Source of the DNA: an alpha proteobacterium BAL199
GTDB lineage: Bacteria > Pseudomonadota > Alphaproteobacteria > Thalassobaculales > Thalassobaculaceae
Assembly (NCBI GenBank): GCA_000171835.1
Contig: ABHC01000024.1
Coordinates: 1-64,000, forward strand
Direction of reading: 5' to 3'
Length of the DNA stretch: 64,000 nucleotides
Shown: piece after piece, positions 1 through 64,000 of the stretch
Layout: every line of letters starts with the position of its first letter
Numbering within the stretch: position 1 is the stretch's first letter
Notes under the pieces: model-generated
What the model saw: only the letters and a program-made list of their open reading frames with translations
Database searches by the model: none
Told to the model about the DNA's origin: nothing
Made by a program: the position numbers and the translations under genes

Positions 1-588
1 GGCGTTCTGCTCGGCAATGAAATCGGCGTCGCGCTTCAGATTACGCAGGGGACGCAGCAGATCGCCCAGGCTGGCCTGAACGCCGTCCGCCTTCTCCCCC
101 AGCGTCCGGTCGAGGCCGTCGACCGCCTCGAACAGCGCGACAATCCCCTCGGCATTGTCCGGCGACACGGTGATGTCGGCCAAGGTCGGCCCGACCCGCT
201 CGGCGATCCACTCGACCGCTCCGACCCGGGCCCGCATCCGCTTGATCGGCGGGAAGCAGTCTTCCCAGTGGGCCTCCATGATGCCGCGGATCACCTCGAT
301 GCCCGCCACCAAGCCGTCGAGCCCGGCCTCGCGGTTCAGGGCGAACGTCAACCAGCTGGCGACCAGCAGGTCCTTCGAACGGTTCGCCAGGATGGCGCTG
401 GCCATGCCGACGACCCCCGGCCAGTCGACGGCGGCCGGCCCGGCGCTCTGCATCTTGCCGATCTCGTCTTCGAGCCGGGTGAACTCCTCCTCGTAGCGCA
501 CGTTCTCGCCGGCCGGATCCGGGCCGGGGATCGGATCACGGCCGAGCCCGGCACCGGGCAGATCCAACAACGCCATTCCATCCCCCAT
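1..588 (-). CDS. tssA: TssA/ImpA-family T6SS protein, N-terminal part (runs off window)
   Basis: The first 196 codons of a TssA-family (ImpA N-terminal domain) protein; the 3' part lies left of the window. TssA organises baseplate and sheath assembly in T6SS. The translated start carries the acidic stretch NVRYEEEFTRLEDEI typical of ImpA N-terminal domains, then VDWPGV and a helical region ending in LLRPLRNLKRDADF. I chose the ATG at 588 because a GGAG lies seven bases upstream. A second in-frame ATG at 576 starts MALLDLPGAG and is a possible alternative. It follows the pseudokinase gene by 72 bases on the same strand, so the two are probably co-transcribed. Family assignment is fairly firm; the exact TssA subtype cannot be told without the C-terminus. 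Confidence 0.85.
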   Translation of the reverse strand, partial: MGDGMALLDLPGAGLGRDPIPGPDPAGENVRYEEEFTRLEDEIGKMQSAGPAAVDWPGVVGMASAILANRSKDLLVASWLTFALNREAGLDGLVAGIEVIRGIMEAHWEDCFPPIKRMRARVGAVEWIAERVGPTLADITVSPDNAEGIVALFEAVDGLDRTLGEKADGVQASLGDLLRPLRNLKRDADFIAEQNA

Positions 589-660
589 GCGCCGGCTCCG
601 TCCCACGCATGCTACCGCTCCCTCCGGGGCGTTCCAACCCCTGGTCGAGCGCCCGCTCGC

Positions 661-1641
661 CTATCGCGGCCGGCGCCGCACCAGGCGCCCGAACCAGCCC
701 GGATCCTCCAGGGAAACCATGAAGGTCTCGGCCGTCGCCGGATCGCCGTCGGGCGTCCCGGCCAACCCGCGGAGCAGGGCCCGCCAGGCCGCCTCGCTCA
801 ACCCCGGCGGCCGGACCGGCGGTGCTTCGGGGCGGACCGCCCCCCCGGCCAGCAACGCGTGGACGACCCGAGCGAGCGCGAGAACGTCGCCGGACGGCGC
901 CGGAGCGACCGGGGACGACGCCGCGCCCAGACCGAAATCCAGCACGTGCACCGCCTCGTCGGCCGACAGCAGCACGGTCTCCAGGCTAAGCCCGCCATGC
1001 GCCAATCCGGCCCGATGCGCCTCCGTCAGGCCGTCGGCGATCCGGTGGCCGATGGGCAGGACATTGCGCAACGGCCAGCCCATGCCGAGGCCGCCGCCGA
1101 GCAGGCTGTGCAGCGTCCGCCCGGCCCGGTGTTCCGAAACCACGATCAGCCGATGGCCATCGCGGACCACATCGGACGGCACGTCGAACACCGGATGCGC
1201 GAGGCTGCGGACCTCGGCGGCGACCCGGTCGATCCGGGCCGCCAGTCCCGGCTCCGCCCCCCGGTCGGCGTCGAGCATGGTGAGGCTGACCAGCCGTCGA
1301 CCAGGGTCGCCGACCCGCCACGCGCGATCGACCGCCCGGTAGGCGACTCCCGCCGGTCGCCGGCCGATGACGGCGTCCAGTTCATAGCGATCGGCGACGA
1401 CCCGGCCGAGCATCCGAGCCAGGGGATCGCCGGCCGGCGCCGGCGACCCGCCGCTTGCCGATTGACCGGAGGGGACCGCGCCGCCGTAGACCCGTCGCGG
1501 TCCGGTGCGCTGCGTCGGATGGTCGTCGCCCCCGGCCGGGCTGACCGGCCAACGGACAAGCCCTGCCCGGTCGCGCGAGCGCTCGTCCCACTGCGGCGCG
1601 ATTCCGGTGTCGTCTGCCGAGGCTGGATCACGATCGACCAC
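661..1641 (-). CDS. T6SS-associated kinase-fold protein, probable pseudokinase
   Basis: 326 aa from a GTG start with no clear ribosome site, so the start is uncertain. The first 75 residues look disordered. A protein-kinase-like domain follows from RVVADRYELDAVIG (glycine-loop position) to the end. The fold markers are present in order but the catalytic ones are lost: the usual HRDLKPEN loop reads AHGGLSLETVLL, so the catalytic Asp is absent. No lysine stands in the beta-3 strand (RRLVSLTML). The DFG motif survives (VLDFGLGAA). T6SS loci often encode an active Ser/Thr kinase (PpkA) that phosphorylates the FHA protein; here an FHA protein is encoded on the opposite arm. I infer a scaffold or regulatory pseudokinase. 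A divergent active kinase is less likely. Confidence 0.75.
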   Translation of the reverse strand: MVDRDPASADDTGIAPQWDERSRDRAGLVRWPVSPAGGDDHPTQRTGPRRVYGGAVPSGQSASGGSPAPAGDPLARMLGRVVADRYELDAVIGRRPAGVAYRAVDRAWRVGDPGRRLVSLTMLDADRGAEPGLAARIDRVAAEVRSLAHPVFDVPSDVVRDGHRLIVVSEHRAGRTLHSLLGGGLGMGWPLRNVLPIGHRIADGLTEAHRAGLAHGGLSLETVLLSADEAVHVLDFGLGAASSPVAPAPSGDVLALARVVHALLAGGAVRPEAPPVRPPGLSEAAWRALLRGLAGTPDGDPATAETFMVSLEDPGWFGRLVRRRPR

Positions 1642-1750
1642 CGGATCAGTGTCCGATGATTCGCGGCCGGGTGTCGAGGTCCGCGTTGGTTGCGTCCCGG
1701 GGCCAATCGAGGCTTACTGCTGTCAATCTGTGCGCAGCGGGAGAACCGCC
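1642..1750. promoter_or_regulatory. Divergent promoter region of the T6SS arms
   Basis: A 109-base gap separates the leftward pseudokinase/tssA arm from the rightward tssBC-like/tssM arm, so both promoters must lie here or within the 5' codons. The rightward gene has a GGGAG six bases before its ATG. I see no convincing sigma-54 or sigma-70 hexamer pair and no clear palindrome. Confidence 0.5.
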
Positions 1751-3541
1751 ATGACGTCCAATGCCGCCCCCGCGGGACCCGGCACGAGCGGCCGGCCCGG
1801 TGACATGCCGACGCTCCAGTTCCGTTCGCTGCCGCTGCGGATCGTGATTGCCGGACAATTCGGACTGGAGCCGGGTCGGCTCCACCGGCTCGATTCGGAT
1901 GGCGTCGCCGGGCTCCTCGACCGGACATCGCCCAGCCTGTCGATTCGCGTGGCCGACCGGCTGCGCGACGACGGCACGGAACTGCCCGTTCACCTCGCCT
2001 TCCGGCACCGGCGCGACTTCGCGCCCGCCGCCGTGATTCGGGCGCTGCCCGATCTCGCCCGGGCGTTCGCCGTCCGCGACGCCCTGCGGGCCGGCCGCTC
2101 GCCCGGCGACGTCTCGGACCTGCCGGCCGTCCATCGGGCGCTGGCGGATCGCACCGCCATGCGATCGCCCGCCGCGGCCTCGCCCGCCGCCGGCGTTCGC
2201 ACGCCCTCGGTCGACGAGCCAGCGGGCGATTCCGGCGACGATTCCATCGATCGGCTGCTCGACCTGGTCGACACGCCGGGGGCGCCCAGCGGCCCGGCCG
2301 CCGACCCGACCGCCGACCCGGCACGACGGGCGCTGAGCGGCTTCATCTCCGAAGTGACGCGCACCTCCAAGCGGCCGAGCCCGCGATCCGAAGCGCCGCC
2401 CGCGGATCTGGAAACGACCCTCGGCGACCAGATCGCGGCGGTCCTGGATCATCCGGAGTTCCAGGCGCGGGAGGGCGCTTGGGCAGCCTTGCGTTTCCTG
2501 ATCCGCCGGATCGACCGGGAGGCGCGGATCACCGTCGACGTGCTGGAGGCCGGTGCCGGCGACGCCGCCGACGCGCTGGAAGCCACGGTTCCGGAGGATG
2601 ACGCGGATCCCGCCGGCCCGGTCCGCATCGTCGTCGATCTCACGGATTACGACCCCAGCGACCGCGACTTGGCCAGGCTGCGCCGGCTGGCGGCGTTCGG
2701 CGCATCCAGGCGAGCCGTGGTTCTGGCCAACGCCAGCGCCGATTTCGCCGGCGTGCCGGGGGCCGTCGCGTTGGCCGCCATGCACGATCCGGAAACCCGC
2801 TTCGCCGAGGATCGCTACGCCGGCTGGCGTTCCCTGCGCGACGACCCCGACACCAACTGGCTCGGTCTCTGTCTCAGCCGCCTGCTGCTCCGCGACGCCC
2901 ACGACGCGCACGCCGATCGGGCCCTGTCGTTCCACGCCGCGCAGCGGGTTGGCCGCCCCCTGGATGCCGGGGTCGCACCGGCGGTCGCCGAGGCGATCCT
3001 GGCGGCCGCGGCGCGAACCGACTGGCCATGCTCGGTCGGGACGGCGAGCAAGGCGCTGGTGGAAAATCTCGTGCTGCCGGCGCACCCGCTCGACGGTTTC
3101 GACGCTCCGGTGCATCCCACCCTGTCCGTCAACGCGGCCGACAGCATCGCCGATGCCGGTCTGATCACCCTGGTCGCCGAACGCGGGCGCGACCAGGCGC
3201 ACCTGCTCAGGCTGCCGTCGGTGCGCAGCGCGCCGGGCCGGGGGTCGGCCCTGCCGGCCGCCCTGTTCCAGTCGCAAATCGTGCACGGGGTGCAGTGGAA
3301 CGCCGATCGGCTGTTCGCCTCGGCGCCGCCGGCCGTGGTACGCGACCGGGTCCAGGCCTATCTTGGCGCTCTGGTCCGCGACACCGGCGCCGGATCGGGC
3401 GCCGACGTCGCACTGGAGAACGACGACGATGGGCTGGTCGTGCTGGCGATTCAGGTTCGCTCGGGTGCCCGTGCGTCGCCCGGCGCGTCCATGGCGTTCG
3501 ACATCCCGCTCGGCGCCGAAGACGCCGAGCGGGATGGATGA
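1751..3541 (+). CDS. TssB/TssC-fusion-like sheath domain protein
   Basis: 596 aa. The start is the ATG at 1751, preceded by GGGAG six bases upstream; the open frame extends further 5' but without a better start. The N-terminal ~150 residues look TssB-like (LRIVIAGQFGLEPGRL, then a DRLRDDGTELPVHLAF segment). The C-terminal ~400 look TssC-like: DHPEFQAREGAWAALRFLI matches the conserved TssC region around HHPDFQALEAAWRGL, followed by an acidic VDLTDYDPSD segment. In standard T6SS the small (TssB) and large (TssC) contractile sheath subunits are separate genes. Here one degenerate chain seems to combine both. It heads an operon with tagH and tssJKLM. It may be a second sheath-like protein beside true tssB/tssC outside the window. 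Family call is good, role is inference. Confidence 0.7.
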   Translation: MTSNAAPAGPGTSGRPGDMPTLQFRSLPLRIVIAGQFGLEPGRLHRLDSDGVAGLLDRTSPSLSIRVADRLRDDGTELPVHLAFRHRRDFAPAAVIRALPDLARAFAVRDALRAGRSPGDVSDLPAVHRALADRTAMRSPAAASPAAGVRTPSVDEPAGDSGDDSIDRLLDLVDTPGAPSGPAADPTADPARRALSGFISEVTRTSKRPSPRSEAPPADLETTLGDQIAAVLDHPEFQAREGAWAALRFLIRRIDREARITVDVLEAGAGDAADALEATVPEDDADPAGPVRIVVDLTDYDPSDRDLARLRRLAAFGASRRAVVLANASADFAGVPGAVALAAMHDPETRFAEDRYAGWRSLRDDPDTNWLGLCLSRLLLRDAHDAHADRALSFHAAQRVGRPLDAGVAPAVAEAILAAAARTDWPCSVGTASKALVENLVLPAHPLDGFDAPVHPTLSVNAADSIADAGLITLVAERGRDQAHLLRLPSVRSAPGRGSALPAALFQSQIVHGVQWNADRLFASAPPAVVRDRVQAYLGALVRDTGAGSGADVALENDDDGLVVLAIQVRSGARASPGASMAFDIPLGAEDAERDG

Positions 3542-3637
3542 TCGACGTCAGCCCGGTTGCTCGTGCGGGCCGACGGTGCAAGGTTCGCGCAGTGCCGAGC
3601 CGCCAACGCTGGAGAGAATCGTGACGGAGCCCGTCGT

Positions 3638-5266
3638 ATGGAACTGAGGTTGGAAATCATCAGCTTTCAGAAGTCGCTGATGGGTGACGCCCAGTCGCAG
3701 ACCTTCGACGAAACCGGCGGATCGATCGGCCGGGGGCGCGACAGTACCTGGGTGCTGCCGGATCCGAACCGCTACGTTTCCACGCGCCACGCCGAGATCG
3801 GCTTCAGCGGCGGCCGGTTCCACATCACCGACACCAGCACCAACGGGGTGTTCCTGAACGGTTCGGCGACCGCGATCGGCCGCGACCAGCGGGTCCCGCT
3901 GTCGGACGGCGACCGGCTGGTTCTCGGCGACTACGAGATCGCGGTCAGGCAGGAGGCCAACAGCCGCCGCCCGGAGGCGCCGCGGCCGGCCAAGGCGACC
4001 CCGGCGGTGTTCGAACGCTCCGGCGAGGCGCCGCCGAAGGACATCCTCGACGTCATCGACCGGCGCCGCAACGAACCCCGGCTCGGCCGCCTCGAAATTC
4101 CGGCCGACGCCTTCGACGATCCGGCCCCGCCGCCCGCCGCGCCGCCACGGCTGTCAGCGGTGCCGCCGCCGGCATCCCGGGGACCGATTCCGCCGCCGCC
4201 GCCGCGCCGCCAGGCACCGCCCGCCCGCCCGGAACCGGCCGCCCGCGTCGAGCCGACGATCGCACCGAAGTCGACGGCCCCGTCCATACCGGACGGCATC
4301 GACTTCGGCCCGACCGCCGCCACAACGGCGCCGGCCGCACCGACCCAGGCGCCCCAGCCGGCGGCGTCCCCGACGGTTCTGCCGGACGACCTCGACGCGT
4401 TTCTGCCGGCCCCGCCGGCCGCACGACCGACGCCGAGGGTGCCGCCCGGGCTTGGCACGCCGCCGGCGCCCGCTTCCCCTCCCACCGGTGCGACCCGGCC
4501 GCTGCTGCCCGACGACGATCTCGACGACCTGCTGCCGACACCGGCGTCCAAGCCGGAGACCGCGGGGCAACGGCCGCCCGCGGTCGTCCCGCCGCTGCCG
4601 GAGGCGCCGATGCCGCAGCCCGGCCCCGCCGAGCGACTGCTGCCCGAGGGCGTGCCGCTGCTCCGGCCGATGCCCGGGACCGGAAACCGGCCGCAGCCCC
4701 TGTCGCCGGCGGCCCCCGTCGAACGGGCTATGCCCTCGCCGGGCGTACCGCCGATCGCGGCGCCGCGGGACACGGTCCCGGCGGCGACGGCGGCACAATC
4801 CGACGGGATGGTCTCGGCACTGGCCGCCGGCCTGGGAGTCGATCCCCGCGCCTTGGACGGACTGGATCCCGCGGCGACCGTCACGCTGGTCGGACGCGCC
4901 GCCCGGTCGGCGGCGCTCGGCATCGCCGGTGCCCTCGACGCCCGCAACGCTCTGGCACGGATCGCCGGGCTGGATCCGAGCGCGTTCGATCCGGACGACG
5001 ACAACCCGTTCCTGGTGTTCCGATCCGGCGAGGCGGCGCTCAAGCAGTCGCTGTCGGCCACCGAGCCGTCGCAGACCCTGGACGCGGCGACCCGGCAATC
5101 GGTAGCGACCCTCAGCGCCAACGCTTCCGCGGCGGCGGTCGCGCTGGAGACCCTGCTCGACCGCTTCGAAACCACAAATCCGCCGCAATCGGCTGACGAA
5201 GTTCGAGAAATCTTCGGCACAAGCTTCCTGAACGCGTATCATCGCGAAATCAGTCGACCGAGATAG
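3638..5266 (+). CDS. tagH: FHA-domain T6SS regulator TagH
   Basis: 542 aa from ATG 3638. The N-terminal FHA domain (about residues 20-100) carries GSIGRGRDSTWVLPD, the STRHAEI phosphothreonine-binding core and TSTNGVFLNG. A long proline/alanine-rich linker (about residues 105-390) holds two repeated PDDDLDDLLP-type acidic motifs. The C-terminal domain from VSALAAGLGVDPRAL to about residue 540 is the type VI FHA C-terminal domain. FHA proteins of this kind are post-translational switches of T6SS assembly, normally recognising a Thr phosphorylated by PpkA. Since the only local kinase looks inactive, the phosphorylating enzyme is unclear. It sits 24 bases upstream of tssJ in the same operon. Confidence 0.85.
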   Translation: MELRLEIISFQKSLMGDAQSQTFDETGGSIGRGRDSTWVLPDPNRYVSTRHAEIGFSGGRFHITDTSTNGVFLNGSATAIGRDQRVPLSDGDRLVLGDYEIAVRQEANSRRPEAPRPAKATPAVFERSGEAPPKDILDVIDRRRNEPRLGRLEIPADAFDDPAPPPAAPPRLSAVPPPASRGPIPPPPPRRQAPPARPEPAARVEPTIAPKSTAPSIPDGIDFGPTAATTAPAAPTQAPQPAASPTVLPDDLDAFLPAPPAARPTPRVPPGLGTPPAPASPPTGATRPLLPDDDLDDLLPTPASKPETAGQRPPAVVPPLPEAPMPQPGPAERLLPEGVPLLRPMPGTGNRPQPLSPAAPVERAMPSPGVPPIAAPRDTVPAATAAQSDGMVSALAAGLGVDPRALDGLDPAATVTLVGRAARSAALGIAGALDARNALARIAGLDPSAFDPDDDNPFLVFRSGEAALKQSLSATEPSQTLDAATRQSVATLSANASAAAVALETLLDRFETTNPPQSADEVREIFGTSFLNAYHREISRPR

Positions 5267-5290
5267 AGCGACATCGGGGAGAAGCAGGGG

Positions 5291-5797
5291 ATGTGGCATC
5301 GAGCGCGCGCGGCGATCGGGGGCTTGCGACGGTCTGCGGTTCTCGCCGCCGTCCTGGTGCTGACGGCGTGCGGGTCGTCGACCCCGGACCCGACAACGGT
5401 GTCGATGACGATCTCGGCCTCCGCGTCGATCAACCCGAACAGCTCGTCCGAGCCGTCCCCCGTGGTGTTGCGGATCTACCAACTGAAGTCCGACAGCGCG
5501 TTCAAGGCGGCCGAATTCTCGGAAATGTTCTACAACGACCGCAAGGTCCTCGGCGGCGATCTCCTGGGTCAGAAGGAGTTCAACGTGAAGCCGGGCGGCA
5601 AGCTGACCTATGACGACACGGTCAGCCCGGAAACCCGCTACATCGGCATTGTTGCGGGCTTCCGGGACATCGACAACGCCACGTGGCGAATCATTGAAAC
5701 GGCGACGCCGGCAGATCAAAATGCCTTCATCGTCAGTGTCGATTCGTTGTCGGTTTCTTTTCAGCGTCCGAGTTCAAGCTGGTGGAATATCTTTTGA
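5291..5797 (+). CDS. tssJ: T6SS outer-membrane lipoprotein TssJ
   Basis: 168 aa. A lipoprotein signal peptide ends in the lipobox LTAC, placing the mature protein in the periplasm-facing leaflet of the outer membrane. The beta-rich mature part has the TssJ hallmarks PVVLRIYQLKSDSAFKAAEF and a C-terminal IVSVDSLSVSF strand. TssJ anchors the TssJLM membrane complex through TssM. A GGGAG and AGGGG lie just upstream of the ATG. Length and position between tagH and tssK fit the family. Confidence 0.92.
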   Translation: MWHRARAAIGGLRRSAVLAAVLVLTACGSSTPDPTTVSMTISASASINPNSSSEPSPVVLRIYQLKSDSAFKAAEFSEMFYNDRKVLGGDLLGQKEFNVKPGGKLTYDDTVSPETRYIGIVAGFRDIDNATWRIIETATPADQNAFIVSVDSLSVSFQRPSSSWWNIF

Positions 5798-5845
5798 TCG
5801 TCTGGAACCTCGGGCTAACCGGGATCAGCAAACAACGGGACCGGC

Positions 5846-7180
5846 ATGGCGACGGAAAATAAGCCTCTTTGGCTCGAGGGGATGTTCATGCGTCCCCACC
5901 ATTTTCAGCAGCACGACCGCTTTCTGGAAGCCCATGTCGAATCCCGCGTGACCGGCCTTCGCCCCTACGCCTGGGGCGTCACGGCGCTGGACATCGACGC
6001 CCAGGCTCTCGGCATCGGCAAGGTCGCGGTGCTGCGGCTGCGCGCGGTGATGCCGGACGGCACGCCGGTCGAGGTTCCCAGCCATGGCCTGACCCTGGCG
6101 CCGCGCGACATCCCGACCAATTTCGCGAACCGGCGGGTGTTCCTGGCGCTGCCGGCACGCAGCGGCGACGGCCCCGAGATCGACCCGGAGAACGACGGCC
6201 GCATCGATCCGCGGTTCCGGACGGCGGGACGCAGCCTGCGCAGCAGCACCGAGCGCACGTCCACGGAAATCGACGTCCAGGTGGCGATCCCCAATCTGCG
6301 TCTGGTTCTGGAAGGGGAGCCGGTCGACGATCTGGTCCTGCTGGCGATCGCCCGGGTCAAAGAACGCAGCCCCGACGGGGCCGTGGTCCTGGATGACGGC
6401 TTCCTGACCCCGGCGCTGGATTGCGCGGCCGACGACGGCTTCGGCCGGTTCATCGGCGAGATCGCCGCCCTGCTGCGGCGGCGGGGCGAGGCCCTGGCGG
6501 ATATGGTCGATCCGGCGCGCGCCGACGGCGTGTCGACCATATCGGACTTCCTGCTGCTTCAGCTGGTAAACCGTTTCGAGCCGCTGTTCGACCATCTGTC
6601 GAGCGTTCGCCCCCTGCATCCGGAGGCGGTGTACGCCATCGCCCTGCAGCTCGCCGGCGAACTCTCGACCTTCGACGGCTCGCGGCGCCCCCCCAGGTTC
6701 CCGACCTACGTCCACGACCAGCTGGATACCTGCTTCGGGCCGTTGCTTCGGCACATCCGACAGGCGCTCAGCATCGTCACCGAACGTTCGGCCCAGCAGC
6801 TGCCGATCGAAGCCCGGAAGTACGGCGTCTACGTCTCGATCATCGCCGATCAGAACCTGCTGCGGCAGGCCCGCTTCGTGCTGGCGGTCCGCGCCAACGT
6901 GGACAGCGCCGACATCCTGCGCGCCTTCCCGAACCAGGTGAAGATCGGGCCGGTGGAGGAGATCCGCAATCTGGTGAACCTGCAGCTTCCCGGCATCGGG
7001 CTGCGCGCCCTGCCGGTCGCGCCGCGGGAGATCCCGTACCACAGCGACACCGCGTATTTCGAACTGGACCGGGGTGCGGAGCTGTGGGACAAGCTGATCG
7101 GATCGGCGTCGTTCGCGTTCCACGTGGCCGGCGAGTATCCCGGCATTCGCCTGGAATTCTGGGCCATCCGGGAGAGCTGA
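5846..7180 (+). CDS. tssK: T6SS baseplate protein TssK
   Basis: 444 aa, normal TssK length. The N-terminus reads LWLEGMFMRPHHFQQHDRFLEAH, the most conserved stretch of the family, and the C-terminus ends in LEFWAIRES. TssK trimers link the phage-like baseplate to the TssJLM membrane complex in the inner membrane. It is the fourth gene of the rightward arm, and tssL starts three bases after its stop, which suggests translational coupling. Confidence 0.95.
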   Translation: MATENKPLWLEGMFMRPHHFQQHDRFLEAHVESRVTGLRPYAWGVTALDIDAQALGIGKVAVLRLRAVMPDGTPVEVPSHGLTLAPRDIPTNFANRRVFLALPARSGDGPEIDPENDGRIDPRFRTAGRSLRSSTERTSTEIDVQVAIPNLRLVLEGEPVDDLVLLAIARVKERSPDGAVVLDDGFLTPALDCAADDGFGRFIGEIAALLRRRGEALADMVDPARADGVSTISDFLLLQLVNRFEPLFDHLSSVRPLHPEAVYAIALQLAGELSTFDGSRRPPRFPTYVHDQLDTCFGPLLRHIRQALSIVTERSAQQLPIEARKYGVYVSIIADQNLLRQARFVLAVRANVDSADILRAFPNQVKIGPVEEIRNLVNLQLPGIGLRALPVAPREIPYHSDTAYFELDRGAELWDKLIGSASFAFHVAGEYPGIRLEFWAIRES

Positions 7181-7183
7181 TCC

Positions 7184-8059
7184 GTGCGTCCACCGACAAC
7201 CATCGACGAAGATCCGACGATCGTGCAGACCCGGCCCGGCACCGCTCGGCGGATGGAGCCGTCCGCTGCCGATGCCGGTCCGGCGACGGTCGCGGCCCGG
7301 CCGACGCGGCGGCCGGCCGCCGCCACCCTCGCCCCGGTCGACCTCAAGTCGTATCAGAGCCGCAATGCCTACCCGAAGAACCCGCTGATCACCGCGGCCG
7401 GCACGCTGTTCGATCTGATGATCGAGCTTGCCGCGACCTCGGAGCATCCCGACGTCGCCGAACTGCAGCGCAAGGTCGTCAATGAGATCCAGCAATTCGA
7501 GCAGCGGGCGACCGCCGCGGGATGCCCGAACGATCACGTGCTGTCAGCCCGCTACGCGCTGTGTTCGGCGCTCGACGAGGTGGTTCTGATGACCTCCTGG
7601 GGCGGCGAGAGCGTCTGGAGCCAGCGCAGCCTGCTGTCGATCTTTCAGAACGAGACCTGGGGCGGCGAGAAGGTCTTCGTGCTGCTGCAGAAGCTGCGCC
7701 AGGATCCGGCGCGCAACCTGGACGTCAACGAGCTGATCGGCCTGGTTCTCGCGCTCGGTTTCGAGGGCCGGTTCCGGGTCCTGGAAAACGGGCGCGCCGA
7801 ACTGACGGACCTGCGCAATGAACTGTACCGCGAGATCAACCGGCAACGCAGCCGGGCTCCGAAAGCCCTGAGCGTCGACTGGGAGGGCGTCAACACCGGG
7901 CGCAGCCTGCGCAACGTCATGCCGCTGTGGGTGGTGTTCGCCCTGACCGGCCTGACGATCCTCGGGATGTTCACGCTGTTCGACATCCGCCTGAACCAAA
8001 TCAAGGCTCCTGCCCTGGCGCGGGTCAACATGATCGCCGTCGACGGATCGGGGTCTTAA
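7184..8059 (+). CDS. tssL: T6SS inner-membrane protein TssL (DotU type)
   Basis: 291 aa from a GTG start. The first ~60 residues are low-complexity (Ala/Arg/Pro rich). Residues ~65-230 form the cytoplasmic DotU domain (NPLITAAGTLFDLMIEL, ARYALCSALDEVVLMTSWGG). A single C-terminal transmembrane helix (VVFALTGLTILGMFTLF) is followed by a short periplasmic tail. There is no OmpA-like peptidoglycan-binding extension, so this is the short form of TssL. It partners with TssM and TssJ. Confidence 0.93.
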   Translation: MRPPTTIDEDPTIVQTRPGTARRMEPSAADAGPATVAARPTRRPAAATLAPVDLKSYQSRNAYPKNPLITAAGTLFDLMIELAATSEHPDVAELQRKVVNEIQQFEQRATAAGCPNDHVLSARYALCSALDEVVLMTSWGGESVWSQRSLLSIFQNETWGGEKVFVLLQKLRQDPARNLDVNELIGLVLALGFEGRFRVLENGRAELTDLRNELYREINRQRSRAPKALSVDWEGVNTGRSLRNVMPLWVVFALTGLTILGMFTLFDIRLNQIKAPALARVNMIAVDGSGS

Positions 8060-8067
8060 GGTCCGCC

Positions 8068-11000
8068 ATGGGTGTTCTGTCCGCAATCGGCCGCTTCCTG
8101 TTCAGCCGCACGATGGTCATTCTGATCGGCGTCCTCGCCATCAGCGTGATCATTTGGTTCGCCGGTCCCTATGTCAGCCTTTTCGATCTGGTCCCGCTGC
8201 AGTCGGTGACCGCGCGCGTCGTGACGATCGGCGGAATCATCCTGCTGTTCGTCGGCCTCGAACTCCTCCGTATCTGGCGGGTCCGCCGGCTGAACCGGAA
8301 GATGATCGAGAACCTGACGAGCAGCCAGTCGCTGACCGCCATGACCGACGGCACGGCCGACGACGACCTGGAGGTGTTGCGGCAACGCTTCGAAGACGCC
8401 ATGGCCGCGCTCAAGGAAAGCTCGGTCACCGGCCGCCATCTCTACGATCTGCCCTGGTACCTGATCATCGGCCCGCCCGGCGCCGGCAAGACCACGATCC
8501 TGCGGAATTCCGGCCTGCAGTTTCCCCTTGCCGAACGGCTCGGCGTGGAAGTCATCGAAGGTGTCGGCGGCACCCGAAGCTGCGACTGGTGGCTGACCGA
8601 CCAGGCGGTCCTGCTGGACACCGCCGGCCGCTACACCACCCAGGACATCAACGCGGCGACCGACGCGTCGACCTGGCGCGGGTTCCTGAACATCCTGAAG
8701 GAGAGCCGGCCCCGGCAGCCGGTGAACGGGGTGATCATCGCGATCAGCCTCGCCGACATCCTGGCCCAGGACGAGCGGGATCGGACCCGCACCATCGAGT
8801 CGGTGAAGGCCCGCCTGCAGGAGATCATGCGCGGCTTCGGCATCCGGATGCCGGTCTACGTGCTGTTCACCAAGGCCGACCTGGTGTCCGGGTTCACCGA
8901 GTTCTTCGAGGATCTGGAAGAGGAGGGCCGGGAGCAGGTCTGGGGCATCACCCTGCCGATGGACAAGTCCAACACCAGCTCGTCGGCGATGGCGGCGCTG
9001 CACAGCCAGATCGACGGCTTGCTGGAGCGGTTGAGCAGCCACGTGCCGCACCGGTTGAACGAGGAACGCGCGGACGAGCGCCGGCGGCAGATCTACGCCT
9101 TCCCGGAGCAGGTCGCCGGGATCCGCCCGCTGATCGAGAACTTCCTCGAAGAGGTCTTCCGGCCCAACCGCTACTCGATGCAGCCCTTGTTCCGCGGCAT
9201 GTACTTCACCAGCGGCACCCAGGAGGGCGCGCCGATCGACCGGATGAACGTCGCCTATGCGCGGGCCTTCGGATTCGATGCCGGCCAGCCACTGCCGCAC
9301 CACGGGCCGCCCAAGGCGTTCTTCATCACGCGCCTGCTGACCGACGTCATCTTCGCCGAGCGCGGCTTGGTCGGCCGCAACCGCATCGTCGAGCGGCGGA
9401 TTTTCCTGACCTACCTGGGCGCCTATGCGGCCTGCCTGCTGACGGTGCTCGGCCTGGGCGCCCTGTGGTACCGCGGACATGTCGAGGCGGAGTCGCAGGT
9501 CGTGGAGTTCAACACCGACTTCGACGCCATTGCCAAGAGCATCGCCGAGTACGACGCGAACCCCTCGCTCGTCACGGCCCTCGCTCCGCTCGACACCATG
9601 CGCCACATGCAGCAGCTGGTGCGTCGCGGGCCGATCGAGGAAAGCCTGGAGTGGATCGACCTGGATTCCGACGCCAAGCTGCGCGGCCCCATCAACGACG
9701 CCTACACCCGCCTGCTGCGACGCATCATGCTGCCGCCAATTCGGACCCGCCTGGAAGACTCGATCGGCCGCGCGGTCAAGCGCAAGGATTCCGAAGAGGT
9801 AACCGAGCTGCTGACGCTCTATCTCGGCCTTGGCGATCCGGAGAAGTTCGACCGCACAGCGCTCGAGCGCTGGATGACCCTGGAGGCGGAGCAGAGCCTG
9901 CCGCTTCGGCCCGATCTGCAGGAGGCGGTGCTGAGCCACGCCCAGGCCCTGTTGGACACCTGGCCCGGCGCACAGCCACTGAAGCCGGAGGTCATCGCCG
10001 AGGCCCGGCGGTCGTTGATGAGCGTTCCGCCGATCGAGCAGATCTTCACCACACTGGAAGCCGAGGGAAACCGCTACCCCAGCAAGGACCTGGCCGACAT
10101 CGTCGGCCTGGACGGCCTGCAGATCCTGGTGCGTCAGTCATCGGCGAGGGCCGCTCCGCAGATTCCCTACCTGTACACCGCCGACGGCTTCTACAAGATC
10201 TTCATGCGCAAGCTCCCGACCCTGGGCCGCGACCAGACCGCCGACGACTGGCTGATCGGCTCCGAGGCGCGGGCCGCCAACGAGCAGGACCTGTCCACCC
10301 TGCTGGACACCGCGACGAAACGCTACACCGAGCGCTACATCGCGGTCTGGCGCAACCTCCTCAACGACATCGACATCCGCGAACTCCGCGATATCGGCGA
10401 CGCCAACTCGGTTCTCGCCACGCTGTCGGGAACCCAGTCGCCGATCAACCGGCTGCTGGGCGTGGTCGCCGACAACACCGAGCTGCCGATCCAGGTCGGA
10501 GGCCTCGGCGGGTTGTCGGTTCCCCAGGGCGTCCCGGGTGGCGCCAAGATCGCCGGCGCGGTGTCGGCGGCGAGCTCGGCCATCGACCGCGCCGGCGCCA
10601 GCGGCGCGGCGCAGGGCAACTGGCCGGGAACACCGATCACCAGGGCGTTCTCCGACATTCTCGCCCTGGTGCGCGGCTCGAACAACCAGCGCCCCGGACT
10701 CGCCGACATCCAGCAGGAGATCATCGCGGTCTACGGGCAGATGAACGCCATCGACACCGCGTCCGACATCGGCAAGGCGTCCTACGAGGCGGTGCGGCAG
10801 CGCCTGCAGAACAAGAACCAGCGCGACGCGCTTTCGCAGATGGCGACCAGCGCGGTCTCGCAGCCGGAGCCGCTGCGCCACATTCTCGGCGAGATCCCGG
10901 GCAGCCTGTGGTCGGTGACGCTGTCCGAGGCGCGCGTCTACCTGAACGAGCAGTGGCGCCGCGACGTGGTCGGCGAGTGCACCCGCGCCGTCTTGAACCG

Positions 11001-11637
11001 CTATCCGGTGCATCGCGACGGCCGCGACGAAACCACCCTGAAGGATTTCGGGACGTTCTTCGGCCCCGGCGGCACCCTCGACGGGTTCCAGACCGCGTAC
11101 CTGGGGGAGTTCGTGGACACCACCACCCGCCCCTGGAAGAACCGGCTCGTGCAGGGCGACGGGCTGAACCTCTCGGCGCCGTTCCTGAGCGCGCTGGAGC
11201 GCGCCAGCGTCGTGCGCAGCACGTTCTTCCGCAACGGCACGCCGTCACCGGCGGTCAACTTCACGCTGAAGCCGACCTACCTCGACGCCCAGGCGGCCAG
11301 AGTGGCGATCGACACCGGGTCCCAGATCATCACCTACCGCCACGAACCGCCCCGCACCTTCAACCTGACTTGGCCGGACCCGAGCTCGGCCCAGCAGATC
11401 GCCATCACCATCACCGACACCAACGGCAATTCCAGCAGCATCCAGACCGCCGGGCCGTGGGCTTGGTTCCGCTTGTTCGACCAGTTGAAGCTCCAAAGGA
11501 CCGGTCTGGCCGACAAGTTCGTGCTGCCTATCGAGATCCGCGGGCGCAAGGCCACCTTCGAGCTGAACGCCGACAGCATCACGAACCCGTTCGAGCTTCC
11601 GGAGTTGAGCGAGTTCCGCTGCCAGCCGGGCTTGTGA
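8068..11637 (+). CDS. tssM: T6SS inner-membrane ATPase-like protein TssM (IcmF)
   Basis: 1,189 aa, normal length. The start is the ATG at 8068, nine bases after tssL. Two N-terminal transmembrane helices (around residues 10-30 and 45-65) precede a cytoplasmic NTPase domain with an intact Walker A, GPPGAGKTTIL, and LLDTAGRYTTQ as Walker B region. A third transmembrane helix lies near residue 450 (YLGAYAACLLTVLGLGALW). The rest is the large periplasmic IcmF domain and the C-terminal beta domain that binds TssJ. It is complete up to its TGA. Prophage sequence begins immediately after the stop. Confidence 0.95.
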   Translation: MGVLSAIGRFLFSRTMVILIGVLAISVIIWFAGPYVSLFDLVPLQSVTARVVTIGGIILLFVGLELLRIWRVRRLNRKMIENLTSSQSLTAMTDGTADDDLEVLRQRFEDAMAALKESSVTGRHLYDLPWYLIIGPPGAGKTTILRNSGLQFPLAERLGVEVIEGVGGTRSCDWWLTDQAVLLDTAGRYTTQDINAATDASTWRGFLNILKESRPRQPVNGVIIAISLADILAQDERDRTRTIESVKARLQEIMRGFGIRMPVYVLFTKADLVSGFTEFFEDLEEEGREQVWGITLPMDKSNTSSSAMAALHSQIDGLLERLSSHVPHRLNEERADERRRQIYAFPEQVAGIRPLIENFLEEVFRPNRYSMQPLFRGMYFTSGTQEGAPIDRMNVAYARAFGFDAGQPLPHHGPPKAFFITRLLTDVIFAERGLVGRNRIVERRIFLTYLGAYAACLLTVLGLGALWYRGHVEAESQVVEFNTDFDAIAKSIAEYDANPSLVTALAPLDTMRHMQQLVRRGPIEESLEWIDLDSDAKLRGPINDAYTRLLRRIMLPPIRTRLEDSIGRAVKRKDSEEVTELLTLYLGLGDPEKFDRTALERWMTLEAEQSLPLRPDLQEAVLSHAQALLDTWPGAQPLKPEVIAEARRSLMSVPPIEQIFTTLEAEGNRYPSKDLADIVGLDGLQILVRQSSARAAPQIPYLYTADGFYKIFMRKLPTLGRDQTADDWLIGSEARAANEQDLSTLLDTATKRYTERYIAVWRNLLNDIDIRELRDIGDANSVLATLSGTQSPINRLLGVVADNTELPIQVGGLGGLSVPQGVPGGAKIAGAVSAASSAIDRAGASGAAQGNWPGTPITRAFSDILALVRGSNNQRPGLADIQQEIIAVYGQMNAIDTASDIGKASYEAVRQRLQNKNQRDALSQMATSAVSQPEPLRHILGEIPGSLWSVTLSEARVYLNEQWRRDVVGECTRAVLNRYPVHRDGRDETTLKDFGTFFGPGGTLDGFQTAYLGEFVDTTTRPWKNRLVQGDGLNLSAPFLSALERASVVRSTFFRNGTPSPAVNFTLKPTYLDAQAARVAIDTGSQIITYRHEPPRTFNLTWPDPSSAQQIAITITDTNGNSSSIQTAGPWAWFRLFDQLKLQRTGLADKFVLPIEIRGRKATFELNADSITNPFELPELSEFRCQPGL

Positions 11638-13495
11638 CGACAGGTGTGGATGGCGTGGTCTTGGTTTGCGTCACCGGCAGTGCCGCGGCGCGGGCATTGA
11701 GCGACAGCCCCATGGCAATCAGGCCGCGCAAAGCGGCGTAGGCGTAGACCCGTGTGTCCAGCGCCTCGTTGCGCCGGCCGTCCGGCTTCCACCAGGTGCA
11801 CTGCGGGAACCCCTTCACGTAGCGGGTGCGCACGCGCTCGGCGGTCAGCTGCTCGAACCACGCCGCGTCTCGTTCCAGCGGGAAGTGGCACGACCCGGCT
11901 CCCGGTGGCACGACCTTGAGCCGGGCATAGACAGCCTACTTGGCTGCATCGACACCGATGGCGAACAGGTTAACCTTGCCCTTGTTGGCCCGGCTCGGCC
12001 GACGCGGCCAGATCGGTCTGGCACCCGCCATGCCCTTGATCGCCCAGATGCGGCGTCGCTCCTTGCCCCGGCAGAAGGCGTAGGCCGCCAAAGTGTGGTG
12101 GCCGCCGGTGTCGATACAGGCGGCGTCGATGGCGACACCGCCGGGCAGCGTCGCGTGCGGCAGACGCCGCGCCAGCACCGCATCGAGGTCGTCCCAGACC
12201 CTGCTGCCGGCCGGATCGCCCCACAGCACCATGGTGTCGAGCGACCAGCTCTCCTCGTCCCGGCCCCAGCCGACTATCTCCAGTTCCAGGCGATAGTCCT
12301 GCACGTCGATGCCGCAGGTGACCACCGCGACCTCGGCCGGCACCGCAGTGCCCCAGTTTTCGCGGCGGAGCATCAGGCCATCGGCGTCGAGCCGCTCGCC
12401 GTCGCGCTCCTCCCAGGTCTCCGCCAGCTTGGTGTTGACCCAGACCTTGAGGCGGACCGGGTCCTCCCGGGCGGCGGCGTGCTCGGCGGCGATCTCCGCC
12501 CACGACACCCACGGGCTGTAGAGGCTGGAAAGATGATAGCCAGCCGTTCGCCCGTCACCGGGCGCCGTCGCCTGCCACGCTCCGGCGGCGAGCAACGCGG
12601 GCTTGCGGTGCTCAGGGTGCCGGGTGCCGCACGTCGGGCAATGCCAGGCCGCCTCGTTGATCTGGCCTCCCGGCCAGCGGATGTCCCGCCACAGGATCTG
12701 ATGGCGCTCGCCGCAGCCGTCGCAGGGCACGGCGAACACGCGCCGGTCGCTCTCCAGGTACGCCGCCTCGATCCGGCTGAACCCCTTCAGTGTCGGCGTC
12801 GACACCATCAGGATCTTGCGGTTCAGGAAGGTTGCGGCACGCTGGATCGCCAGTGCAACCGGATCGCCTTCCCCATCGGCATCGCCCGGATAGCCGTCGA
12901 CCTCGTCGAGAAACAGATAGCGCACCGGCATCGAGCGCAGGCCGACCGCCGAGTTGGCGCCGGTCAGGATCAGCACCCCGCCCGGAAACTCCTTCATCAG
13001 CACCGTGTTGCCGCTATCGCGCGAGCGCGGATCGCGGACCCGGGCGGCCAGATCCGGGCTCGCCTCGATCAGCGCATCGACGCGCTGCTTGGAGACGCGC
13101 TTGGCGCCCTCGACCGTCGGCTGCACCAGCAGCAGCGGGCCCGGGGCGTGATGGATCACATAGCCGAGCCAGTTGAGCCCCGCCTCGGTACCGCCGAGCT
13201 GGGCGCCCTTCATGAACACCACCCGCTCGACCGCGGACGACGGCGACAGGTCGTCCATGACGGCGCGCAGATAGGGCGTGCGCTCGGTGCGCCAGGCACC
13301 GGGCTCGGCCGACGCCACCGAGGTCAGCCGGCGATGCCGATCGGCCCACCCCGAGACGGTCAGGTCCGGGTTCGGTGCCAGGCCCTGGAACCAGGCCGCG
13401 AGCACCGCGTCGCCGCCATCGTAGCCGTGCTCGTCCGACCGGTCAGTCGATGGCGAGCCTCGGCTCGGCAAGCGTTGCGAGGTGCTGGCGGACAT
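11579..13495 (-). pseudogene. Phage terminase large subunit (GpA family), amber-interrupted
   Basis: GpA-type terminase: an N-terminal ATPase (VFMKGAQLGGTEAGLNWLGY as Walker A region, YLFLDEVDGYP as Walker B), a zinc-ribbon-like CDGCGERH...CPTCGTRH pair, then a nuclease domain (CGIDVQDYRLELEIVGWG). Reading is broken at 11,936-11,938 by a TAG right after FAIGVDAAK. In the same frame the expected continuation follows (AVYARLKVVPPGAG, CHFPLERDAAWFEQLTAE, RRNEALDTRVYAYAAL). One nonsense change therefore removes the last ~90 residues. The read-through frame runs past the prophage edge and 59 bases into the antisense of tssM before stopping, so the native C-terminus has also been replaced at the junction. 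It overlaps the small subunit start by 53 bases. Confidence 0.85.
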
Positions 13496-13982
13496 GGTTC
13501 TCCAGGACGCGGCGCAGGAGCCCGGCTTCCACCCCGAGATCAGCCGCCATCAGGCCGGCGACCCGGGCCGGCCAGTGCCCCCAGGCGTCGCGCTCCGTCC
13601 GTGCCAGTGCGAACACCTGGCCGACCACCCGCGCCCGGTCGATCAACTCGCCCTTCATCTTCTGCAGGCGTACCCGGCGTTCCTGCGCCTTCAGCACCTC
13701 GTTGGCGGTCCGCGCCTGCATGAACGTCGTCGCACCGGCCGTTGGCTGGCCCGCTTCGGCGAGGGTGTCGCGGACGCCGGCTATAGCGGTGGCCGGAACC
13801 GATTTGGTGTTCCCGCGCGCCATCGCCGGGTCGGTCGACGATGACCAGCGCGCGTCCGAGCCGGCGGCGTCGATTGATCCGTCTTCATGCAGCACCAGGC
13901 GCCCGCTGGTCCGCGCCTTCTGCACCGCACCCCGCGACACACCACGGTGAGCCGCGTACTGACGCTCGCTCAGCCCCTGCAT
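13443..13982 (-). CDS. Phage terminase small subunit-like protein
   Basis: 179 aa. The N-terminal helix-turn-helix (LSERQYAAHRGVSRGAVQKARTSG) is of the Nu1/DNA-packaging type, followed by a linker and a long helical segment (LKAQERRVRLQKMKGELIDRARV). The small subunit recognises viral DNA and delivers it to the large subunit. It lies directly upstream of the large-subunit gene and overlaps it. The gene is intact, but its partner is broken. Confidence 0.8.
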   Translation of the reverse strand: MQGLSERQYAAHRGVSRGAVQKARTSGRLVLHEDGSIDAAGSDARWSSSTDPAMARGNTKSVPATAIAGVRDTLAEAGQPTAGATTFMQARTANEVLKAQERRVRLQKMKGELIDRARVVGQVFALARTERDAWGHWPARVAGLMAADLGVEAGLLRRVLENHVRQHLATLAEPRLAID

Positions 13983-14080
13983 GGGAAGCGCTGATTAGTG
14001 TTCGAAATCATGATCTTATCGACTTGATACGGACTTCGATCAGAGCCTTTATGACGTCACCAGCAAGGACGGAGGCAGCC

Positions 14081-14302
14081 ATGATCAAGACCCGGAACAA
14101 GCCGCAAGCCATCGACGCTTTCATCGCCGCCAAGGCCGAGATCGACGCGATGCTCGACCGACTGAAGAGCCTGAGCGACGACCATTTTGGCTACGCGCCC
14201 GACGACATCAACTGGGGCCATGTCGGAACGCTCGCCCACTACGCTGAACTTCTGAACCGCATCACCGACGCCGCTTTCAAGGAGGGCGAACACGCCGAGT
14301 GA
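14081..14302 (+). CDS. Small phage protein, 73 aa, unknown function
   Basis: I do not recognise a domain. The protein is acidic and helical (AIDAFIAAKAEIDAMLDRLKSL). The start at 14,081 is set by GGAGG five bases upstream; an ATG ten codons earlier lacks such a site. A truncated, near-identical copy lies at the other end of the prophage (33,876-33,926), inside the large inverted repeat. Confidence 0.6.
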   Translation: MIKTRNKPQAIDAFIAAKAEIDAMLDRLKSLSDDHFGYAPDDINWGHVGTLAHYAELLNRITDAAFKEGEHAE

Positions 14303-14399
14303 ACCCGGCTACCGCCCGAACTCCGGCCGCGCCATGCCGCGCGGCTTGGGGTCGTAGAAGGGCCGCGACCGGCGCGGTCCCGACCAAGGAGACGACCCC

Positions 14400-14972
14400 A
14401 TGACCAAGCTCACTGACACACAAGCCGCAATCCTCCGCGCCGCCGCTGAGCGCGAGGGCCACAACGTCCTGCCGCTTCCCGGCTCCCTGCGCGGAGGTGC
14501 TGCCGCCAAGGTGGTGGATACCATGATCGCCAAAGGCCTCGTCGAGGAGGTCGATGCCGACCTCCGCATAGGGGAGCCTGTCTGGCGCGAGACCGGCAAC
14601 GGACATGGCACCACACTGATCGCGACCCAGACCGGACTGGCAGCCATCGGCATTGCGCCGGATAGCGCCGACAGCGCGCCGACGGGCGCCACTGAGGCGC
14701 CGGCCGAGGACGCCGCGACGGAAGCCGCGGCCGCGACGAAGCCCGCGTCCAAGCCGCGAACACCGCGCGAGGGCAGCAAGCAGGCCCAGCTGATCGCCAT
14801 GCTGGGGCGTCCCGAAGGCGCCACCATCCCCGAGATCGCCGAGACCCTCGAATGGCAAGCTCACACGGTCAGGGGTGCTATCGCCGGCGCGCTGAAGAAG
14901 AAGCTCGGTCTCGACGTGACGTCGGAGAAGATCGATGGTCGCGGGCGGGTTTACCGCTTGCCGCCAGCCTGA
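14400..14972 (+). CDS. DUF3489 domain protein, copy 1
   Basis: 190 aa. The N-terminal part (TDTQAAILRAAAEREGHNVL) and the C-terminal winged-helix-like DUF3489 region (KQAQLIAMLGRPEGATIPEI, then WQAHTVRGAIAGALKKKLGL) are joined by an Ala/Thr-rich linker. DUF3489 proteins are common in alphaproteobacterial prophages and probably bind DNA; no enzymatic role is known. GGAGACGACCCC precedes the ATG. It converges with the DUF7220 gene over a terminator hairpin. The second copy is at 33,206-33,778. Confidence 0.75.
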   Translation: MTKLTDTQAAILRAAAEREGHNVLPLPGSLRGGAAAKVVDTMIAKGLVEEVDADLRIGEPVWRETGNGHGTTLIATQTGLAAIGIAPDSADSAPTGATEAPAEDAATEAAAATKPASKPRTPREGSKQAQLIAMLGRPEGATIPEIAETLEWQAHTVRGAIAGALKKKLGLDVTSEKIDGRGRVYRLPPA

Positions 14973-14995
14973 CCCAGCGACAGCTGCCAATCGTG

Positions 14996-15026
14996 GAGAC
15001 CGCCGTCCTTCGGGGGCGGCGGTCTC
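14996..15026. terminator. Bidirectional hairpin terminator, copy 1
   Basis: A perfect 10-bp stem (GAGACCGCCG / CGGCGGTCTC) with an 11-base loop sits exactly between two convergent stops. The same hairpin is kept in the other repeat copy. There is no T-run, so it may act with Rho. Confidence 0.6.
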
Positions 15027-15251
15027 TCATTGGGCGCCGCGCACCCGGACCATCTCGAACAGTCGCCGCAGCGCGTAGCCGCGCAACAGCGACACCCCCA
15101 CGAAGGCGAGGCCGATGGTCATGTGCTCGGCAAGCCCCGTCTCGATCCCGAACCACGGGAACACGACGATCTGCGTGGCGATGGCCAGCAGGTAGCCGAC
15201 CACAACGTTCGTCGCGGCTTCGATCATCGACATGACACGCGACTGCTTCAT
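15027..15251 (-). CDS. DUF7220 small membrane protein, copy 1
   Basis: 74 aa with two transmembrane helices (VVVGYLLAIATQIVVFPWFG and a GLAFVGVSLLRGYALRRLFE segment). The start MKQSRVMSMIEA and the spacing match DUF7220, a phage- and plasmid-borne family of unknown role. It overlaps the methyltransferase stop by four bases. The copy at 32,927-33,151 differs by a single residue (Thr to Met at position 14). Confidence 0.75.
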   Translation of the reverse strand: MKQSRVMSMIEAATNVVVGYLLAIATQIVVFPWFGIETGLAEHMTIGLAFVGVSLLRGYALRRLFEMVRVRGAQ

Positions 15252-16567
15252 GCTACCGCTTCCTCGTTCTTTACGGCCTCGCCAAGTCGGTCGAGCTTCA
15301 TCTCGGCGAAGGTCCTACCGTCACCGTCCAGGACAGCGTCGCGGTCGGTCTCAGCCTGCCAGCGCTCTACGGCGACATCGACATAGGCCGGGCTGATCTC
15401 CATAGCGAAGACGCGCCGGCCATTGGCCTCGCCCGCCATGATCTGCGAGCCGGAGCCAGAGAACGGCTCGTAGCAGAGCCCGCCGCGCGCCACGTGCTGG
15501 CGCATCGGGATCCCGAAGGCGTCGAGCGGCTTCGGCGTCGGATGGTCGGGCCGCTCGTCCTTCGCGAAGCTCGGCAGCTCCCAGGTCGACGCCAATGTCT
15601 CGTCCGCCACCTTCGGCGGCCGGTTCGGCCGGCGCCAGCCCATGAAGCACGGCTCGTGTTTCCACAGGTAATGGGACCGGGTCAGCACGCCGCGATCCTT
15701 CACCCAGATGATCTGCTGATGCACGAAGGCGCCGGCCTTCTCCCAGCATGCCTCCAGCATCGCCTGGCGGCGCGAAGCGTGCCAGCAGTACCAAGCCGCG
15801 TCCTCGGCGATGGCTTCGGCCACGGCCGCCGCGATGAAGCCGTCGTAGAGGTCGGAGCCCTGGCTGCTGTCGTCCCACGTCACGCCGTAGGAGTGCGACC
15901 AGTCCTTGTTCCGCGTCGGATGGTTCGAGCCGTCGTAGTCGACCAGATAGGGCGGGTCGGTCGCGAACAGCACCGCCCGCTCGCCGTTCATCAGGCGCCG
16001 AACGTCCTCGGGCTTCGTGCTGTCGCCGCAAAGCAGCCGATGGTCGCCGAGGATCCAGAGGTCGCCTGTCCGCGATACCGGATTGCGCGGCGGCTCCGGC
16101 ACCACGACCGGCGGAGTGCCTGCTTCCGACTCCGTCCCGCCATCTTCGTCGAGCGCCAGCAGACGATCGAGTTCGCCATCCTCGAAGCCAACCAGCGACA
16201 GGTCGAAGTCTTCTGCCACCAGTTCCTTCAGCTCGCCGGCAAGCAGCGCCTCGTCCCAGCCGCCAAGTTCTGTCAGCCGGTTGTCGGCGATGCGGTAAGC
16301 CTGACGCTGCGCCGGGGTCAGGTGATCCAGAACGATCACCGGCACCGCTTCGAGCCCGAGCTTGCGAGCCGCCAGCACCCGGCCGTGGCCGGCGATGATC
16401 TCGCCGCTTCCGGCGACCAGCACCGGCACGGTCCAGCCGAACTCCGCCATGCTGCCGGCGATCTTCGCCACCTGACCGTCGTCGTGGATCCTGGCGTTGC
16501 GGGCATAGGGCAGCAGCCGTCCGATCGGCCAGGACGCAACCTGGTCGGGCGCGAAGCTGAGCGACAT
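15248..16567 (-). CDS. ParB-like domain / DNA methyltransferase fusion
   Basis: 439 aa. Residues ~10-100 form a ParB/Srx-like domain (PVLVAGSGEIIAGHGRVLAA, ITDNRL-like IADNRLTELGGW). Residues ~165-430 form an adenine/cytosine-N4 methyltransferase with the catalytic DPPY motif first (FATDPPYLVDYDG) and the AdoMet motif later (YEPFSGSGSQIMAGE), which is the beta-class order. Such fusions are frequent in alphaproteobacterial prophages and probably protect phage DNA or mark it for packaging. A C-terminal fragment of a second copy is at 32,021-32,359. It is the last gene of the leftward prophage operon before DUF7220. Confidence 0.9.
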   Translation of the reverse strand: MSLSFAPDQVASWPIGRLLPYARNARIHDDGQVAKIAGSMAEFGWTVPVLVAGSGEIIAGHGRVLAARKLGLEAVPVIVLDHLTPAQRQAYRIADNRLTELGGWDEALLAGELKELVAEDFDLSLVGFEDGELDRLLALDEDGGTESEAGTPPVVVPEPPRNPVSRTGDLWILGDHRLLCGDSTKPEDVRRLMNGERAVLFATDPPYLVDYDGSNHPTRNKDWSHSYGVTWDDSSQGSDLYDGFIAAAVAEAIAEDAAWYCWHASRRQAMLEACWEKAGAFVHQQIIWVKDRGVLTRSHYLWKHEPCFMGWRRPNRPPKVADETLASTWELPSFAKDERPDHPTPKPLDAFGIPMRQHVARGGLCYEPFSGSGSQIMAGEANGRRVFAMEISPAYVDVAVERWQAETDRDAVLDGDGRTFAEMKLDRLGEAVKNEEAVA

Positions 16568-16606
16568 AATGGCAAAGACCTCGGTCGAGCGGAGGGTGGA
16601 TGCCGG

Positions 16607-16662
16607 GGTGGCTTCCAGGTGGAGTCCACGAGGTGGATTCCAGGTGGACTCCGGAAGCCACC
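16607..16662. repeat. Nested inverted repeat built from GGTGGC/GTGGA words
   Basis: Outer arms GGTGGCTTCC (16,607-16,616) and GGAAGCCACC (16,653-16,662) pair over 10 bp. Inner arms GGAGTCCAC (16,621-16,629) and GTGGACTCC (16,644-16,652) pair over 9 bp around a 14-base loop. The AGGTGGA word recurs three times, and related words (TGGCTTCCAAATGGA) recur near 16,707. It could be an operator or replication structure. Confidence 0.65.
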
Positions 16663-16875
16663 CTGAAGTCCAGTTTAGTCCATTGATATCACGTGGATAT
16701 TCTGGCTCGGCGGGTGGCTTCCAAATGGATTGGCTTCCCAGTTTTCGGCTCTGACGCTAGCGATCCGCCGCGGTGCGCGCGTCCCCCACGAGAAATACAA
16801 CCGGGAGGAACCATTCTTCGGTCCCCGGCGGCGTCATCTCGATGACAGATCCAATATAAGAGATCGCAGAATCGA

Positions 16876-16942
16876 TGTCTTAGCAAAAAGTGTCTCACGA
16901 GGTTTTAAGTAATATCAATGAGTTGATGATGGTTTTCCACTG
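16876..16942. repeat. Direct repeat A flanking the tail-gene pair
   Basis: Contains TGTCTTAGC and, 15 bases on, TGTCTCAC, then AGGTT and CAAT-AGTT blocks. The same blocks in the same order and spacing recur at 17,819-17,885. The two copies bracket the 69-aa and gpZ-like genes. Confidence 0.6.
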
Positions 16943-16944
16943 AG

Positions 16945-17517
16945 TCACCGTGCCGTGTCCATTGCGCGTCCGAGCGCGAGAGCGAAGCTGGCGGCGAAGC
17001 CACCGGCGACCACGCGCTCGACCGTCGCCGCGAACCCGAAGCGGGGCGCCACCGACACCTGCCTGCGCAGACGGTACAGCGCCTCGATCCTGTCGCCCTT
17101 GCGCTCGAACACCGAGCCGGCGCGGTAGAAGACGTTCTTGCGGCGCAGCAGCGGTGCGATCCACTGGCTCCGCGGCACCACCCGGGTCTTGTGCACGGCG
17201 GCGAGCCGGCCTGCCGGGATGGGGCGGGCATCGGGCTTCGGGCCGCCGGTCTCCTGCGCCACCATGAAGGCGTCGCGCGAGAAGACCCGGGCAGCCGGCT
17301 TCGACTTCTTCGCGGGCTCGACCGTGATGCCGCGAGCCACCCACGGACGACGGAGCGTGAATCGGCCGGGCAGTTCCTTGCGCACATCGTCGCGGGCGGC
17401 GTAGGCGACCGAGGTCAGCGCTCGGGCCGTGGCGAACGGCACCTGCCGGCGCTCAAGATCGGACAGTGCCGCGACCGCTCGGTCCAGCGTGTGCGCGACG
17501 GAGAGTTCAACCGGCAT
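16945..17517 (-). CDS. Phage minor tail protein Z-like (tail completion)
   Basis: 190 aa. The start is the ATG at 17,517, overlapping the stop of the preceding 69-aa gene; a longer frame exists upstream. The sequence PFATARALTSVAYAARDDVR, GRFTLRRPWVARGITVEPA and the basic middle are typical of the lambda gpZ / HK97 gp10-like group, which finishes the tail or neck during assembly. It is odd to find it upstream of a methyltransferase and far from any capsid or tail gene. The direct repeats around it suggest a moved or isolated module. Confidence 0.65.
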   Translation of the reverse strand: MPVELSVAHTLDRAVAALSDLERRQVPFATARALTSVAYAARDDVRKELPGRFTLRRPWVARGITVEPAKKSKPAARVFSRDAFMVAQETGGPKPDARPIPAGRLAAVHKTRVVPRSQWIAPLLRRKNVFYRAGSVFERKGDRIEALYRLRRQVSVAPRFGFAATVERVVAGGFAASFALALGRAMDTAR

Positions 17518-17716
17518 CAGTTGACTTCCGGCGTCGGCGCGGGGCCTCGGGCTCGACCGGGGTGTCGGCGTCACCGGCATCGACCACGACGGCAGCCTGC
17601 AGCCGGAGCAACCGCGCCGCAGTGGTGTCGGCCACGGTGACCGTCAGCCCCGGCATGAACTGGCGCGTGGTGCCGCCATCGGCGACAACCGCCGGACGCG
17701 TGATGCGAAGTTGCAT
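17507..17716 (-). CDS. Small phage protein, 69 aa
   Basis: Starts at the ATG 17,716 (MQLRITRPAVVADGG). It has a short beta-rich N-terminal half (FMPGLTVTVADTTAARLLRL) and a basic Pro/Arg tail. I do not recognise a family, though short proteins of this look often precede head-tail joining genes. It overlaps the gpZ-like gene by 11 bases, so the two are translated together. Confidence 0.55.
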   Translation of the reverse strand: MQLRITRPAVVADGGTTRQFMPGLTVTVADTTAARLLRLQAAVVVDAGDADTPVEPEAPRRRRKSTDAG

Positions 17717-17818
17717 GGTGATGGTCCTCGGGGAGACAAGGATCGAAGAGGCAGCGACCCAGCTTTCGCTCGCGTCTCTCCCGATCCTGCCGGGAATCCT
17801 ATGTATTCCCGGTTGATC

Positions 17819-17885
17819 TGTCTCAGCCAAAAATGTCTCACTAGGTTCTGTTGTAGTTCAATAAGTTAGACGGCATTCTCTGGAC
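17819..17885. repeat. Direct repeat B flanking the tail-gene pair
   Basis: Second copy of the repeat described at 16,876-16,942: TGTCTCAGC, then TGTCTCAC 15 bases on, then AGGTT and CAATAAGTT. It overlaps the last codons and stop of the DUF6362 gene. Confidence 0.6.
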
Positions 17886-18287
17886 CTGGACACGCTGTGG
17901 GCTGCGCCCGTGCCGGCCGTTCAGCCGCCAGGCGATGAAGGCGAGCCCGTACTTCCAGCGCCGGTCGGCGGTCGCCCGGCTGACGGCAAAGCGCCAGCAG
18001 ATGGGCTTCCAGGGCGTACCCTCGGCGCGTGCCCAGACGAGCTTGGCGACCTCGGGCTCCAACCACTGGAGCCAGGGCAGCGCCTCCTCCATCCTGCTGA
18101 TCGCAGCCGACGTGGGCGGCGGGCGTCGCAGGCGCCGCGGCTCCTGGCCAACCAGGTCGGCGAACTCGTGGACCATCTGCGGCCAAGTGTTGAAGTAGCC
18201 CCGCACCTTCACCTCGGGCAGCCGCTTCAGCACGTCGGCCGCCTCGACGAGCCGCTCCTCGACGAGCGCCGCGGTCCAGCCGGTCAT
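17841..18287 (-). CDS. DUF6362 family phage protein
   Basis: 148 aa from ATG 18,287, overlapping the upstream gene by four bases. It carries RGYFNTWPQMVHEFADLVGQ, a PTSAAISRMEEALPWLQWLEP stretch and a helix-turn-helix-like WKPICWRFAVSRATADRRWKYGLAFIAWRLNG segment. The family is phage-associated, of unknown role, and the HTH suggests DNA binding. Its final codons lie inside direct repeat B, which may have replaced the native end. Confidence 0.65.
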   Translation of the reverse strand: MTGWTAALVEERLVEAADVLKRLPEVKVRGYFNTWPQMVHEFADLVGQEPRRLRRPPPTSAAISRMEEALPWLQWLEPEVAKLVWARAEGTPWKPICWRFAVSRATADRRWKYGLAFIAWRLNGRHGRSPQRVQVQRMPSNLLNYNRT

Positions 18288-18505
18288 CGCGCACCCGCCT
18301 TGGCCGGTGTGCGTCCCTTGGACGGGAGTCGTCCGTAGAGCTTCTCGCCGAGCTGGCGCAGCAGCTCGCGCTCTGGCCAGCTCAGGCGCTCGTCGTCGAC
18401 AGAGACGGCCAGCACACCCTGATCGCGCCAGCCGTCGCGCTTCACGCGATCCGGATCGCGCCGCTCGCCGCCGTAGCCTTTCGGCATGAACCGCATCCCG
18501 GTCAT
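18284..18505 (-). CDS. Small basic phage protein, 73 aa
   Basis: No recognised domain. A basic N-terminus (MPKGYGGERRDPDRVKRDGW) precedes VLAVSVDDERLSWPERELLRQLGEKLYG. It overlaps genes on both sides by four bases, so it is part of a tightly coupled leftward operon. The start could also be the Met seven codons in. Confidence 0.5.
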   Translation of the reverse strand: MTGMRFMPKGYGGERRDPDRVKRDGWRDQGVLAVSVDDERLSWPERELLRQLGEKLYGRLPSKGRTPAKAGAR

Positions 18506-19029
18506 GCGGCGGACCCCTTGCCGCCTTTCGCCATGGCCTGACGAACCTGTTCGGCCCGGCGCCGGTTCCGGTCATTGTCGAGGTCGATCTGGCTCAACCC
18601 CGTCTCGTGATCGACATGGCTGCCTTCGCCGTGGCGCGCCCAGGCGATCAGGGTGTTGGCGATCCTGCCCTGCATCTGCAGCAGGGCACTCTGCGTCGAG
18701 GTGGCAATCAGGGGGGCGAGGTATCTCGTCAGGAACGGCAGCCAGTCGGTTGGGTTCAGGATGACGACCTGCTCGACGAGGCCAAGGGGGTCCTCGATCA
18801 GGACAAGGATGCCGTTCCTCTCGCTCGGCCAGAAGCGGATTTCGAGGCCGGTGCTGGCCGTGCAGTCCTCCGTCAGCAGCGTGTATTCGCAATCGAGAAC
18901 ACGCTCGAGGGCGCAATGCCAATCGAAGCGTTCCGTCTGGCTGAGGCTTTGGGCCTCATGATACCAATCGGGAAGATCCACATCGTGGAAGCGCCCGGCG
19001 TCGTAGACACGCATTCTGTCGAACATCAT
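18502..19029 (-). CDS. Phage protein of unknown function, 175 aa
   Basis: Starts at ATG 19,029 or 19,026, overlapping the helicase stop. It is acidic, with a central beta-rich part (LEIRFWPSERNGILVLIEDPLG) and a helical C-terminus (GRIANTLIAWARHGEG, then RRRAEQVRQAMAKGGKG). I do not recognise it. Position suggests an accessory replication or packaging role, but nothing in the sequence proves one. Confidence 0.5.
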   Translation of the reverse strand: MMFDRMRVYDAGRFHDVDLPDWYHEAQSLSQTERFDWHCALERVLDCEYTLLTEDCTASTGLEIRFWPSERNGILVLIEDPLGLVEQVVILNPTDWLPFLTRYLAPLIATSTQSALLQMQGRIANTLIAWARHGEGSHVDHETGLSQIDLDNDRNRRRAEQVRQAMAKGGKGSAA

Positions 19030-21581
19030 GCGTCTATCTCCTCTGTGGGTTCGGGGTGAGCAGATCGCCGCAGAGCGACAAGCTCTGCGGCCTCCAGCCG
19101 GGCAGACAGCGCATCGAGCGCGGCCCGGCGGGCAGCGAGGACAGCCTGCATGCTGGCGGTCAGGCGGGATGCGAGGGTGTCGAGGTGCGCGGCGTCGGAT
19201 GGACCATTGGACTCGGATGCGTCGCTGTTGCATCCCGTCAGCATGAAGCTGGCGAGCGGCCCGAGGCGGTTGGTGAGCCAGGCTTCCGGATCGGGGATGC
19301 GGGAGAGATCGACGCGGGCGGACCGGGCGCGATGGCCGGCCCCCTCCGGGCGATAGGTCACCTCCGCGGAGGAGTGTGACATTTGGCTATTATAGAGATC
19401 CCTATAATAGCAGTTTGTCACACTCCTCGACCGATCCTGCCGGGCTGCGGCGGCCGTGGACCAGAGCTCCGGGAAGCAGTCCGCCATGTCGGCGGCGTTC
19501 TCGAGCACGATGCCGGTGAGCGCCATCAGGTCGCGCCGAGTCGGGCGGAGGTCGGACCAGGGCACCAGAGCATCGACGGTGACCGGCAGGACCACATCCG
19601 TGAGCAGGTCGATCTCGAGCGGGGTGGCGGCGTTGCGGTTGACGCCGCGCCCGCGGCCCATGGCCTGGATCAGCTCGCCTTCGCAGATGCACCAGCGCAC
19701 GGCCTCGGCGATGGGATCGGAATGTTCCTCCATCGCGAGCGGCGCGGTCCGTTCGCCCGCGAGCCGCACGCGGCGCTCGACCATCGGATACCACCAGCCC
19801 GCGTCCTCCGGGTTCGGCGCTGGCACGCGGCCGGTCAGGGCCATCGCGATCAACTCGACCGTGCGCGGCGCGGGAAGCGTGCGGCCGAGGACCACCATGC
19901 CGCCGATCCCGCCCCAGTGGTCGAGCCCGCTCAGCGCGTTGAAATGCACCGCCTCGACCCTTGGCGGCAGGCCGGCGGACCTGAGCGCATCGATCGCCGC
20001 CTTCTGCCCGACCACCAGCAGATCGATGGCCTGGCCGGGGCGATGGCATTGCCGGGCCCGGAGATCGATCCAGGCGCGGAGATCGCGCAGCCTGCTCGCG
20101 GCGGCCTTGCGGTCCCGCTCGGGTGCGTCGGCGGAGGGCGTCATGGCGCGGGCCGAGGTCGGGCTGCCAGTGGCCTGGCGGACACGGACATGGGGCTGGC
20201 GCGCGGCGACGGTCGCGCCGATATCGATCCGCGGCAGGTAGGTCTGGACGAGTTCCGGGCGCAGCGTCGCGTCGAGATGCAGGATCGGCACCTGGGCCGC
20301 CCAGCCTTTCCTCATTGTGCTGCGCCAGCGCAGGCGGAGCGCGCGGACGGAGCCGGCCTCGGTCATCTCGTGGACGAGCTCGGCACCGGCGGCGTCGTGG
20401 CCGTTCTCCAGCGCCTCGGCGAGGATCAGCCAGAGCGTGGCGCAGCGCCCGGGCGGCGCCCATGGCTCGCCCGCTTGCGGCAGGACCGCCTCGATCCGCT
20501 TGCGCCGCTCGACCGGCGACATGCCAGGGCGGAGACCGGCATCGCGCATCCGGCGGCGTTCGAGTGTGGCGGCATGGCGGCAGTCGTCCGAGGTGAGACC
20601 GACGGCTTCCAGAAGGCCGAGGCGCAGCGGACCCGGCTCCGTGACCCGCAGCGCCTTGCAGAGCCGCTCCCGCGCGGCGATCAGATCGGCTGTCGCGCCC
20701 ACATCCATCTTTGCCTTGCCGGTGTAGCAGGTGAGCGAGGTGCGACCGGGCTCCAACCCGTCCTGCGTCAGCGTCGCCTTGCCGTCGAGACCGCGCAGGC
20801 CCGACTGCCAGAAGGCCTCGTCGATGACGAGCAGTCCGACCGCGCCGATGGCCTCGGGCTTCATGTGAAAGAGGCTGTCATGGGCGCAGACGACGACCTG
20901 CGCCGCCTGCGCCAGCGGCTTCTGGCGCTGGTAGCCGCAGTCGTGGAACCAGGGGCAGAGCAGCAGTTCGGCCCCGTTCTTGACCTTGCAGCAGCTCTGC
21001 TCGACAGGATGCTCGATCTCGAGCGCGTCGAAGGTGGCCTCGGTGTCGAGGCACATGAGCCGATCGGGATTGTCGTCGGTGGGATCGGGCGCGGTGCGGC
21101 CCTTCCAGAGCATGGCGCTGAGCCCGAGCGCTTTGAGCTCCGTGACCTGCTCGACGCCTAGATCGTGGCGCGGGACGGCGTAGACGACCTTGCGCGTGCC
21201 GAGCCCGCCCGAGCCGATCAGTTCGGCGATGGCGGCGCGCGCGCTCGAGGTCTTTCCGAGGCCCACATCGACCGGCAGGCCGAGTAGCGGCGGTAGGGCG
21301 GCCCGCTCCACGATGTTGAAATCCAGCGGGTCGCGGTCCGTGTCGGGTTTTTTTGCCTCCTCCTGCGCCGCCGCGACAGCGGCCCAGTAGTCCGGGATCG
21401 CGGCCATGAAACCGGCGATGGCATCGGCCAGGCTGGCGCGCGCCTCCTCGGGCGTGAGAAACGGCACGGGATAGGTCGGCGGTGGCGGCGATATCTTGGC
21501 GGCACCAGCCACCACCGCCGCAACGGCGTCCGGCCCCTCGGCGCAGAAAAGGTCGTTGGCGTCGCCGGGGTTCTCCGGCAC
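19026..21581 (-). CDS. Phage superfamily-2-like helicase/ATPase
   Basis: 851 aa from a GTG start; no in-frame ATG lies upstream in the gap to the DUF2924 gene, so the start is uncertain. A P-loop LPVDVGLGKTSSARAAI and a DEAH-like LLVIDEAFWQSGL define an SF2-type ATPase. Cysteines in QSCCKVKNGAELLLCPWFHDCGY suggest an iron-sulfur or zinc site between them. Motif VI-like residues lie at ELIQAMGRGRGVNRN. The gene belongs to the prophage replication operon and probably unwinds DNA at the phage origin. It is intact. Confidence 0.7.
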   Translation of the reverse strand: MPENPGDANDLFCAEGPDAVAAVVAGAAKISPPPPTYPVPFLTPEEARASLADAIAGFMAAIPDYWAAVAAAQEEAKKPDTDRDPLDFNIVERAALPPLLGLPVDVGLGKTSSARAAIAELIGSGGLGTRKVVYAVPRHDLGVEQVTELKALGLSAMLWKGRTAPDPTDDNPDRLMCLDTEATFDALEIEHPVEQSCCKVKNGAELLLCPWFHDCGYQRQKPLAQAAQVVVCAHDSLFHMKPEAIGAVGLLVIDEAFWQSGLRGLDGKATLTQDGLEPGRTSLTCYTGKAKMDVGATADLIAARERLCKALRVTEPGPLRLGLLEAVGLTSDDCRHAATLERRRMRDAGLRPGMSPVERRKRIEAVLPQAGEPWAPPGRCATLWLILAEALENGHDAAGAELVHEMTEAGSVRALRLRWRSTMRKGWAAQVPILHLDATLRPELVQTYLPRIDIGATVAARQPHVRVRQATGSPTSARAMTPSADAPERDRKAAASRLRDLRAWIDLRARQCHRPGQAIDLLVVGQKAAIDALRSAGLPPRVEAVHFNALSGLDHWGGIGGMVVLGRTLPAPRTVELIAMALTGRVPAPNPEDAGWWYPMVERRVRLAGERTAPLAMEEHSDPIAEAVRWCICEGELIQAMGRGRGVNRNAATPLEIDLLTDVVLPVTVDALVPWSDLRPTRRDLMALTGIVLENAADMADCFPELWSTAAAARQDRSRSVTNCYYRDLYNSQMSHSSAEVTYRPEGAGHRARSARVDLSRIPDPEAWLTNRLGPLASFMLTGCNSDASESNGPSDAAHLDTLASRLTASMQAVLAARRAALDALSARLEAAELVALRRSAHPEPTEEIDA

Positions 21582-21642
21582 GGCGAGGCGATCGCGCAGC
21601 GCAGGCGGCGCGGCATGTCCCTGGCAGCGTCGGGAGACCGGC

Positions 21643-22155
21643 TCATCGGTCGTCCCTCCGGGCTTCGCGCAGGCCGAAGAAGCGGTAGCCGTTCCATTGA
21701 GTGCCGGTGATTGCCCGCGCCGCCGCCGACAGCGATTTGAATTTGCGCCCCTGCAAGTCGAAGCCGTCCTTCATCACCGTGACGGTGTGCTCCACACCGT
21801 CCCATTCGCGAACCAGCCGGGTGCCGATGACCGGGTTTCGGGAATCCGCGATGATCGCCTTGCGGCCGATCTTTCCGTCGATCTCGTCGGCCAGTAGATC
21901 CAGCGTCCGCCGCGTCTCGCGCGAAAGCCCGCCGAGGGTGAGTTCCTGGATCCGGTAACCGAGCCTGAGTTCGAGGTAACTGCGGCTGTTGTTCGGGGCG
22001 GGCGTGCCGAAGAGGCTTTCCCACTTCGCCTTCAGCTCGACCACCGTCATTCGCTTCAGTGCCGCAAGCTGCGCCACCACGCTCTCGTCCGCCGCGTTGC
22101 GTTCGCCCGGCCGCCATGGCGCGGCGTCAGGCTTTCTCTTTGTTCCTGGCATCAT
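21643..22155 (-). CDS. DUF2924 domain protein
   Basis: 170 aa. The DUF2924 core reads MTVVELKAKWESLFGTPAP, NSRSYLELRLGYRIQELTLGG and a C-terminal LQGRKFKSLSAAARAITGTQWNGYRFFGL segment. DUF2924 is widespread in alphaproteobacterial prophages and often next to recombinases; the C-terminal part resembles a small DNA-binding repeat. It overlaps the upstream 74-aa gene and has GGAGGG before its double ATG. Confidence 0.8.
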   Translation of the reverse strand: MMPGTKRKPDAAPWRPGERNAADESVVAQLAALKRMTVVELKAKWESLFGTPAPNNSRSYLELRLGYRIQELTLGGLSRETRRTLDLLADEIDGKIGRKAIIADSRNPVIGTRLVREWDGVEHTVTVMKDGFDLQGRKFKSLSAAARAITGTQWNGYRFFGLREARRDDR

Positions 22156-22376
22156 TTCCCTCCAACTCGGTTGCTCGGTTTGCGACGACCAACACGGCGT
22201 TTAAGGGCGAGAATGTCGAATGAACTGTCTTCGCCAGGTGCAGATAAAGAACTGGACTGTTCCGGCAGGATACGCTTCAGACCCGCGGCAAGAATGAGCG
22301 CAAGTTCATTGAGGCGTTCGTCCGCCGACATGCGGTCGGAAGGCACGGGGTTGGGGCCGGAGAGGATGTCGTGCAT
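22152..22376 (-). CDS. Small hypothetical phage protein, 74 aa
   Basis: Start at ATG 22,376 (MHDILSGPNPVPSDRMSAD). A helix (RLNELALILAAGLKRIL) is followed by a basic C-terminus. It overlaps the DUF2924 start by four bases. It resembles short proteins that precede DUF2924 in other prophages, but I assign no function. Confidence 0.5.
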   Translation of the reverse strand: MHDILSGPNPVPSDRMSADERLNELALILAAGLKRILPEQSSSLSAPGEDSSFDILALKRRVGRRKPSNRVGGK

Positions 22377-22507
22377 GGAGACCGTTCGCAATCAGAATCG
22401 CTAGGCAAACGCTTAACCGTGAACGATATATAATCAATATAAATCAGTAAGTTATCGTGGTTCCTCAAAATCATTAGAAGCGATGCGCAAGCGACAGTCG
22501 ACCGAGA
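22377..22507 (-). promoter_or_regulatory. AT-rich leader of the second leftward prophage operon
   Basis: A 131-base gap between recD2 and the 74-aa gene. Its core (about 22,423-22,455) is strongly AT-rich (GATATATAATCAATATAAATC), unlike the GC-rich flanks, and nearly self-complementary. A leftward promoter or operator is likely here. Confidence 0.4.
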
Positions 22508-24182
22508 TCACTGAGCTGTCAGCTCGCCGCCGACCTTCGCGCCGAGCCATTCGTCCAGCTTTGACCACCGCCGCCGGCCCGAGATGTTTTTCACCGCAAT
22601 GGCGACAGCTTTCTTCTGCCCGACCAGCACGACCAGACGTTTGCCACGCGTGACGCCGGTATAGAGAAGGTTCCGCTGCAGCATGGCGTAGTGCTGCGTC
22701 ATGACCGGGATGACGACCGCGGGATATTCCGACCCCTGGGATTTGTGGATCGTGGCTGCGTAAGCAGGAACCAGGGTGTCGAGCTCGCCGAAGCCATAGG
22801 TGACGGTGCGGCCGTCGAAGCTGGCGGTGAGCTCGCCGTCAACACCTGACCCGGACCGACCGAGGGCAGCTGGTCGATATCGCCGACGATCAGCAGTGCG
22901 GCCTTGTCCGGAACCGCGCGCATCAATGCCTGCATCAGCATGACGTCGACCATGGAGGTTTCGTCGACGACCAGAAGGTCGCAGTCGAGCGGGTTGTCGC
23001 CGTTGCGCTTGAAGCCGCCGCCCTTGGGGTCGATCTCCAGCAGGCGGTGGATGGTCTTCGCCTCGAAACCGGTCGCCTCGGTCATGCGCTTGGCAGCACG
23101 GCCGGTGGGTGCACAGAGCAACAGGTCGAGGCCCTTTGCTGACAGGATGCGCAGGATGGAATTGACGATGGTGGTTTTGCCGACGCCGGGCCCGCCGGTG
23201 ATCACAACGACTTTCGACATGAGGGCCAGCCGAATCGCGGCGACCTGACTTTCGGCCAGCGACAGACCGGTCTTCTCTTCGACCCAGGATAGTGCCTTCG
23301 CGGGGTCGATCCAGGGCCAGGGCAAGTTGCCGTTCGCCAGGCGCAGTATCCGGTCGGCGATGACCTGTTCGGCCCTGTAGAGTCCACCGAGAAAGATGCA
23401 CGCCGCTTCGCCGACCGTGTCGGCGACGACGGTGCCGTCCGCGAGTTCGAGATCCATCGCGGTCATAACCAGCCCCTTGTCGACCTCCAGCAACTCGACG
23501 GCGAGTGGCACCAGTTCGTCGGTGGGCAAGCCGCAGTGACCCTCGTCCATGGCCTCGGTGAGCGCATAGGAAATTCCCGCCCGAACCCGAATCATCGCGG
23601 TCTTCTCGATGCCGAGTTTCATGGCGATGGCGTCGGCGGTCTTGAAGCCGATGCCGCGGATGTCGCGGGCCAGCCGATAGGGGTTCTCGGTCATGACCTG
23701 AACGGCATCGGCGCCGTAGGTCTTGTAGATTCGCACTGCCCTGGCCGTGCCAACGCCATGGCTGTGCAAGAACACCATGATCTCGCGGACGATCTTCTGC
23801 TCGGCCCAGGCATCGGTGATGCGTTTGGCGCGCACCTGGCCAATCCCCGTGACCTCCCGCAACCGGGCGGGCGCGGCCTCGATGACGTCGAACACCTTCT
23901 CGCCGAACGCCTTGACCAATTTCCTGGCGTAGACCGGGCCGATGCCGCGGATCATGCCGGAGCCGAGGTATTTCTCGATGCCATCAATGGAAGTCGGTGC
24001 CGAGGTGCGCATGAAGCGGGCCTTGAACTGCTGACCATGGGTATGGTCGTTGACCCATTCCCCTGACGCAGTGACCCACTCGCCGGCGGCGATGGTGGCG
24101 GCATGTCCGACGACAGTGATCAGTTCGCGATGGCCGCGAGCCTTGATGCGGAGAACACAGAAGCCGTTTTCCGCATTATGAA
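22508..24182 (-). pseudogene. recD2: RecD2-like SF1 helicase, main part, with internal deletion
   Basis: RecD2/TraA-type helicase from HNAENGFCVLRIKARGHREL through helix-hairpin-helix repeats and a P-loop (VITGGPGVGKTTIVNSIL) to DLLVVDETSMVDV and VGDIDQLPSVGPGQVL. At about 22,840 the frame jumps. The next residues in register belong near the C-terminus (DGELTASFDGRTVTYGFGEL, then ATIHKSQGSEYPAVVIP and LLYTGVTRGKRLVVLVGQ). Roughly 130 codons between motifs III and V are missing, with a frameshift. The first 26 codons lie 2.8 kb away at 26,994-27,072, separated by a mobile unit. The helicase cannot be made. Confidence 0.88.
24178..24182. repeat. 5-bp direct repeat ATGAA, left end of recD2 insertion
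   Basis: ATGAA here and again at 26,989-26,993 are the recD2 bases duplicated on either side of the 2,806-bp insert. Removing the insert with one copy joins the codons for VTFH and NAENG in frame, matching RecD2. A third ATGAA stands just left of the IS1380 element (25,313-25,317). Confidence 0.75.
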
Positions 24183-24452
24183 GGCACAATCCTCAAAACC
24201 AAGTCAGGCAAAGCCTTTTCTGCTGCTGCTATGACCAACTGGTTCTGGCTGCTTTACAAAGATTTGGGCTTTGAGGGATGTAGCAGCCATAGCGGAAGAC
24301 GTAGTGCGATTACACGATGGGCAAGGAACATCACAGCAGCGGGTGGGTCATTGCGGGATGTGCAGCAGCTCGCACGGCATAGCAGCTTGCAAATGACACA
24401 GAAATACATTGAAGTCAGTGAAGGTGCGATGAAACGAGTGGTTGGCAGATGA
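24183..24452 (+). pseudogene. Tyrosine recombinase (integrase) C-terminal fragment
   Basis: The open frame enters from the junction (GTILKTKSGKAF) and continues SHSGRRSAITRWA, VQQLARHSSLQMTQKYIEV. These supply the HxxR, the second His and the nucleophilic Tyr of the phage-integrase family, but the first catalytic Arg and the DNA-binding domain are missing. Codon use and base composition are AT-richer than the surrounding phage. It ends in ATGA overlap with the SEL1 gene. Confidence 0.85.
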
Positions 24453-25276
24453 AACCACTTCTTACAACGCTGGTGATTTTGACGGGCTTAATCGGCTCGG
24501 GCGGGGCTGTGTGGGCTGATGCGCAAAGCGATGCTGTTAAAGGCTGGGAGGCTGAACAGGCTGGTGACTATGTTGAAGCAGTGAAGTGGTATCGCAAGGC
24601 TGCTGAGCAGGGAGATGCGGTTGCGCAGAACAATCTTGGTGTGATGTACAAAAAGGGCAGGGGCGTCACTCAGGATTATGCTGAAGCGGTGAAGTGGTAT
24701 CGCAAGGCGGCTCAGCAGGGGTATGCAAGGGCGCAGTCCAATCTTGGTTGGATGTATCGCAACGGCAACGGCGTTCCTCAGGATAAGATTACTGCTCATA
24801 TGTGGTACAATATCTCTGCTTCTAATGGGTTTTTGGGAGCTGTAGACCCTAGGGATAAAGTAGCTAAAACGCTAACGGTAGAGCAGCTTGTAAAAGCTAA
24901 TGAACAAGAAGAAAGGTGTATAGGTAACTCCAACTCTACTTATTTTGGTAAGGTCATCGCTTACAGGGATTGTGACACAAAGGCTAAATCGTGGTGGAAG
25001 ATTCTATATGAAATAGAGTCAGGACCCGACAATAATCTTCTCATAATTGGGCTTTTAATCGTATTTGGGCTCCTTCCTTCGATTGCCATCCTTGTTGTGC
25101 TGATAAAAAAGCGCGACTCGTTATCGTGGAATACGGGTTCTTCTTGGAATTTTGGATCATATAAATCCACTTTATCGCCAAAAGATTTTCGCTCGGCACA
25201 TAAATGGTTTTTTTTAGTTCTGTTTGTATTAGCGGTGTTTATTTTGTTTTTGAAAGCAACAGAAGAAATACCTTGA
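24449..25276 (+). CDS. Secreted/membrane SEL1-repeat protein
   Basis: 275 aa. A signal peptide (LLTTLVILTGLIGSGGAVWA) precedes two clear Sel1-like repeats (DYVEAVKWYRKAAEQGDAVA, DYAEAVKWYRKAAQQGYARA) and a third partial one with HMWYNISASNG. A Cys pair region (ERCIGNSN, AYRDCDTKAK) follows, then two transmembrane helices (NLLIIGLLIVFGLLPSIAIL and WFFLVLFVLAVFILFLKA). Sel1 repeats mediate protein binding. The repeats should face the periplasm with the C-terminal domain anchored in the inner membrane. Composition is markedly AT-rich, so the gene was acquired. Its ATG overlaps the integrase fragment stop. Function unknown; cargo of a mobile unit. Confidence 0.75.
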   Translation: MKPLLTTLVILTGLIGSGGAVWADAQSDAVKGWEAEQAGDYVEAVKWYRKAAEQGDAVAQNNLGVMYKKGRGVTQDYAEAVKWYRKAAQQGYARAQSNLGWMYRNGNGVPQDKITAHMWYNISASNGFLGAVDPRDKVAKTLTVEQLVKANEQEERCIGNSNSTYFGKVIAYRDCDTKAKSWWKILYEIESGPDNNLLIIGLLIVFGLLPSIAILVVLIKKRDSLSWNTGSSWNFGSYKSTLSPKDFRSAHKWFFLVLFVLAVFILFLKATEEIP

Positions 25277-25313
25277 AGTCAGTGAGGACGCGTTGAAAAG
25301 AGTGGTGGGATGA
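25260..25313 (+). repeat. Second copy of the integrase 3' end
   Basis: Frame reads QKKYLEVSEDALKRVVG then TGA, closely matching the end of the upstream fragment (QKYIEVSEGAMKRVVGR, stop). The two copies are imperfect direct repeats of about 55 bases, 860 bases apart, with the SEL1 gene between them. The SEL1 frame terminates inside this repeat. Confidence 0.8.
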
Positions 25314-25317
25314 TGAA

Positions 25318-26988
25318 CCGACATTCCCCAAGCGGCGTGCCGACTGACGTGAAGATCGCCTGAATCCGACCTCTGGACAATCGTTTTTTGCCCCAAGCGG
25401 CGTCAGGGGTCGCGCAGGCTGCTGTAACAGGGCGGATCAGACCGGGAAGCCGCTGTGTCCTGGCCCAGGGGCGGTGTTTTTCAGCGCAGTGGATAGACCT
25501 GTCCTGCCGCTTTCGTTCAGTTTGGGTCCGGATCGCGGTCATGCGCATAGCGGTGGCGCTCGCAATCGGCGGATAGCGGCGAGGATGGCGCGCACCATCG
25601 GGCCGGTGACGGCCACCTCGGCCAACTGGAAGGTAATGGCGCGGGCGTGGCGCACGACGCGTGCCCCGATCTTGATCAGCTTGAGCTGCAGGCTGGTTAG
25701 CGACCAGTCGGCCATCGCCTCGGGTAGCTCGATGCAGCGCAGGAAGGTGGCCAGGTTGTAGGCCAGTGCGTGCAACTGCAGCCGCACCTCGTTGTCGCGG
25801 AACTTCCGGCATGACAGCCGCGTCCAGTGAAAGGCATGCTTGCCTTCCTTGATATGCTGCTCGGCGGTGCCGCGGCGATTGTAAAAGCGGGTGATCTCGT
25901 CCGGCTCCATCGGCAGGTTGGTGACGATGAAGCCGACCTTGGGGAACAGTTCGCCCGGATGCCATTCGATCTTGGCGATCACGCGGCGTGGCTTGTCCCA
26001 ACTCTGAGCCTGATACTGGAAGTCCTCGTAGAACCGCTTCACCTTGGTCTTTGACGGCCGCCCAACGGGGCGGGTTAACCGATGAGCGATGCAGCCTTCG
26101 AGAACGGCGTTCTTCTTCATCCGGATGGCGTAGAAATAGCCTGCCCCTTCCAGTCGCTCATAGAGTGCCGGGATCGCATAGGCGGCATCGGCCCGGAAGA
26201 AGCGGCCACCAAGGTTGCGACCAGCGTAGCGGGTGATCACCGGATCAAGGACGTTCCGCCAGCCGTCGGCGCTGTGGACGTTGCCATTGCGCAGGGCGCA
26301 GCGTTCCAGCATGCCGAACTGGTTGAACAAGAAGTTGGGATGATAGCAGTTGCAGTCGAAATGCCCGTTCCACGCCGCTCCTTCCTGATCGCCATGCGTC
26401 GGGCTGACCGAGCTGTCCATGTCCAGCACGATATACTTGAGCCCGTTGCGGTCATGAAACCGGTCAATCCATCGGCCATTCAGGTCGGCCAGCGCCGCCC
26501 GGTTCTCAGGCAAGGCCAGTGTCTCGGTCTCGAACCGCCCCATCTGCGATGCTGAAGCTGCTTGCGCATCGACGGCCCTGCCGCCGACAACCTGACGCAT
26601 CACCGGGTCGAGCGCGAGACGGTCAGCATCGTTCACATCCCCATATCCGGCCAGCCGCCCGAACACCGATTGCCGGAACAGCCCGTCAAGACGATGGACC
26701 GTGTTCCTTCCGATACGATTGTCGCGCAGCGAAGCTGATGCCAGATTGGACAGCCCAAGCGCATCGTCAAGCTCGCGCATCACCAGCAGGCCGCCGTCCG
26801 AACTGATCTGCGTGCCACGAAATTCCAGCCGCACGCGAGGGTCGAAATCCACCCGATCTGCCCGCTGTAATCCCGCACCCTCTGGGTGATCCATGAAATA
26901 CGCCCCTCGCAGCCATCAACACCATGATTTGTATAGGTAATGTTGAGTTCAAGACAGCGAAATCAGCCGGCTACTCGGGGAATGCGGG
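25318..26988 (-). mobile_element. IS1380-family insertion sequence, copy 1 (1,671 bp)
   Basis: Ends are CCGACATTCCCCAAG (left) and, read inward from the right, CCCGCATTCCCCGAG, giving imperfect terminal inverted repeats. ATGAA flanks both ends (25,313-25,317 and 26,989-26,993), consistent with the 4-5 bp duplications of this family. It carries one intact transposase gene. Confidence 0.85.
25539..26894 (-). CDS. IS1380-family transposase
   Basis: 451 aa, full length. The DDE fold is marked by YIVLDMDSSVSPTHGDQEG (first Asp), GGRFFRADAAYAIP (second Asp) and FYNRRGTAEQHIKEGKHAF (Glu region). It has the IS1380 start SSDGGLLVMRELDDALGL. It is clearly diverged from copy 2 but intact, so the element may still move. 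Confidence 0.93.
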   Translation of the reverse strand: MDHPEGAGLQRADRVDFDPRVRLEFRGTQISSDGGLLVMRELDDALGLSNLASASLRDNRIGRNTVHRLDGLFRQSVFGRLAGYGDVNDADRLALDPVMRQVVGGRAVDAQAASASQMGRFETETLALPENRAALADLNGRWIDRFHDRNGLKYIVLDMDSSVSPTHGDQEGAAWNGHFDCNCYHPNFLFNQFGMLERCALRNGNVHSADGWRNVLDPVITRYAGRNLGGRFFRADAAYAIPALYERLEGAGYFYAIRMKKNAVLEGCIAHRLTRPVGRPSKTKVKRFYEDFQYQAQSWDKPRRVIAKIEWHPGELFPKVGFIVTNLPMEPDEITRFYNRRGTAEQHIKEGKHAFHWTRLSCRKFRDNEVRLQLHALAYNLATFLRCIELPEAMADWSLTSLQLKLIKIGARVVRHARAITFQLAEVAVTGPMVRAILAAIRRLRAPPLCA

Positions 26989-26993
26989 ATGAA

Positions 26994-27072
26994 AGGTCAC
27001 GCGCTCGACCAGGCCGGCGAGGACTTCCCGGTCCGATGTATCGGTCTGATCGGTTGGCCGGGCGCGTGTCAC
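26994..27072 (-). pseudogene. recD2: RecD2 N-terminal fragment
   Basis: A GTG start at 27,072 with AGGAGG six bases upstream opens MTRARPTDQTDTSDREVLAG, then LVERVTFH, and is cut by the IS1380 right end. VERVTFH joined to NAENGFCVLR (24,175) restores the conserved RecD2 beginning. The start codon overlaps the lipocalin stop (GTGA), showing translational coupling in the original operon. Confidence 0.85.
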
Positions 27073-27641
27073 GGTGATCCTCCTGGTACGCACGTCGTCG
27101 GGCCGTGGTCGACGAGCATCAGTTCATCCACCGGAAAGCCCAGGCCGCGGGCATTTTCGACGAGGCGCTGTCGGATCTCGGGTGACAGATCGGGCTTTCG
27201 CGCCAGGATCCACAGGAAGTCGTGCGAGGGGCCTGATATCATGGCCCAGCCATAATCCTGCCGGTCGAGAGCAAAAACGTGATAGCCGCCGGCGAACGGC
27301 CAGAAGAACGTGACGGAGAGGCTGGCCGTGTCAGGCGGGCCTTGGAATACGGCGCGGCCATCGGCTTCCTTCCAGCGGCAGTTCGCACGGGCGAAGCCGC
27401 GGTTGAGCACGCCGACAGACCCGTCGTCCCGCAGCGTGTACGTCGCCGTCACGTTCGTCAGTCCACGCTCGAAGCTGTGGTCGAGGCGCAAGATCTCGTA
27501 CCAGACGCCCCGATATCGGCTGATGTCGAAAGAGGTGACCGGCTCCACGCCGTCGGGGCGGCCGGTGCACCCACTGAGGATCACGAGCAGGGTGGCGACG
27601 AACGCCAGCCTGGCCTGCTTCAACGTGCCGACTTCCGCCAT
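27069..27641 (-). CDS. Lipocalin-family lipoprotein (Blc-like)
   Basis: 190 aa from ATG 27,641. A lipoprotein signal peptide ends LVILSGC. The lipocalin signature ISRYRGVWYEILRLDHSFERG is complete, followed by the VTATYTLRDDGSVGVLNRG strands and YHVFALDRQDYGWAMISGP, then a C-terminal Cys (TTCVPGG). Bacterial lipocalins bind lysophospholipids at the outer membrane. The ATG lies inside the nuclease gene (22-base overlap) and the stop overlaps recD2. It therefore sits inside the prophage operon as a host-fitness passenger rather than a core phage gene. Confidence 0.85.
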   Translation of the reverse strand: MAEVGTLKQARLAFVATLLVILSGCTGRPDGVEPVTSFDISRYRGVWYEILRLDHSFERGLTNVTATYTLRDDGSVGVLNRGFARANCRWKEADGRAVFQGPPDTASLSVTFFWPFAGGYHVFALDRQDYGWAMISGPSHDFLWILARKPDLSPEIRQRLVENARGLGFPVDELMLVDHGPTTCVPGGSP

Positions 27642-28291
27642 CCCGCCTTCAACGCCTCGTCCTCTGAACAGAACCATCGCTCGCCTTTGCTCTCGTCGAT
27701 CCGGGTCGATCCGTAATCCGCGGTGCCGGGCACGTGATAGATGCGCTCGCCGTTCCTGCTGATGTTGCCTTTGATCGGGCAGGAACGCGGTTGGACCTCG
27801 CCCGCGACCTGTAGCCGTTCACCGCGGCGCCAACTTGCCGGGTCGATGAAGCGGCCGATCCAAATACCGACGCGCGCCTGCTGCGCGGCGTTCTCGTCCT
27901 GGACATAATTCGTCGAGTACCGACGGTACGCGACAGCCCAACCCTGGCGGACCATCCAGGCGTTGAGATCCGTGTCGCCGAGCCTGCAGACGGCCACGAT
28001 CCGCTGATACCGATCGACATCGCGCTTCTCGCAGCGGACCACGGACCTGCCGATCTTCTCGGCGAGAGCCAGAGCCGCCTGCTGGCCGCAGCGCCAGGGC
28101 TTCTGGCTTGGGTCGAGGCATAGCTGGGTGCTCTCGGGAGCGTCGATCCCGTGCAAGCGGATACGGGTGCCGTGGGTATCGAGGGTGTCACCATCGATGA
28201 CCGAGGTTACGCCGGTCAGGCTCTCAGTCCCCATCGCCGGCCCTGCGCTGCTCGTGATGAAAATGAGAGCGAAGAGAAACCGGGCGATCAC
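27620..28291 (-). CDS. Secreted thermonuclease-family (SNase-like) protein
   Basis: 223 aa from a GTG start one base after the repressor stop. The signal peptide (ARFLFALIFITSSAGPAMG) is followed by the SNase core: TSVIDGDTLDTHGTRIRLHGIDAPES with metal-binding Asp and the catalytic Arg in IRLHGIDAPE, then VRCEKRDVDRYQRIVAVCRL and AWMVRQGWAVAYRRYS. A ~60-residue C-terminal extension with two Cys follows (WFCSEDEAL). SNase-like proteins cleave DNA and RNA outside the cytoplasm. Placement directly behind the repressor implies expression from the lysogen. Confidence 0.85.
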   Translation of the reverse strand: MIARFLFALIFITSSAGPAMGTESLTGVTSVIDGDTLDTHGTRIRLHGIDAPESTQLCLDPSQKPWRCGQQAALALAEKIGRSVVRCEKRDVDRYQRIVAVCRLGDTDLNAWMVRQGWAVAYRRYSTNYVQDENAAQQARVGIWIGRFIDPASWRRGERLQVAGEVQPRSCPIKGNISRNGERIYHVPGTADYGSTRIDESKGERWFCSEDEALKAGWRKSAR

Positions 28292-28292
28292 C

Positions 28293-28961
28293 TCAGGTCT
28301 CCCGGCCGAACCAGCGGATCCTGCCGATGATCTTGATCTCGTCGGCGGTGCGATCGTAGGGCGTGTAGAACGGATTGTCCGAGATGATCCGCACGCATGG
28401 CGGATCGGAGTTCGGGATGTACTCCAGCCGCTTCGCGACGAGCCCCATGCCATCGAAAAGCACGAAGATCCCGGGCGGCGTCGGCAGGGCGCGACCGAGA
28501 TCCACGAGAACCACGTCGCCGTCCTGGAGCGTGGGCATCATGCTGTCGCCCTCGACATGCATGATCCTGAGGTTGGCCGGATTGGCGCGCAGGCGGTGCG
28601 CTATCCACGAACTCTTGAAATGATACGGCTCGCCGCTCTCGACCTCGTTGGCGACGATCGTGCCGCCCCCCATCGACGCGGTGACCTCGACGGATGGAAT
28701 CGAGATAAATTCGTCTGGTTCTTGATGTATCAGCGGCTCGTCGCCCTGGATCTCACCCTTCCCGTGGAGCAGCCAGTTCCGGTCGACCTTCAAGGTCGCG
28801 GCGATCTTGTCGAGCTTTTCCAAGTTCGGGTGCTCGGATCGACCGCGCATGATGTCGTAGACGAAGGACCTGTTGACGCGCGCGTCCTCCGCCACCTCCC
28901 GGGCGTTCATCCCAATCTGCCGGGCACGAGCCCTTAGCCTGTCGGCGAGCGTGGTGAGCAT
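28293..28961 (-). CDS. Prophage repressor, XRE HTH plus S24 peptidase domain
   Basis: 222 aa. An N-terminal helix-turn-helix (NAREVAEDARVNRSFVYDIM) is followed by a linker and the LexA/CI-type autoproteolysis domain. The Ser is in MHVEGDSMMPTL and the Lys in LVAKRLEYIP; a candidate cleavage site lies around VTASMGGG. RecA-triggered self-cleavage would release the lytic genes. It is transcribed leftward from the divergent control region, ahead of nuclease, lipocalin and recD2. The gene is intact, so repression may persist although the phage is defective. Confidence 0.9.
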   Translation of the reverse strand: MLTTLADRLRARARQIGMNAREVAEDARVNRSFVYDIMRGRSEHPNLEKLDKIAATLKVDRNWLLHGKGEIQGDEPLIHQEPDEFISIPSVEVTASMGGGTIVANEVESGEPYHFKSSWIAHRLRANPANLRIMHVEGDSMMPTLQDGDVVLVDLGRALPTPPGIFVLFDGMGLVAKRLEYIPNSDPPCVRIISDNPFYTPYDRTADEIKIIGRIRWFGRET

Positions 28962-28990
28962 CTATCTCGTCCAAGGTGTGGATGATGTGG

Positions 28991-29019
28991 ATAAAAGCAG
29001 ATTGATTCGTCCGCGTCAA
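28991..29019 (-). promoter_or_regulatory. Candidate repressor promoter
   Basis: On the minus strand TTGACG (29,019-29,014) and TTTTAT (28,996-28,991) are separated by 17 bases and point toward the repressor start at 28,961. The hexamers match the sigma-70 consensus at four to five positions each. Assignment is by eye. Confidence 0.5.
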
Positions 29020-29026
29020 CTGATTA

Positions 29027-29041
29027 GAACATACCGCGAAC
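29027..29041. promoter_or_regulatory. Alphaproteobacterial LexA (SOS) box
   Basis: GAAC-ATACCGC-GAAC, an exact match to the GAAC-N7-GAAC (GTTC-N7-GTTC) motif of alphaproteobacterial LexA. It lies between the divergent repressor and early-gene starts, 25 bases before the rightward ATG. Host LexA may therefore control this switch directly. Confidence 0.7.
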
Positions 29042-29065
29042 ATAATCGGCGGACGAGCGTGCGCG

Positions 29066-29755
29066 ATGACGGCCATCGAGAAGGAGTATTTCGCACTCGA
29101 GGAGTTGGAGGAGCGCTGGCAACTGCCTCGGCGCGATCTGGCCTATCTGGCGGAAAACGGTCTTCTGAGGGTGTCGGTGCGGCTTTACGGCGTCCGTATA
29201 GAACGTGGCTCGTACGAGGAGACCGACGACGGCCAATGGTTCCGGATTCCGGAGGAACAGGCTTGGTTTCAAGGCCTGCAGGATCTCCGTCCGCACGACG
29301 TCTACAAACTGTTTCACCAAGGCGAGGTTCGGGTCCAGCATTTCGAGGCGCCCGACGCTGCGTACTGCCACGTTGTCCAACCGGACGAGGGGGTCGTGGT
29401 GAATCGCGACGAACTCGTGGTGCGTCGCGAAGAGCGGGATCGCGCCGAGACCAAGCACGGCCTCGGTGGAACCCCTCGATCATCCACGCGCGGCTTCTCG
29501 CAGCTCAACGACTTCAGCGAGGTCACGCTGGGGGATCGCCTGTATACGCTCGGGCCCATCCAAGGCCGGGTGGTTCAGATCCTCTTTGAGTCCGCAACCG
29601 CTGGATTCCCCTGGCGTCACGGCAAATCGGTCCTGGCGGAAGCGGGGTCGTCCTGTACCCGCATGGCTGACCTCTTCAAGGCCCAGCCGGACTGGCGGAC
29701 GCTCATTCAATCCGATCGGCGCGGCCGCTACCGGCTCAACATCAAATTTTCCTGA
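29066..29755 (+). CDS. Putative phage early regulator, 229 aa
   Basis: First gene of the rightward early operon. Residues 5-40 look like an excisionase- or MerR-like helix-turn-helix (FALEELEERWQLPRRDLAYL, then AENGLLRVSVRL). The C-terminal ~90 residues (DRLYTLGPIQGRVVQILFES, HGKSVLAEAGSSCTRMADLF) look like a winged helix. I do not recognise the family. By position it could be an anti-repressor or early activator. The protein is highly charged and has no signal peptide or membrane segment. Confidence 0.55.
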   Translation: MTAIEKEYFALEELEERWQLPRRDLAYLAENGLLRVSVRLYGVRIERGSYEETDDGQWFRIPEEQAWFQGLQDLRPHDVYKLFHQGEVRVQHFEAPDAAYCHVVQPDEGVVVNRDELVVRREERDRAETKHGLGGTPRSSTRGFSQLNDFSEVTLGDRLYTLGPIQGRVVQILFESATAGFPWRHGKSVLAEAGSSCTRMADLFKAQPDWRTLIQSDRRGRYRLNIKFS

Positions 29756-29881
29756 TCCCCCCGCGAAAGTCAGGTTCGCCGCGGCCTTGACGCGCTTGGA
29801 CCTGGGCTGATCCCCCGCCATCCCCCTGCAGATCCCCTTCTATCCTCCTGATTTGTCCAAATTGATCCCCCGACGATCCCC
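29754..29881 (+). repeat. Phased GATCCCC repeats (iteron/operator array)
   Basis: GATCCCC occurs at 29,754, 29,809, 29,831, 29,864 and 29,875, with a CATCCCCC variant at 29,819. Distances between ATC cores are 55, 10, 12, 33 and 11 bases, near multiples of 11, so the copies lie on one face of the helix. The array sits between the 229-aa regulator and the HTH gene. It could be the operator for either protein or a replication origin. Confidence 0.6.
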
Positions 29882-29947
29882 ACGACGGATCGCCGATGGA
29901 TCTGCATCTTCTCCGCAGGTTTTCGACAAGAACCCAAGGAGACACAG

Positions 29948-30157
29948 ATGGCTACGAAACATCTCAACCAGATCGACCTGGCTGCGCGCTGGAACATCAG
30001 CCACCGCACGCTTGAGCGGTGGCGCTGGACGGGCGAAGGCCCGCGCTTCGTCAAACTCGGCGGTCGGGTCGTGTACCGCCTCGAAGACGTCGAGGAGTAC
30101 GAGCGCGAGCAGATCCGCGCGAGCACCGCCGACACCCCTGCCAAGCCTGTGGCGTGA
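29948..30157 (+). CDS. Excisionase/AlpA-like helix-turn-helix protein
   Basis: 69 aa. LNQIDLAARWNISHRTLERW followed by GPRFVKLGGRVVYRLEDVEEYE is the classic MerR-like excisionase fold. Such proteins bend DNA in excision or act as small activators. AAGGAG stands six bases before the ATG. It directly follows the GATCCCC repeat array, which it might bind. Confidence 0.8.
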   Translation: MATKHLNQIDLAARWNISHRTLERWRWTGEGPRFVKLGGRVVYRLEDVEEYEREQIRASTADTPAKPVA

Positions 30158-30167
30158 GGGGACGGCA

Positions 30168-30650
30168 ATGACGACCTCCAACCGTATCCGCCTCGATGAT
30201 CTCCGGCGCATGGCTGTCGGTGATATCGCCGCTCTGCCCGCCGATCAGTTGGCTCTCCTGCAGGACGAAGCCGACGAGACCCTGCGCCAGGCCAAGACGA
30301 CCTGCGACTGGCTCGATGGCGCTGTCGCCCTCAAATACGCCGATCGTGCCCAGGCCGTCCGTCAGGCCGCGGATAAGGACACCGGGACCATCCGCTTCGA
30401 CGATGGCGCTGTCACCGTGATCGCCGACCTGCCGAAGCGCGTCGATTGGGACCAGCAGAAGCTTGCCGCCCTGATCGAGCGCATCCGGGCCGAGGGCGAC
30501 GACCCCGACGAGTACGTCGACGTCGCGATCAAGGTGCCGGAGCGGAAGTACACCGCCTGGCCCGGGCATATCCGCGAAGCGTTCGAACCAGCGCGAACGG
30601 TGCGCGCGGGCAAGCCCAGTTTCAAACTCGTTATCCGGAAGGTGGCGTGA
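30168..30650 (+). CDS. Phage early protein of unknown function, 160 aa
   Basis: Start at ATG 30,168, ten bases after the HTH stop. A helical N-terminal half (LDDLRRMAVGDIAALPADQL, LLQDEADETLRQAKTTCDWL) is joined to an alpha/beta C-terminal half (AVTVIADLPKRVDWDQQKLA, VKVPERKY-like segment). It overlaps the Sak4-like gene by one base (TGATG). It commonly precedes Sak4-type recombinases in related phages, so it is probably an accessory recombination protein. Confidence 0.55.
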   Translation: MTTSNRIRLDDLRRMAVGDIAALPADQLALLQDEADETLRQAKTTCDWLDGAVALKYADRAQAVRQAADKDTGTIRFDDGAVTVIADLPKRVDWDQQKLAALIERIRAEGDDPDEYVDVAIKVPERKYTAWPGHIREAFEPARTVRAGKPSFKLVIRKVA

Positions 30651-31396
30651 TGGCCATTTCGCTCGCATCCCTGCGCACCGCAAACGCGCTGCGCCCGCCG
30701 AGGGTGCTGATCCATGGCGTCGCAGGCATTGGCAAGACTACCTTCGCGGCCGGTGCCGACGCCCCCGTATTCATCATGCCCGAGGATGGCCTCGGCACCC
30801 TCCAGGTCCCGCATTTTCCGCTGGCCGGCAGCTTCGTCGAGGTGTCCGAGGCACTCGATGCTCTGCTGAACGAGGAGCACCCCTACCGGACGGTGGTGGT
30901 CGACAGCGTCGACTGGCTCGAGCCGCTGATCTGGGCCGAGACCGCCAGGCGCAACGGCTGGCCGTCGATCGAGTCGCCGGGCTACGGCAAGGGCTATGCC
31001 GAGGCGCTGAACGTCTGGCGTGAGTACATCGACAAGCTCAACGCGCTTCGTGACCGCAAGGGTATGGCGGTCGTTCAGATCGCCCACACCGACATCAAGC
31101 GCTTCGACAGCCCGGAGCACGAGCCCTACGACCGGTATGTGATCAAGCTCCAGCCGCGTGCCGCAGCGCTGCTGCAGGAGCATTCCGACGCGGTGCTGTT
31201 CGCGAACTATCGGCTGTCGATCGCCAAGGCGGATGTCGGCTTCAACAAGAAGGTGGCCCGCGCGCTCGGGGCCGGCGAGCGCGTCATGCACACCGCCGAG
31301 CGCCCGGCCTTCCTTGCCAAGAACCGTTACGGCCTGCCCGACACCCTTCCGCTCGATTGGAAGGCCTTCGTCGAGGCGATGCCGCAGCCCGAATGA
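30650..31396 (+). CDS. Sak4-like phage recombinase (RecA-fold ATPase)
   Basis: 248 aa. A RecA-type core with Walker A (VLIHGVAGIGKTTFAAG), Walker B (YRTVVVDSVDWLEPLI) and the conserved VVQIAHTDIKRFDSPEHEPYDR segment. Sak4 proteins are single-domain RecA-like annealing recombinases that repair or recombine phage DNA with help from an SSB-like partner, here the following DUF669 protein. It is intact and lies in the rightward early operon. Confidence 0.8.
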   Translation: MAISLASLRTANALRPPRVLIHGVAGIGKTTFAAGADAPVFIMPEDGLGTLQVPHFPLAGSFVEVSEALDALLNEEHPYRTVVVDSVDWLEPLIWAETARRNGWPSIESPGYGKGYAEALNVWREYIDKLNALRDRKGMAVVQIAHTDIKRFDSPEHEPYDRYVIKLQPRAAALLQEHSDAVLFANYRLSIAKADVGFNKKVARALGAGERVMHTAERPAFLAKNRYGLPDTLPLDWKAFVEAMPQPE

Positions 31397-31420
31397 CCCC
31401 GACAGGACTGGAGAACAGAC

Positions 31421-31954
31421 ATGGCACGTTTCGACACCGCCTTTGACGCCTCGGGGGTCGAGCCCACCGCCGCCCACGAGGTGCTGCCGGCCGGCAAGTA
31501 CCGCGCGCAGATCGTCGAGAGCGAAATGCGCGTCACCCGCAACGGCATGGGCCGATATCTCTGGCTGATGCTGGACATCGTCGAGGGGCAGCACCGGGGC
31601 CGCAAGATCTTCGATCAGCTGAACCTGGTGAATGCCAACCCGACCACGGTGGAAATCGCTCAGCGCACGCTGTCGGCGATCTGCCACGCCACGGGCAAAC
31701 TGCAGGTCAACGACAGCGAGGAACTGCACCTGATCGCGATGACGATCCAGGTCGGCGTGAAGCCTCCAAAGGACGAGTTCGGCGAACGCAACACGATCCG
31801 CTACCTCGTGCCGGATCCTGCGGGCCAGACGGGCCCCGCGACGTCGAGCCCCGCAACATCGAGCCCGGTGCAGTCGAGTCCAATGCAGTCGAGCCCGGCG
31901 GCACGGCCCGCCGCGATCAAGCCGGCCACTGCGCCCTGGAACCGCAAGAGCTGA
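31421..31954 (+). CDS. DUF669 protein (phage SSB-like partner)
   Basis: 177 aa. The DUF669 core reads LPAGKYRAQIVESEMRVTRN, LWLMLDIVEGQHRGRKIFDQ and NPTTVEIAQRTLSAICHATG. The family is thought to bind single-stranded DNA next to Sak-type recombinases. The C-terminal tail is a (T/Q)SSP repeat produced by four 15-base units, then ends PWNRKS. The tail is probably disordered and may be hypervariable in length. Confidence 0.82.
   Translation: MARFDTAFDASGVEPTAAHEVLPAGKYRAQIVESEMRVTRNGMGRYLWLMLDIVEGQHRGRKIFDQLNLVNANPTTVEIAQRTLSAICHATGKLQVNDSEELHLIAMTIQVGVKPPKDEFGERNTIRYLVPDPAGQTGPATSSPATSSPVQSSPMQSSPAARPAAIKPATAPWNRKS
31838..31897 (+). repeat. Four tandem 15-bp repeats inside the DUF669 gene
   Basis: Four consecutive 15-base units share the core TCGAGCCC/TCGAGTCC and encode the SSP-containing tail. 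Being in frame, copy-number changes would only lengthen or shorten the tail. Confidence 0.75.
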
Positions 31955-32020
31955 CGCCCTTGGCCGCCGCGGGCTGATGCGCGCGGCGGTCTGGATCCCG
32001 ACAGACCCGAGAGGCCGACC

Positions 32021-32359
32021 ATGACGAACAACATCGACGCGGCCTGCGCGGCCGCGAACGCCCCCGTCATCCCTGACGACAAACTGCCCGAGGCTAACGG
32101 CCGGCGCGTTTACGCGATGGAGATCAGCCCGGCCTATGTGGACGTCGCCGTGGAACGCTGGCAGGCGGAGACTGGTCGAGACGCCATCCTGGACGGTGAC
32201 GGCCGGACCTTCTCGACAGTCAGGGACGAGCGGTTGCAGGCTGCCGACCAGGATCCGGCCAGCGCCTCCCGATCAGCTATGGAAGCGAACGCCGGCAATC
32301 GAAATGTCGGCATGAAAAGCGCGACCGATCGCGACAATGCCGATGCGGCGCAGCTTTGA
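32021..32359 (+). pseudogene. Chimeric remnant: unknown N-terminus fused to methyltransferase C-terminus
   Basis: The frame starts MTNNIDAACAAANAPVIPDD, which resembles the beginning of another phage gene. From about 32,092 it is the C-terminus of the ParB-methyltransferase (EANGRRVYAMEISPAYVDVA, AETGRDAILDGDGRTF), nearly identical to the intact copy at 15,248-16,567. After 32,215 the frame is unrelated and runs antisense to the CIA30-like gene. A deletion fused the two genes and a later insertion cut the methyltransferase end. Confidence 0.75.
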
Positions 32360-32866
32360 AAGATCGAGCGGTACATCGATCCGGTGGGCCTCGAAGTCGG
32401 CGAAGGGCAGCCGGAGCGTCCGCCATTCCGGCCGCGCGATGAAGCTCTGACGATAGGACTGCCAGGGGCGGGCCACATCCGCCGTGCGCAGGTGCAGATT
32501 GTAGCTCTCGTCTTTACCGATGACGTCGATTTCGATACCCGCCCAATGACTTGCGTCGATGGGGGCGCCATCGGGTGCGAGGTCGACTGCGATCTGGAGG
32601 AAGCCGCCGTTGTTCTCGAGGCTCACATCGCCACGCATGTGAATCGCTTCCCGGTCCTGCACGACCTCGCGCAGCATCGTGCCGTTCGAGAGCCCGCCCA
32701 TGACGCGGTCGGCGATCAGTTCCCAAGAGGCGCCGTTGCTCGCACGCGGCGACGGCTGGCTCAGGTCGTCGATCACATCGGTCGTTGCGGCCAAGCTTCG
32801 GCTCCATCCGAGACCCGTCGCGATCATCGCGGCAGGCAAGACCATGGCTGTGCGCCTGTTGATCAT
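32273..32866 (-). CDS. CIA30-family protein with Tat-like signal
   Basis: 197 aa from ATG 32,866 with GGAGG seven bases upstream. The signal region (NRRTAMVLPAAMIATGLGW, then SRSLAA) has twin arginines and is probably cleaved. The mature part matches the CIA30 (NADH:ubiquinone oxidoreductase intermediate-associated protein 30) fold: SWELIADRVMGGLSNGTM, NNGGFLQIAVDLA, GIEIDVIGKDESYNLHLRT and LRRIGIVAIGRAF. Bacterial members are exported and of unknown role. It interrupts the methyltransferase/DUF7220 order and lies opposite to its neighbours, so it was inserted into the prophage as a passenger. Confidence 0.8.
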   Translation of the reverse strand: MINRRTAMVLPAAMIATGLGWSRSLAATTDVIDDLSQPSPRASNGASWELIADRVMGGLSNGTMLREVVQDREAIHMRGDVSLENNGGFLQIAVDLAPDGAPIDASHWAGIEIDVIGKDESYNLHLRTADVARPWQSYRQSFIARPEWRTLRLPFADFEAHRIDVPLDLSKLRRIGIVAIGRAFHADISIAGVRFHS

Positions 32867-32926
32867 TGTGCACCTCCAATCCGTATCACCCTCGGCCCCG
32901 ACCGCAAATGAACCTCGGGAAATCGT

Positions 32927-33151
32927 ATGAAGCAGTCGCGTGTCATGTCGATGATCGAAGCCGCGATGAACGTTGTGGTCGGCTACCTGCTGGCCATCGC
33001 CACGCAGATCGTCGTGTTCCCGTGGTTCGGGATCGAGACGGGGCTTGCCGAGCACATGACCATCGGCCTCGCCTTCGTGGGGGTGTCGCTGTTGCGCGGC
33101 TACGCGCTGCGGCGACTGTTCGAGATGGTCCGGGTGCGCGGCGCCCAATGA
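32927..33151 (+). CDS. DUF7220 small membrane protein, copy 2
   Basis: 74 aa, same as copy 1 at 15,027-15,251 except Met for Thr at position 14. Two transmembrane helices. It keeps its convergent partner and terminator but has lost the methyltransferase upstream. Confidence 0.75.
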   Translation: MKQSRVMSMIEAAMNVVVGYLLAIATQIVVFPWFGIETGLAEHMTIGLAFVGVSLLRGYALRRLFEMVRVRGAQ

Positions 33152-33182
33152 GAGACCGCCGCCCCCGAAGGACGGCGGTCTC
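33152..33182. terminator. Bidirectional hairpin terminator, copy 2
   Basis: GAGACCGCCG / CGGCGGTCTC stem between the convergent DUF7220 and DUF3489 stops, same as 14,996-15,026 in reverse orientation. Confidence 0.6.
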
Positions 33183-33205
33183 CACGATTGGCAGCTGTCG
33201 CTCGG

Positions 33206-33778
33206 TCAGGCTGGCGGCAAGCGGTAAATCCGCCCGCGACCATCGATCTTCTCCGACGTCACGTCGAGACCGAGCTTCTTCTTCAGCGCGCCGGCGATAG
33301 CACCCCTGACCGTGTGAGCTTGCCATTCGAGGGTCTCAGCGATCTCAGCGATGGTGGCGCCTTCGGGACGCCCCAGCATGGCGATCAGCTGGGCCTGCTT
33401 GGTGCCCTCGCGCGGTGTCCGCGGCTTGGACGCGGGCTTCGTCGCGGTCGCGGCTTCCGTCGCGGTGTCCTCGGCCGGCGCCTCAATGGCGCCCTTCGGC
33501 TCGCTGTCGGCGCTTTCCGGCGCGATGCGGATGGCGGCCAGTCCGGTCCGGGTCGCGACCAGCGTGGTGCCATGCCCGTCGCCGGTCTCGCGCCATACAG
33601 GCTCCCCTTTGCGGGGGTCGGCATCGACCTCCTCGACGAGGCCTTTGGCGACCATGGTATCCACCACCTTGGTGGCGGCACCTCCGCGCAGGGAGCCGGG
33701 AAGTGGCAGGACGTTGTGGCCCTCGCGCTCAGCGGCGGCGCGGAGGATTGCGGCTTGCGTGTCAGTGAGCTTGGTCAT
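33206..33778 (-). CDS. DUF3489 domain protein, copy 2
   Basis: 190 aa. Same architecture as copy 1 with about a dozen substitutions spread over the protein, mostly conservative or in the linker. The even spread and the intact frame suggest both copies were under selection for some time, as expected for two related phages or an old duplication. Confidence 0.75.
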   Translation of the reverse strand: MTKLTDTQAAILRAAAEREGHNVLPLPGSLRGGAATKVVDTMVAKGLVEEVDADPRKGEPVWRETGDGHGTTLVATRTGLAAIRIAPESADSEPKGAIEAPAEDTATEAATATKPASKPRTPREGTKQAQLIAMLGRPEGATIAEIAETLEWQAHTVRGAIAGALKKKLGLDVTSEKIDGRGRIYRLPPA

Positions 33779-33875
33779 GGGGTCGTCTCCTTGGTCGGGA
33801 CCGCGCCCGTCGCGGCCCTTCTACGACCCCAAGCCGCGCGGCATGGCGCGGCCGGAGTTCGGGCGGTAGCCGGGT

Positions 33876-33926
33876 TCACTCGGCGTGTTCGCCCTCCTTG
33901 AAGGCGGCGTCGGTGATGCGGTTTAG
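33876..33926 (-). pseudogene. Truncated copy of the 73-aa phage gene
   Basis: Only the last ~16 codons (ending ITDAAFKEGEHAE) remain. The rest was removed where IS1380 copy 2 now begins. The intact copy is 14,081-14,302. Confidence 0.75.
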
Positions 33927-35594
33927 CCCGCATTCCCCAAGTAATCCGGTGATTTAGCTGTCGTGGACATGGTATTTCTGATACAAATCATGGTGTTGAT
34001 TGCTGCGAGGGACGGGTTTCATGGATCACCCATCGGGTGCGGGTTCGCAGCGGGCAGATCGGGTGGATTTCGACCCTCGTGTTCGGCTGGAATTCAAGGG
34101 CGCGCTGCTGAGTTCGGACGGCGGTCTTTTGGTGATGCGCGAGATGGATGACGCGCTCGGGCTGTCCGCTCTGGCGTCAGCGGCGCTGTGCGACACCCGC
34201 CGAGGCAAAAACACCGTCCACCGGCTCGACGGGCTATTCCGGCAGTCAGTGTTCGGTCGTCTGGCCGGATATGAAGATGTAAACGATGCCGACCGTCTCG
34301 CCCTCGATCCGGTCATGCGCCAGGTCGTGGGCGGCAGGACTGTCGATGCGCAGGCGGCCTCGGCCTCGCAGATGGGGCGGTTCGAGACGGAGACGCTGGC
34401 CTTGGCCGAGAACCGGGCGGCGCTGGCCGACTTGAACGGGCAATGGATCGACCGGTTTCATGATCGCAACGGGCTGAAGTTCATCGTGCTGGACATGGAC
34501 AGCTCGGTCAGCCCAACCCATGGCAATCAGGAAGGGTCCGCCTGGAACGGGCACTTTGACTGCACCTGCTACCACCCGAACTTCTTGTTCAACCAGTTCG
34601 GCATGCTGGAACGCTGCGCCCTGCGCCACGGCAACGTCCACAGCGCCGACGGCTGGCGGGACGTGCTCGACCCGGTGATCGCTCGCTATGCCAAACGTGA
34701 CATCCTGCGGTTCTTCCGTGCTGACGCCGCCTACGCGATACCGGCAATCTATGTGCGGCTGGAAGAAGCAGGCTATTTCTATGCCATCCGGCTGCCCGCC
34801 AACAACGTCCTGCGTGAGAAGATCGCGCACCGGCTGACGCGGCCCGTGGGGCGGCCGTCGCTGACCAAGGTCAAGCGGTACTTCGTCGATTTCGACTATC
34901 AGGCGGCGTCTTGGGACAAGGAACGCCGTGTGATCGCCAAGATCGAATGGCACCCGGGCAAGCTGTTCCCCCGCGTGGGTTTCATCGTCACCAACTTGCC
35001 GATGGAGCCGGATTGGGTGATGGGCTTCTATAACCAGCGCGGCACCGCCGAGCAGCACATCAAGGAAGGTAAATACGCCTTCCATTGGACGCGGCTGTCG
35101 TGCCGGAAGTTCCGCGATAACGAGGTGCGGCTGCAATTGCATGCACTGGCCTACAATCTGGCAACCTTCCTGCGCTGTATCGAACTGCCCGAGGCCATGG
35201 CGGACTGGTCATTGACCAGCCTGCAACTCAAGCTGATCAAGATCGGCGCCCGCGTCGTGCGTCACGCTCGCGCCATCACCTTCCAACTGGCCGAGGTAGC
35301 CGTCACCGGCCCGATGGTCCGCGCCATCCTCGCCGTGATCCGCCGCCTTCGAGAGCCACCGCTATGCGCGTGACCGAGGTCCAGGCCAAAACTGAACGAA
35401 AGCGGCAGGACAAGTCTGCCCGATGCGCTGAAAAACGTCGCCGCCGGGCCGGGATGCTGCGGGTTTACGGGCCGATTCGCCCAACTTCGGGCGTTTGCGC
35501 GACCACAGACCCCGCGCGGGGCGGAAAACGCTTGATCCGCTGGCGCAGTCAGGCGATCTTGACGTCAGAAGGCACGCCGCTTGGGGAATGTCGG
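33927..35594 (+). mobile_element. IS1380-family insertion sequence, copy 2 (1,668 bp)
   Basis: Left end CCCGCATTCCCCAAG; right end, read inward, CCGACATTCCCCAAG. Same ends as copy 1 but opposite orientation and clearly diverged in sequence. Flanking pentamers differ (TTTAG left, CTTCA right), so there is no target duplication. The left flank is prophage and the right flank is the TPR gene leader. This points to an IS-adjacent deletion that removed the prophage right arm. Confidence 0.85.
34021..35373 (+). CDS. IS1380-family transposase, copy 2
   Basis: 450 aa, starting MDHPSGAGSQRADRVDFDPR. The catalytic regions are kept (FIVLDMDSSVSPTHG, FFRADAAYAIP, FYNQRGTAEQHIKEGK). It differs from copy 1 at many positions, mainly in the middle third (PANNVLREKIAHRL against KKNAVLEGCIAHRL). 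It is intact. Confidence 0.93.
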   Translation: MDHPSGAGSQRADRVDFDPRVRLEFKGALLSSDGGLLVMREMDDALGLSALASAALCDTRRGKNTVHRLDGLFRQSVFGRLAGYEDVNDADRLALDPVMRQVVGGRTVDAQAASASQMGRFETETLALAENRAALADLNGQWIDRFHDRNGLKFIVLDMDSSVSPTHGNQEGSAWNGHFDCTCYHPNFLFNQFGMLERCALRHGNVHSADGWRDVLDPVIARYAKRDILRFFRADAAYAIPAIYVRLEEAGYFYAIRLPANNVLREKIAHRLTRPVGRPSLTKVKRYFVDFDYQAASWDKERRVIAKIEWHPGKLFPRVGFIVTNLPMEPDWVMGFYNQRGTAEQHIKEGKYAFHWTRLSCRKFRDNEVRLQLHALAYNLATFLRCIELPEAMADWSLTSLQLKLIKIGARVVRHARAITFQLAEVAVTGPMVRAILAVIRRLREPPLCA

Positions 35595-35673
35595 CTTCAC
35601 TTCCTGGCAACGTTCTTCGGGGTAAAATCAGGAACCGGCCGTTGTGGCCGAGAGGACGGTCAGGGGAGATTCT

Positions 35674-36888
35674 ATGGATCCGGCGACGTTGACGGCGATC
35701 TACGCCGTGCTTGCCACGCTTGGGCTGGTGGCGACGGACACCTATTACAACGCCAACACGATGTATCTCGACACCACCGTGGCCGAGGCGGTGGCCGAGG
35801 AGGGCTACACCCCCTACGTCATCGACGGCATCTTCATCGCCGAGGTGAAGAAGATCACCAAGACCCCCTCGCTGGTGGCGGCGCCGACGATCCAGTCGAG
35901 CAAGACCAAGCCGGTGTCGGCGGCGCTGGCCCAGGCGGCCGGGCTGGAATCCGCGTTGGGAGCCATCCACAGCCTGATGGGCATCATTCCGCCGAAGATG
36001 GTCACCAGCGTGATCGTCGAGGACGAGACCAAGCGCGTGCAGGTGGTGCAGAACGGCCCGGACGGCCGCGTCGCCGAGTACGTCGTCGCCGACGAGATGA
36101 AGCTGAAGCTGATCCTGACCGGCTACGACCCGAAGTCCGGGTACTTCGACATCGAGGTCAAGGGGCACACCGAGGAAGACGACTTCGACCACATGATCCG
36201 CGACGCGGCGTTCGCCGCCGTGCTGAAGCTCGACCCCTACCTCGCGACCCTCTACGACCTGAACTACCGCGCCGTGAACGACAAGGATCTGACGCCGGCG
36301 AAGGAGCTGATCGAGGATCAGCTCGACAAGATTCCAAGCGTCGTGGGCCACAGCCACCGGGCGCTCACCGAGAACCTGCGCGGCATTCTGGCCCTGCTGG
36401 AGCGCGATCAGGTGGTCGCCCGCGAGTATTTCCTGAAGGCCCAGGCCTCGAACCCGCGCCAGCCGATCGGGTTTCTGAACTGCGCGTTCCTCGACGTGCA
36501 CGAGGACCGCTTCGAGGAGGCGATCCGGAACGTCGAGAAGGTCGTCTACCCGACCTACTGGCCGATGACCAGCAACCCGGTCCTGCTGTCGAGCGCCTAC
36601 GTCATCAAGGGCGTGGCGGAGACCGAGACCGAGAAGTTCAAGGCGGCCGAGGCCAGCTTCCAGAAGGCCGCGGCCCTGAATCCGCAATCCTCCGAGGTCT
36701 TCGTCTACTGGGCCCGGATGCTGCGCAAGTTGGGACGGCCGGCGGAGGCCGAGCGCAAGATGTTCCAGGCGCGCCAGAACTCGGAGTTCTTCGAGAACTA
36801 CCCGGAGATGGCGCTGCTGTACTTCTGGCTGACCGAGGAGGGCACCCAGCCGTTCGACCGGCGCACCAGCCAGGCCGAGGCGCTCTGA
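35674..36888 (+). CDS. TPR-repeat protein with N-terminal hydrophobic helix
   Basis: 404 aa from ATG 35,674 (AGGGGAGATTCT before it). An N-terminal hydrophobic stretch (LTAIYAVLATLGLVATDTYY) could be an uncleaved signal anchor. The middle has a VTSVIVEDETKRVQVVQNGP beta region. From about residue 225 there are TPR-like helices (NLRGILALLERDQVVAREYF, KGVAETETEKFKAAEASFQK, VYWARMLRKLGRPAEAERKM). I recognise no specific family. It is the first chromosomal gene right of the prophage. Whether it once belonged to the T6SS locus left of the prophage cannot be decided. Confidence 0.65.
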   Translation: MDPATLTAIYAVLATLGLVATDTYYNANTMYLDTTVAEAVAEEGYTPYVIDGIFIAEVKKITKTPSLVAAPTIQSSKTKPVSAALAQAAGLESALGAIHSLMGIIPPKMVTSVIVEDETKRVQVVQNGPDGRVAEYVVADEMKLKLILTGYDPKSGYFDIEVKGHTEEDDFDHMIRDAAFAAVLKLDPYLATLYDLNYRAVNDKDLTPAKELIEDQLDKIPSVVGHSHRALTENLRGILALLERDQVVAREYFLKAQASNPRQPIGFLNCAFLDVHEDRFEEAIRNVEKVVYPTYWPMTSNPVLLSSAYVIKGVAETETEKFKAAEASFQKAAALNPQSSEVFVYWARMLRKLGRPAEAERKMFQARQNSEFFENYPEMALLYFWLTEEGTQPFDRRTSQAEAL

Positions 36889-36905
36889 GCCGTCGCGCGA
36901 TCAAC

Positions 36906-36938
36906 CGGGACGGCCGGCCGGATACTCCGGCCGTCCCG
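36906..36938 (+). terminator. Hairpin terminator after the TPR gene
   Basis: CGGGACGGCCGG (36,906-36,917) pairs with CCGGCCGTCCCG (36,927-36,938) over 12 bp with a 9-base loop, 18 bases after the TPR stop and before the convergent panE tail. No T-run. Confidence 0.65.
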
Positions 36939-36945
36939 AACGCGC

Positions 36946-36985
36946 TCAGAAACCGCTCTCGCGGGCCCGGATCAGCTTCGCCACC
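36946..36985 (-). pseudogene. panE-like gene, last 12 codons
   Basis: Minus-strand frame ends KLIRARESGF and stop. It is the missing end of the fragment at 37,802-38,174, which ends VNDAVA on the opposite strand. The 8-mer GGTGGCGA borders the IS6 element at both places, so the parts were adjacent before an inversion. Confidence 0.8.
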
Positions 36986-37801
36986 GGTGTTGTCACGTTA
37001 ACTCGTCGAGTTAGCAAGTTGGCATGCCGGTCGTTGATCAAGCGGCATGTGCCGCGGATTTCCAAGCTTCGAACGCTTCGAGCCGATGGTAGCGAATGGT
37101 GAGGGCGGAACGACGGCGGGCTGGGACAGAGTAACGATTGCGGGTTGCGGATTGCATAGACACGAAGCGTTGTAATCCACCCGGTGATCGGAAGCCTTGC
37201 ATCACCCGCTCTCGTTTTCGGAAGGGCAAGTGGCTGTTCTCGGCGCGGTTATTGAGCCCCTTGTGTGACCAATGATCAAGGCCAGGCGCGACCTCGCGCT
37301 TGGCGGCCCCATATGAGCGCAGTTTGTCCGTAATGATCCTTTTGGGCACGAAGCCCCAACGTTTCATCAGCTTGATCAAAAGCCGCTTTGCAGCGCGCTT
37401 GTCTCGCTTCGATTGTAAGATTTCCTCAAGAACGACACCGTGTTGGTCGACGGCGCGCCACAGCCAGTATGACCGGCCCGCGATCTTCACGACGACTTCG
37501 TCCAGATGCCAAACATCACCAGGGCGAGGCTGCCGTCGCCGCAGAACGTGGGCGATCCGGGGACCGAACTTGACGGTCCAGCGCCGGATCGTCTCATACG
37601 AAACGTCCACACCACGTTCCAGCATAAGCTCCTCGACCTCGCGCAGGCTCAAGTTGAACCGGGCGTAGAGCCAGACAACATGAGAAATGATCTGAGGCGG
37701 AAAGCGGTGGCGCTTGTAGCTGATTTTCTCTGTTTGCATCGACACCGCCTACGCCCGGATCATTGAACCCGCAACCTCAGGCACGTTAACGTGACAACAC
37801 C
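36986..37801 (-). mobile_element. IS6-family insertion sequence, left copy (816 bp)
   Basis: Terminal inverted repeats GGTGTTGTCACGTTAAC at both ends; one transposase gene. Outer flank carries the 8-bp GGTGGCGA (minus strand), shared with the inner flank of the right copy. The right copy has the same length and an identical transposase, so duplication was recent. Confidence 0.92.
37038..37745 (-). CDS. IS6-family transposase (left copy)
   Basis: 235 aa with the IS6 DDE catalytic core: [20 protein letters not shown] (first Asp), [16 protein letters not shown] (second Asp) and [16 protein letters not shown] (Glu). The N-terminal helix-turn-helix ([19 protein letters not shown]) binds the ends. 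Intact. Confidence 0.95.
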   Translation of the reverse strand: MSMQTEKISYKRHRFPPQIISHVVWLYARFNLSLREVEELMLERGVDVSYETIRRWTVKFGPRIAHVLRRRQPRPGDVWHLDEVVVKIAGRSYWLWRAVDQHGVVLEEILQSKRDKRAAKRLLIKLMKRWGFVPKRIITDKLRSYGAAKREVAPGLDHWSHKGLNNRAENSHLPFRKRERVMQGFRSPGGLQRFVSMQSATRNRYSVPARRRSALTIRYHRLEAFEAWKSAAHAA

Positions 37802-38174
37802 CGCCGAACTTCTAAACCCGACATCCACCAGATGATCTGGGAGAAGCTGATCTGCAACTGCGCGGTCTCGGGGCCGTGCTGCATCACCGGGCTGACGGTC
37901 GGCCAGGTTCTCGACAACCCCGACGCCTGGAGCATCGCCAGCGCCTGCGCGGCCGAGGCCGACGCGGTCGCCCGGGCCAAGGGAATCAAGCTCGGCTTCG
38001 ACGACGTGGCGAGCTACGTGCGGGCCTTCGGCGCGAAGATCCCGCACTCCAAGCCCTCGATGCTGCAGGACCACGTCGCGCGCCGGCCCTCGGAGATCGA
38101 CGCCATCAACGGGGCGATTCCCGCCGAAGCCGCCAAGGTCGGGCTGTCGGCGCCGGTCAACGACGCGGTGGCGA
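37802..38174 (+). pseudogene. 2-dehydropantoate 2-reductase-like (PanE/ApbA) C-terminal fragment
   Basis: Open frame from the IS6 end: TSKPDIHQMIWEKLICNCAV, then CITGLTVGQVLDNPDAW, then PSMLQDHVARRPSEIDAING and APVNDAVA. These are the C-terminal helices of the PanE family, including the SMLQD(V/H) and IDxINGAI motifs that bind the substrate. PanE reduces ketopantoate for coenzyme A synthesis, though many paralogs act on other 2-oxoacids. The NADP-binding N-terminal half is lost and the tail is inverted to 36,946. Not functional. Confidence 0.85.
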
Positions 38175-38990
38175 GGTGTTGTCACGTTAACGTGCCTGAG
38201 GTTGCGGGTTCAATGATCCGGGCGTAGGCGGTGTCGATGCAAACAGAGAAAATCAGCTACAAGCGCCACCGCTTTCCGCCTCAGATCATTTCTCATGTTG
38301 TCTGGCTCTACGCCCGGTTCAACTTGAGCCTGCGCGAGGTCGAGGAGCTTATGCTGGAACGTGGTGTGGACGTTTCGTATGAGACGATCCGGCGCTGGAC
38401 CGTCAAGTTCGGTCCCCGGATCGCCCACGTTCTGCGGCGACGGCAGCCTCGCCCTGGTGATGTTTGGCATCTGGACGAAGTCGTCGTGAAGATCGCGGGC
38501 CGGTCATACTGGCTGTGGCGCGCCGTCGACCAACACGGTGTCGTTCTTGAGGAAATCTTACAATCGAAGCGAGACAAGCGCGCTGCAAAGCGGCTTTTGA
38601 TCAAGCTGATGAAACGTTGGGGCTTCGTGCCCAAAAGGATCATTACGGACAAACTGCGCTCATATGGGGCCGCCAAGCGCGAGGTCGCGCCTGGCCTTGA
38701 TCATTGGTCACACAAGGGGCTCAATAACCGCGCCGAGAACAGCCACTTGCCCTTCCGAAAACGAGAGCGGGTGATGCAAGGCTTCCGATCACCGGGTGGA
38801 TTACAACGCTTCGTGTCTATGCAATCCGCAACCCGCAATCGTTACTCTGTCCCAGCCCGCCGTCGTTCCGCCCTCACCATTCGCTACCATCGGCTCGAAG
38901 CGTTCGAAGCTTGGAAATCCGCGGCACATGCCGCTTGATCAACGACCGGCATGCCAACTTGCTAACTCGACGAGTTAACGTGACAACACC
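38175..38990 (+). mobile_element. IS6-family insertion sequence, right copy (816 bp)
   Basis: Same length and same GGTGTTGTCACGTTAAC ends as the left copy, opposite orientation. Inner flank GGTGGCGA; outer flank CCTCATCG, which does not match the left copy's inner flank (CGCCGAAC) in either orientation. Confidence 0.92.
38231..38938 (+). CDS. IS6-family transposase (right copy)
   Basis: 235 aa, amino-acid identical to the left copy, intact DDE residues. The intervening 373 bp plus both copies could form a pseudo-composite unit, but the cargo is only a gene fragment. Confidence 0.95.
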
Positions 38991-39912
38991 CCTCATCGGC
39001 ATGCAGTCGACGCTGGAACAGACCCGGGAACAGGAGCGCCGCGCCGCCGGTGAGAAAGAGGCCCGGTCGACCAAGCTGAACGCGCTAACCAGCACCTTCG
39101 ATTCCGAAGTCTCGACCGTCCTCAAGACCGTCGCCTCGGCGTCGAACGAGTTGCAAACCACCGCCGCGTCCTTGACGGCGACCGCCGAGCAGACCAGCCA
39201 GCAATCCCTGGCGGTGGCCGCCGCTGCCGAGGAGGCGGGTACCAACGTCGAAACCGTGGCAGCGGCCTCCGAGGAACTGTCGAGCTCCATCTCAGAGATC
39301 AGCAATCAGGTCAGGCAATCGAGCGATGTCGCCAACCGGGCCAAAGACGAAGCCGACCAGGCGAATGCCAAGGTCAAGGGTTTGGCAGCCGCGGCCCAGC
39401 AGATCGGCGAGGTTGTCACCTTGATCAGCGACATCGCGGCACAGACCAATCTGCTGGCGCTGAACGCCACCATTGAAGCCGCTCGAGCCGGAGAATCTGG
39501 ACGGGGATTCGCCGTGGTTGCCGCCGAGGTTAAGAACCTGGCCAGCCAGACGTCCAAAGCCACCGAGGAGATCTCGGCACAGATCGCCGCCATTCAGTCC
39601 GCCACCACTGAATCCGTTCATTCCATCGAGTCGATCAGCAAGGTGATCGACGAGGTCAATCAGATCTCGACGATGATCGCCTCTGCAGTCGAGCAACAAG
39701 CCGCCGCAACGGCGGAGATCGCCCGCAACGTCCAGCAGGCGGCCAACGGAACCAACGAGGTGACCCAGAACATTGCCGGTGTGAAGGACGCTGCCGAGGA
39801 CACCGGCGCAGCGGCTGCCCAGGTGCTCACGTCGTCAACCGAACTGTCGCAGCAGGCCGAGAAGCTTCGCGGCCAGGTCGAGCGGTTCCTGCAGGACGTC
39901 AAGGTGGCTTAG
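38991..39912 (+). pseudogene. Methyl-accepting chemotaxis protein, signalling domain only
   Basis: From the IS6 end the frame reads [20 protein letters not shown], then a complete MCP cytoplasmic hairpin with the tip [20 protein letters not shown] and [20 protein letters not shown], ending [11 protein letters not shown]. The sensor, transmembrane helices and most of the HAMP domain are gone. The frame is open back into the IS, so a soluble fragment starting at ATG 39,001 or within the IS could be made. Receptor function is lost. It converges with the FkbM gene. Confidence 0.88.
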
Positions 39913-39932
39913 GGACAGATCGTCCGGCGGGC

Positions 39933-41066
39933 TCAGGACGGCCAGGACCGGCGGAACAGCAGGTTCTTGCGGTCGTCGTCGACCTTCGGCTCGAAGCCAT
40001 GGCGCTTGAGCCGGTCGACGACCGCCTGTTTTCCGGGCTCCCACCAACGGATTTCCATGCGCACGCTGTCGAGGCGCGGATCCGCCAGCGTCCGCTCCAT
40101 GCCGGCGATCACCCCATCCTCGCCGCCGTCGACATCGATCTTCACATGGGTCGGGAACGGGATCGCCCCGCGTTCCACCAGATCGTCGATCGCTGCACCC
40201 TCGACCTCGATCTGGGCGTCGCCTGGAGCGGCAGCATCGTGTTCGCCGTGAAACGCCTGGGCCGCGACGCCAGGAATCACCTCCCGATGGCTCAGGCGGC
40301 CGCTGCCGCTCCGAGCCGCCGCAGCCACGGGAAGCATCCGGACACAGTCGCTCAATCCGCTCATCGCAATGTTCGCGGTGGCGGAGTCGATGTTCACCGG
40401 AAACGGCTCGAGCCCGATCGATCGACATCCGCGCAGGCCCGCGGCCGCAATGCTGTACAGCCCGACATTGGCGCCCACGTCGAGCAGCACGTCCGATGGC
40501 GACATCTCTGCCAGCCACGCCCACATGCCGGGCTCGTGCACGAAAAAGAAGTCGAAGAACAGCCCGAGCTGCGGGCCGGCAACGTTGAACGAAACCTGCG
40601 CATCGCCGACCCGAAGGTCATAGCGGCGGCCATGGTGTTCCACCGACAACGACCGTCCGTAGCGGTCCCAGAACGCGATCATCCCGCAGGCATGCGCAAC
40701 CGTTGCGTACCGGAAGAACAGGTGGGGGTCGGACTGCTCCTGGGTTGCCTGCCGTGCCAGGACGCAGGCTTCGAAGGCATTGCCGGTCGTGAGCGGGCGA
40801 TCGAGCAGGCGCACGACGACCAGCAGTCGGTTGATGCGGCGAAGGGTGGCGGGCTCGACCCGATGACAGCGCAGAAGATGCCACAACGCCAGTGCATTCA
40901 GGTCCGGGTCGCCGGGCGTGAGAACCAGGGCGAGCCGCAGGTCGCGGCAGGCCTGTTCCCTCGGGCGATTGGCCAGGCCGCGCGCCAGTTCGTAAGGCAG
41001 CCGCCGACCCGCTGTCGCCCGTTCACGATCGTTCGTCGCGGCAGTCCCGGTCATTCGTCCATCCAT
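39933..41066 (-). CDS. FkbM-family methyltransferase
   Basis: 377 aa from ATG 41,066 (a second ATG lies at 41,054). An N-terminal helical region of about 110 residues (ACRDLRLALVLTPGDPDLNA) looks TPR-like. The class I AdoMet fold follows with LLDVGANVGLYSIAAAGLRG as motif I and HVKIDVDGGEDGVIAGME as the acidic motif. FkbM enzymes O-methylate sugars or polyketides, often in surface polysaccharide. No glycan genes are next to it, so the substrate is unknown. Confidence 0.85.
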   Translation of the reverse strand: MDGRMTGTAATNDRERATAGRRLPYELARGLANRPREQACRDLRLALVLTPGDPDLNALALWHLLRCHRVEPATLRRINRLLVVVRLLDRPLTTGNAFEACVLARQATQEQSDPHLFFRYATVAHACGMIAFWDRYGRSLSVEHHGRRYDLRVGDAQVSFNVAGPQLGLFFDFFFVHEPGMWAWLAEMSPSDVLLDVGANVGLYSIAAAGLRGCRSIGLEPFPVNIDSATANIAMSGLSDCVRMLPVAAAARSGSGRLSHREVIPGVAAQAFHGEHDAAAPGDAQIEVEGAAIDDLVERGAIPFPTHVKIDVDGGEDGVIAGMERTLADPRLDSVRMEIRWWEPGKQAVVDRLKRHGFEPKVDDDRKNLLFRRSWPS

Positions 41067-41196
41067 GCTCCGCAGCGGGGTTCGTTTCCTATGGCAGCCG
41101 TCCACTGTCAATGAAGGACGCGGTGATCCTTGCCATCCGTCGCGGCTCCCGATAAGTGTCCTGGTCCTTTTTCCGTGTCGAGACGACCGCACGACC

Positions 41197-41955
41197 ATGG
41201 CCGACGCGTCCCCTTCGCTCGCGCAGCTTCGCGCCGAGATCGACGAGATCGACAACAGCCTGCTGGAGCTGCTTAAGCGCCGGGTCGGCATCGGCCGGCG
41301 TGTGGCAGCCGCCAAGGGCGATGCGTCGGGACCGTTCCTGCGACCAGGACGCGAGGCACAGATCCTGCGCCGGCTGGCCGGCAAGCTGGTCGGCGCCGAT
41401 CTGCCCGTGCCGGTGATGGAGCGGGTGTGGCGCGAGATCCTGGCAGCCAATCTGGCCCGCCAGGTCGACCCCGTGACGGTGGTCTGGGCACCGGCCGGAG
41501 CCGAGGCCCTGGTCGATCTCGCCCGTGACCGCGGCGGGGTCTCGACCCGGGTCGAGACCGTGAACGACCCGGCGACAGCGCTGGCAGCGGTGGCCGAGGG
41601 TCGTGCGACCCTGGCCGTGCTGCCGACCCCGGAGCTGGCCCAGTGGCGCTGGTGGCCGTTGCTGCTTGTGGATTCGCCCCTGAAGCCGCGCATCATTGCG
41701 CGGCTTCCGCTTTTCGGAGTCCGTGATTCCAGCGTGATCGCCGGTGTCGGCATCGGCTGCCAAGATCCCGATCCTTCCGGCGACGACATCACCCTGTGCG
41801 TTGTCCCGAGGGCGGAAGGATCCGCTGTCGACACGGCAAAGACCGGCGATGGAACTGTGCAGTCCCTGCTCGCCATCGACGGCTGGCCGTCGGCTGACGC
41901 ATTGCCGGTGGGCGCCGTCTCGATCGGCGCCTACGCCCGTACCCATTCTTATTGA
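41197..41955 (+). CDS. Chorismate mutase (AroQ type) with C-terminal extension
   Basis: 252 aa; ATG 41,197. Residues 8-90 are an AroQ helical bundle (LAQLRAEIDEIDNSLLELLK, FLRPGREAQILRRLAG). The remaining ~150 residues look like a periplasmic-binding or prephenate-dehydratase-type fold without clear catalytic motifs. The enzyme converts chorismate to prephenate for tyrosine and phenylalanine. It is followed after 28 bases by hisC and then tyrC, an arrangement common in alphaproteobacteria. Confidence 0.88.
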   Translation: MADASPSLAQLRAEIDEIDNSLLELLKRRVGIGRRVAAAKGDASGPFLRPGREAQILRRLAGKLVGADLPVPVMERVWREILAANLARQVDPVTVVWAPAGAEALVDLARDRGGVSTRVETVNDPATALAAVAEGRATLAVLPTPELAQWRWWPLLLVDSPLKPRIIARLPLFGVRDSSVIAGVGIGCQDPDPSGDDITLCVVPRAEGSAVDTAKTGDGTVQSLLAIDGWPSADALPVGAVSIGAYARTHSY

Positions 41956-41983
41956 TCCAACCGCCCTCCCTGAGGAGTGCTCG

Positions 41984-43084
41984 ATGCCCAGCGTCGCGCC
42001 CAAAGCGTCCATTGCCGACCTGATCGGCTACAAGCCTGCCCTTGCCGGCGCGCCGGGGCATGCTCGGGTGGTGCGACTGCATGTGAACGAAGGCGCGCTC
42101 GGCCCGTCGCCCAAGGCGATGGAGGCGATGCAGACCGTCGCGACGCGCATCCATCAATACCCGGCGGTCGACGCATCGGGGCTCGCCGTCGCGATCGGCC
42201 GCAAGCACGGCATAGACCCGCAACGCATCGTGCTCGGCTGCGGTTCGGACGAGTTGATTCAGGTGTTGTGCCTTGCCTATGTCGAACCGGGCGACGAGGT
42301 CATCCACACCCAGTATGGATTCCTGCTGTTTCCGATGGCCGCGAAGATCGCCGGCGGCGTGCCGGTGTCGGCGCCGGATGACGGCTACACCGTCAGCGTC
42401 GACGCGATCCTGGAGCGGGTAACGCCGCGCACCAAGCTGGTGTTCCTGGCCAATCCGAACAACCCGACCGGCACCTATCTGGCGCATGACGAGGTGCGTC
42501 GCCTGCGCGCCGGCTTGCCGGACCGCGTGGTGCTGGTGCTTGACGCGGCCTACGCGGAATATGTCCAGCGCAACGACTACACCGCCGGTATCGAACTGGT
42601 CGAAGAGACCGACAACACGGTCATGCTGCGGACCTTCTCGAAAGCGTTCGGGATGGCCGGGCTGCGACTGGGCTGGGCGTATTGCCCCAAGTCCATGGCC
42701 GATACCCTGTACTCGATCCGGCCACCGTATGGCGTGAACATACCGGCCCTGGCGGCCGGGGTGGCGGCGATCGAGGATCAGGCGTTTCAGGACGCGACGG
42801 TGGCCCACAACGCGCGCTGGATGCCCTGGCTGCAAGCGCAGTTCAACGCCCTCGGCCTGGAGCCGATGCCGACGGTCGCCAACTTTCTGATGGTCCGGTT
42901 CCCGACCGAGCCGGCCCGCAACGCCGACGCCGCACGCCAGTTCCTGGCGGCCCGCGGCATTCTGGTGCGCGAGATGGCCGGCTATGGTGCGCCGGAGTTC
43001 ATCCGGCTGTCGGTCGGCAGCGAGGACGACAACCACCTGCTGGTCGACACTCTTCGCGACTTCCTGAACGGGGCGAGCTCATGA
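41984..43084 (+). CDS. hisC: Histidinol-phosphate / aromatic aminotransferase
   Basis: 366 aa; ATG 41,984 preceded by TGAGGAG. Class II PLP aminotransferase with the HisC motifs LHVNEGALGPSPKAMEAM, NPNNPTGTYL, VVLVLDAAYAEY and the PLP lysine in TFSKAFGMAGLRLGWA. Between chorismate mutase and tyrC it probably aminates aromatic keto acids or imidazole-acetol phosphate; enzymes of this group are often dual. Its stop overlaps the tyrC start. Confidence 0.92.
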   Translation: MPSVAPKASIADLIGYKPALAGAPGHARVVRLHVNEGALGPSPKAMEAMQTVATRIHQYPAVDASGLAVAIGRKHGIDPQRIVLGCGSDELIQVLCLAYVEPGDEVIHTQYGFLLFPMAAKIAGGVPVSAPDDGYTVSVDAILERVTPRTKLVFLANPNNPTGTYLAHDEVRRLRAGLPDRVVLVLDAAYAEYVQRNDYTAGIELVEETDNTVMLRTFSKAFGMAGLRLGWAYCPKSMADTLYSIRPPYGVNIPALAAGVAAIEDQAFQDATVAHNARWMPWLQAQFNALGLEPMPTVANFLMVRFPTEPARNADAARQFLAARGILVREMAGYGAPEFIRLSVGSEDDNHLLVDTLRDFLNGASS

Positions 43085-43998
43085 GCGACGGCATCGTCTT
43101 CGATCGCATGGCGCTGATCGGTATCGGCAACCTCGGCTCGTCGATTGCCCGTGCCGTGCGGTCACGCGGCTTGGTACGGACCGTAGTGGTCGCCGATACC
43201 TCCGCGGAGGTGCGCGCCCGCGCGGCGGAACTCGACCTTGCCGATCAATACGTCGCAACCCCGGCTGAGGCGGTGGAGAACGCCGACGTGGTGGTGATCT
43301 GCACGCCGATCAGCGCCTACGCGTCGATCGCCGAGGCCATCGCCCCGCACCTGAAGCCCGGTGCGGTGCTGACCGACATCGGCTCGGTGAAGCTGGCGGT
43401 GGTGGCGGCGGTCACCCCGCACGTGCCGAACGGCGTGCATTTCGTCCCCGGCCACCCGATCGCCGGCACCGAGAAGTCCGGGCCGGACGCCGGCTCCGGC
43501 GCGCTGTTCGAGGGGCGGTACTGGATCCTGACGCCCGCCGAAGGCACAAACCCGGATGCGGTCGCCAGGGTGTCGACCCTCTGGGCACGCTGCGGCGCAC
43601 TGGTCGAGGAACTGCCGGCCGCCTACCACGACAAGGTCCTGGCGGTCACCTCGCACCTGCCGCACCTGATCGCCTACACCATTGTCGGCACGGCGTTTGA
43701 CCTGGAGGGCCAGGAACAGCGCGACGTCATCCGGTTCTCCGCCGGCGGTTTCCGGGACTTCACCCGGATCGCCGGGTCGAACCCGATCATGTGGCGCGAC
43801 ATCTTCCTGAACAACCGCGAGGCGGTGCTGGAGATGCTGCAGCGCTTCAGCGAGGATTTGAGCTACCTGCAGCGCGCCATCCGGTGGGGCGAGGGCGACA
43901 AGCTGGAAGAGCTGTTCACCAAGACCCGCGAGGTTCGCCGCGGCGTGGTTGAGGCCAACCAGGCCCAGCCGTTCCCGTACGGCACCAACGGGAAATAG
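43081..43998 (+). CDS. tyrC: Prephenate/arogenate (cyclohexadienyl) dehydrogenase
   Basis: 305 aa. NAD-binding start LIGIGNLGSSIARAVRSRG, then HPIAGTEKSGPDAGSGALFE with the catalytic His and substrate motifs, and the C-terminal dimer helices. No ACT or chorismate mutase domain is fused. It oxidatively decarboxylates prephenate or arogenate in tyrosine synthesis. Starts within the hisC stop (ATGA overlap), so it is translationally coupled. It is convergent with the DUF2125 gene. Confidence 0.92.
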   Translation: MSDGIVFDRMALIGIGNLGSSIARAVRSRGLVRTVVVADTSAEVRARAAELDLADQYVATPAEAVENADVVVICTPISAYASIAEAIAPHLKPGAVLTDIGSVKLAVVAAVTPHVPNGVHFVPGHPIAGTEKSGPDAGSGALFEGRYWILTPAEGTNPDAVARVSTLWARCGALVEELPAAYHDKVLAVTSHLPHLIAYTIVGTAFDLEGQEQRDVIRFSAGGFRDFTRIAGSNPIMWRDIFLNNREAVLEMLQRFSEDLSYLQRAIRWGEGDKLEELFTKTREVRRGVVEANQAQPFPYGTNGK

Positions 43999-44052
43999 GC
44001 CGACACCGCACACCGGCCACCGCACACCGGCGCGCGACCGCTTCAAGGCGCA

Positions 44053-45144
44053 CTACTCGGTGATCGGACGGACCTTGCCGACCGCGATCTGCCCGACCCG
44101 CACGACGCCGCCCTGGACGGTGACCGGCGCCTTGAGCCGCTGACCCGAGCCATCGTCCGACGGTTCGCTTGCCGCGATCACCGCCAGCTTGAACAACGCG
44201 GCCTGCCCGGCCTTCATCCGCCCCTGTGCGACAAGCCGGTCGAGCGTCTCGGCAGCGCCCTGGATCTCCGCGATGCCGGCCCCCTCCGGCCGCAGGGCGG
44301 AATCGAGCGCGACGGTGCCGTCACCCACCAGATCGACCGGCGACCACGAAACAGCCAGTCGATTGATGTCGATCACACCGCCGGCGTCACGCCACGTTGC
44401 CAACCCCGGCACACCGGCGGTCGGATCCATCGGTCCGCGCAGGACGGCGTTCAGCGCGATCTTGGCCGGTCCGTCGAAAGGCAGATGATCGACCCCGGAC
44501 GGTCGTACGCCGTCGGCGTACAGAGAAATCGTCAGAACCGTCGGCACCGAGCCCGCAACCGCGTTCTCGTCGGGCTCGGGTTCGGTGTCGATCACCGCCG
44601 TAACCTCGTCGACCGTCGCATGCATCACGCCACCCGGGCCGGTCAGGTCCAGCTTGCGCAGCGTCAGATCGATTCGCGTGGGCGCCCGCCGGCCAAGCGC
44701 CAGCATGGCATGCGCAATTTCAGCATCACCGGTGACCGAGCCCCAGGACCCCGCCGCACTTGCCCGTCCGCCCTTGGTCGGTCGGAGCGTCAACCGCAGC
44801 GGATTCCAGACCGGCGTGCTGGCAATCACCTCCGGTGCCGCGGCCGTCAGCAGGGTCGGACCGTCCTCGCGACTCCAATGCACCTGCCGGATCTGCACAT
44901 CGACCGCCAACGGAAACCCGCTGGTAGTCATTGGTCCGTGCTCGATCCGGTCGCCAAGTGCCCGGCGCTGGGCTATCCAGGCGTCCAATGTCGCCTCGAC
45001 CCGGATAGCCAGCAACTGCCACGCGACGGTCCACGCTGCTGCGCCCAGCAGACAAACACCGAGGACCGCCATGACCAGCAGCCGGCGTTTCGGCGAACGG
45101 CGACCGGTTTCCGGAGAGGCACCGGTTGTCTCAGACGACGACAT
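44053..45144 (-). CDS. DUF2125 domain protein
   Basis: 363 aa. One N-terminal transmembrane helix (LLVMAVLGVCLLGAAAWTVA) anchors a periplasmic beta-rich domain (MTTSGFPLAVDVQIRQVHWS, then VWNPLRLTLRP). DUF2125 is an alphaproteobacterial envelope family, often found beside tyrC and ChaC genes as here; function unknown. It resembles AsmA-like beta-taco proteins in its repeated strands, suggesting a lipid-related role, which is speculation. Confidence 0.85.
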   Translation of the reverse strand: MSSSETTGASPETGRRSPKRRLLVMAVLGVCLLGAAAWTVAWQLLAIRVEATLDAWIAQRRALGDRIEHGPMTTSGFPLAVDVQIRQVHWSREDGPTLLTAAAPEVIASTPVWNPLRLTLRPTKGGRASAAGSWGSVTGDAEIAHAMLALGRRAPTRIDLTLRKLDLTGPGGVMHATVDEVTAVIDTEPEPDENAVAGSVPTVLTISLYADGVRPSGVDHLPFDGPAKIALNAVLRGPMDPTAGVPGLATWRDAGGVIDINRLAVSWSPVDLVGDGTVALDSALRPEGAGIAEIQGAAETLDRLVAQGRMKAGQAALFKLAVIAASEPSDDGSGQRLKAPVTVQGGVVRVGQIAVGKVRPITE

Positions 45145-45203
45145 TGCGTAAGCGGACCGAGCTGTTTTCAGGACGGCCGGAGCATAGGCGCGCGGAGCGG
45201 TTG

Positions 45204-45767
45204 ATGAAAGAGATGGATGCCGGCCAATCCGCAGGTGATCTGTGGGTTTTCGGCTACGGCTCGCTGATGTGGAATCCAGGCTTTCCGTTCGATCAACGAG
45301 CGAACGCCTGGCTGCGCGGTCGGCACCGCCGGTTGTGCGTGGTGTCGCGTCACCACCGCGGCAACGCCGAACGGCCAGGGCTGGTCATGGGGCTGGACCG
45401 TGGCGGTTCCTGCCGCGGCATCGCCTATCGCGTGCCCGCCGGCGCGGTGCAATCGACGCTGGCCTATCTCGACGAGCGCGAGATCGCCCACTACCCAGTG
45501 TACCGTCGTGCCTTCCTGCCGATCACCCTGACGGGCCCGACACCGGTGCGGCGCGTCACGGCCGTGACCTACGTCGTGGACCGAACCGACCCGGACTATG
45601 CCGGCCACCTGTCGGTGGCGCAGCAGGCAGCGATCGTCGCCGTGGCGCAGGGTCTGTCCGGCGGTAACCAGGACTATGTGGCATCGACGGTCCGCCATCT
45701 GCACGGTCTTGGCCTGCGCAACCGCCAGCTCGAAGCGGTGCTTCACGCGCTTGGCGAACCAGCCTAG
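45204..45767 (+). CDS. chaC: ChaC-type gamma-glutamylcyclotransferase
   Basis: 187 aa from ATG 45,204, with GGAG six bases upstream. An in-frame TTG at 45,126 inside the DUF2125 gene is less likely. The substrate loop LWVFGYGSLMWNPGF and the catalytic Glu region YLDEREIAHY are intact. ChaC degrades glutathione to 5-oxoproline and Cys-Gly in the cytosol. Divergent from DUF2125. Confidence 0.9.
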   Translation: MKEMDAGQSAGDLWVFGYGSLMWNPGFPFDQRANAWLRGRHRRLCVVSRHHRGNAERPGLVMGLDRGGSCRGIAYRVPAGAVQSTLAYLDEREIAHYPVYRRAFLPITLTGPTPVRRVTAVTYVVDRTDPDYAGHLSVAQQAAIVAVAQGLSGGNQDYVASTVRHLHGLGLRNRQLEAVLHALGEPA

Positions 45768-45828
45768 CATTCGTCCAACCGACTGCGCACAACCGCAGCG
45801 CAATGCCGGACGCCCCCGGGAGGACTCC

Positions 45829-46650
45829 ATGAACGCCCCGACCCGCACGAGCCATCTGCTGACCTCCGACGAGATCGAGCACTATCACGAGCACGGCTAC
45901 GTCATTCCGCGCTGGCGGCTGCCGGCCGACCTGCTGGCCCGGATGCGTGCGGACCTGGACGCCCTGCTGGACGCGAACCAGGGCGTCAGCCGCGACTCGA
46001 TGTTCTGCCCGCACATCGTCAAGGGCGGAACCCAGGGGCTGAGCGGATCAAACGCCTGGCTGGACTACGCCCGCATTCCGGAAATGCTGGATCTGGTCGC
46101 CCAGGTGATCGGGCCCGACTACCTGCTGTGGGGTACCACGGTGTTCGGCAAGCCGGCCGGTACCGGCAAGCGGGTGCCCTGGCATCAGGACGGCGAATAC
46201 TGGCCGATCCGGCCGCTTGCCACCTGCTCGGCCTGGATCGCGCTCGACGACGCGACACCGGAGAACGGCTGCCTGCGGTTCATCCCGGGCAGCCACAAGC
46301 AGCGTCGGCTGCGCGCCCACACCCAGAAGGACAGCCCCGACCTGGTACTGAACCAGGAGCTCAACGCCGACGAGTACGACGAGGCCGAGGCCGTCGACCT
46401 CGTGCTCGAAGCCGGCCAGTTCTCGCTGCATGACGTCTATCTGGTGCACGGCTCGGAGCCGAACCGTTCGAGCAAGCGCCGGGCCGGCTATGTCTGCCGC
46501 TATATGCCGACCACCTCGCATTTCGACCACGATTACGGCTCGACCCTGCAGGCCCGTGGCGGCAACCAGGTCGACTTCTCCAGTCGGGCGCTGTGGCAGA
46601 TGCGCGGCAAGGACGTCTGCGGCAGGAACAACTTCACCGTCGGGCATTGA
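45829..46650 (+). CDS. Phytanoyl-CoA dioxygenase-family Fe(II)/2OG oxygenase
   Basis: 273 aa; ATG 45,829 with GGGAGGA upstream. The double-stranded beta-helix has the iron ligands in VPWHQDGEYWPI (His-x-Asp) and VYLVHGSEPNRSSKRRAG (distal His and the Arg that binds 2-oxoglutarate). PhyH enzymes hydroxylate lipids, amino acids or osmolytes such as ectoine; substrate here unknown. The DHA2 exporter gene follows 33 bases later, perhaps exporting a product. Confidence 0.85.
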   Translation: MNAPTRTSHLLTSDEIEHYHEHGYVIPRWRLPADLLARMRADLDALLDANQGVSRDSMFCPHIVKGGTQGLSGSNAWLDYARIPEMLDLVAQVIGPDYLLWGTTVFGKPAGTGKRVPWHQDGEYWPIRPLATCSAWIALDDATPENGCLRFIPGSHKQRRLRAHTQKDSPDLVLNQELNADEYDEAEAVDLVLEAGQFSLHDVYLVHGSEPNRSSKRRAGYVCRYMPTTSHFDHDYGSTLQARGGNQVDFSSRALWQMRGKDVCGRNNFTVGH

Positions 46651-46683
46651 CCGCTCGGCGGGTCGAACGGTCCTTCGTGGCCC

Positions 46684-48234
46684 GTGCGGAATAGTTCCGC
46701 CGTTCCCGCACCCATTTCCGCGGCCGGCACGTGGCTCGGCTTCCTCGCCATGTGCATCGGCATGTTCATGGCGATCCTGGACATCCAGGTGGTGGCAAGC
46801 TCGCTGCCGGCGATCCGCGATGCGCTGGATATTCCAACCGACGATCTGAGCTGGATCCAGACCGCCTACCTGATTGCCGAGGTTGTCGCGATTCCGCTGA
46901 CCGCCCGATTGACCCGGCCGCTGACCATCGGCGGCCTGTTCGTCGTGGCCGTGACCGGCTTCGTGGCGGCCAGCGTCGGCTGCGCGATGAGCGACGGCTT
47001 CGCATCGCTCATCCTGTTCCGGGTACTGCAGGGATTCTGCGGCGGCATGATCATCCCGGCGGTGTTCACCGCGGTGTTCGTGTTGTTCCCACCAGAGTTG
47101 CGGGTGCTGCCGACCACCATCGCCGGGGTATTCGCCATGCTGGCCCCGACCCTCGGGCCGGTGGTCGGCGGCTACATCACGGAGACCTTCTCCTGGCACT
47201 GGCTGTTCCTGGTCAACATCGGCCCCGGGATCGTCGCAGCCGTAGTCGCAGGGGTGTTCATCCGGATCGGGCGCGTCGACCTGCGGCTGCTGCGCCGGGT
47301 CGACCTGATCGGTCTGGCGTGCGCGGCGGTGTTCCTGGCCGGGCTGGAGCTGACGCTGAAGCAGGGACCGGAGCAGAACTGGCAGGGAGCCTGGTTGATC
47401 ACACTGATCTCCGCTTGCGGTCTGGGCGCGCTGGCGACGATCTGGCGCTGCCTGCGCCACTCCGAACCGCTGGTCGATCTGCGCAGCTTCGCCGACCGGC
47501 CGTTCGCGGCGGGCTGCACGTTCAGCTTCGTGCTGGGCGCCGGGCTGTACGGCTCGACCTACCTGCTGCCGCTGTTCCTGGGTTTCGTGCGCGGCCACTC
47601 GCCGCTGGTGATCGGCGGCATCATGGTGGTGTGCGGCGCCGCCCAGCTGGCGACCGCCCCGGTGGCGGCCGTGGCCGAGCGGCGGATCGACCCGCGTCTG
47701 CTGACCACACTCGGCTACGCCCTGTTCGCCGCCGGGCTGATCGGCAACGGCTTCATGACCGCCGACAGCGATTTCGATGATCTGTTCTGGCCGCAGATTC
47801 TGCGTGGCGCGGCGGTGATGTTCTGCCTGCTGCCGACCACCACGGTGGCGCTACAAGCCTATGCCGGCGACGCGCTCGCCAACGCCAGCGCGCTGTTCAA
47901 CCTGATGCGCAACCTCGGCGGTGCCGTCGGCATCGCCGTGGTCGACACCATCCTGGCCCAACGCACAGCCGTCCACGCCGAAACACTGATCAAACAGTTG
48001 CAGGCCGGCAGCCGGGAGGCGGCACGTCTGGTCGGCCTGCCGCTCGACCAGTTCACCGGCGCCCCGCTCGGCCCGATCGACGACGCGACCCGAGCGTTCG
48101 TGGCGCCGTTGGTGGAGCGCGCCGCCCTGGTGCTGTCGTTCAACGAGGCATGGCTGCTGCTGGGCGGGATCTTCGCGGTGTCTCTGGCATTGGTGCCGCT
48201 GCTGAAAGCCGATGCGGACTCTCAATTGCCGTGA
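46684..48234 (+). CDS. MFS transporter, DHA2 (EmrB/QacA) family
   Basis: 516 aa from a GTG start. Fourteen predicted helices with the DHA2 motif C-like region AMLAPTLGPVVGGYIT and motif A-like ARLTRPLTIGG. The start AMCIGMFMAILDIQVVASSLP is typical of EmrB-type exporters. It would pump amphiphilic drugs or metabolites with proton exchange. No partner EmrA gene is adjacent. A hairpin follows its stop. Confidence 0.9.
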   Translation: MRNSSAVPAPISAAGTWLGFLAMCIGMFMAILDIQVVASSLPAIRDALDIPTDDLSWIQTAYLIAEVVAIPLTARLTRPLTIGGLFVVAVTGFVAASVGCAMSDGFASLILFRVLQGFCGGMIIPAVFTAVFVLFPPELRVLPTTIAGVFAMLAPTLGPVVGGYITETFSWHWLFLVNIGPGIVAAVVAGVFIRIGRVDLRLLRRVDLIGLACAAVFLAGLELTLKQGPEQNWQGAWLITLISACGLGALATIWRCLRHSEPLVDLRSFADRPFAAGCTFSFVLGAGLYGSTYLLPLFLGFVRGHSPLVIGGIMVVCGAAQLATAPVAAVAERRIDPRLLTTLGYALFAAGLIGNGFMTADSDFDDLFWPQILRGAAVMFCLLPTTTVALQAYAGDALANASALFNLMRNLGGAVGIAVVDTILAQRTAVHAETLIKQLQAGSREAARLVGLPLDQFTGAPLGPIDDATRAFVAPLVERAALVLSFNEAWLLLGGIFAVSLALVPLLKADADSQLP

Positions 48235-48244
48235 GGAGTCGGAC

Positions 48245-48272
48245 GAAGCGCGGCCACGAAAGGCCGCGCTTC
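48245..48272. terminator. Hairpin between convergent exporter and phaB genes
   Basis: GAAGCGCGGCC / GGCCGCGCTTC, an 11-bp stem with a 6-base loop (ACGAAA), lies between the exporter stop and phaB stop. It probably ends transcription from both sides. Confidence 0.7.
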
Positions 48273-48311
48273 AGGCTTACAGGGTACGCAGGGGGGACCC
48301 CCCGTGCGTCC

Positions 48312-49034
48312 TCAATACATATGCTGACCGCCGTTGATGCTGAGCGTCGAGCCGGTGATGAATCCGCCCTCGTCGGCGGTCAGGAACACCACGCCGCGGG
48401 CGATCTCCGAGGCATGACCGAGCCGGCCGACCGGAATGCGGGCCTTGATCTTCTCCAGCACGTCGGCCGGCACGGCGGCCACCATGTCGGTGTCGATGTA
48501 GCCCGGTGCGATCGCGTTGACGGTGATGCCGGAGCGGGCACCCTCCTGGGCCATCGCCTTGGTGAAGCCGTGGATGCCGGACTTGGCAGCGGCGTAGTTG
48601 ACCTGACCGTACTGGCCTGCCTGGCCGTTGATCGAACCGATGTTGACGACCCGGCCGAACTTGCGCGCCCGCATGCCGTCAATGGTCACCCGGCACATGT
48701 TGAAGCAGGAGCCCAGATTGGTGTCGATCACCGCCTGCCACATCTCGTGGTCCATCTTGTGGATGGTGCCGTCGCGGGTGATGCCGGCGTTGTTGACCAG
48801 GATGTCTACCGGGCCGACGTCGGCTTCGACCTTGGCGATCCCGGTCTGGCAGGCCGCGAAATCCGACACGTCCCATTTGAAGGACGGAATGCCGGTGCGC
48901 TTGGTGAATTCCTGCGCCCGCTCGTCATTCCCTGCGTAGTTGGCAGCGACCTTGCAGCCCGCTTCCTTGAGCGCGATCGAAATCGCCTCGCCGATGCCTC
49001 GGGTACCGCCCGTAACCAGTGCCACACGTGCCAT
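48312..49034 (-). CDS. phaB: Acetoacetyl-CoA reductase
   Basis: 240 aa from ATG 49,034. SDR family: NADP-binding TGGTRGIGEAIS, NNAGITRDGTIHKM and the catalytic Tyr-Lys in QVNYAAAKSG. The length and the GIHGFTKAMAQEGAR segment are typical of PhaB, which makes (R)-3-hydroxybutyryl-CoA for PHA. It follows phaA after 209 bases on the same strand. A strong hairpin lies in between. Confidence 0.93.
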   Translation of the reverse strand: MARVALVTGGTRGIGEAISIALKEAGCKVAANYAGNDERAQEFTKRTGIPSFKWDVSDFAACQTGIAKVEADVGPVDILVNNAGITRDGTIHKMDHEMWQAVIDTNLGSCFNMCRVTIDGMRARKFGRVVNIGSINGQAGQYGQVNYAAAKSGIHGFTKAMAQEGARSGITVNAIAPGYIDTDMVAAVPADVLEKIKARIPVGRLGHASEIARGVVFLTADEGGFITGSTLSINGGQHMY

Positions 49035-49102
49035 TGGCGTCACTCCCTTCCTGTTGCATTCCCCCGATCGATGCCGGTCCGGTCTTGCTGCCGGGCGGCA
49101 CC

Positions 49103-49136
49103 GGATGATCGCGCCGCCGCAACGGCGCGATCATCC
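49103..49136 (-). terminator. Hairpin between phaA and phaB
   Basis: GGATGATCGCGCCG (49,103-49,116) and CGGCGCGATCATCC (49,123-49,136) form a 14-bp perfect stem with a 6-base loop. It sits in the phaA-phaB spacer on the path of leftward transcription. It may reduce read-through from phaA to phaB or protect the mRNA end. Confidence 0.6.
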
Positions 49137-49243
49137 GTATTTGTCGTCTAGTGGTGGGAATCAGACAGATGAAACCCGTGCATCAGCAAACGCATGGCGG
49201 AAATCTGCCGATCCAGACGGACTCACCCGTTTGATTTTCACCA

Positions 49244-50422
49244 CTAGTCGCGCTCGACACACATCGCGACACCCATGCCGCCGCCGATGCACAGCGTCGC
49301 GAGGCCCTTCTTGGCGTCGCGCCTCTGCATCTCGTGCAGCAGGGTGATCAGCACGCGGGCGCCGGATGCTCCGATCGGATGGCCGATGGCAATGGCGCCG
49401 CCGTTCACGTTGACCTTGCCCTGATCCCAGCCGAGGTCCTTGTTGACCGCGCAGGCCTGAGCGGCGAACGCCTCGTTGGCCTCGATCAGGTCGAGGTCGT
49501 CGACCGACCAGCCGGCCTTCTTCAGGGCCAAACGGCTGGCCGGGATCGGACCGGTACCCATGATCTTCGGATCGACACCGGCGGTCGCCCAGGAGGCGAT
49601 GCGCGCCAGCGGGGCCACGCCGCGCTTGGCTGCGTTCTCGGCGCTCATCAGCACCAGAGCCGCCGCGCCGTCGTTGATGCCCGAAGCGTTGCCGGCGGTG
49701 ACCGTGCCGCCGTCGCGCTGGAACGCCGGGCGCAGCTTGGCGAGGGTCTCGATGGTGGTGTCCGGCTTCAGATACTCGTCGGCGTCGACCACCACATCGC
49801 CCTTGCGGCCCTTGACGGTAACCGGCGCGATCTCGTCCTTGAATCGGCCGGCCGCCTGGGCCGCCGCCGCCTTCTGCTGCGAGGCCGCGGCAAAGGCGTC
49901 CTGCTGCTCGCGGGTGATCTGGAACTTCTCGGCCACGTTTTCGGCGGTGTTGCCCATGTGGTAGCCGTTGAAGGCATCCCAGAGACCGTCGCGGATCATC
50001 GTGTCGATGAACTGCAGGTCGCCCATGCGCTGGCCGCCGCGCAGGTGCTGGGCGTGGGTCGACAGGCTCATGCTCTCCTGGCCGCCGCAGACCATGACCT
50101 GGGCATCGCCCAGCATGATCGCCTGATAACCAAGGGCGACGGTGCGCAATCCGGAGCCGCAGACCTGATTGATGCCGTAAGCTGTACGTTCCACCGGGAT
50201 GCCGGCGGCGATGGCGGCCTGGCGCGCCGGGTTCTGCCCCTGGGCGGCGGTCAGGACCTGGCCGAGCACGACCTCGTCGACCTCGGCCGCATCGGTCTTG
50301 GCCCGCGACAGCGCGGCGCGGATCGCAACCTCGCCCAGACTGCTCGCTGGCAGCGTGCTCAGCGCCCCGTTGAACGCGCCGACCGGCGTGCGGGCGGCGC
50401 CGGCAATCACGACCTGGGTCAT
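49244..50422 (-). CDS. phaA: Acetyl-CoA acetyltransferase (beta-ketothiolase)
   Basis: 392 aa from ATG 50,422. Thiolase family II: nucleophilic Cys in [31 protein letters not shown] with the catalytic His, and the C-terminal Cys in [13 protein letters not shown]. It condenses two acetyl-CoA to acetoacetyl-CoA for PHA and reverses for degradation. It is transcribed leftward toward phaB. Confidence 0.94.
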
Positions 50423-50688
50423 GGTGATCTCCCCTTTCGAGTCTTTCGTTCGACACGCGCCTCTGCGCGAATGCGCCGTCCGGTCCACGCCGAACCCGGC
50501 ACACCCTGTGACCATAGGCCGGAGCCCAATATCCCACAACTGCCGAGCCTGCGCGTTGACCTGGATCGTGCGCAAACAGCGGCGGTCCCGCGACCCGGTC
50601 GACGCAGGCATGCAACGTCAAAATATCGCCGTTCGTTAACCGCTTCGGATCAGCGGTTCTTAACACTTCGCCCGCCATTCTTCGGACG

Positions 50689-51372
50689 ATGCCGCCCGGT
50701 TCAACAGTCGCCCAAGGTCCGAGAATGCCACCGTACAGCCCCGTCGATGTCCCGGATCTGCAGTGCAAGATCGAAATCTTTTCGAAGCGCTTCAATAGTG
50801 AAGCGTACCGCGTTGTCACCCAGGTTGCCGTTGCTGCCGCCAAGGTCAGGGCCATCGCCGCACGCAAGTCCAGCGACGATGAACCGGTCGACCCCAACCA
50901 CATCCGGACGTCGGTTGCAGCAACCGAAGGAGTGGTGGCCCAATTGGCCGGCATAGCTGCCTCAGCCGGGAATCTGCGACGGGCCTTGGACGAAAGCGTC
51001 GGTGAGATGATCGCGGCGCCCAAGCAAACCCACGGCAGCGTCGACAGCCCTCGGGGCAGTGCATGCAACGTCAACCTGCTGGTGCACGGGGTGCTGCTGA
51101 CCCGAGAGATCGACACGCTGGTCGCCGATGTCGCCGGGCTGACCAACCTGCTGACCATGAACCTCGTTATCGAACCGGTTCACGCAAGCCGCGACCTTGC
51201 GGCGGCCGCCTCCGAGGTCGGCATGTTGGCCGGCCGCGCCGCGTGGACGATCGAAGAACTCGCCATGGAGGTCGCCCGCATCCACAAAAGCGTTACGGCC
51301 GTGGGGCAGCCGGTAAGCCTGGAACCGGCTGGCGCCAGCACCCGAATGTCGGCCGAGATTCGGGCAGCGTGA
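50689..51372 (+). CDS. Degenerate MCP-signalling-domain-like protein, 227 aa
   Basis: The first Met could be at 50,689 or 50,725. A helical N-terminal part is followed by a region that aligns with the chemoreceptor hairpin tip: DVAGLTNLLTMNLVIEPVHA against the usual [20 protein letters not shown], then AAAASEVGMLAGRAAWTIEELAMEV. The heptad pattern and the NLL-N-IE skeleton are kept, but the residues that contact CheA/CheW are largely replaced. There is no transmembrane helix or HAMP domain. It is probably a soluble coiled-coil protein evolved from an MCP; role unknown. Confidence 0.6.
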   Translation: MPPGSTVAQGPRMPPYSPVDVPDLQCKIEIFSKRFNSEAYRVVTQVAVAAAKVRAIAARKSSDDEPVDPNHIRTSVAATEGVVAQLAGIAASAGNLRRALDESVGEMIAAPKQTHGSVDSPRGSACNVNLLVHGVLLTREIDTLVADVAGLTNLLTMNLVIEPVHASRDLAAAASEVGMLAGRAAWTIEELAMEVARIHKSVTAVGQPVSLEPAGASTRMSAEIRAA

Positions 51373-51405
51373 CGCCACCGCTCAGACTCCAGCGCAGTCG
51401 TTCGC

Positions 51406-52524
51406 TCAACCCCGCACGGCGTCGCCGATCAGCGGATACTGGCTCCACAGGCCGGGCTCCATCACCGGCTCGGCCAGGCGCAGGTAGCGACCGTCCAATT
51501 CGCTGAAGTTCTGCACGCCGAGCAGGCCGAGGTCGATGCGCGCCTCTTCCTCCAGCAGTTCCAGCACCCGCACCACACCGGCGGTCCCGCCGGCCGCCAG
51601 GCCGCAGCACAGCAGCCGGCCGATCCCCACCACGTCGGCGCCAAGCGCCCGGGCCTTGGCGATGTCGGTGCCGCGTACCACCCCACCGTCAACCGCCACG
51701 GAAGCCCGACCGCGCACCGCGTCAACCACCTCCGGCAGCACGTCCAGCGCACCGGCGCCGTGGTCGAGTTGGCGACCACCATGGTTGGACACGAACACCG
51801 CGTCGGCGCCGTGCTCGATCGCCATGCGCGCGTCCTCTGCCGTGGCGATGCCCTTCAGGATCAGCGGGATGTCATAAGTCTTCTTGAACCGGGCGATGTC
51901 GGCCCAGTTCAGGGCCTTCTGGAACTCCATCCCCGGCACCTGGCGCCACGGTTTGACGAACCGGTTGGCCAGATCGCGCTCACGCCGGCTGTACCAGGCG
52001 CTGTCGACGGTGATCGCGAATGCGTCGTAGCCATGGTCGATGGCGCGGCCAACCACGCCGTCCAGCCAGTCGTCGTCACCTCGCTTGTACAGGCAGAACA
52101 CCTTCATGCCGCCCTGGACGGTTGCCACCTCCTCCAGCGGCACCGTGCCGACCGAGGACAGGAACAGGGACACACCGAAGTCGGCCGCCGCCTGCATCGC
52201 GGCGCGCGGTCCGTTGGGGTGGAAGCTCTCCAGCGATCCGATCGGGCACAGCAGCACCGGCAGGCGCAGCTTGTGACCGAGAAATGCGCCGCCGGTGTCG
52301 ACCTCGCGCATGTCGCGCAACACCCGGGGCCGGAAGGCCAGCCGGTCGAACGCCAGGCGGTTGCGCCGCAGGGTGGTTTCGCTCTCGGTACCGCCGCGCA
52401 GATAGTCCCAGACATTGTTGTCCAGACGGCTGCGCGCCCGGTCGATCACCTCGTGCAGGGTCTGGCAGGCCTCCCGAAGGGCTTCGATCGTGTCGCCTTC
52501 GTGGTTCAGGGCAGTGTCGGTCAT
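51406..52524 (-). CDS. FMN-dependent 2-hydroxyacid oxidase/dehydrogenase
   Basis: 372 aa. A TIM-barrel FMN enzyme with RPRVLRDMREVDTGG-type start, LPVLLCPIGSLESFHPNG, ILKGIATAEDARMAIEHGAD and the catalytic His in VSNHGGRQLDHG. Members oxidise lactate, glycolate or mandelate. The ATG overlaps the phaC-like stop (ATGA), so the two are translated together. Coupling to PHA synthesis suggests a hydroxyacid related to the polymer or its turnover, which is inference. Confidence 0.88.
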   Translation of the reverse strand: MTDTALNHEGDTIEALREACQTLHEVIDRARSRLDNNVWDYLRGGTESETTLRRNRLAFDRLAFRPRVLRDMREVDTGGAFLGHKLRLPVLLCPIGSLESFHPNGPRAAMQAAADFGVSLFLSSVGTVPLEEVATVQGGMKVFCLYKRGDDDWLDGVVGRAIDHGYDAFAITVDSAWYSRRERDLANRFVKPWRQVPGMEFQKALNWADIARFKKTYDIPLILKGIATAEDARMAIEHGADAVFVSNHGGRQLDHGAGALDVLPEVVDAVRGRASVAVDGGVVRGTDIAKARALGADVVGIGRLLCCGLAAGGTAGVVRVLELLEEEARIDLGLLGVQNFSELDGRYLRLAEPVMEPGLWSQYPLIGDAVRG

Positions 52525-53852
52525 GCTGAAGCGGTCTCCGGGATGTCATTCAACCAGTCGATCAGGGTGCTCCACGCCCGCTTGGGCGCGCTGGAGCCGA
52601 CCACCATGCCGATGTGCCCGAGGGCGATGTCGGCCTGGATGGCGTTGGGCAGGCGCTGCGCCAAGGCGCGGGCTGAGGCCGGGGGTACGATGCGGTCACG
52701 CGCGGGGATCATCACCAACGCCGCTGCATCGATCCGCTCCGGCGTGACCGCGCGGCCGGCCACCCGCCATTCGCCCTCGGCCGGCGTATTGCGACCGTAC
52801 CAGTCGAACAGCGCCTCACGCGCCACCGGGGCCGCCAAGGGCACGCCGTCGTTCAGCCAATCCTCCAGCGCCACGAACTCAGCAGCCTCGGGACCGCCAG
52901 GGTCGAGTTCGGAGAAGCGCAGGAACTTGCGGATGACCAACATGGGATCGAGCGAGAAGAACAGGGTCTGGATTAAGTCGGTCGGCAACCAGCCAGCCGC
53001 CTCGATCATAGCCGTCAGCCACGGTTCCGCCAGGGGAAGGGCGGCAGCCACCGGCGGCGCGTCGGCGGAGAAGTCCCAGGGTGTTGCCAGCAAAGCCAAT
53101 CCGGCAGTGTCGCGTGGCCGGCGCTGCACCAGGGCTAAGGCGAGCAACCCGCCCATGCAGTACCCCAGCACCGGCGGTCGCCGTCCGGTGATGGTCAGCA
53201 CCGCTTCCAGCGCGCCCTCCAGCCGGCCAGCCACGTAGTCGGTGAGGGTAAAGCGCCGCTCGGCCTCGCCGGGAAAGCCCCACTCGACCAGGAACGGGCG
53301 GAACCCGGCCGCCGCCAGCCCGCGCATCAACGACCGTTGCGGCGTCAGGTCGAGGACATAGCCGCGGTTGATCAGCGACGGCACCACCAGAATCGGCAGG
53401 CCACCACTCGGTCCGCGCGCCGCCTCCGGTACCGCTCCGTAGTCGAGCAGCAGGGTGGTGCCTTCCTTCCAGCACACCGGCGGATCGCCGACCGGTCGGC
53501 GTCGGTAGGGATGCGCGCGGTAGGCCTCGATGCCGTCGAGGAATCGCCCGAAACGTCGCCGGACCTCCTCGTCCATTGCCTGTTCGAACGATGCGCCGGG
53601 CGGTGCGTCGATCCCAGGATCAGCTTCCGCCGCGGCCCGCGCCGCCTCGAGGACGTCGAGTTGCTGCCGCAGGCTGCTCGCCGCCTCCTTCGAGCCGGGT
53701 TTCCAATCGAGCGATCCTTGCTTCCAGGCGGCGGAGCTCGCGTAGGATGAGAGCCATGTCGTCGCTGCTGTGGTCAGGTACAGCGGCAACGGCCGCGGAC
53801 CCGGCCGCGGTGGGCCGTCGTTCGCCGATGCGCTGCTTCCCCGGCCGGCCAT
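52521..53852 (-). CDS. phaC: PHA synthase-like alpha/beta hydrolase
   Basis: 443 aa from ATG 53,852; an earlier in-frame ATG at 53,885 is possible. The N-terminal PLPLYLTTAATTWLSS is typical of short alphaproteobacterial PhaC-like proteins. The lipase-like box is GYCMGG with the Cys nucleophile of PHA synthases; Asp is in IPARDRIVPP and His in ALGHIGMVVG. It is shorter than class I PhaC (about 590 aa), nearer to class III/IV catalytic subunits that need a small partner. The overlapping upstream gene may be that partner. It could also be a PHA depolymerase-like enzyme. Confidence 0.8.
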   Translation of the reverse strand: MAGRGSSASANDGPPRPGPRPLPLYLTTAATTWLSSYASSAAWKQGSLDWKPGSKEAASSLRQQLDVLEAARAAAEADPGIDAPPGASFEQAMDEEVRRRFGRFLDGIEAYRAHPYRRRPVGDPPVCWKEGTTLLLDYGAVPEAARGPSGGLPILVVPSLINRGYVLDLTPQRSLMRGLAAAGFRPFLVEWGFPGEAERRFTLTDYVAGRLEGALEAVLTITGRRPPVLGYCMGGLLALALVQRRPRDTAGLALLATPWDFSADAPPVAAALPLAEPWLTAMIEAAGWLPTDLIQTLFFSLDPMLVIRKFLRFSELDPGGPEAAEFVALEDWLNDGVPLAAPVAREALFDWYGRNTPAEGEWRVAGRAVTPERIDAAALVMIPARDRIVPPASARALAQRLPNAIQADIALGHIGMVVGSSAPKRAWSTLIDWLNDIPETASA

Positions 53853-54162
53853 GTTCGTCCCATTCCTGGTTGTCAGGCCCGTCATCCACTACGTCGCCCA
53901 TCCCGTGAGACGCGGATGGGGCGACGCTGTGAACATCATACGCCGCAGCGGCCGCCGGCCGGTACCCCGGCTGCAGGCCGTCACCCGTGCCGCCATGCGA
54001 CGACGGTCCGGTACCCGCCGGGCGCATCGCGCCAGCCCACAGCGCCGTCCAGCGCCGGACGTTGTCCGCCATCTCCGGGTCGGTCGCCATCGCTTGGACC
54101 TGTTCCTGCCACAAGTCCAGAAAACGGCGCGCCAGATCGTGTGGATCGGGAGGGTTTGACAT
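53620..54162 (-). CDS. Small coiled-coil protein overlapping phaC (candidate PHA synthase partner)
   Basis: 180 aa. N-terminus DPHDLARRFLDLWQEQVQAMATDPEM resembles the start of PhaE/PhaR-type accessory subunits of class III/IV synthases. A low-complexity middle follows, then a clear amphipathic coiled coil (DMALILRELRRLEARIARLE). Its last 233 bases overlap the phaC-like gene in another frame, an unusually long overlap. The coiled-coil pattern supports translation of this frame. Assignment as a synthase partner is inference from position and architecture. Confidence 0.55.
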   Translation of the reverse strand: MSNPPDPHDLARRFLDLWQEQVQAMATDPEMADNVRRWTALWAGAMRPAGTGPSSHGGTGDGLQPGYRPAAAAAYDVHSVAPSASHGMGDVVDDGPDNQEWDEHGRPGKQRIGERRPTAAGSAAVAAVPDHSSDDMALILRELRRLEARIARLETRLEGGGEQPAAATRRPRGGAGRGGS

Positions 54163-54520
54163 GGTTCAGGAGTATGTCACGGATTTCACAACACCCGTCA
54201 AGGCACTGATCTTCATAAGCTATTTAGAAACGACAAATGGATTTTCGCGCCTCCTGTACTTCCTTATCCGGCGCTGAAACCACCCAGCACCCTGTCGTCC
54301 GCGCTGCGGCCGATCTTCCGATCAGCGGTCGACCTTGGTCCGGATTGGAATATACAGAGTGCTGTAGAAGGTCGTACTGGACTGCTTTCGGATCGAAGCG
54401 GCGACTATGGTAATTTGTCGATCAGACTGCGCACTCAAGCCTGATCATCGATTGTGTTCGCCATGGCTGGGCCGCTACGCTTCAGCCGGTCTGGAGACTC
54501 GTTCAGACAATGTGGTTCCG
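54163..54520. other. Gene-free gap between the phaC operon and a 2OG oxygenase gene
   Basis: 358 bases. Short frames in it are not convincing. It must contain the leftward promoter of the phaC operon and the rightward promoter of the oxygenase gene. The part at 54,205-54,270 is AT-richer than average. I see no repeats or RNA gene. Confidence 0.5.
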
Positions 54521-55135
54521 ATGAGCGTACCGTACACGGCGATCCCCGTTCCCCGAGCCACGCCGCATGTGCGACGGCATATCGCCTCGCTGATGCCGGG
54601 CGGCGGAAAGATGAAGTTTTCGGAGCTTTGCCTGACGCGGCCTCGCGTCGGCCATGAACTGTTGATGGGTTGGGCCGATCGGCTGTTCCCGCACGCATAC
54701 AAGGCATTTGGCGAGCCGGTTGCGACGGTCTATGCGATCGGCACCGTCCGGTACAACACCGCCGAGCAGACCGATTTCCACCAGTGGCATACCGACGACT
54801 GGTTTTTCGAACCGCACTGCACCGGAGTCACATTCTGGCTGACCTTCGACGATGTCGGCGTGAGCGCTCCGTCTCTGGAGTTCGATGCTGACGGTGAGTC
54901 CCATGTTCCGGTCGTTCCCGCCGGCACAGCCTTGATGTTCAATTCCAAGATCAAGCACCGTACCCAGCAGATCAGCGGCGAACGGGTTTCCGTAGAGTTT
55001 CGCTGCGCTCCACTGTCGGTGAGGACCGGAAACTGGCTGACGGCGGCTCAGGCTACCGTGGAATCGGGGCCATCCGGCCCGGAGTTGGTCGTCTCATATC
55101 AAGGGAACGTAATCGGTCGGGCGGCGGTCGATTAA
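54521..55135 (+). CDS. Putative Fe(II)/2OG-dependent oxygenase-like protein
   Basis: 204 aa from ATG 54,521. A short double-stranded beta-helix protein with FHQWHTDDWFFEPHCTGVTF (His-x-Asp metal ligands) and GTALMFNSKIKHRTQQISGE followed by RVSVEFRC (distal His and 2OG Arg). It lacks similarity I can name. Placed between phaC and phaR, it could be unrelated to PHA. Start chosen because upstream codons look non-coding. Confidence 0.6.
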   Translation: MSVPYTAIPVPRATPHVRRHIASLMPGGGKMKFSELCLTRPRVGHELLMGWADRLFPHAYKAFGEPVATVYAIGTVRYNTAEQTDFHQWHTDDWFFEPHCTGVTFWLTFDDVGVSAPSLEFDADGESHVPVVPAGTALMFNSKIKHRTQQISGERVSVEFRCAPLSVRTGNWLTAAQATVESGPSGPELVVSYQGNVIGRAAVD

Positions 55136-55464
55136 CCACCAAGCTCAAGCGGAGCAGTGTTGTCCTGATGTGTTCGATACTGGCGTTCGGTGAACGCCAT
55201 GTCTTGGAATCGAGAGCCTTGGCGAACTCGCGCTGAACCTTGTTCATGCGCGGCAGTGGGTCGTTAGTGCACCTGGGTACCGCGTGGGTTATCGCGTCGC
55301 GGCAAGCCTGTAACCCTGGGGTTCCCAGCAGTTGGGCAGGTTAGCCGTTGCAAAGCAGCAGGCAAGCGCGCAGTCTTGGCTGCGGTTCGGGACCGGGTCG
55401 CGGACACCGTGGAACCTGAGGTGCCCACCGGGGCACGGCGACAAGGGGAGCAGCGGATAACGTG
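55136..55464. other. Gene-free leader of phaR
   Basis: 329 bases without a convincing gene; a minus-strand frame (55,053-55,247) overlaps the oxygenase and has no recognisable product. TTGCAAAGCAGCAGGCAA at 55,346-55,363 contains the TTGC/GCAA half-sites reported for PhaR-type repressors, so it may be an autoregulatory operator. This is a weak match. Confidence 0.4.
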
Positions 55465-56115
55465 ATGGCGGACAAGACCAGGACATCCCGCACTCAGAAC
55501 GATCAGCCCGATGGCGAGAAGAAGATCGTCACGATCAAGAAATACGCCAACCGGCGACTCTACAACACCGCGACCAGCAGCTACGTCACCCTCGACCACC
55601 TGTGTCAGATGGTGAAGGATGACGTCGACTTCGTAGTGTATGACGCCAAGACCGGCGAGGACATCACTCGGGCGGTGCTGACACAAATCATCGTGGAGGA
55701 GGAGGGCAAGGGTCAGAACCTGCTGCCCATCGGCTTCCTGCGCCAGCTCATCGGATTCTATGGCGACAACCTGCAGATGGTGGTGCCGCGCTATCTGGAA
55801 ACCGCGATGTCCACCTTCACCGACAATCAAGACAACATGCGCAGCTACATGAAGGAAGCCTTCGGCGGCCTGTTCCCGTTCACCCAGTTCGAGGACATGA
55901 CGAAGAAGAACCTCGTGATGTTCGAACAGGCGATGAAGATGTTCACACCGCCAATCGGCGGGGACACCAAGCCGGCGCCGACTGCGAGCGAACCGCCAAA
56001 GGCGGCTTCCAGCCCAGATCACCAGACCGCGGCTGCCGTGCGTACGCTTCAGGACCAGGTCGAGCAGTTGCGTCATCAGCTCGAAAAGTTGGGCGAGACC
56101 AAAGGCAAGGGCTGA
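55465..56115 (+). CDS. phaR: PHA synthesis repressor PhaR
   Basis: 216 aa. The conserved N-terminal PHB/PHA accumulation regulator domain reads VTIKKYANRRLYNTATSSYV and VYDAKTGEDITRAVLTQIIV, followed by the PHB-accumulation region (LRQLIGFYGDNLQMVVPRYL). The C-terminus ends in a coiled coil (LQDQVEQLRHQLEKLGE). PhaR binds phasin and PHA gene promoters and PHA granules, releasing DNA when polymer accumulates. It probably controls the phaC and phaAB genes nearby. Translation may start at GTG 55,462 or ATG 55,465. Confidence 0.94.
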   Translation: MADKTRTSRTQNDQPDGEKKIVTIKKYANRRLYNTATSSYVTLDHLCQMVKDDVDFVVYDAKTGEDITRAVLTQIIVEEEGKGQNLLPIGFLRQLIGFYGDNLQMVVPRYLETAMSTFTDNQDNMRSYMKEAFGGLFPFTQFEDMTKKNLVMFEQAMKMFTPPIGGDTKPAPTASEPPKAASSPDHQTAAAVRTLQDQVEQLRHQLEKLGETKGKG

Positions 56116-56214
56116 CCGCCGCCGCGCCCGGCTGAGCGAATCCCGTCCGGTTAACCCATCGTCAATCAAATTGCGCGATCCTGACCTGTCATAGACCGGT
56201 CGGAGGGCGTTCGC

Positions 56215-56787
56215 GTGATCACGCCCCTCAGTTCCGCAGGCCCTATCGGGGCTCTGTTCACCGCACAGCCGACCGTCCCGCGGCCGGTAGCGGGCGGCGT
56301 GGAGCGCTCGCTTGCGGTTGATCCTGGACTGGGTCAGCGCGGTCGGGCAGAGAGCGTTGCCGACGCCCGCCGAGTGCCTCCGACCCCACGCGTCGAGGCG
56401 CTAGGTCCGGAGCAGACCCTGCGCGGCGACCGCGCCGACGACGCCGACCCTCTCAGTCTAAGCAATCGCACGCGCCGTGCATCCGGGCGTCCGGACGTCG
56501 ATCGACCCGACGGCGACCGTTTGGGACCAAGGCCTTTCGGTACGGCAACCTTCGATCAGCCGGAGTACGAGACGGTCTACTCCGGCCGGCTCCGCCCACG
56601 GCCATCGACACCGTTCCTGGCCCAGGCGATCGGCCAGCACCTGGACGCCGAAGCAGGGACTCCAACAGGCGGGAACCGCGATCCGCGATCCGTGGCCGAT
56701 CTCTACCGACGGACCCGCGACACGGTCGACCGCGCGCTGTTCCGAAACCTGACACTTCCATCGGATGCCGATGACCCGGCGACTTAG
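56215..56787 (+). CDS. Conserved hypothetical protein, 190 aa
   Basis: GTG start with GGAGGGC nine bases upstream. Largely disordered, Arg/Pro-rich N-terminal half. The C-terminal part has a short ordered motif (TPFLAQAIGQHLDAEAG, then VADLYRRTRDTVDRAL), which looks like a small conserved helical tail. No known domain. It converges with DUF2333. Confidence 0.6.
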   Translation: MITPLSSAGPIGALFTAQPTVPRPVAGGVERSLAVDPGLGQRGRAESVADARRVPPTPRVEALGPEQTLRGDRADDADPLSLSNRTRRASGRPDVDRPDGDRLGPRPFGTATFDQPEYETVYSGRLRPRPSTPFLAQAIGQHLDAEAGTPTGGNRDPRSVADLYRRTRDTVDRALFRNLTLPSDADDPAT

Positions 56788-56800
56788 TCGGGCGAACCGT

Positions 56801-57784
56801 CTACCGCAGCAGAATGCTGGAGATCTCGCGCAATTGGGTGCGGGCGCGCAGCAGGTAGAAGCCCTGCACCGCCAGATGGCTCGGGAAGAACAAACCGTCC
56901 GGCGCGCCATTGACCACCATCAGCGGATCGAGCACCGCCGCCTGACGCAGCGAGTCCAGCATCTGCGCCCAGGCGGAGGCCAGTTGCTTCTCCTTCAGAA
57001 CAGGTTCGAAATCCTCGCCGATCGCCGCCAGCAACAGGTAGTAGCCATACAGCCGGCCCTTCACACCGTAGAAGATGTCATCGACCCGGGTGTCGATCAT
57101 CATGCTGCGCGACTGGGCCAGATGCTGGTCCACCGTGGCCGAGGCCGAGCCCAGATCGGCCGCGATCCGCTCGATCGTGCCCAGCAGGTTGTCGGCCCGC
57201 CGCTCGAAGATCGCATGCCCCGACACCAGCCGCTGGTTGTAGGCGAGCAGCGCCCGCCGCGCCGCGCGGTACTGCGATTCCGACGACGCGGTCGGCAGGA
57301 ACGACGTCGACAGGTCGTAGACCCAGACGTTGCCTGGAAACTTCAGAAGCCCGGCCGCCCTGTCGAGGTCGGCGTCGGCTTCCGACGAACCACGGGTCCG
57401 ACCGATCTGATCGGTCATCTCAACCGCAAAGCGCGACAGGGCGTAGATGATGCCTTGCTGGTAGTTTGGCGTGTTGTCGAGCCAGGCCGACGGATAGAAG
57501 AACGGGTCATTGGAGACCCAAAAATGCTGGTTCACCTCGCGGTCGATTAGATCGGCCGCCACCGCAACAGCCTTGCTGCCGCCGGTCGGCACCTCGGACG
57601 GCTTGAAGCTTGAATCGTCGTCGATGGCGTTCATCAGGAAGCCACCGACGGCGTAGTAGAGCAGCACGCCGACGACCAGCGTAACCAAGCCCCAACCGCT
57701 CAATCGCAGGATCCCCCGGCCCGACAACCATCGGCGACGGGGGGCGGAATAGTCGTCATCCCAGTCGACGGCGGGGCGAGTCAT
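56801..57784 (-). CDS. DUF2333 family membrane protein
   Basis: 327 aa. One transmembrane helix near the N-terminus (LSGWGLVTLVVGVLLYYAVG) is followed by a periplasmic helical domain (AADLIDREVNQHFWVSNDPF, YALSRFAVEMTDQIGRTRGS). DUF2333 is a proteobacterial envelope family of unknown function. Full length. Confidence 0.85.
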   Translation of the reverse strand: MTRPAVDWDDDYSAPRRRWLSGRGILRLSGWGLVTLVVGVLLYYAVGGFLMNAIDDDSSFKPSEVPTGGSKAVAVAADLIDREVNQHFWVSNDPFFYPSAWLDNTPNYQQGIIYALSRFAVEMTDQIGRTRGSSEADADLDRAAGLLKFPGNVWVYDLSTSFLPTASSESQYRAARRALLAYNQRLVSGHAIFERRADNLLGTIERIAADLGSASATVDQHLAQSRSMMIDTRVDDIFYGVKGRLYGYYLLLAAIGEDFEPVLKEKQLASAWAQMLDSLRQAAVLDPLMVVNGAPDGLFFPSHLAVQGFYLLRARTQLREISSILLR

Positions 57785-57878
57785 GGCATTCTCCTGACGA
57801 TCGGCACCTGCGACACATAGGGAGTTGAGACCGCCATGTCACCCGATCTCGATCCTGCCGCGTCCGACGGAATCGCCA

Positions 57879-58841
57879 ATGTCTAGCCGGGTGACCGACC
57901 CGGCGGGCATCGGCCGTCTGCTCGACGGCCTCGATCTCAACGCCCGGAACCTGGCATTCGTTGCGAAAGCCTCGACCAGCGAGGTCTGGCGCGCCGACAC
58001 CGCCGCCGGTCCGGTTGCCGTTAGAGTACTGGCGCCCCATCCCGGCAAGCCCACCGAGATCGACACGGACGTCGCCCTGCGCCGACACCTTCTGGCCGCA
58101 GGCACCGCCCTGGTTGCCCGTCCGTTGGCCGACCATCGCGCGCGTCCCGACTTGAGCGTCGCACCGCACCGCCCGGCGTGGGTTGTCGATCGCTGGACCG
58201 ACGGTGGACGCGCTCTTGCCGAGTCGGCAGACGCGGTCTGGCACGAGCTCGGCCGGCTGCTGGCGAAACTGCACGCAATCCCGGTAGCGGGCCACGGCCG
58301 CCTGCGCGTCGACGGTGGCGGCCTGGTCGGACGCTGCAACGAAGTAGCTGCCGGCATTGCAGACCGTTTCGATGACCCGTGGCCGTTCAGCGACCAGCCG
58401 CTGGACGGGCATCCTCTCGCCGACGCGGCGCCCGCGGCCGGTGCCATCGCGTCCCGGCTGGAACGGTTGGAGCCGGCCATCCGTGCCGCATCAGACGCCC
58501 GACCGGTGATCGTGCACGGCGATCTCAATGGCGCCAACATCCGGCAGGCCGATGGCCGGCTCAGCGGCCTGCTCGATTTCGCCGACGCCACCGTGCTCGT
58601 ACCGGCCTGGGACTTCGCATTGCTGCGGCATTTCCTCGGACCCCAAGCCGTCGAGCGGACACTGGCCGGCTACACCGCCGACTGGGCTCGGGCCGAGCAG
58701 CTCGCCCGCGACGCCCGCCTGCTGGCACTGGTCATCGCCCTGCACCACCTCAGCCGAGCCTGGACCCTCGGCCTGCCGGAACGCCGCGAGACCGCGCTCG
58801 ACCGCCTGCGCTCCGGGCTCGACGAGATCGAAGCCGAGTGA
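57879..58841 (+). CDS. Aminoglycoside phosphotransferase-fold kinase
   Basis: 320 aa; ATG 57,879. APH fold with VIVHGDLNGANIRQADGRLS as the catalytic loop (HGD..N) and LLDFADATVLVPAWD as the metal-binding DFG-like motif. Many chromosomal APH-fold kinases phosphorylate small metabolites (choline, homoserine, methylthioribose) rather than antibiotics. Substrate unknown. Confidence 0.8.
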   Translation: MSSRVTDPAGIGRLLDGLDLNARNLAFVAKASTSEVWRADTAAGPVAVRVLAPHPGKPTEIDTDVALRRHLLAAGTALVARPLADHRARPDLSVAPHRPAWVVDRWTDGGRALAESADAVWHELGRLLAKLHAIPVAGHGRLRVDGGGLVGRCNEVAAGIADRFDDPWPFSDQPLDGHPLADAAPAAGAIASRLERLEPAIRAASDARPVIVHGDLNGANIRQADGRLSGLLDFADATVLVPAWDFALLRHFLGPQAVERTLAGYTADWARAEQLARDARLLALVIALHHLSRAWTLGLPERRETALDRLRSGLDEIEAE

Positions 58842-58885
58842 AATCATAGGGTGATCCAGCGCGTTCACGGATGTCCGGAGGCCAC

Positions 58886-59279
58886 ATGGCAGACAGGCCG
58901 CGTCTCGACCCCGATCTGGTGCGTGACTTCGTCAATGAATCGCACGGCAATCTGCCACGCGTCCGCGAATTGCTCCAGAGCGAACCCGCGCTGATCAACG
59001 CGGCCTGGGACTGGGGGCACGGTGACTGGGAGACCGGACTGGGGTGCAGCCGCGCATATGGGGCGGCGCGATATCGCCCTCCACCTGCTGGAGAATGGAG
59101 TGCGGATGGACATCTTTGCCGCCGCTATGCTCGGGCATCTGGACGTCGTGCGCGCCATCCTCGCCGCCGATCCGGCGGCGCGACAGCGGCCCGGACCGCA
59201 CGGCATCCCGCTGTTGAAGCACGCCGAGGCCGGTGGTCCGACTGCGGCAGCGGTGGTGCAACTGCTCACCAGACCCTGA
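58886..59279 (+). pseudogene. Ankyrin-repeat-like protein, frameshifted
   Basis: The first frame gives DPDLVRDFVNESHGNLPRVR, LINAAWDWGHGDWETGLG and then breaks. One base later the other frame continues GAAAHMGRRDIALHLLENGV, MLGHLDVVRAILAADPAARQ to the stop at 59,279. An extra T at about 59,045 accounts for the shift. Joined, the product would be a ~130-aa ankyrin-like protein. It may be a real pseudogene or a base-calling error. Confidence 0.75.
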
Positions 59280-59318
59280 CCGGCAGTCTCGGCCGGCCGA
59301 CCGCTGCTGCTCGCCAGT

Positions 59319-59933
59319 TCAGTACAGCCTGTTCTTTATTGAATCCTCGACCCTGGCGTCGGTGTCGGCGGCGTCGAGGCCGGCGATCTGGTCAGCCAGC
59401 ATCTGCCCGAGGCTGGGCAGCGATCGGCGCTCGATCTTGTGGTCATCCTCCCACAGCTTGGAGCGGACCAGCGCCTTCGCGCAGTGCAAGTAGACCTCCT
59501 CCACCGCCACAAGGATTCCCGCCGTCGGCAACCGGCCCCGCACCGCTGTCGGCGCCAACAGATCCTGGTCGGTGACCACCCGGGCACGCCCGTTGACCCG
59601 CAGGGTCTCGCAGACGCCGGGCACCAGGAACAGCAGCCCAACCCCGTCGTTGGCCATCAGGTTCGACAGGGTGTCGATCCGGTTGTTGCCGGGCCGGTCG
59701 GGGATCAGCAGCGTCTGGTCATCGATGACCTGGACAAACCCGGGCGCATCGCCCTTGGGCGAGACGTCACCGAGGCCGTCGGCCCCTTGGCTCGAAACCA
59801 CCAGGAACGGCGACAGTTCAATGAACCGGCGGGCGTGCACGTCGAGGCGATCCAGTTGCTTGCCGCTGGCGAGACGACTGGGTGTGCCGTAGATCGAACG
59901 AAGATCCTCTTCGGACCGGACTGTGGCAGACAT
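59319..59933 (-). CDS. Pyridoxamine 5'-phosphate oxidase-family flavoprotein
   Basis: 204 aa. The PPOX split-barrel is marked by FLVVSSQGADGLGDVSPKGD and TLLIPDRPGNNRIDTLSNLM, with a C-terminal VYLHCAKALVRSKLW. This subgroup binds flavin and probably reduces small molecules; it is not the PdxH enzyme. Complete. Confidence 0.85.
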   Translation of the reverse strand: MSATVRSEEDLRSIYGTPSRLASGKQLDRLDVHARRFIELSPFLVVSSQGADGLGDVSPKGDAPGFVQVIDDQTLLIPDRPGNNRIDTLSNLMANDGVGLLFLVPGVCETLRVNGRARVVTDQDLLAPTAVRGRLPTAGILVAVEEVYLHCAKALVRSKLWEDDHKIERRSLPSLGQMLADQIAGLDAADTDARVEDSIKNRLY

Positions 59934-60057
59934 GGGAACCCTTTCCTGGCGGCCGCCGCTTTCGACCGGCGATCGAATCGACTACATTGGTAAATATTAG
60001 CGATTGGCGGTCGCGTGGGGGAGCGACACAACACGTCGGTGGGGAGCGTAAAGCGGC

Positions 60058-60540
60058 ATGAGCGTCACGGCACCAAAAAAGCTGACGCGAATCATGGACG
60101 GATTACTCGCCCGATTTGACTACGGCGGCCTTCGGGTGCTGGTGGTCGAACCCGACGAGGACAGCCGAGCTGCGTTAGTGCGCGCCCTTCTGGCGCTTGG
60201 CTTGCCGCGGCCGACAGAGGCCGGCAACGCCACCGAGGCCGTCGCGCAGGCCGCCGAACTCGAACCCGAGATGGTGCTGTGCGACGCGCTGCTGGAGGGT
60301 CCGGACGGCATTGACGGGCTGGAGCTGCTGTTCCGCATCCGATCGGATTCCACCACCCTGCCGCCCGGCATCCCGGTGGTCGTGCTGGCCGGCGACACCG
60401 GCTCGCCCGGCGTGCTCGAGGCCAAGCGCCTCGGCGTTGACGGGTTCCTGGTCAAGCCGGTTCCAACCAAGCGGCTGGCGGCACGTCTGAACGCTGTCCT
60501 GATGCGCCGGTTTCCCGAGCGTGTGACCTGGGACCCCTGA
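60058..60540 (+). CDS. Single-domain response regulator (CheY-like)
   Basis: 160 aa. A receiver domain begins after 25 residues: LRVLVVEPDEDSRAALV with the acidic pair, phospho-Asp in MVLCDALLEGPDGIDG, Thr/Ala region VVLAGDTGSP and the Lys in FLVKPVPTKRL. No output domain. It may act through protein contacts in a phosphorelay. No kinase gene is adjacent. Confidence 0.85.
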   Translation: MSVTAPKKLTRIMDGLLARFDYGGLRVLVVEPDEDSRAALVRALLALGLPRPTEAGNATEAVAQAAELEPEMVLCDALLEGPDGIDGLELLFRIRSDSTTLPPGIPVVVLAGDTGSPGVLEAKRLGVDGFLVKPVPTKRLAARLNAVLMRRFPERVTWDP

Positions 60541-60557
60541 CTCCGGCCGATCACCTA

Positions 60558-61655
60558 ATGACCTCCCCCCTTCTGTCCTCCACACCCGCCGCCGACGGAT
60601 TTCGCATGCCCGGCGAATTCGCGCCGCACGCCGGGACCTGGATGCTGTGGCCTGTCCGCAGCGATACCTGGCGCGATGACGCGCGTCCGGCCGAACAGGC
60701 CTTTACCGCCGTTGCCGAGGCAATCGCCGTGGTCGAGCTGGTCACCGTCGGGGTTGACCCGACCCGGCTGGACCGGGCCCGCGCCGCGCTGTCCAGCCAC
60801 ATCAAGATGGTCTCGCTGGAGTCGAACGATGCCTGGATGCGCGATGTCGGTCCGACCGTAGTCGTTGGCACCAAAGGGGAGCGGCGTGCGGTTGATTGGA
60901 CCTTCAACGCCTGGGGTGGCGCGGTGCATGGCCTGTACCCGGACTGGGCGGCGGATGATTGCGTGGCTGCCGGTGTCGCGGCGGCCGAGAATTTTGCCCG
61001 TTACCGCTGCTCGCTGATCCAGGAAGGCGGCGGCCTGCACACCGATGGTGCCGGCACGATCTTCGTCACCGAGGAATGCGTGCTGAGCGCCGGCCGCAAT
61101 GCCGGACTCGGACGGGTCGAGGCGGAAGAGGTGCTCAAGGCCTACACCGGCGCCGAGGTCGTGATCTGGCTGCCATCGGGCGTCTTCGAGGACGAAACCA
61201 CCGGGCATGTCGACAACCTGCTGCACGTGCCTGCCCCAAACCTAGTGCTGCTGACTTGGCCGGAAGACCCTGCCGACCCGCAGATGGCGCGCTCGGAGGC
61301 GGCGCTGCGGGCTCTGACAGCCGCCCGCAACGCCCGCGGCGAACCGTTCGATGTCCGATTGCTGCCGATGCCGGGGCCCTTGCACATGACGGAGGATGAG
61401 GCCGCTGGGCTGACGACGGCTCCGGGATCGAAACCACGCCGCGCCGGCGACCGGCTGGCCGCCTCATACGCCAATTTCTATCTGGCCAACGGCCGGGTGA
61501 TCGTTCCGTTGCGCGACCCGCGCACCGACGAGGCTGCGTTGCGAATCATTGCCGACGCATTGTCCGGCCGGGAGATCGTCGGCATATCGGCTCGTGAGAT
61601 CCTGCTCGGCGGCGGCAACATCCATTGCATCACCCAGCAGATCCCGGCGCCCTGA
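60558..61655 (+). CDS. aguA: Agmatine deiminase
   Basis: 365 aa. GME-superfamily enzyme with GFRMPGEFAPHAGTWMLWPV, the VSLESNDAWMRDVGPTVVVG segment, LIQEGGGLHTDGAGT and the catalytic Cys in LLGGGNIHCITQQIP. It hydrolyses agmatine to N-carbamoylputrescine for putrescine synthesis. The partner AguB is not next to it. It follows the receiver gene by 17 bases, perhaps co-transcribed. Confidence 0.93.
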   Translation: MTSPLLSSTPAADGFRMPGEFAPHAGTWMLWPVRSDTWRDDARPAEQAFTAVAEAIAVVELVTVGVDPTRLDRARAALSSHIKMVSLESNDAWMRDVGPTVVVGTKGERRAVDWTFNAWGGAVHGLYPDWAADDCVAAGVAAAENFARYRCSLIQEGGGLHTDGAGTIFVTEECVLSAGRNAGLGRVEAEEVLKAYTGAEVVIWLPSGVFEDETTGHVDNLLHVPAPNLVLLTWPEDPADPQMARSEAALRALTAARNARGEPFDVRLLPMPGPLHMTEDEAAGLTTAPGSKPRRAGDRLAASYANFYLANGRVIVPLRDPRTDEAALRIIADALSGREIVGISAREILLGGGNIHCITQQIPAP

Positions 61656-61661
61656 GCGCCC

Positions 61662-62168
61662 CTAGATTTCAAGCTGGTAGTCGGGCTGGCTGCACCCGAG
61701 GATGTGGTCAACGCTGATCCCGTCTTCGGCACAGGGTAGCTTCACAACGGTAAAAATGGTCTGGCGGCTATAGCTGATGGCCCGGCCGAGCGCGATTCCG
61801 ATTGTTCCCTGCTGCACCAGGTTCTCGTTGGAGCCGAGCAATCCCGGTTCGTTCGCCGACGGCGATTGGCTGAACAACTTCCCCGTCTCGTCGTGGCCGA
61901 GCAAGTCGACGAGCTTGCTGCCCCACAGCCGACAGCGCATTTCCAACGGCTGGTTCGATATCACTTGATCGACATAGATCAGGCCGTGCCATCCGACGAA
62001 ATCATAGAAGTCGAAGTCGCTCCAGCCCGGTAGCCGGTCGCCGCGCCACTTGGCGCGCCAGATCGCCACGAATCCGGCCAGCGGACCGAACCGCTCCGGC
62101 GGCGTGTCGCGCGGAAGATTGAAAAAGCGTCGCCTCTGGGTTTCATCGACTGTCCCGCCCGTCATCAT
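61662..62168 (-). CDS. PAS-domain protein (PAS_5-like), 168 aa
   Basis: Start at one of two adjacent ATGs (62,168 or 62,165). The sequence FGPLAGFVAIWRAKWRGDRL, YVDQVISNQPLEMRCRLWGS and VDLLGHDETGKLFSQ resembles the stand-alone PAS-like (PAS_5/DUF1365-type) proteins of alphaproteobacteria. No output domain is present. Probably a sensory or protein-binding module. Confidence 0.6.
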   Translation of the reverse strand: MMTGGTVDETQRRRFFNLPRDTPPERFGPLAGFVAIWRAKWRGDRLPGWSDFDFYDFVGWHGLIYVDQVISNQPLEMRCRLWGSKLVDLLGHDETGKLFSQSPSANEPGLLGSNENLVQQGTIGIALGRAISYSRQTIFTVVKLPCAEDGISVDHILGCSQPDYQLEI

Positions 62169-62397
62169 CCCGCCTGTTCCAATGCGCTGCCATGTTATCG
62201 GATAACCCATAAAACCGTCGATTCAGTGAAATCCAGGCACTGACGGCGGCATCGAGTTGCTTTATGTTGCGCAGCGCGACGGCGGGTCGAGCCCGTGCTG
62301 CGGGTTGGACCGGCGGTCGCAACACTTGACGGGGCCGTTCCCGCGGCACCGTGTCGTGCCGTCCCATATTCCCCCCAGTCATCGTATGGAGTCGCCG

Positions 62398-63636
62398 ATG
62401 GCGCCCGACACTCTTGCTCACACGACCAACCGCCCCCTGAAGCGTGGTCGCAAGTTCCTGAACACCCCTGGTCCGACCAATGTGCCGCCGCGCGTGCTGA
62501 ACGCTATGCACCGCGACACCATGGACCTGAACGATCCCGAGTTCCTGGACGCTGCCATCGAATGTTTCGAAGGCTTGAAGCGCGTCTTCCGGACCGACGG
62601 CGAGGTGTTCTCCTACATCTCCAACGGGCATGGCGCATGGGAAGCCGCCCTGGTCAACACCCTGGAACCGGGCGACCTCGCTCTGGTCCCGGAGACCGGG
62701 CATTTCTCGTCCAGTTGGGCCGACATGGCCAAGGCGCTGGGGATCGAGACCCAGAGCGTTCCCGGCGACTGGCGCCGTGCCCACGATCCCGAGAAGATTG
62801 CCCAGGCGTTGGCCGATGACACCGGGCACCGGATCAAGGCGGTCCTGCTGGTGCAGACCGACACCGCGACCGGCATCACCACCGACGTCAAGGCGGTGCG
62901 CGAGGCGATGAACCGCGCCAAGCACCCAGCCCTGCTGATCGTCGACACCATCGCGTCCCTCGGCACCATCGACTTCCGGATGGACGAATGGGGCGTGGAT
63001 GTCACCATCGCCGCCTCGCAGAAGGGGCTGATGATGGTCCCCGGCCTGGGCTTCGTCGCCGCCAACGACAAGGCGATCGCCGCCCACAAGGCGACCAAGC
63101 GGGACCGGCGCTACTGGGATTGGACGCCGCGCATGTCCAACCAGGGCTACCGCACGTTCTGCGGCACGGCACCTCAGATTCACATCTTCGGCCAGCGCGA
63201 AGGCCTCGCCGCCCTGTTCGAAGAAGGAATGGAGCGGGTGTTCGAGCGGCACCGGGTGCTGGCGGAGGCGACCTGGAAGGCGATCGACGTCTGGGGCCAG
63301 GCCGGCTCGCTTGAGATCAACGCCCTGGTTGAGGCCGAGCGGTCGCTGGGTGTGACCACGATCCGCACCGCGGAAGGCGTGAACGCCGACCGCATCCGCG
63401 AAGTCTGCCGCGACGAAATGCTAGCCGGTGTCGGCGGCGGGTTGGGCGTGTTCGGTGGCCGGGCGTTCCGGATCGGCCACATGGGCGACATGAACGCCCC
63501 CATGCTCTACGCCTGCCTGGCCGCGGTCGAGGCCACGTTCGTCTATCTTGACGTACCGCACACCCCGGGCGGCGTCACCGCCGCCGTCAAGCACATCGCC
63601 GAGTACAAGAAACTGCACAGCTCGACGACGTTCTGA
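62398..63636 (+). CDS. sgaA: Serine-glyoxylate aminotransferase
   Basis: 412 aa from ATG 62,398, set by GGAG six bases upstream. Class V PLP aminotransferase with FLNTPGPTNVPPRVLNAMHR, SNGHGAWEAALVNTLEPGD, and the PLP lysine in IAASQKGLMMVPGLGF. The enzyme moves an amino group from serine to glyoxylate in the serine cycle or photorespiration-type pathways. The alanine-glyoxylate activity of the family cannot be excluded. Confidence 0.9.
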   Translation: MAPDTLAHTTNRPLKRGRKFLNTPGPTNVPPRVLNAMHRDTMDLNDPEFLDAAIECFEGLKRVFRTDGEVFSYISNGHGAWEAALVNTLEPGDLALVPETGHFSSSWADMAKALGIETQSVPGDWRRAHDPEKIAQALADDTGHRIKAVLLVQTDTATGITTDVKAVREAMNRAKHPALLIVDTIASLGTIDFRMDEWGVDVTIAASQKGLMMVPGLGFVAANDKAIAAHKATKRDRRYWDWTPRMSNQGYRTFCGTAPQIHIFGQREGLAALFEEGMERVFERHRVLAEATWKAIDVWGQAGSLEINALVEAERSLGVTTIRTAEGVNADRIREVCRDEMLAGVGGGLGVFGGRAFRIGHMGDMNAPMLYACLAAVEATFVYLDVPHTPGGVTAAVKHIAEYKKLHSSTTF

Positions 63637-63664
63637 TCCCTGCCGTCAACGGTCGAGGCGTTCC

Positions 63665-64000
63665 TCACTCGGTCCCCAAGGACCAGCGCAGGAGCGTCTC
63701 GGCGTTGCCGTAGGCAATCCGGTGCGCCAGCTCCGGCGGCAGTTGCGCGAGCCAGCCTCGTGCCCAGTCGGCGTGCTCGGTGACGTCGGACCAGCGTTCG
63801 GGCGTGTAGGTGTCGGTCCCGACCATGAACCGATCCGGAAACCGTTCGAACAAGACCCGCCAATCCGGGGCGACACTGCCCGCGCGGGCCGGCTCGTATC
63901 GGAAAGCAAGATCCGCCCACAATGTAGGGTAGCGATCGAGCGTCGCCGCGATCACGTCGGGTCGCTCGAATCCGGCGTGCGCCCACAGCACGCGCGCCTC
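63665..64000 (-). CDS. Amidohydrolase-family protein, C-terminal part (runs off window)
   Basis: The last ~110 codons of a TIM-barrel amidohydrolase (amidohydro_2-like): VLWAHAGFERPDVIAATLDR, RFMVGTDTYTPERW with a metal-binding Asp, and AYGNAETLLRW at the end. The 5' part lies right of the window. Convergent with sgaA. Confidence 0.75.
   Translation of the reverse strand, partial: EARVLWAHAGFERPDVIAATLDRYPTLWADLAFRYEPARAGSVAPDWRVLFERFPDRFMVGTDTYTPERWSDVTEHADWARGWLAQLPPELAHRIAYGNAETLLRWSLGTE

Follow-up and report, generated by a model that had tools for sequence, protein, structure and literature searches.

A helically phased array of GATCCCC words lies in the early region of a prophage of the alphaproteobacterium BAL199, and this array is real and strongly conserved. 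In the reading that we favor, to which we assign a probability of about 0.64, the array acts as a cooperative operator, i.e., an upstream activating sequence, for the promoter of a replication/recombination operon; the C-terminal winged helix of a 229-aa protein would bind it and activate the operon. We infer the identity of the binder (the 229-aa protein), its OmpR/PhoB-like fold, its control by CI and its activating effect; an activating role of the array is probable.

Genetic context of the array

The window (the whole 64-kb stretch of DNA that was analyzed) contains the following genes around the array: (i) a CI-type repressor gene (28293-28961, minus strand), whose product combines an HTH with a Pfam Peptidase_S24 match (1.1e-12) and matches a PHROG transcriptional repressor (1.4e-42); (ii) divergent to it, the gene of the 229-aa regulator ("gene A"; 29066-29755, plus strand), the proposed array-binding protein, which belongs to no named family; (iii) a gene for a 69-aa HTH_17 excisionase-like protein (29948-30157, plus strand), which opens the replication/recombination operon; and, further along this operon on the plus strand, genes encoding (iv) a phrog_2480 protein (30168-30650), second in the operon in the window copy, (v) a Sak4-like AAA_24 ATPase (30650-31396) and (vi) an SSB-like DUF669 protein (31421-31954). 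The original prediction that the gene next to the array encodes an excisionase-like HTH protein was borne out by Pfam (HTH_17, 5.7e-9) and PHROG (excisionase, 1.7e-8) matches of the 69-aa product.

Three prophage-like copies of this region occur in the same genome: C46, which is the copy of the window, C28 and C50. Homologs of the helicase and exonuclease genes of related prophages were not found within the window, whereas the C28 copy has both, and the window copy therefore looks like a prophage remnant. The early region is bracketed by a pair of oppositely oriented transposase genes that belong to a single family, DDE_Tnp_1_4 (25539-26894, minus strand, and 34000-35373, plus strand). A C-terminal fragment of a tyrosine integrase is encoded at 24231-24452 (Phage_integrase match, under the curated cut-off).

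Structure of the GATCCCC array

Within the array, GATCCCC occurs on the plus strand at five positions, starting at 29754, 29809, 29831, 29864 and 29875, with CATCCCCC (29819-29826, box 2) as the sixth member. The start-to-start steps of the common ATCCC are 55, 10, 12, 33, and 11 bp; both the words and the spacings had been predicted exactly. Box 0 (GATCCCC; 29754-29760) shares bases with the stop codon of the 229-aa gene; it lies 55 bp, or five helical turns, upstream of the core array, which comprises box 1 (GATCCCCC; 29809-29816), box 2, box 3 (GATCCCCT; 29831-29838), box 4 (GATCCCCC; 29864-29871), placed three turns past box 3, and box 5 (GATCCCCA; 29875-29882), which abuts a -35-like element. 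All of these are on the plus strand. Two degenerate members had been overlooked earlier: TATCCTCC (29841-29848, plus strand), which reads TATCCCCC in the C50 copy, and GTCC at 29855. The boxes from 29809 to 29881 and their spacing are retained in all three copies in the genome, among which conservation is lowest in the interval that separates the stop codon from the array; box 0 is degenerate in one of the three (GATCCTCC in C50).

GATCCCC is not over-represented in the window as a whole (16 copies observed, 18 expected), and no further phased cluster was found elsewhere within it. In 400 versions of the window simulated with a first-order Markov model, five same-strand GATCCCC words never fell within 128 bp (0/400; the largest simulated cluster held three), and the six ATCCCC words of the array exceed the simulated maximum of four. 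A chance cluster in a GC-rich genome, which could be proposed given that the word is not rare in the window, is for practical purposes ruled out by these simulations together with the conservation and phasing of the array in dozens of relatives. An apparent second array of GATCCCCC words in C54 of the same genome was rejected, as it proved to be a 16-bp tandem repeat beside unrelated genes. This repeat (L013, 1501-1536; G000:C54:91881-91916) contains three GATCCCC words and has unrelated genes on either side.

Conservation and helical phasing in related prophages

Related loci were identified by alignment-based searches of viral contigs and genomes, which yielded dozens of loci, including those of Mesorhizobium, Brucella, Pannonibacter, Rhizobium, Devosia, Sulfitobacter and Ruegeria; a single-protein query against genome contigs gave no match, whereas the alignment query did find loci. 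We inspected approximately 90 distinct gaps flanked by the 229-aa and 69-aa genes, nearly all of which carry an (A/G)TCCC array. In some 40 dissimilar gaps, flanked by the same two genes, the array occupies the equivalent place, with identity of the 229-aa protein falling to as little as 43%. A second phased array was not found in the flanks of the relatives, a single array being found per locus.

The spacing of the boxes was compared in 43 dissimilar gaps. Distances between same-strand boxes cluster at 10-12, 21-24, 31-34, 43-46, 53-57, and 64-69 bp, with almost none elsewhere, and the phase coherence is 0.79, with a peak period of 11.0-11.25 bp. The predicted spacing near multiples of the helical repeat is thus confirmed, as a phase of about 11 bp; relatives keeping both flanking genes were examined for loss of the array or random spacing, and array and phase were found to be retained. 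Box columns are more conserved than the columns between boxes in six of six clades (p<0.002 in four of them), a comparison slightly biased by the setting of boxes on one reference sequence per clade.

Several details of the layout are also maintained. Box 0 persists in the majority of closer relatives irrespective of which stop codon it overlaps (TGA-TCCCC, TAA-ATCCCC, or TAG-GTCCCC), and in most of them it precedes the next box by 55-57 bp, i.e., five turns. The left and right halves of the array remain separated by a 33-bp step in many relatives, several of which, e.g., Shinella, have no intervening box. In Rhodobacterales prophages, the left half of the array is inverted (two to four GGGGAT boxes at 10-12-bp steps), while the right half is direct and the phase is kept. 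The single orientation claimed for the boxes therefore holds for the window, where all are on the plus strand, but not for these relatives.

The inverted boxes, still in phase, fit a binder of double-stranded DNA rather than an RNA signal. They bear on the proposal that the array is a rut site for Rho, i.e., a C-rich RNA with YC dimers every ~11 nt, analogous to lambda tR1. Such a site would suit both the C-rich coding strand of the window (C far exceeds G; GC skew -0.31 to -0.38) and the tR1-like location, past the first rightward gene and ahead of the second. However, in Rhodobacterales the inverted boxes would give a G-rich RNA, and the rut site, a highly improbable explanation, was rejected for this reason.

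Promoter-like element and leader

The array leads into a conserved motif, ACGAC(A/G)-17/18-CANNNT, which directly follows the last box in 26 of 30 dissimilar gaps, usually in the form CATNNT and in a few cases CAANNT. In the window, it consists of ACGACG (29882-29887, plus strand) and CATCTT (29905-29910, plus strand). We read ACGACR-17/18-CATNNT as a putative weak -35/-10 pair serving the operon headed by the 69-aa HTH gene; given its conservation, ACGAC could also belong to the operator. Downstream of the -10-like element, the leader (29911-29965) is predicted to fold at -14.6 kcal/mol (z -2.8), with a hairpin (29911-29941, plus strand) pairing the GGAG ribosome-binding site of the 69-aa gene. 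Leader hairpins of similar layout and different sequence, which pair the SD, are present in three other loci (L024, L074, and L045), and these hairpins suggest translation control of the 69-aa gene.

The position of the boxes relative to this motif also bears on the sign of the regulation. The same operator and binder could act in the opposite direction, with the 229-aa protein repressing the replication operon in a Cro-like manner or as autoregulatory damping. Two observations are compatible with repression: in Rhodobacterales prophages, one box falls between -35 and -10 and so overlaps the spacer, and Apl of phage 186, a phage regulator with a similar style of binding, represses early promoters (PMC7498355). 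Nevertheless, most boxes lie upstream of -35, and ACGACR/CATNNT is far from consensus, as is typical for activator-dependent promoters. We consider repression unlikely, though it is the strongest of the competing explanations. Activation after loss of CI is favored because OmpR/PhoB-type domains bind repeats 11 bp apart and SARPs with the same spacing rescue weak promoters.

Exchange of regulator-array cassettes

Nearly identical 69-aa proteins (up to 99%), together with their leader, were found behind different arrays. One such pair is L041 and L156, in which the DNA shows 98.8% identity for 743 bp, starting at position -43, while the regulators and arrays differ; the window and L128 are likewise 87.9% identical over 719 bp from 29905, the first position of the -10-like element. 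In most comparisons between prophages with the 229-aa protein and those with another regulator and array, the alignment starts 43-48 bp before the start codon, i.e., at -10, and no similarity was found just upstream of this joint. This onset of identity indicates that the regulator and array form one exchangeable cassette, and the -10 element, leader and replication operon the other. In the relatives checked, the 229-aa gene is found together with CI homologs (60-82% identical), and no homolog of the window CI was found near alternative regulator genes in the loci checked. As CI belongs to the same cassette, exchange of cassettes does not by itself separate CI from the 229-aa protein as the binder.

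Two other regulator families occupy the position of the 229-aa protein. The first, of 312-330 aa (312-type), replaces it in L128, L153, L156, L165, L173 and relatives, and has no Pfam, NCBIfam, PADLOC or PHROG match. The gaps following 312-type genes have phased C-rich arrays of their own (TCCTCCC, CCTACC, TTCCCCC), the clear cases showing four boxes at 10-13-bp steps. A terminator separates regulator and array in 26 of 33 of these gaps, vs. about 4 of 31 gaps of the 229-aa type, and the idea of a terminator as a constant feature before the array was consequently dropped. The second is a QatC-like family (620 aa), present in L144, L141, L145, L163, L164, L169, L175 and L198, where its gene is followed by GTCACA repeats and the leader sequence differs as well. 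The protein is a defense-type QueC relative with an extra C-terminal domain giving HTH-like matches, and comparison of this C-terminus with that of the 229-aa protein did not establish homology; a QatC relative has possibly been put to use here as a phage regulator.

In a decayed relative (L121), the regulator gene is broken and the array is missing, while the leader persists, a single case that agrees with the pairing of regulator and array. N-terminally truncated 229-aa genes, with neither array nor 69-aa gene, were observed in L057, L114, L115, L116, and L126 (Paracoccus genomes and one viral contig). Their context is almost identical, as if spread by a mobile element.

The exchange of cassettes is informative about a different candidate binder, the 69-aa protein. 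As a recombination directionality factor (RDF), it might form a head-to-tail filament on repeats spaced by one turn, a notion suggested by its HTH_17/excisionase-like assignment and by known RDFs (lambda Xis, P2 Cox, 186 Apl), which bind arrays of five to seven direct repeats, spaced by one helical turn, in the phage early region (PMC7498355). The resemblance extends to the array style and its location. However, near-identical 69-aa proteins, and DNA from -10 onward, stand behind different arrays, and the array travels with the upstream gene: it follows the 229-aa gene, not the excisionase-like gene, and, as far as seen, does not lie at an attachment site. Moreover, the gap sits between regulator and replication operon with no adjoining integrase gene seen; the Shinella locus has a recombinase gene ~3.5 kb away from the gap. 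Since the array fails to follow the excisionase-like gene, excisionase-type binding, for which we see little probability, was set aside.

The original prediction had left a choice between iterons of a replication origin and cooperative operators. An iteron origin with the 229-aa protein as its initiator would account for multiple direct repeats that adjoin a DNA-binding protein gene and evolve with it through cassette exchange, for the single array per locus and for its place at the start of the replication operon. On the other hand, no AT-rich unwinding element was found beside the array, around which GC is 0.53-0.67; the boxes run into, and end at, the promoter-like element; the terminators between 312-type regulators and their arrays fit a transcription start; and the 229-aa protein matched no initiator family. 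With nothing specifically in its favor, the origin is an improbable reading, on a par with the RDF filament or slightly ahead of it, while conserved boxes, the 11-bp phase, the lead into a promoter and cassette exchange all speak for the operator.

The proposed DNA-binding domain of the 229-aa protein

For the 229-aa protein, an AlphaFold2 model (pLDDT 86.7) predicts an N-terminal HTH, a beta middle domain and a C-terminal winged helix (approximately residues 141-229). The protein gave no Pfam (including Trans_reg_C and Response_reg), NCBIfam or PADLOC match. It is homologous to the 312-type regulators only in the C-terminal 84 residues (hhalign probability 97.8, E 7e-13), a domain whose predicted topology is a beta-sheet, three helices and a beta-hairpin. 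As this domain is common to two regulator types with a like style of array, it points to itself as the binder.

In Foldseek searches, the 312-type model showed weak matches to BaeR, PhoP-DNA, HP1043, AfsR, and RpaA; the whole 229-aa model produced nothing convincing against PDB and BFVD, and a direct PDB sequence search returned noise only. With neither a Trans_reg_C match nor a convincing Foldseek match for the 229-aa protein, the assignment is based on the topology and the 312-type model, which suggest an OmpR/PhoB-like winged helix at its C-terminus. Its N-terminus consists of an HTH and a beta domain in place of a receiver domain, and the protein is accordingly not classed as a response regulator, but only as working like one.

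Proposed mode of action and comparison with known systems

The boxes, (A/G)TCCC(CC), stand one turn of ~11 bp or multiples thereof apart, and such steps would align bound monomers on one face of the DNA. According to our model, the 229-aa protein would be made once the CI-type repressor is inactivated, and would then fill the array cooperatively, its C-terminal winged helix contacting the boxes in the head-to-tail manner of OmpR/PhoB-type domains. With the array filled, RNA polymerase would be drawn to the weak promoter, ACGACR-17/18-CATNNT, and the operon would be switched on from the 69-aa HTH gene onward.

In operators of the pho-box type, the boxes lead into -35. Tandem dimers of PhoP occupy 7-bp repeats separated by a 4-bp spacer, and PhoP stacks on three or four repeats (PMC4832192). 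The proposed system shares with the OmpR/PhoB family (PhoB, PhoP, KdpE) the direct repeats ~11 bp apart, the C-terminal winged helix (predicted here), cooperative tandem binding (proposed here) and boxes that reach -35. It differs in the domain architecture given above, in the number of boxes (at least six), part of which are inverted in relatives, and in its prophage location.

SARP activators such as AfsR also have an OmpR-type DNA-binding domain, of the kind predicted here, and act on repeats 11 or 22 bp apart beside weak promoters with suboptimal -10/-35 sequences (PMC10936776). SARPs differ from the 229-aa protein in that they come from actinomycetes and combine a BTA domain with a DNA-binding domain at the N-terminus; they usually use two repeats, and the placement of the repeats relative to -10 is different.

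Mor of phage Mu and CII of lambda are stage-switch activators, made from the early region after inactivation of the repressor and acting on the next operon. The role proposed for the 229-aa protein, an early-made activator of the next operon, is similar, but Mor and CII are unrelated to it and have no such helical array. Our literature searches found no description of an array of the GATCCCC type.

Implications for alphaproteobacterial prophages

The array and its regulator look like a swappable on-switch cassette in many alphaproteobacterial prophages, not like a replication origin. More broadly, and more tentatively (we would put this at somewhat below even odds), the site ahead of the replication operon may be a socket into which different regulator families (the 229-aa protein with CI, the 312-aa protein without such a CI, and the QatC-like protein) bring matching phased or otherwise repeated operators, with recombination exactly at the -10 element as the means of exchange, and with the 229-aa and 312-aa proteins forming a new class of OmpR/PhoB-like phage regulators that switch on replication. 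Natural swap pairs such as L041 and L156 are suited to tests of the co-evolution of regulators and operators. If true, these proposals would provide a function and a target for two widespread, nameless phage protein families, and would account for the way in which alphaproteobacterial prophages keep one common replication operon under control although their immunity regions are interchangeable.
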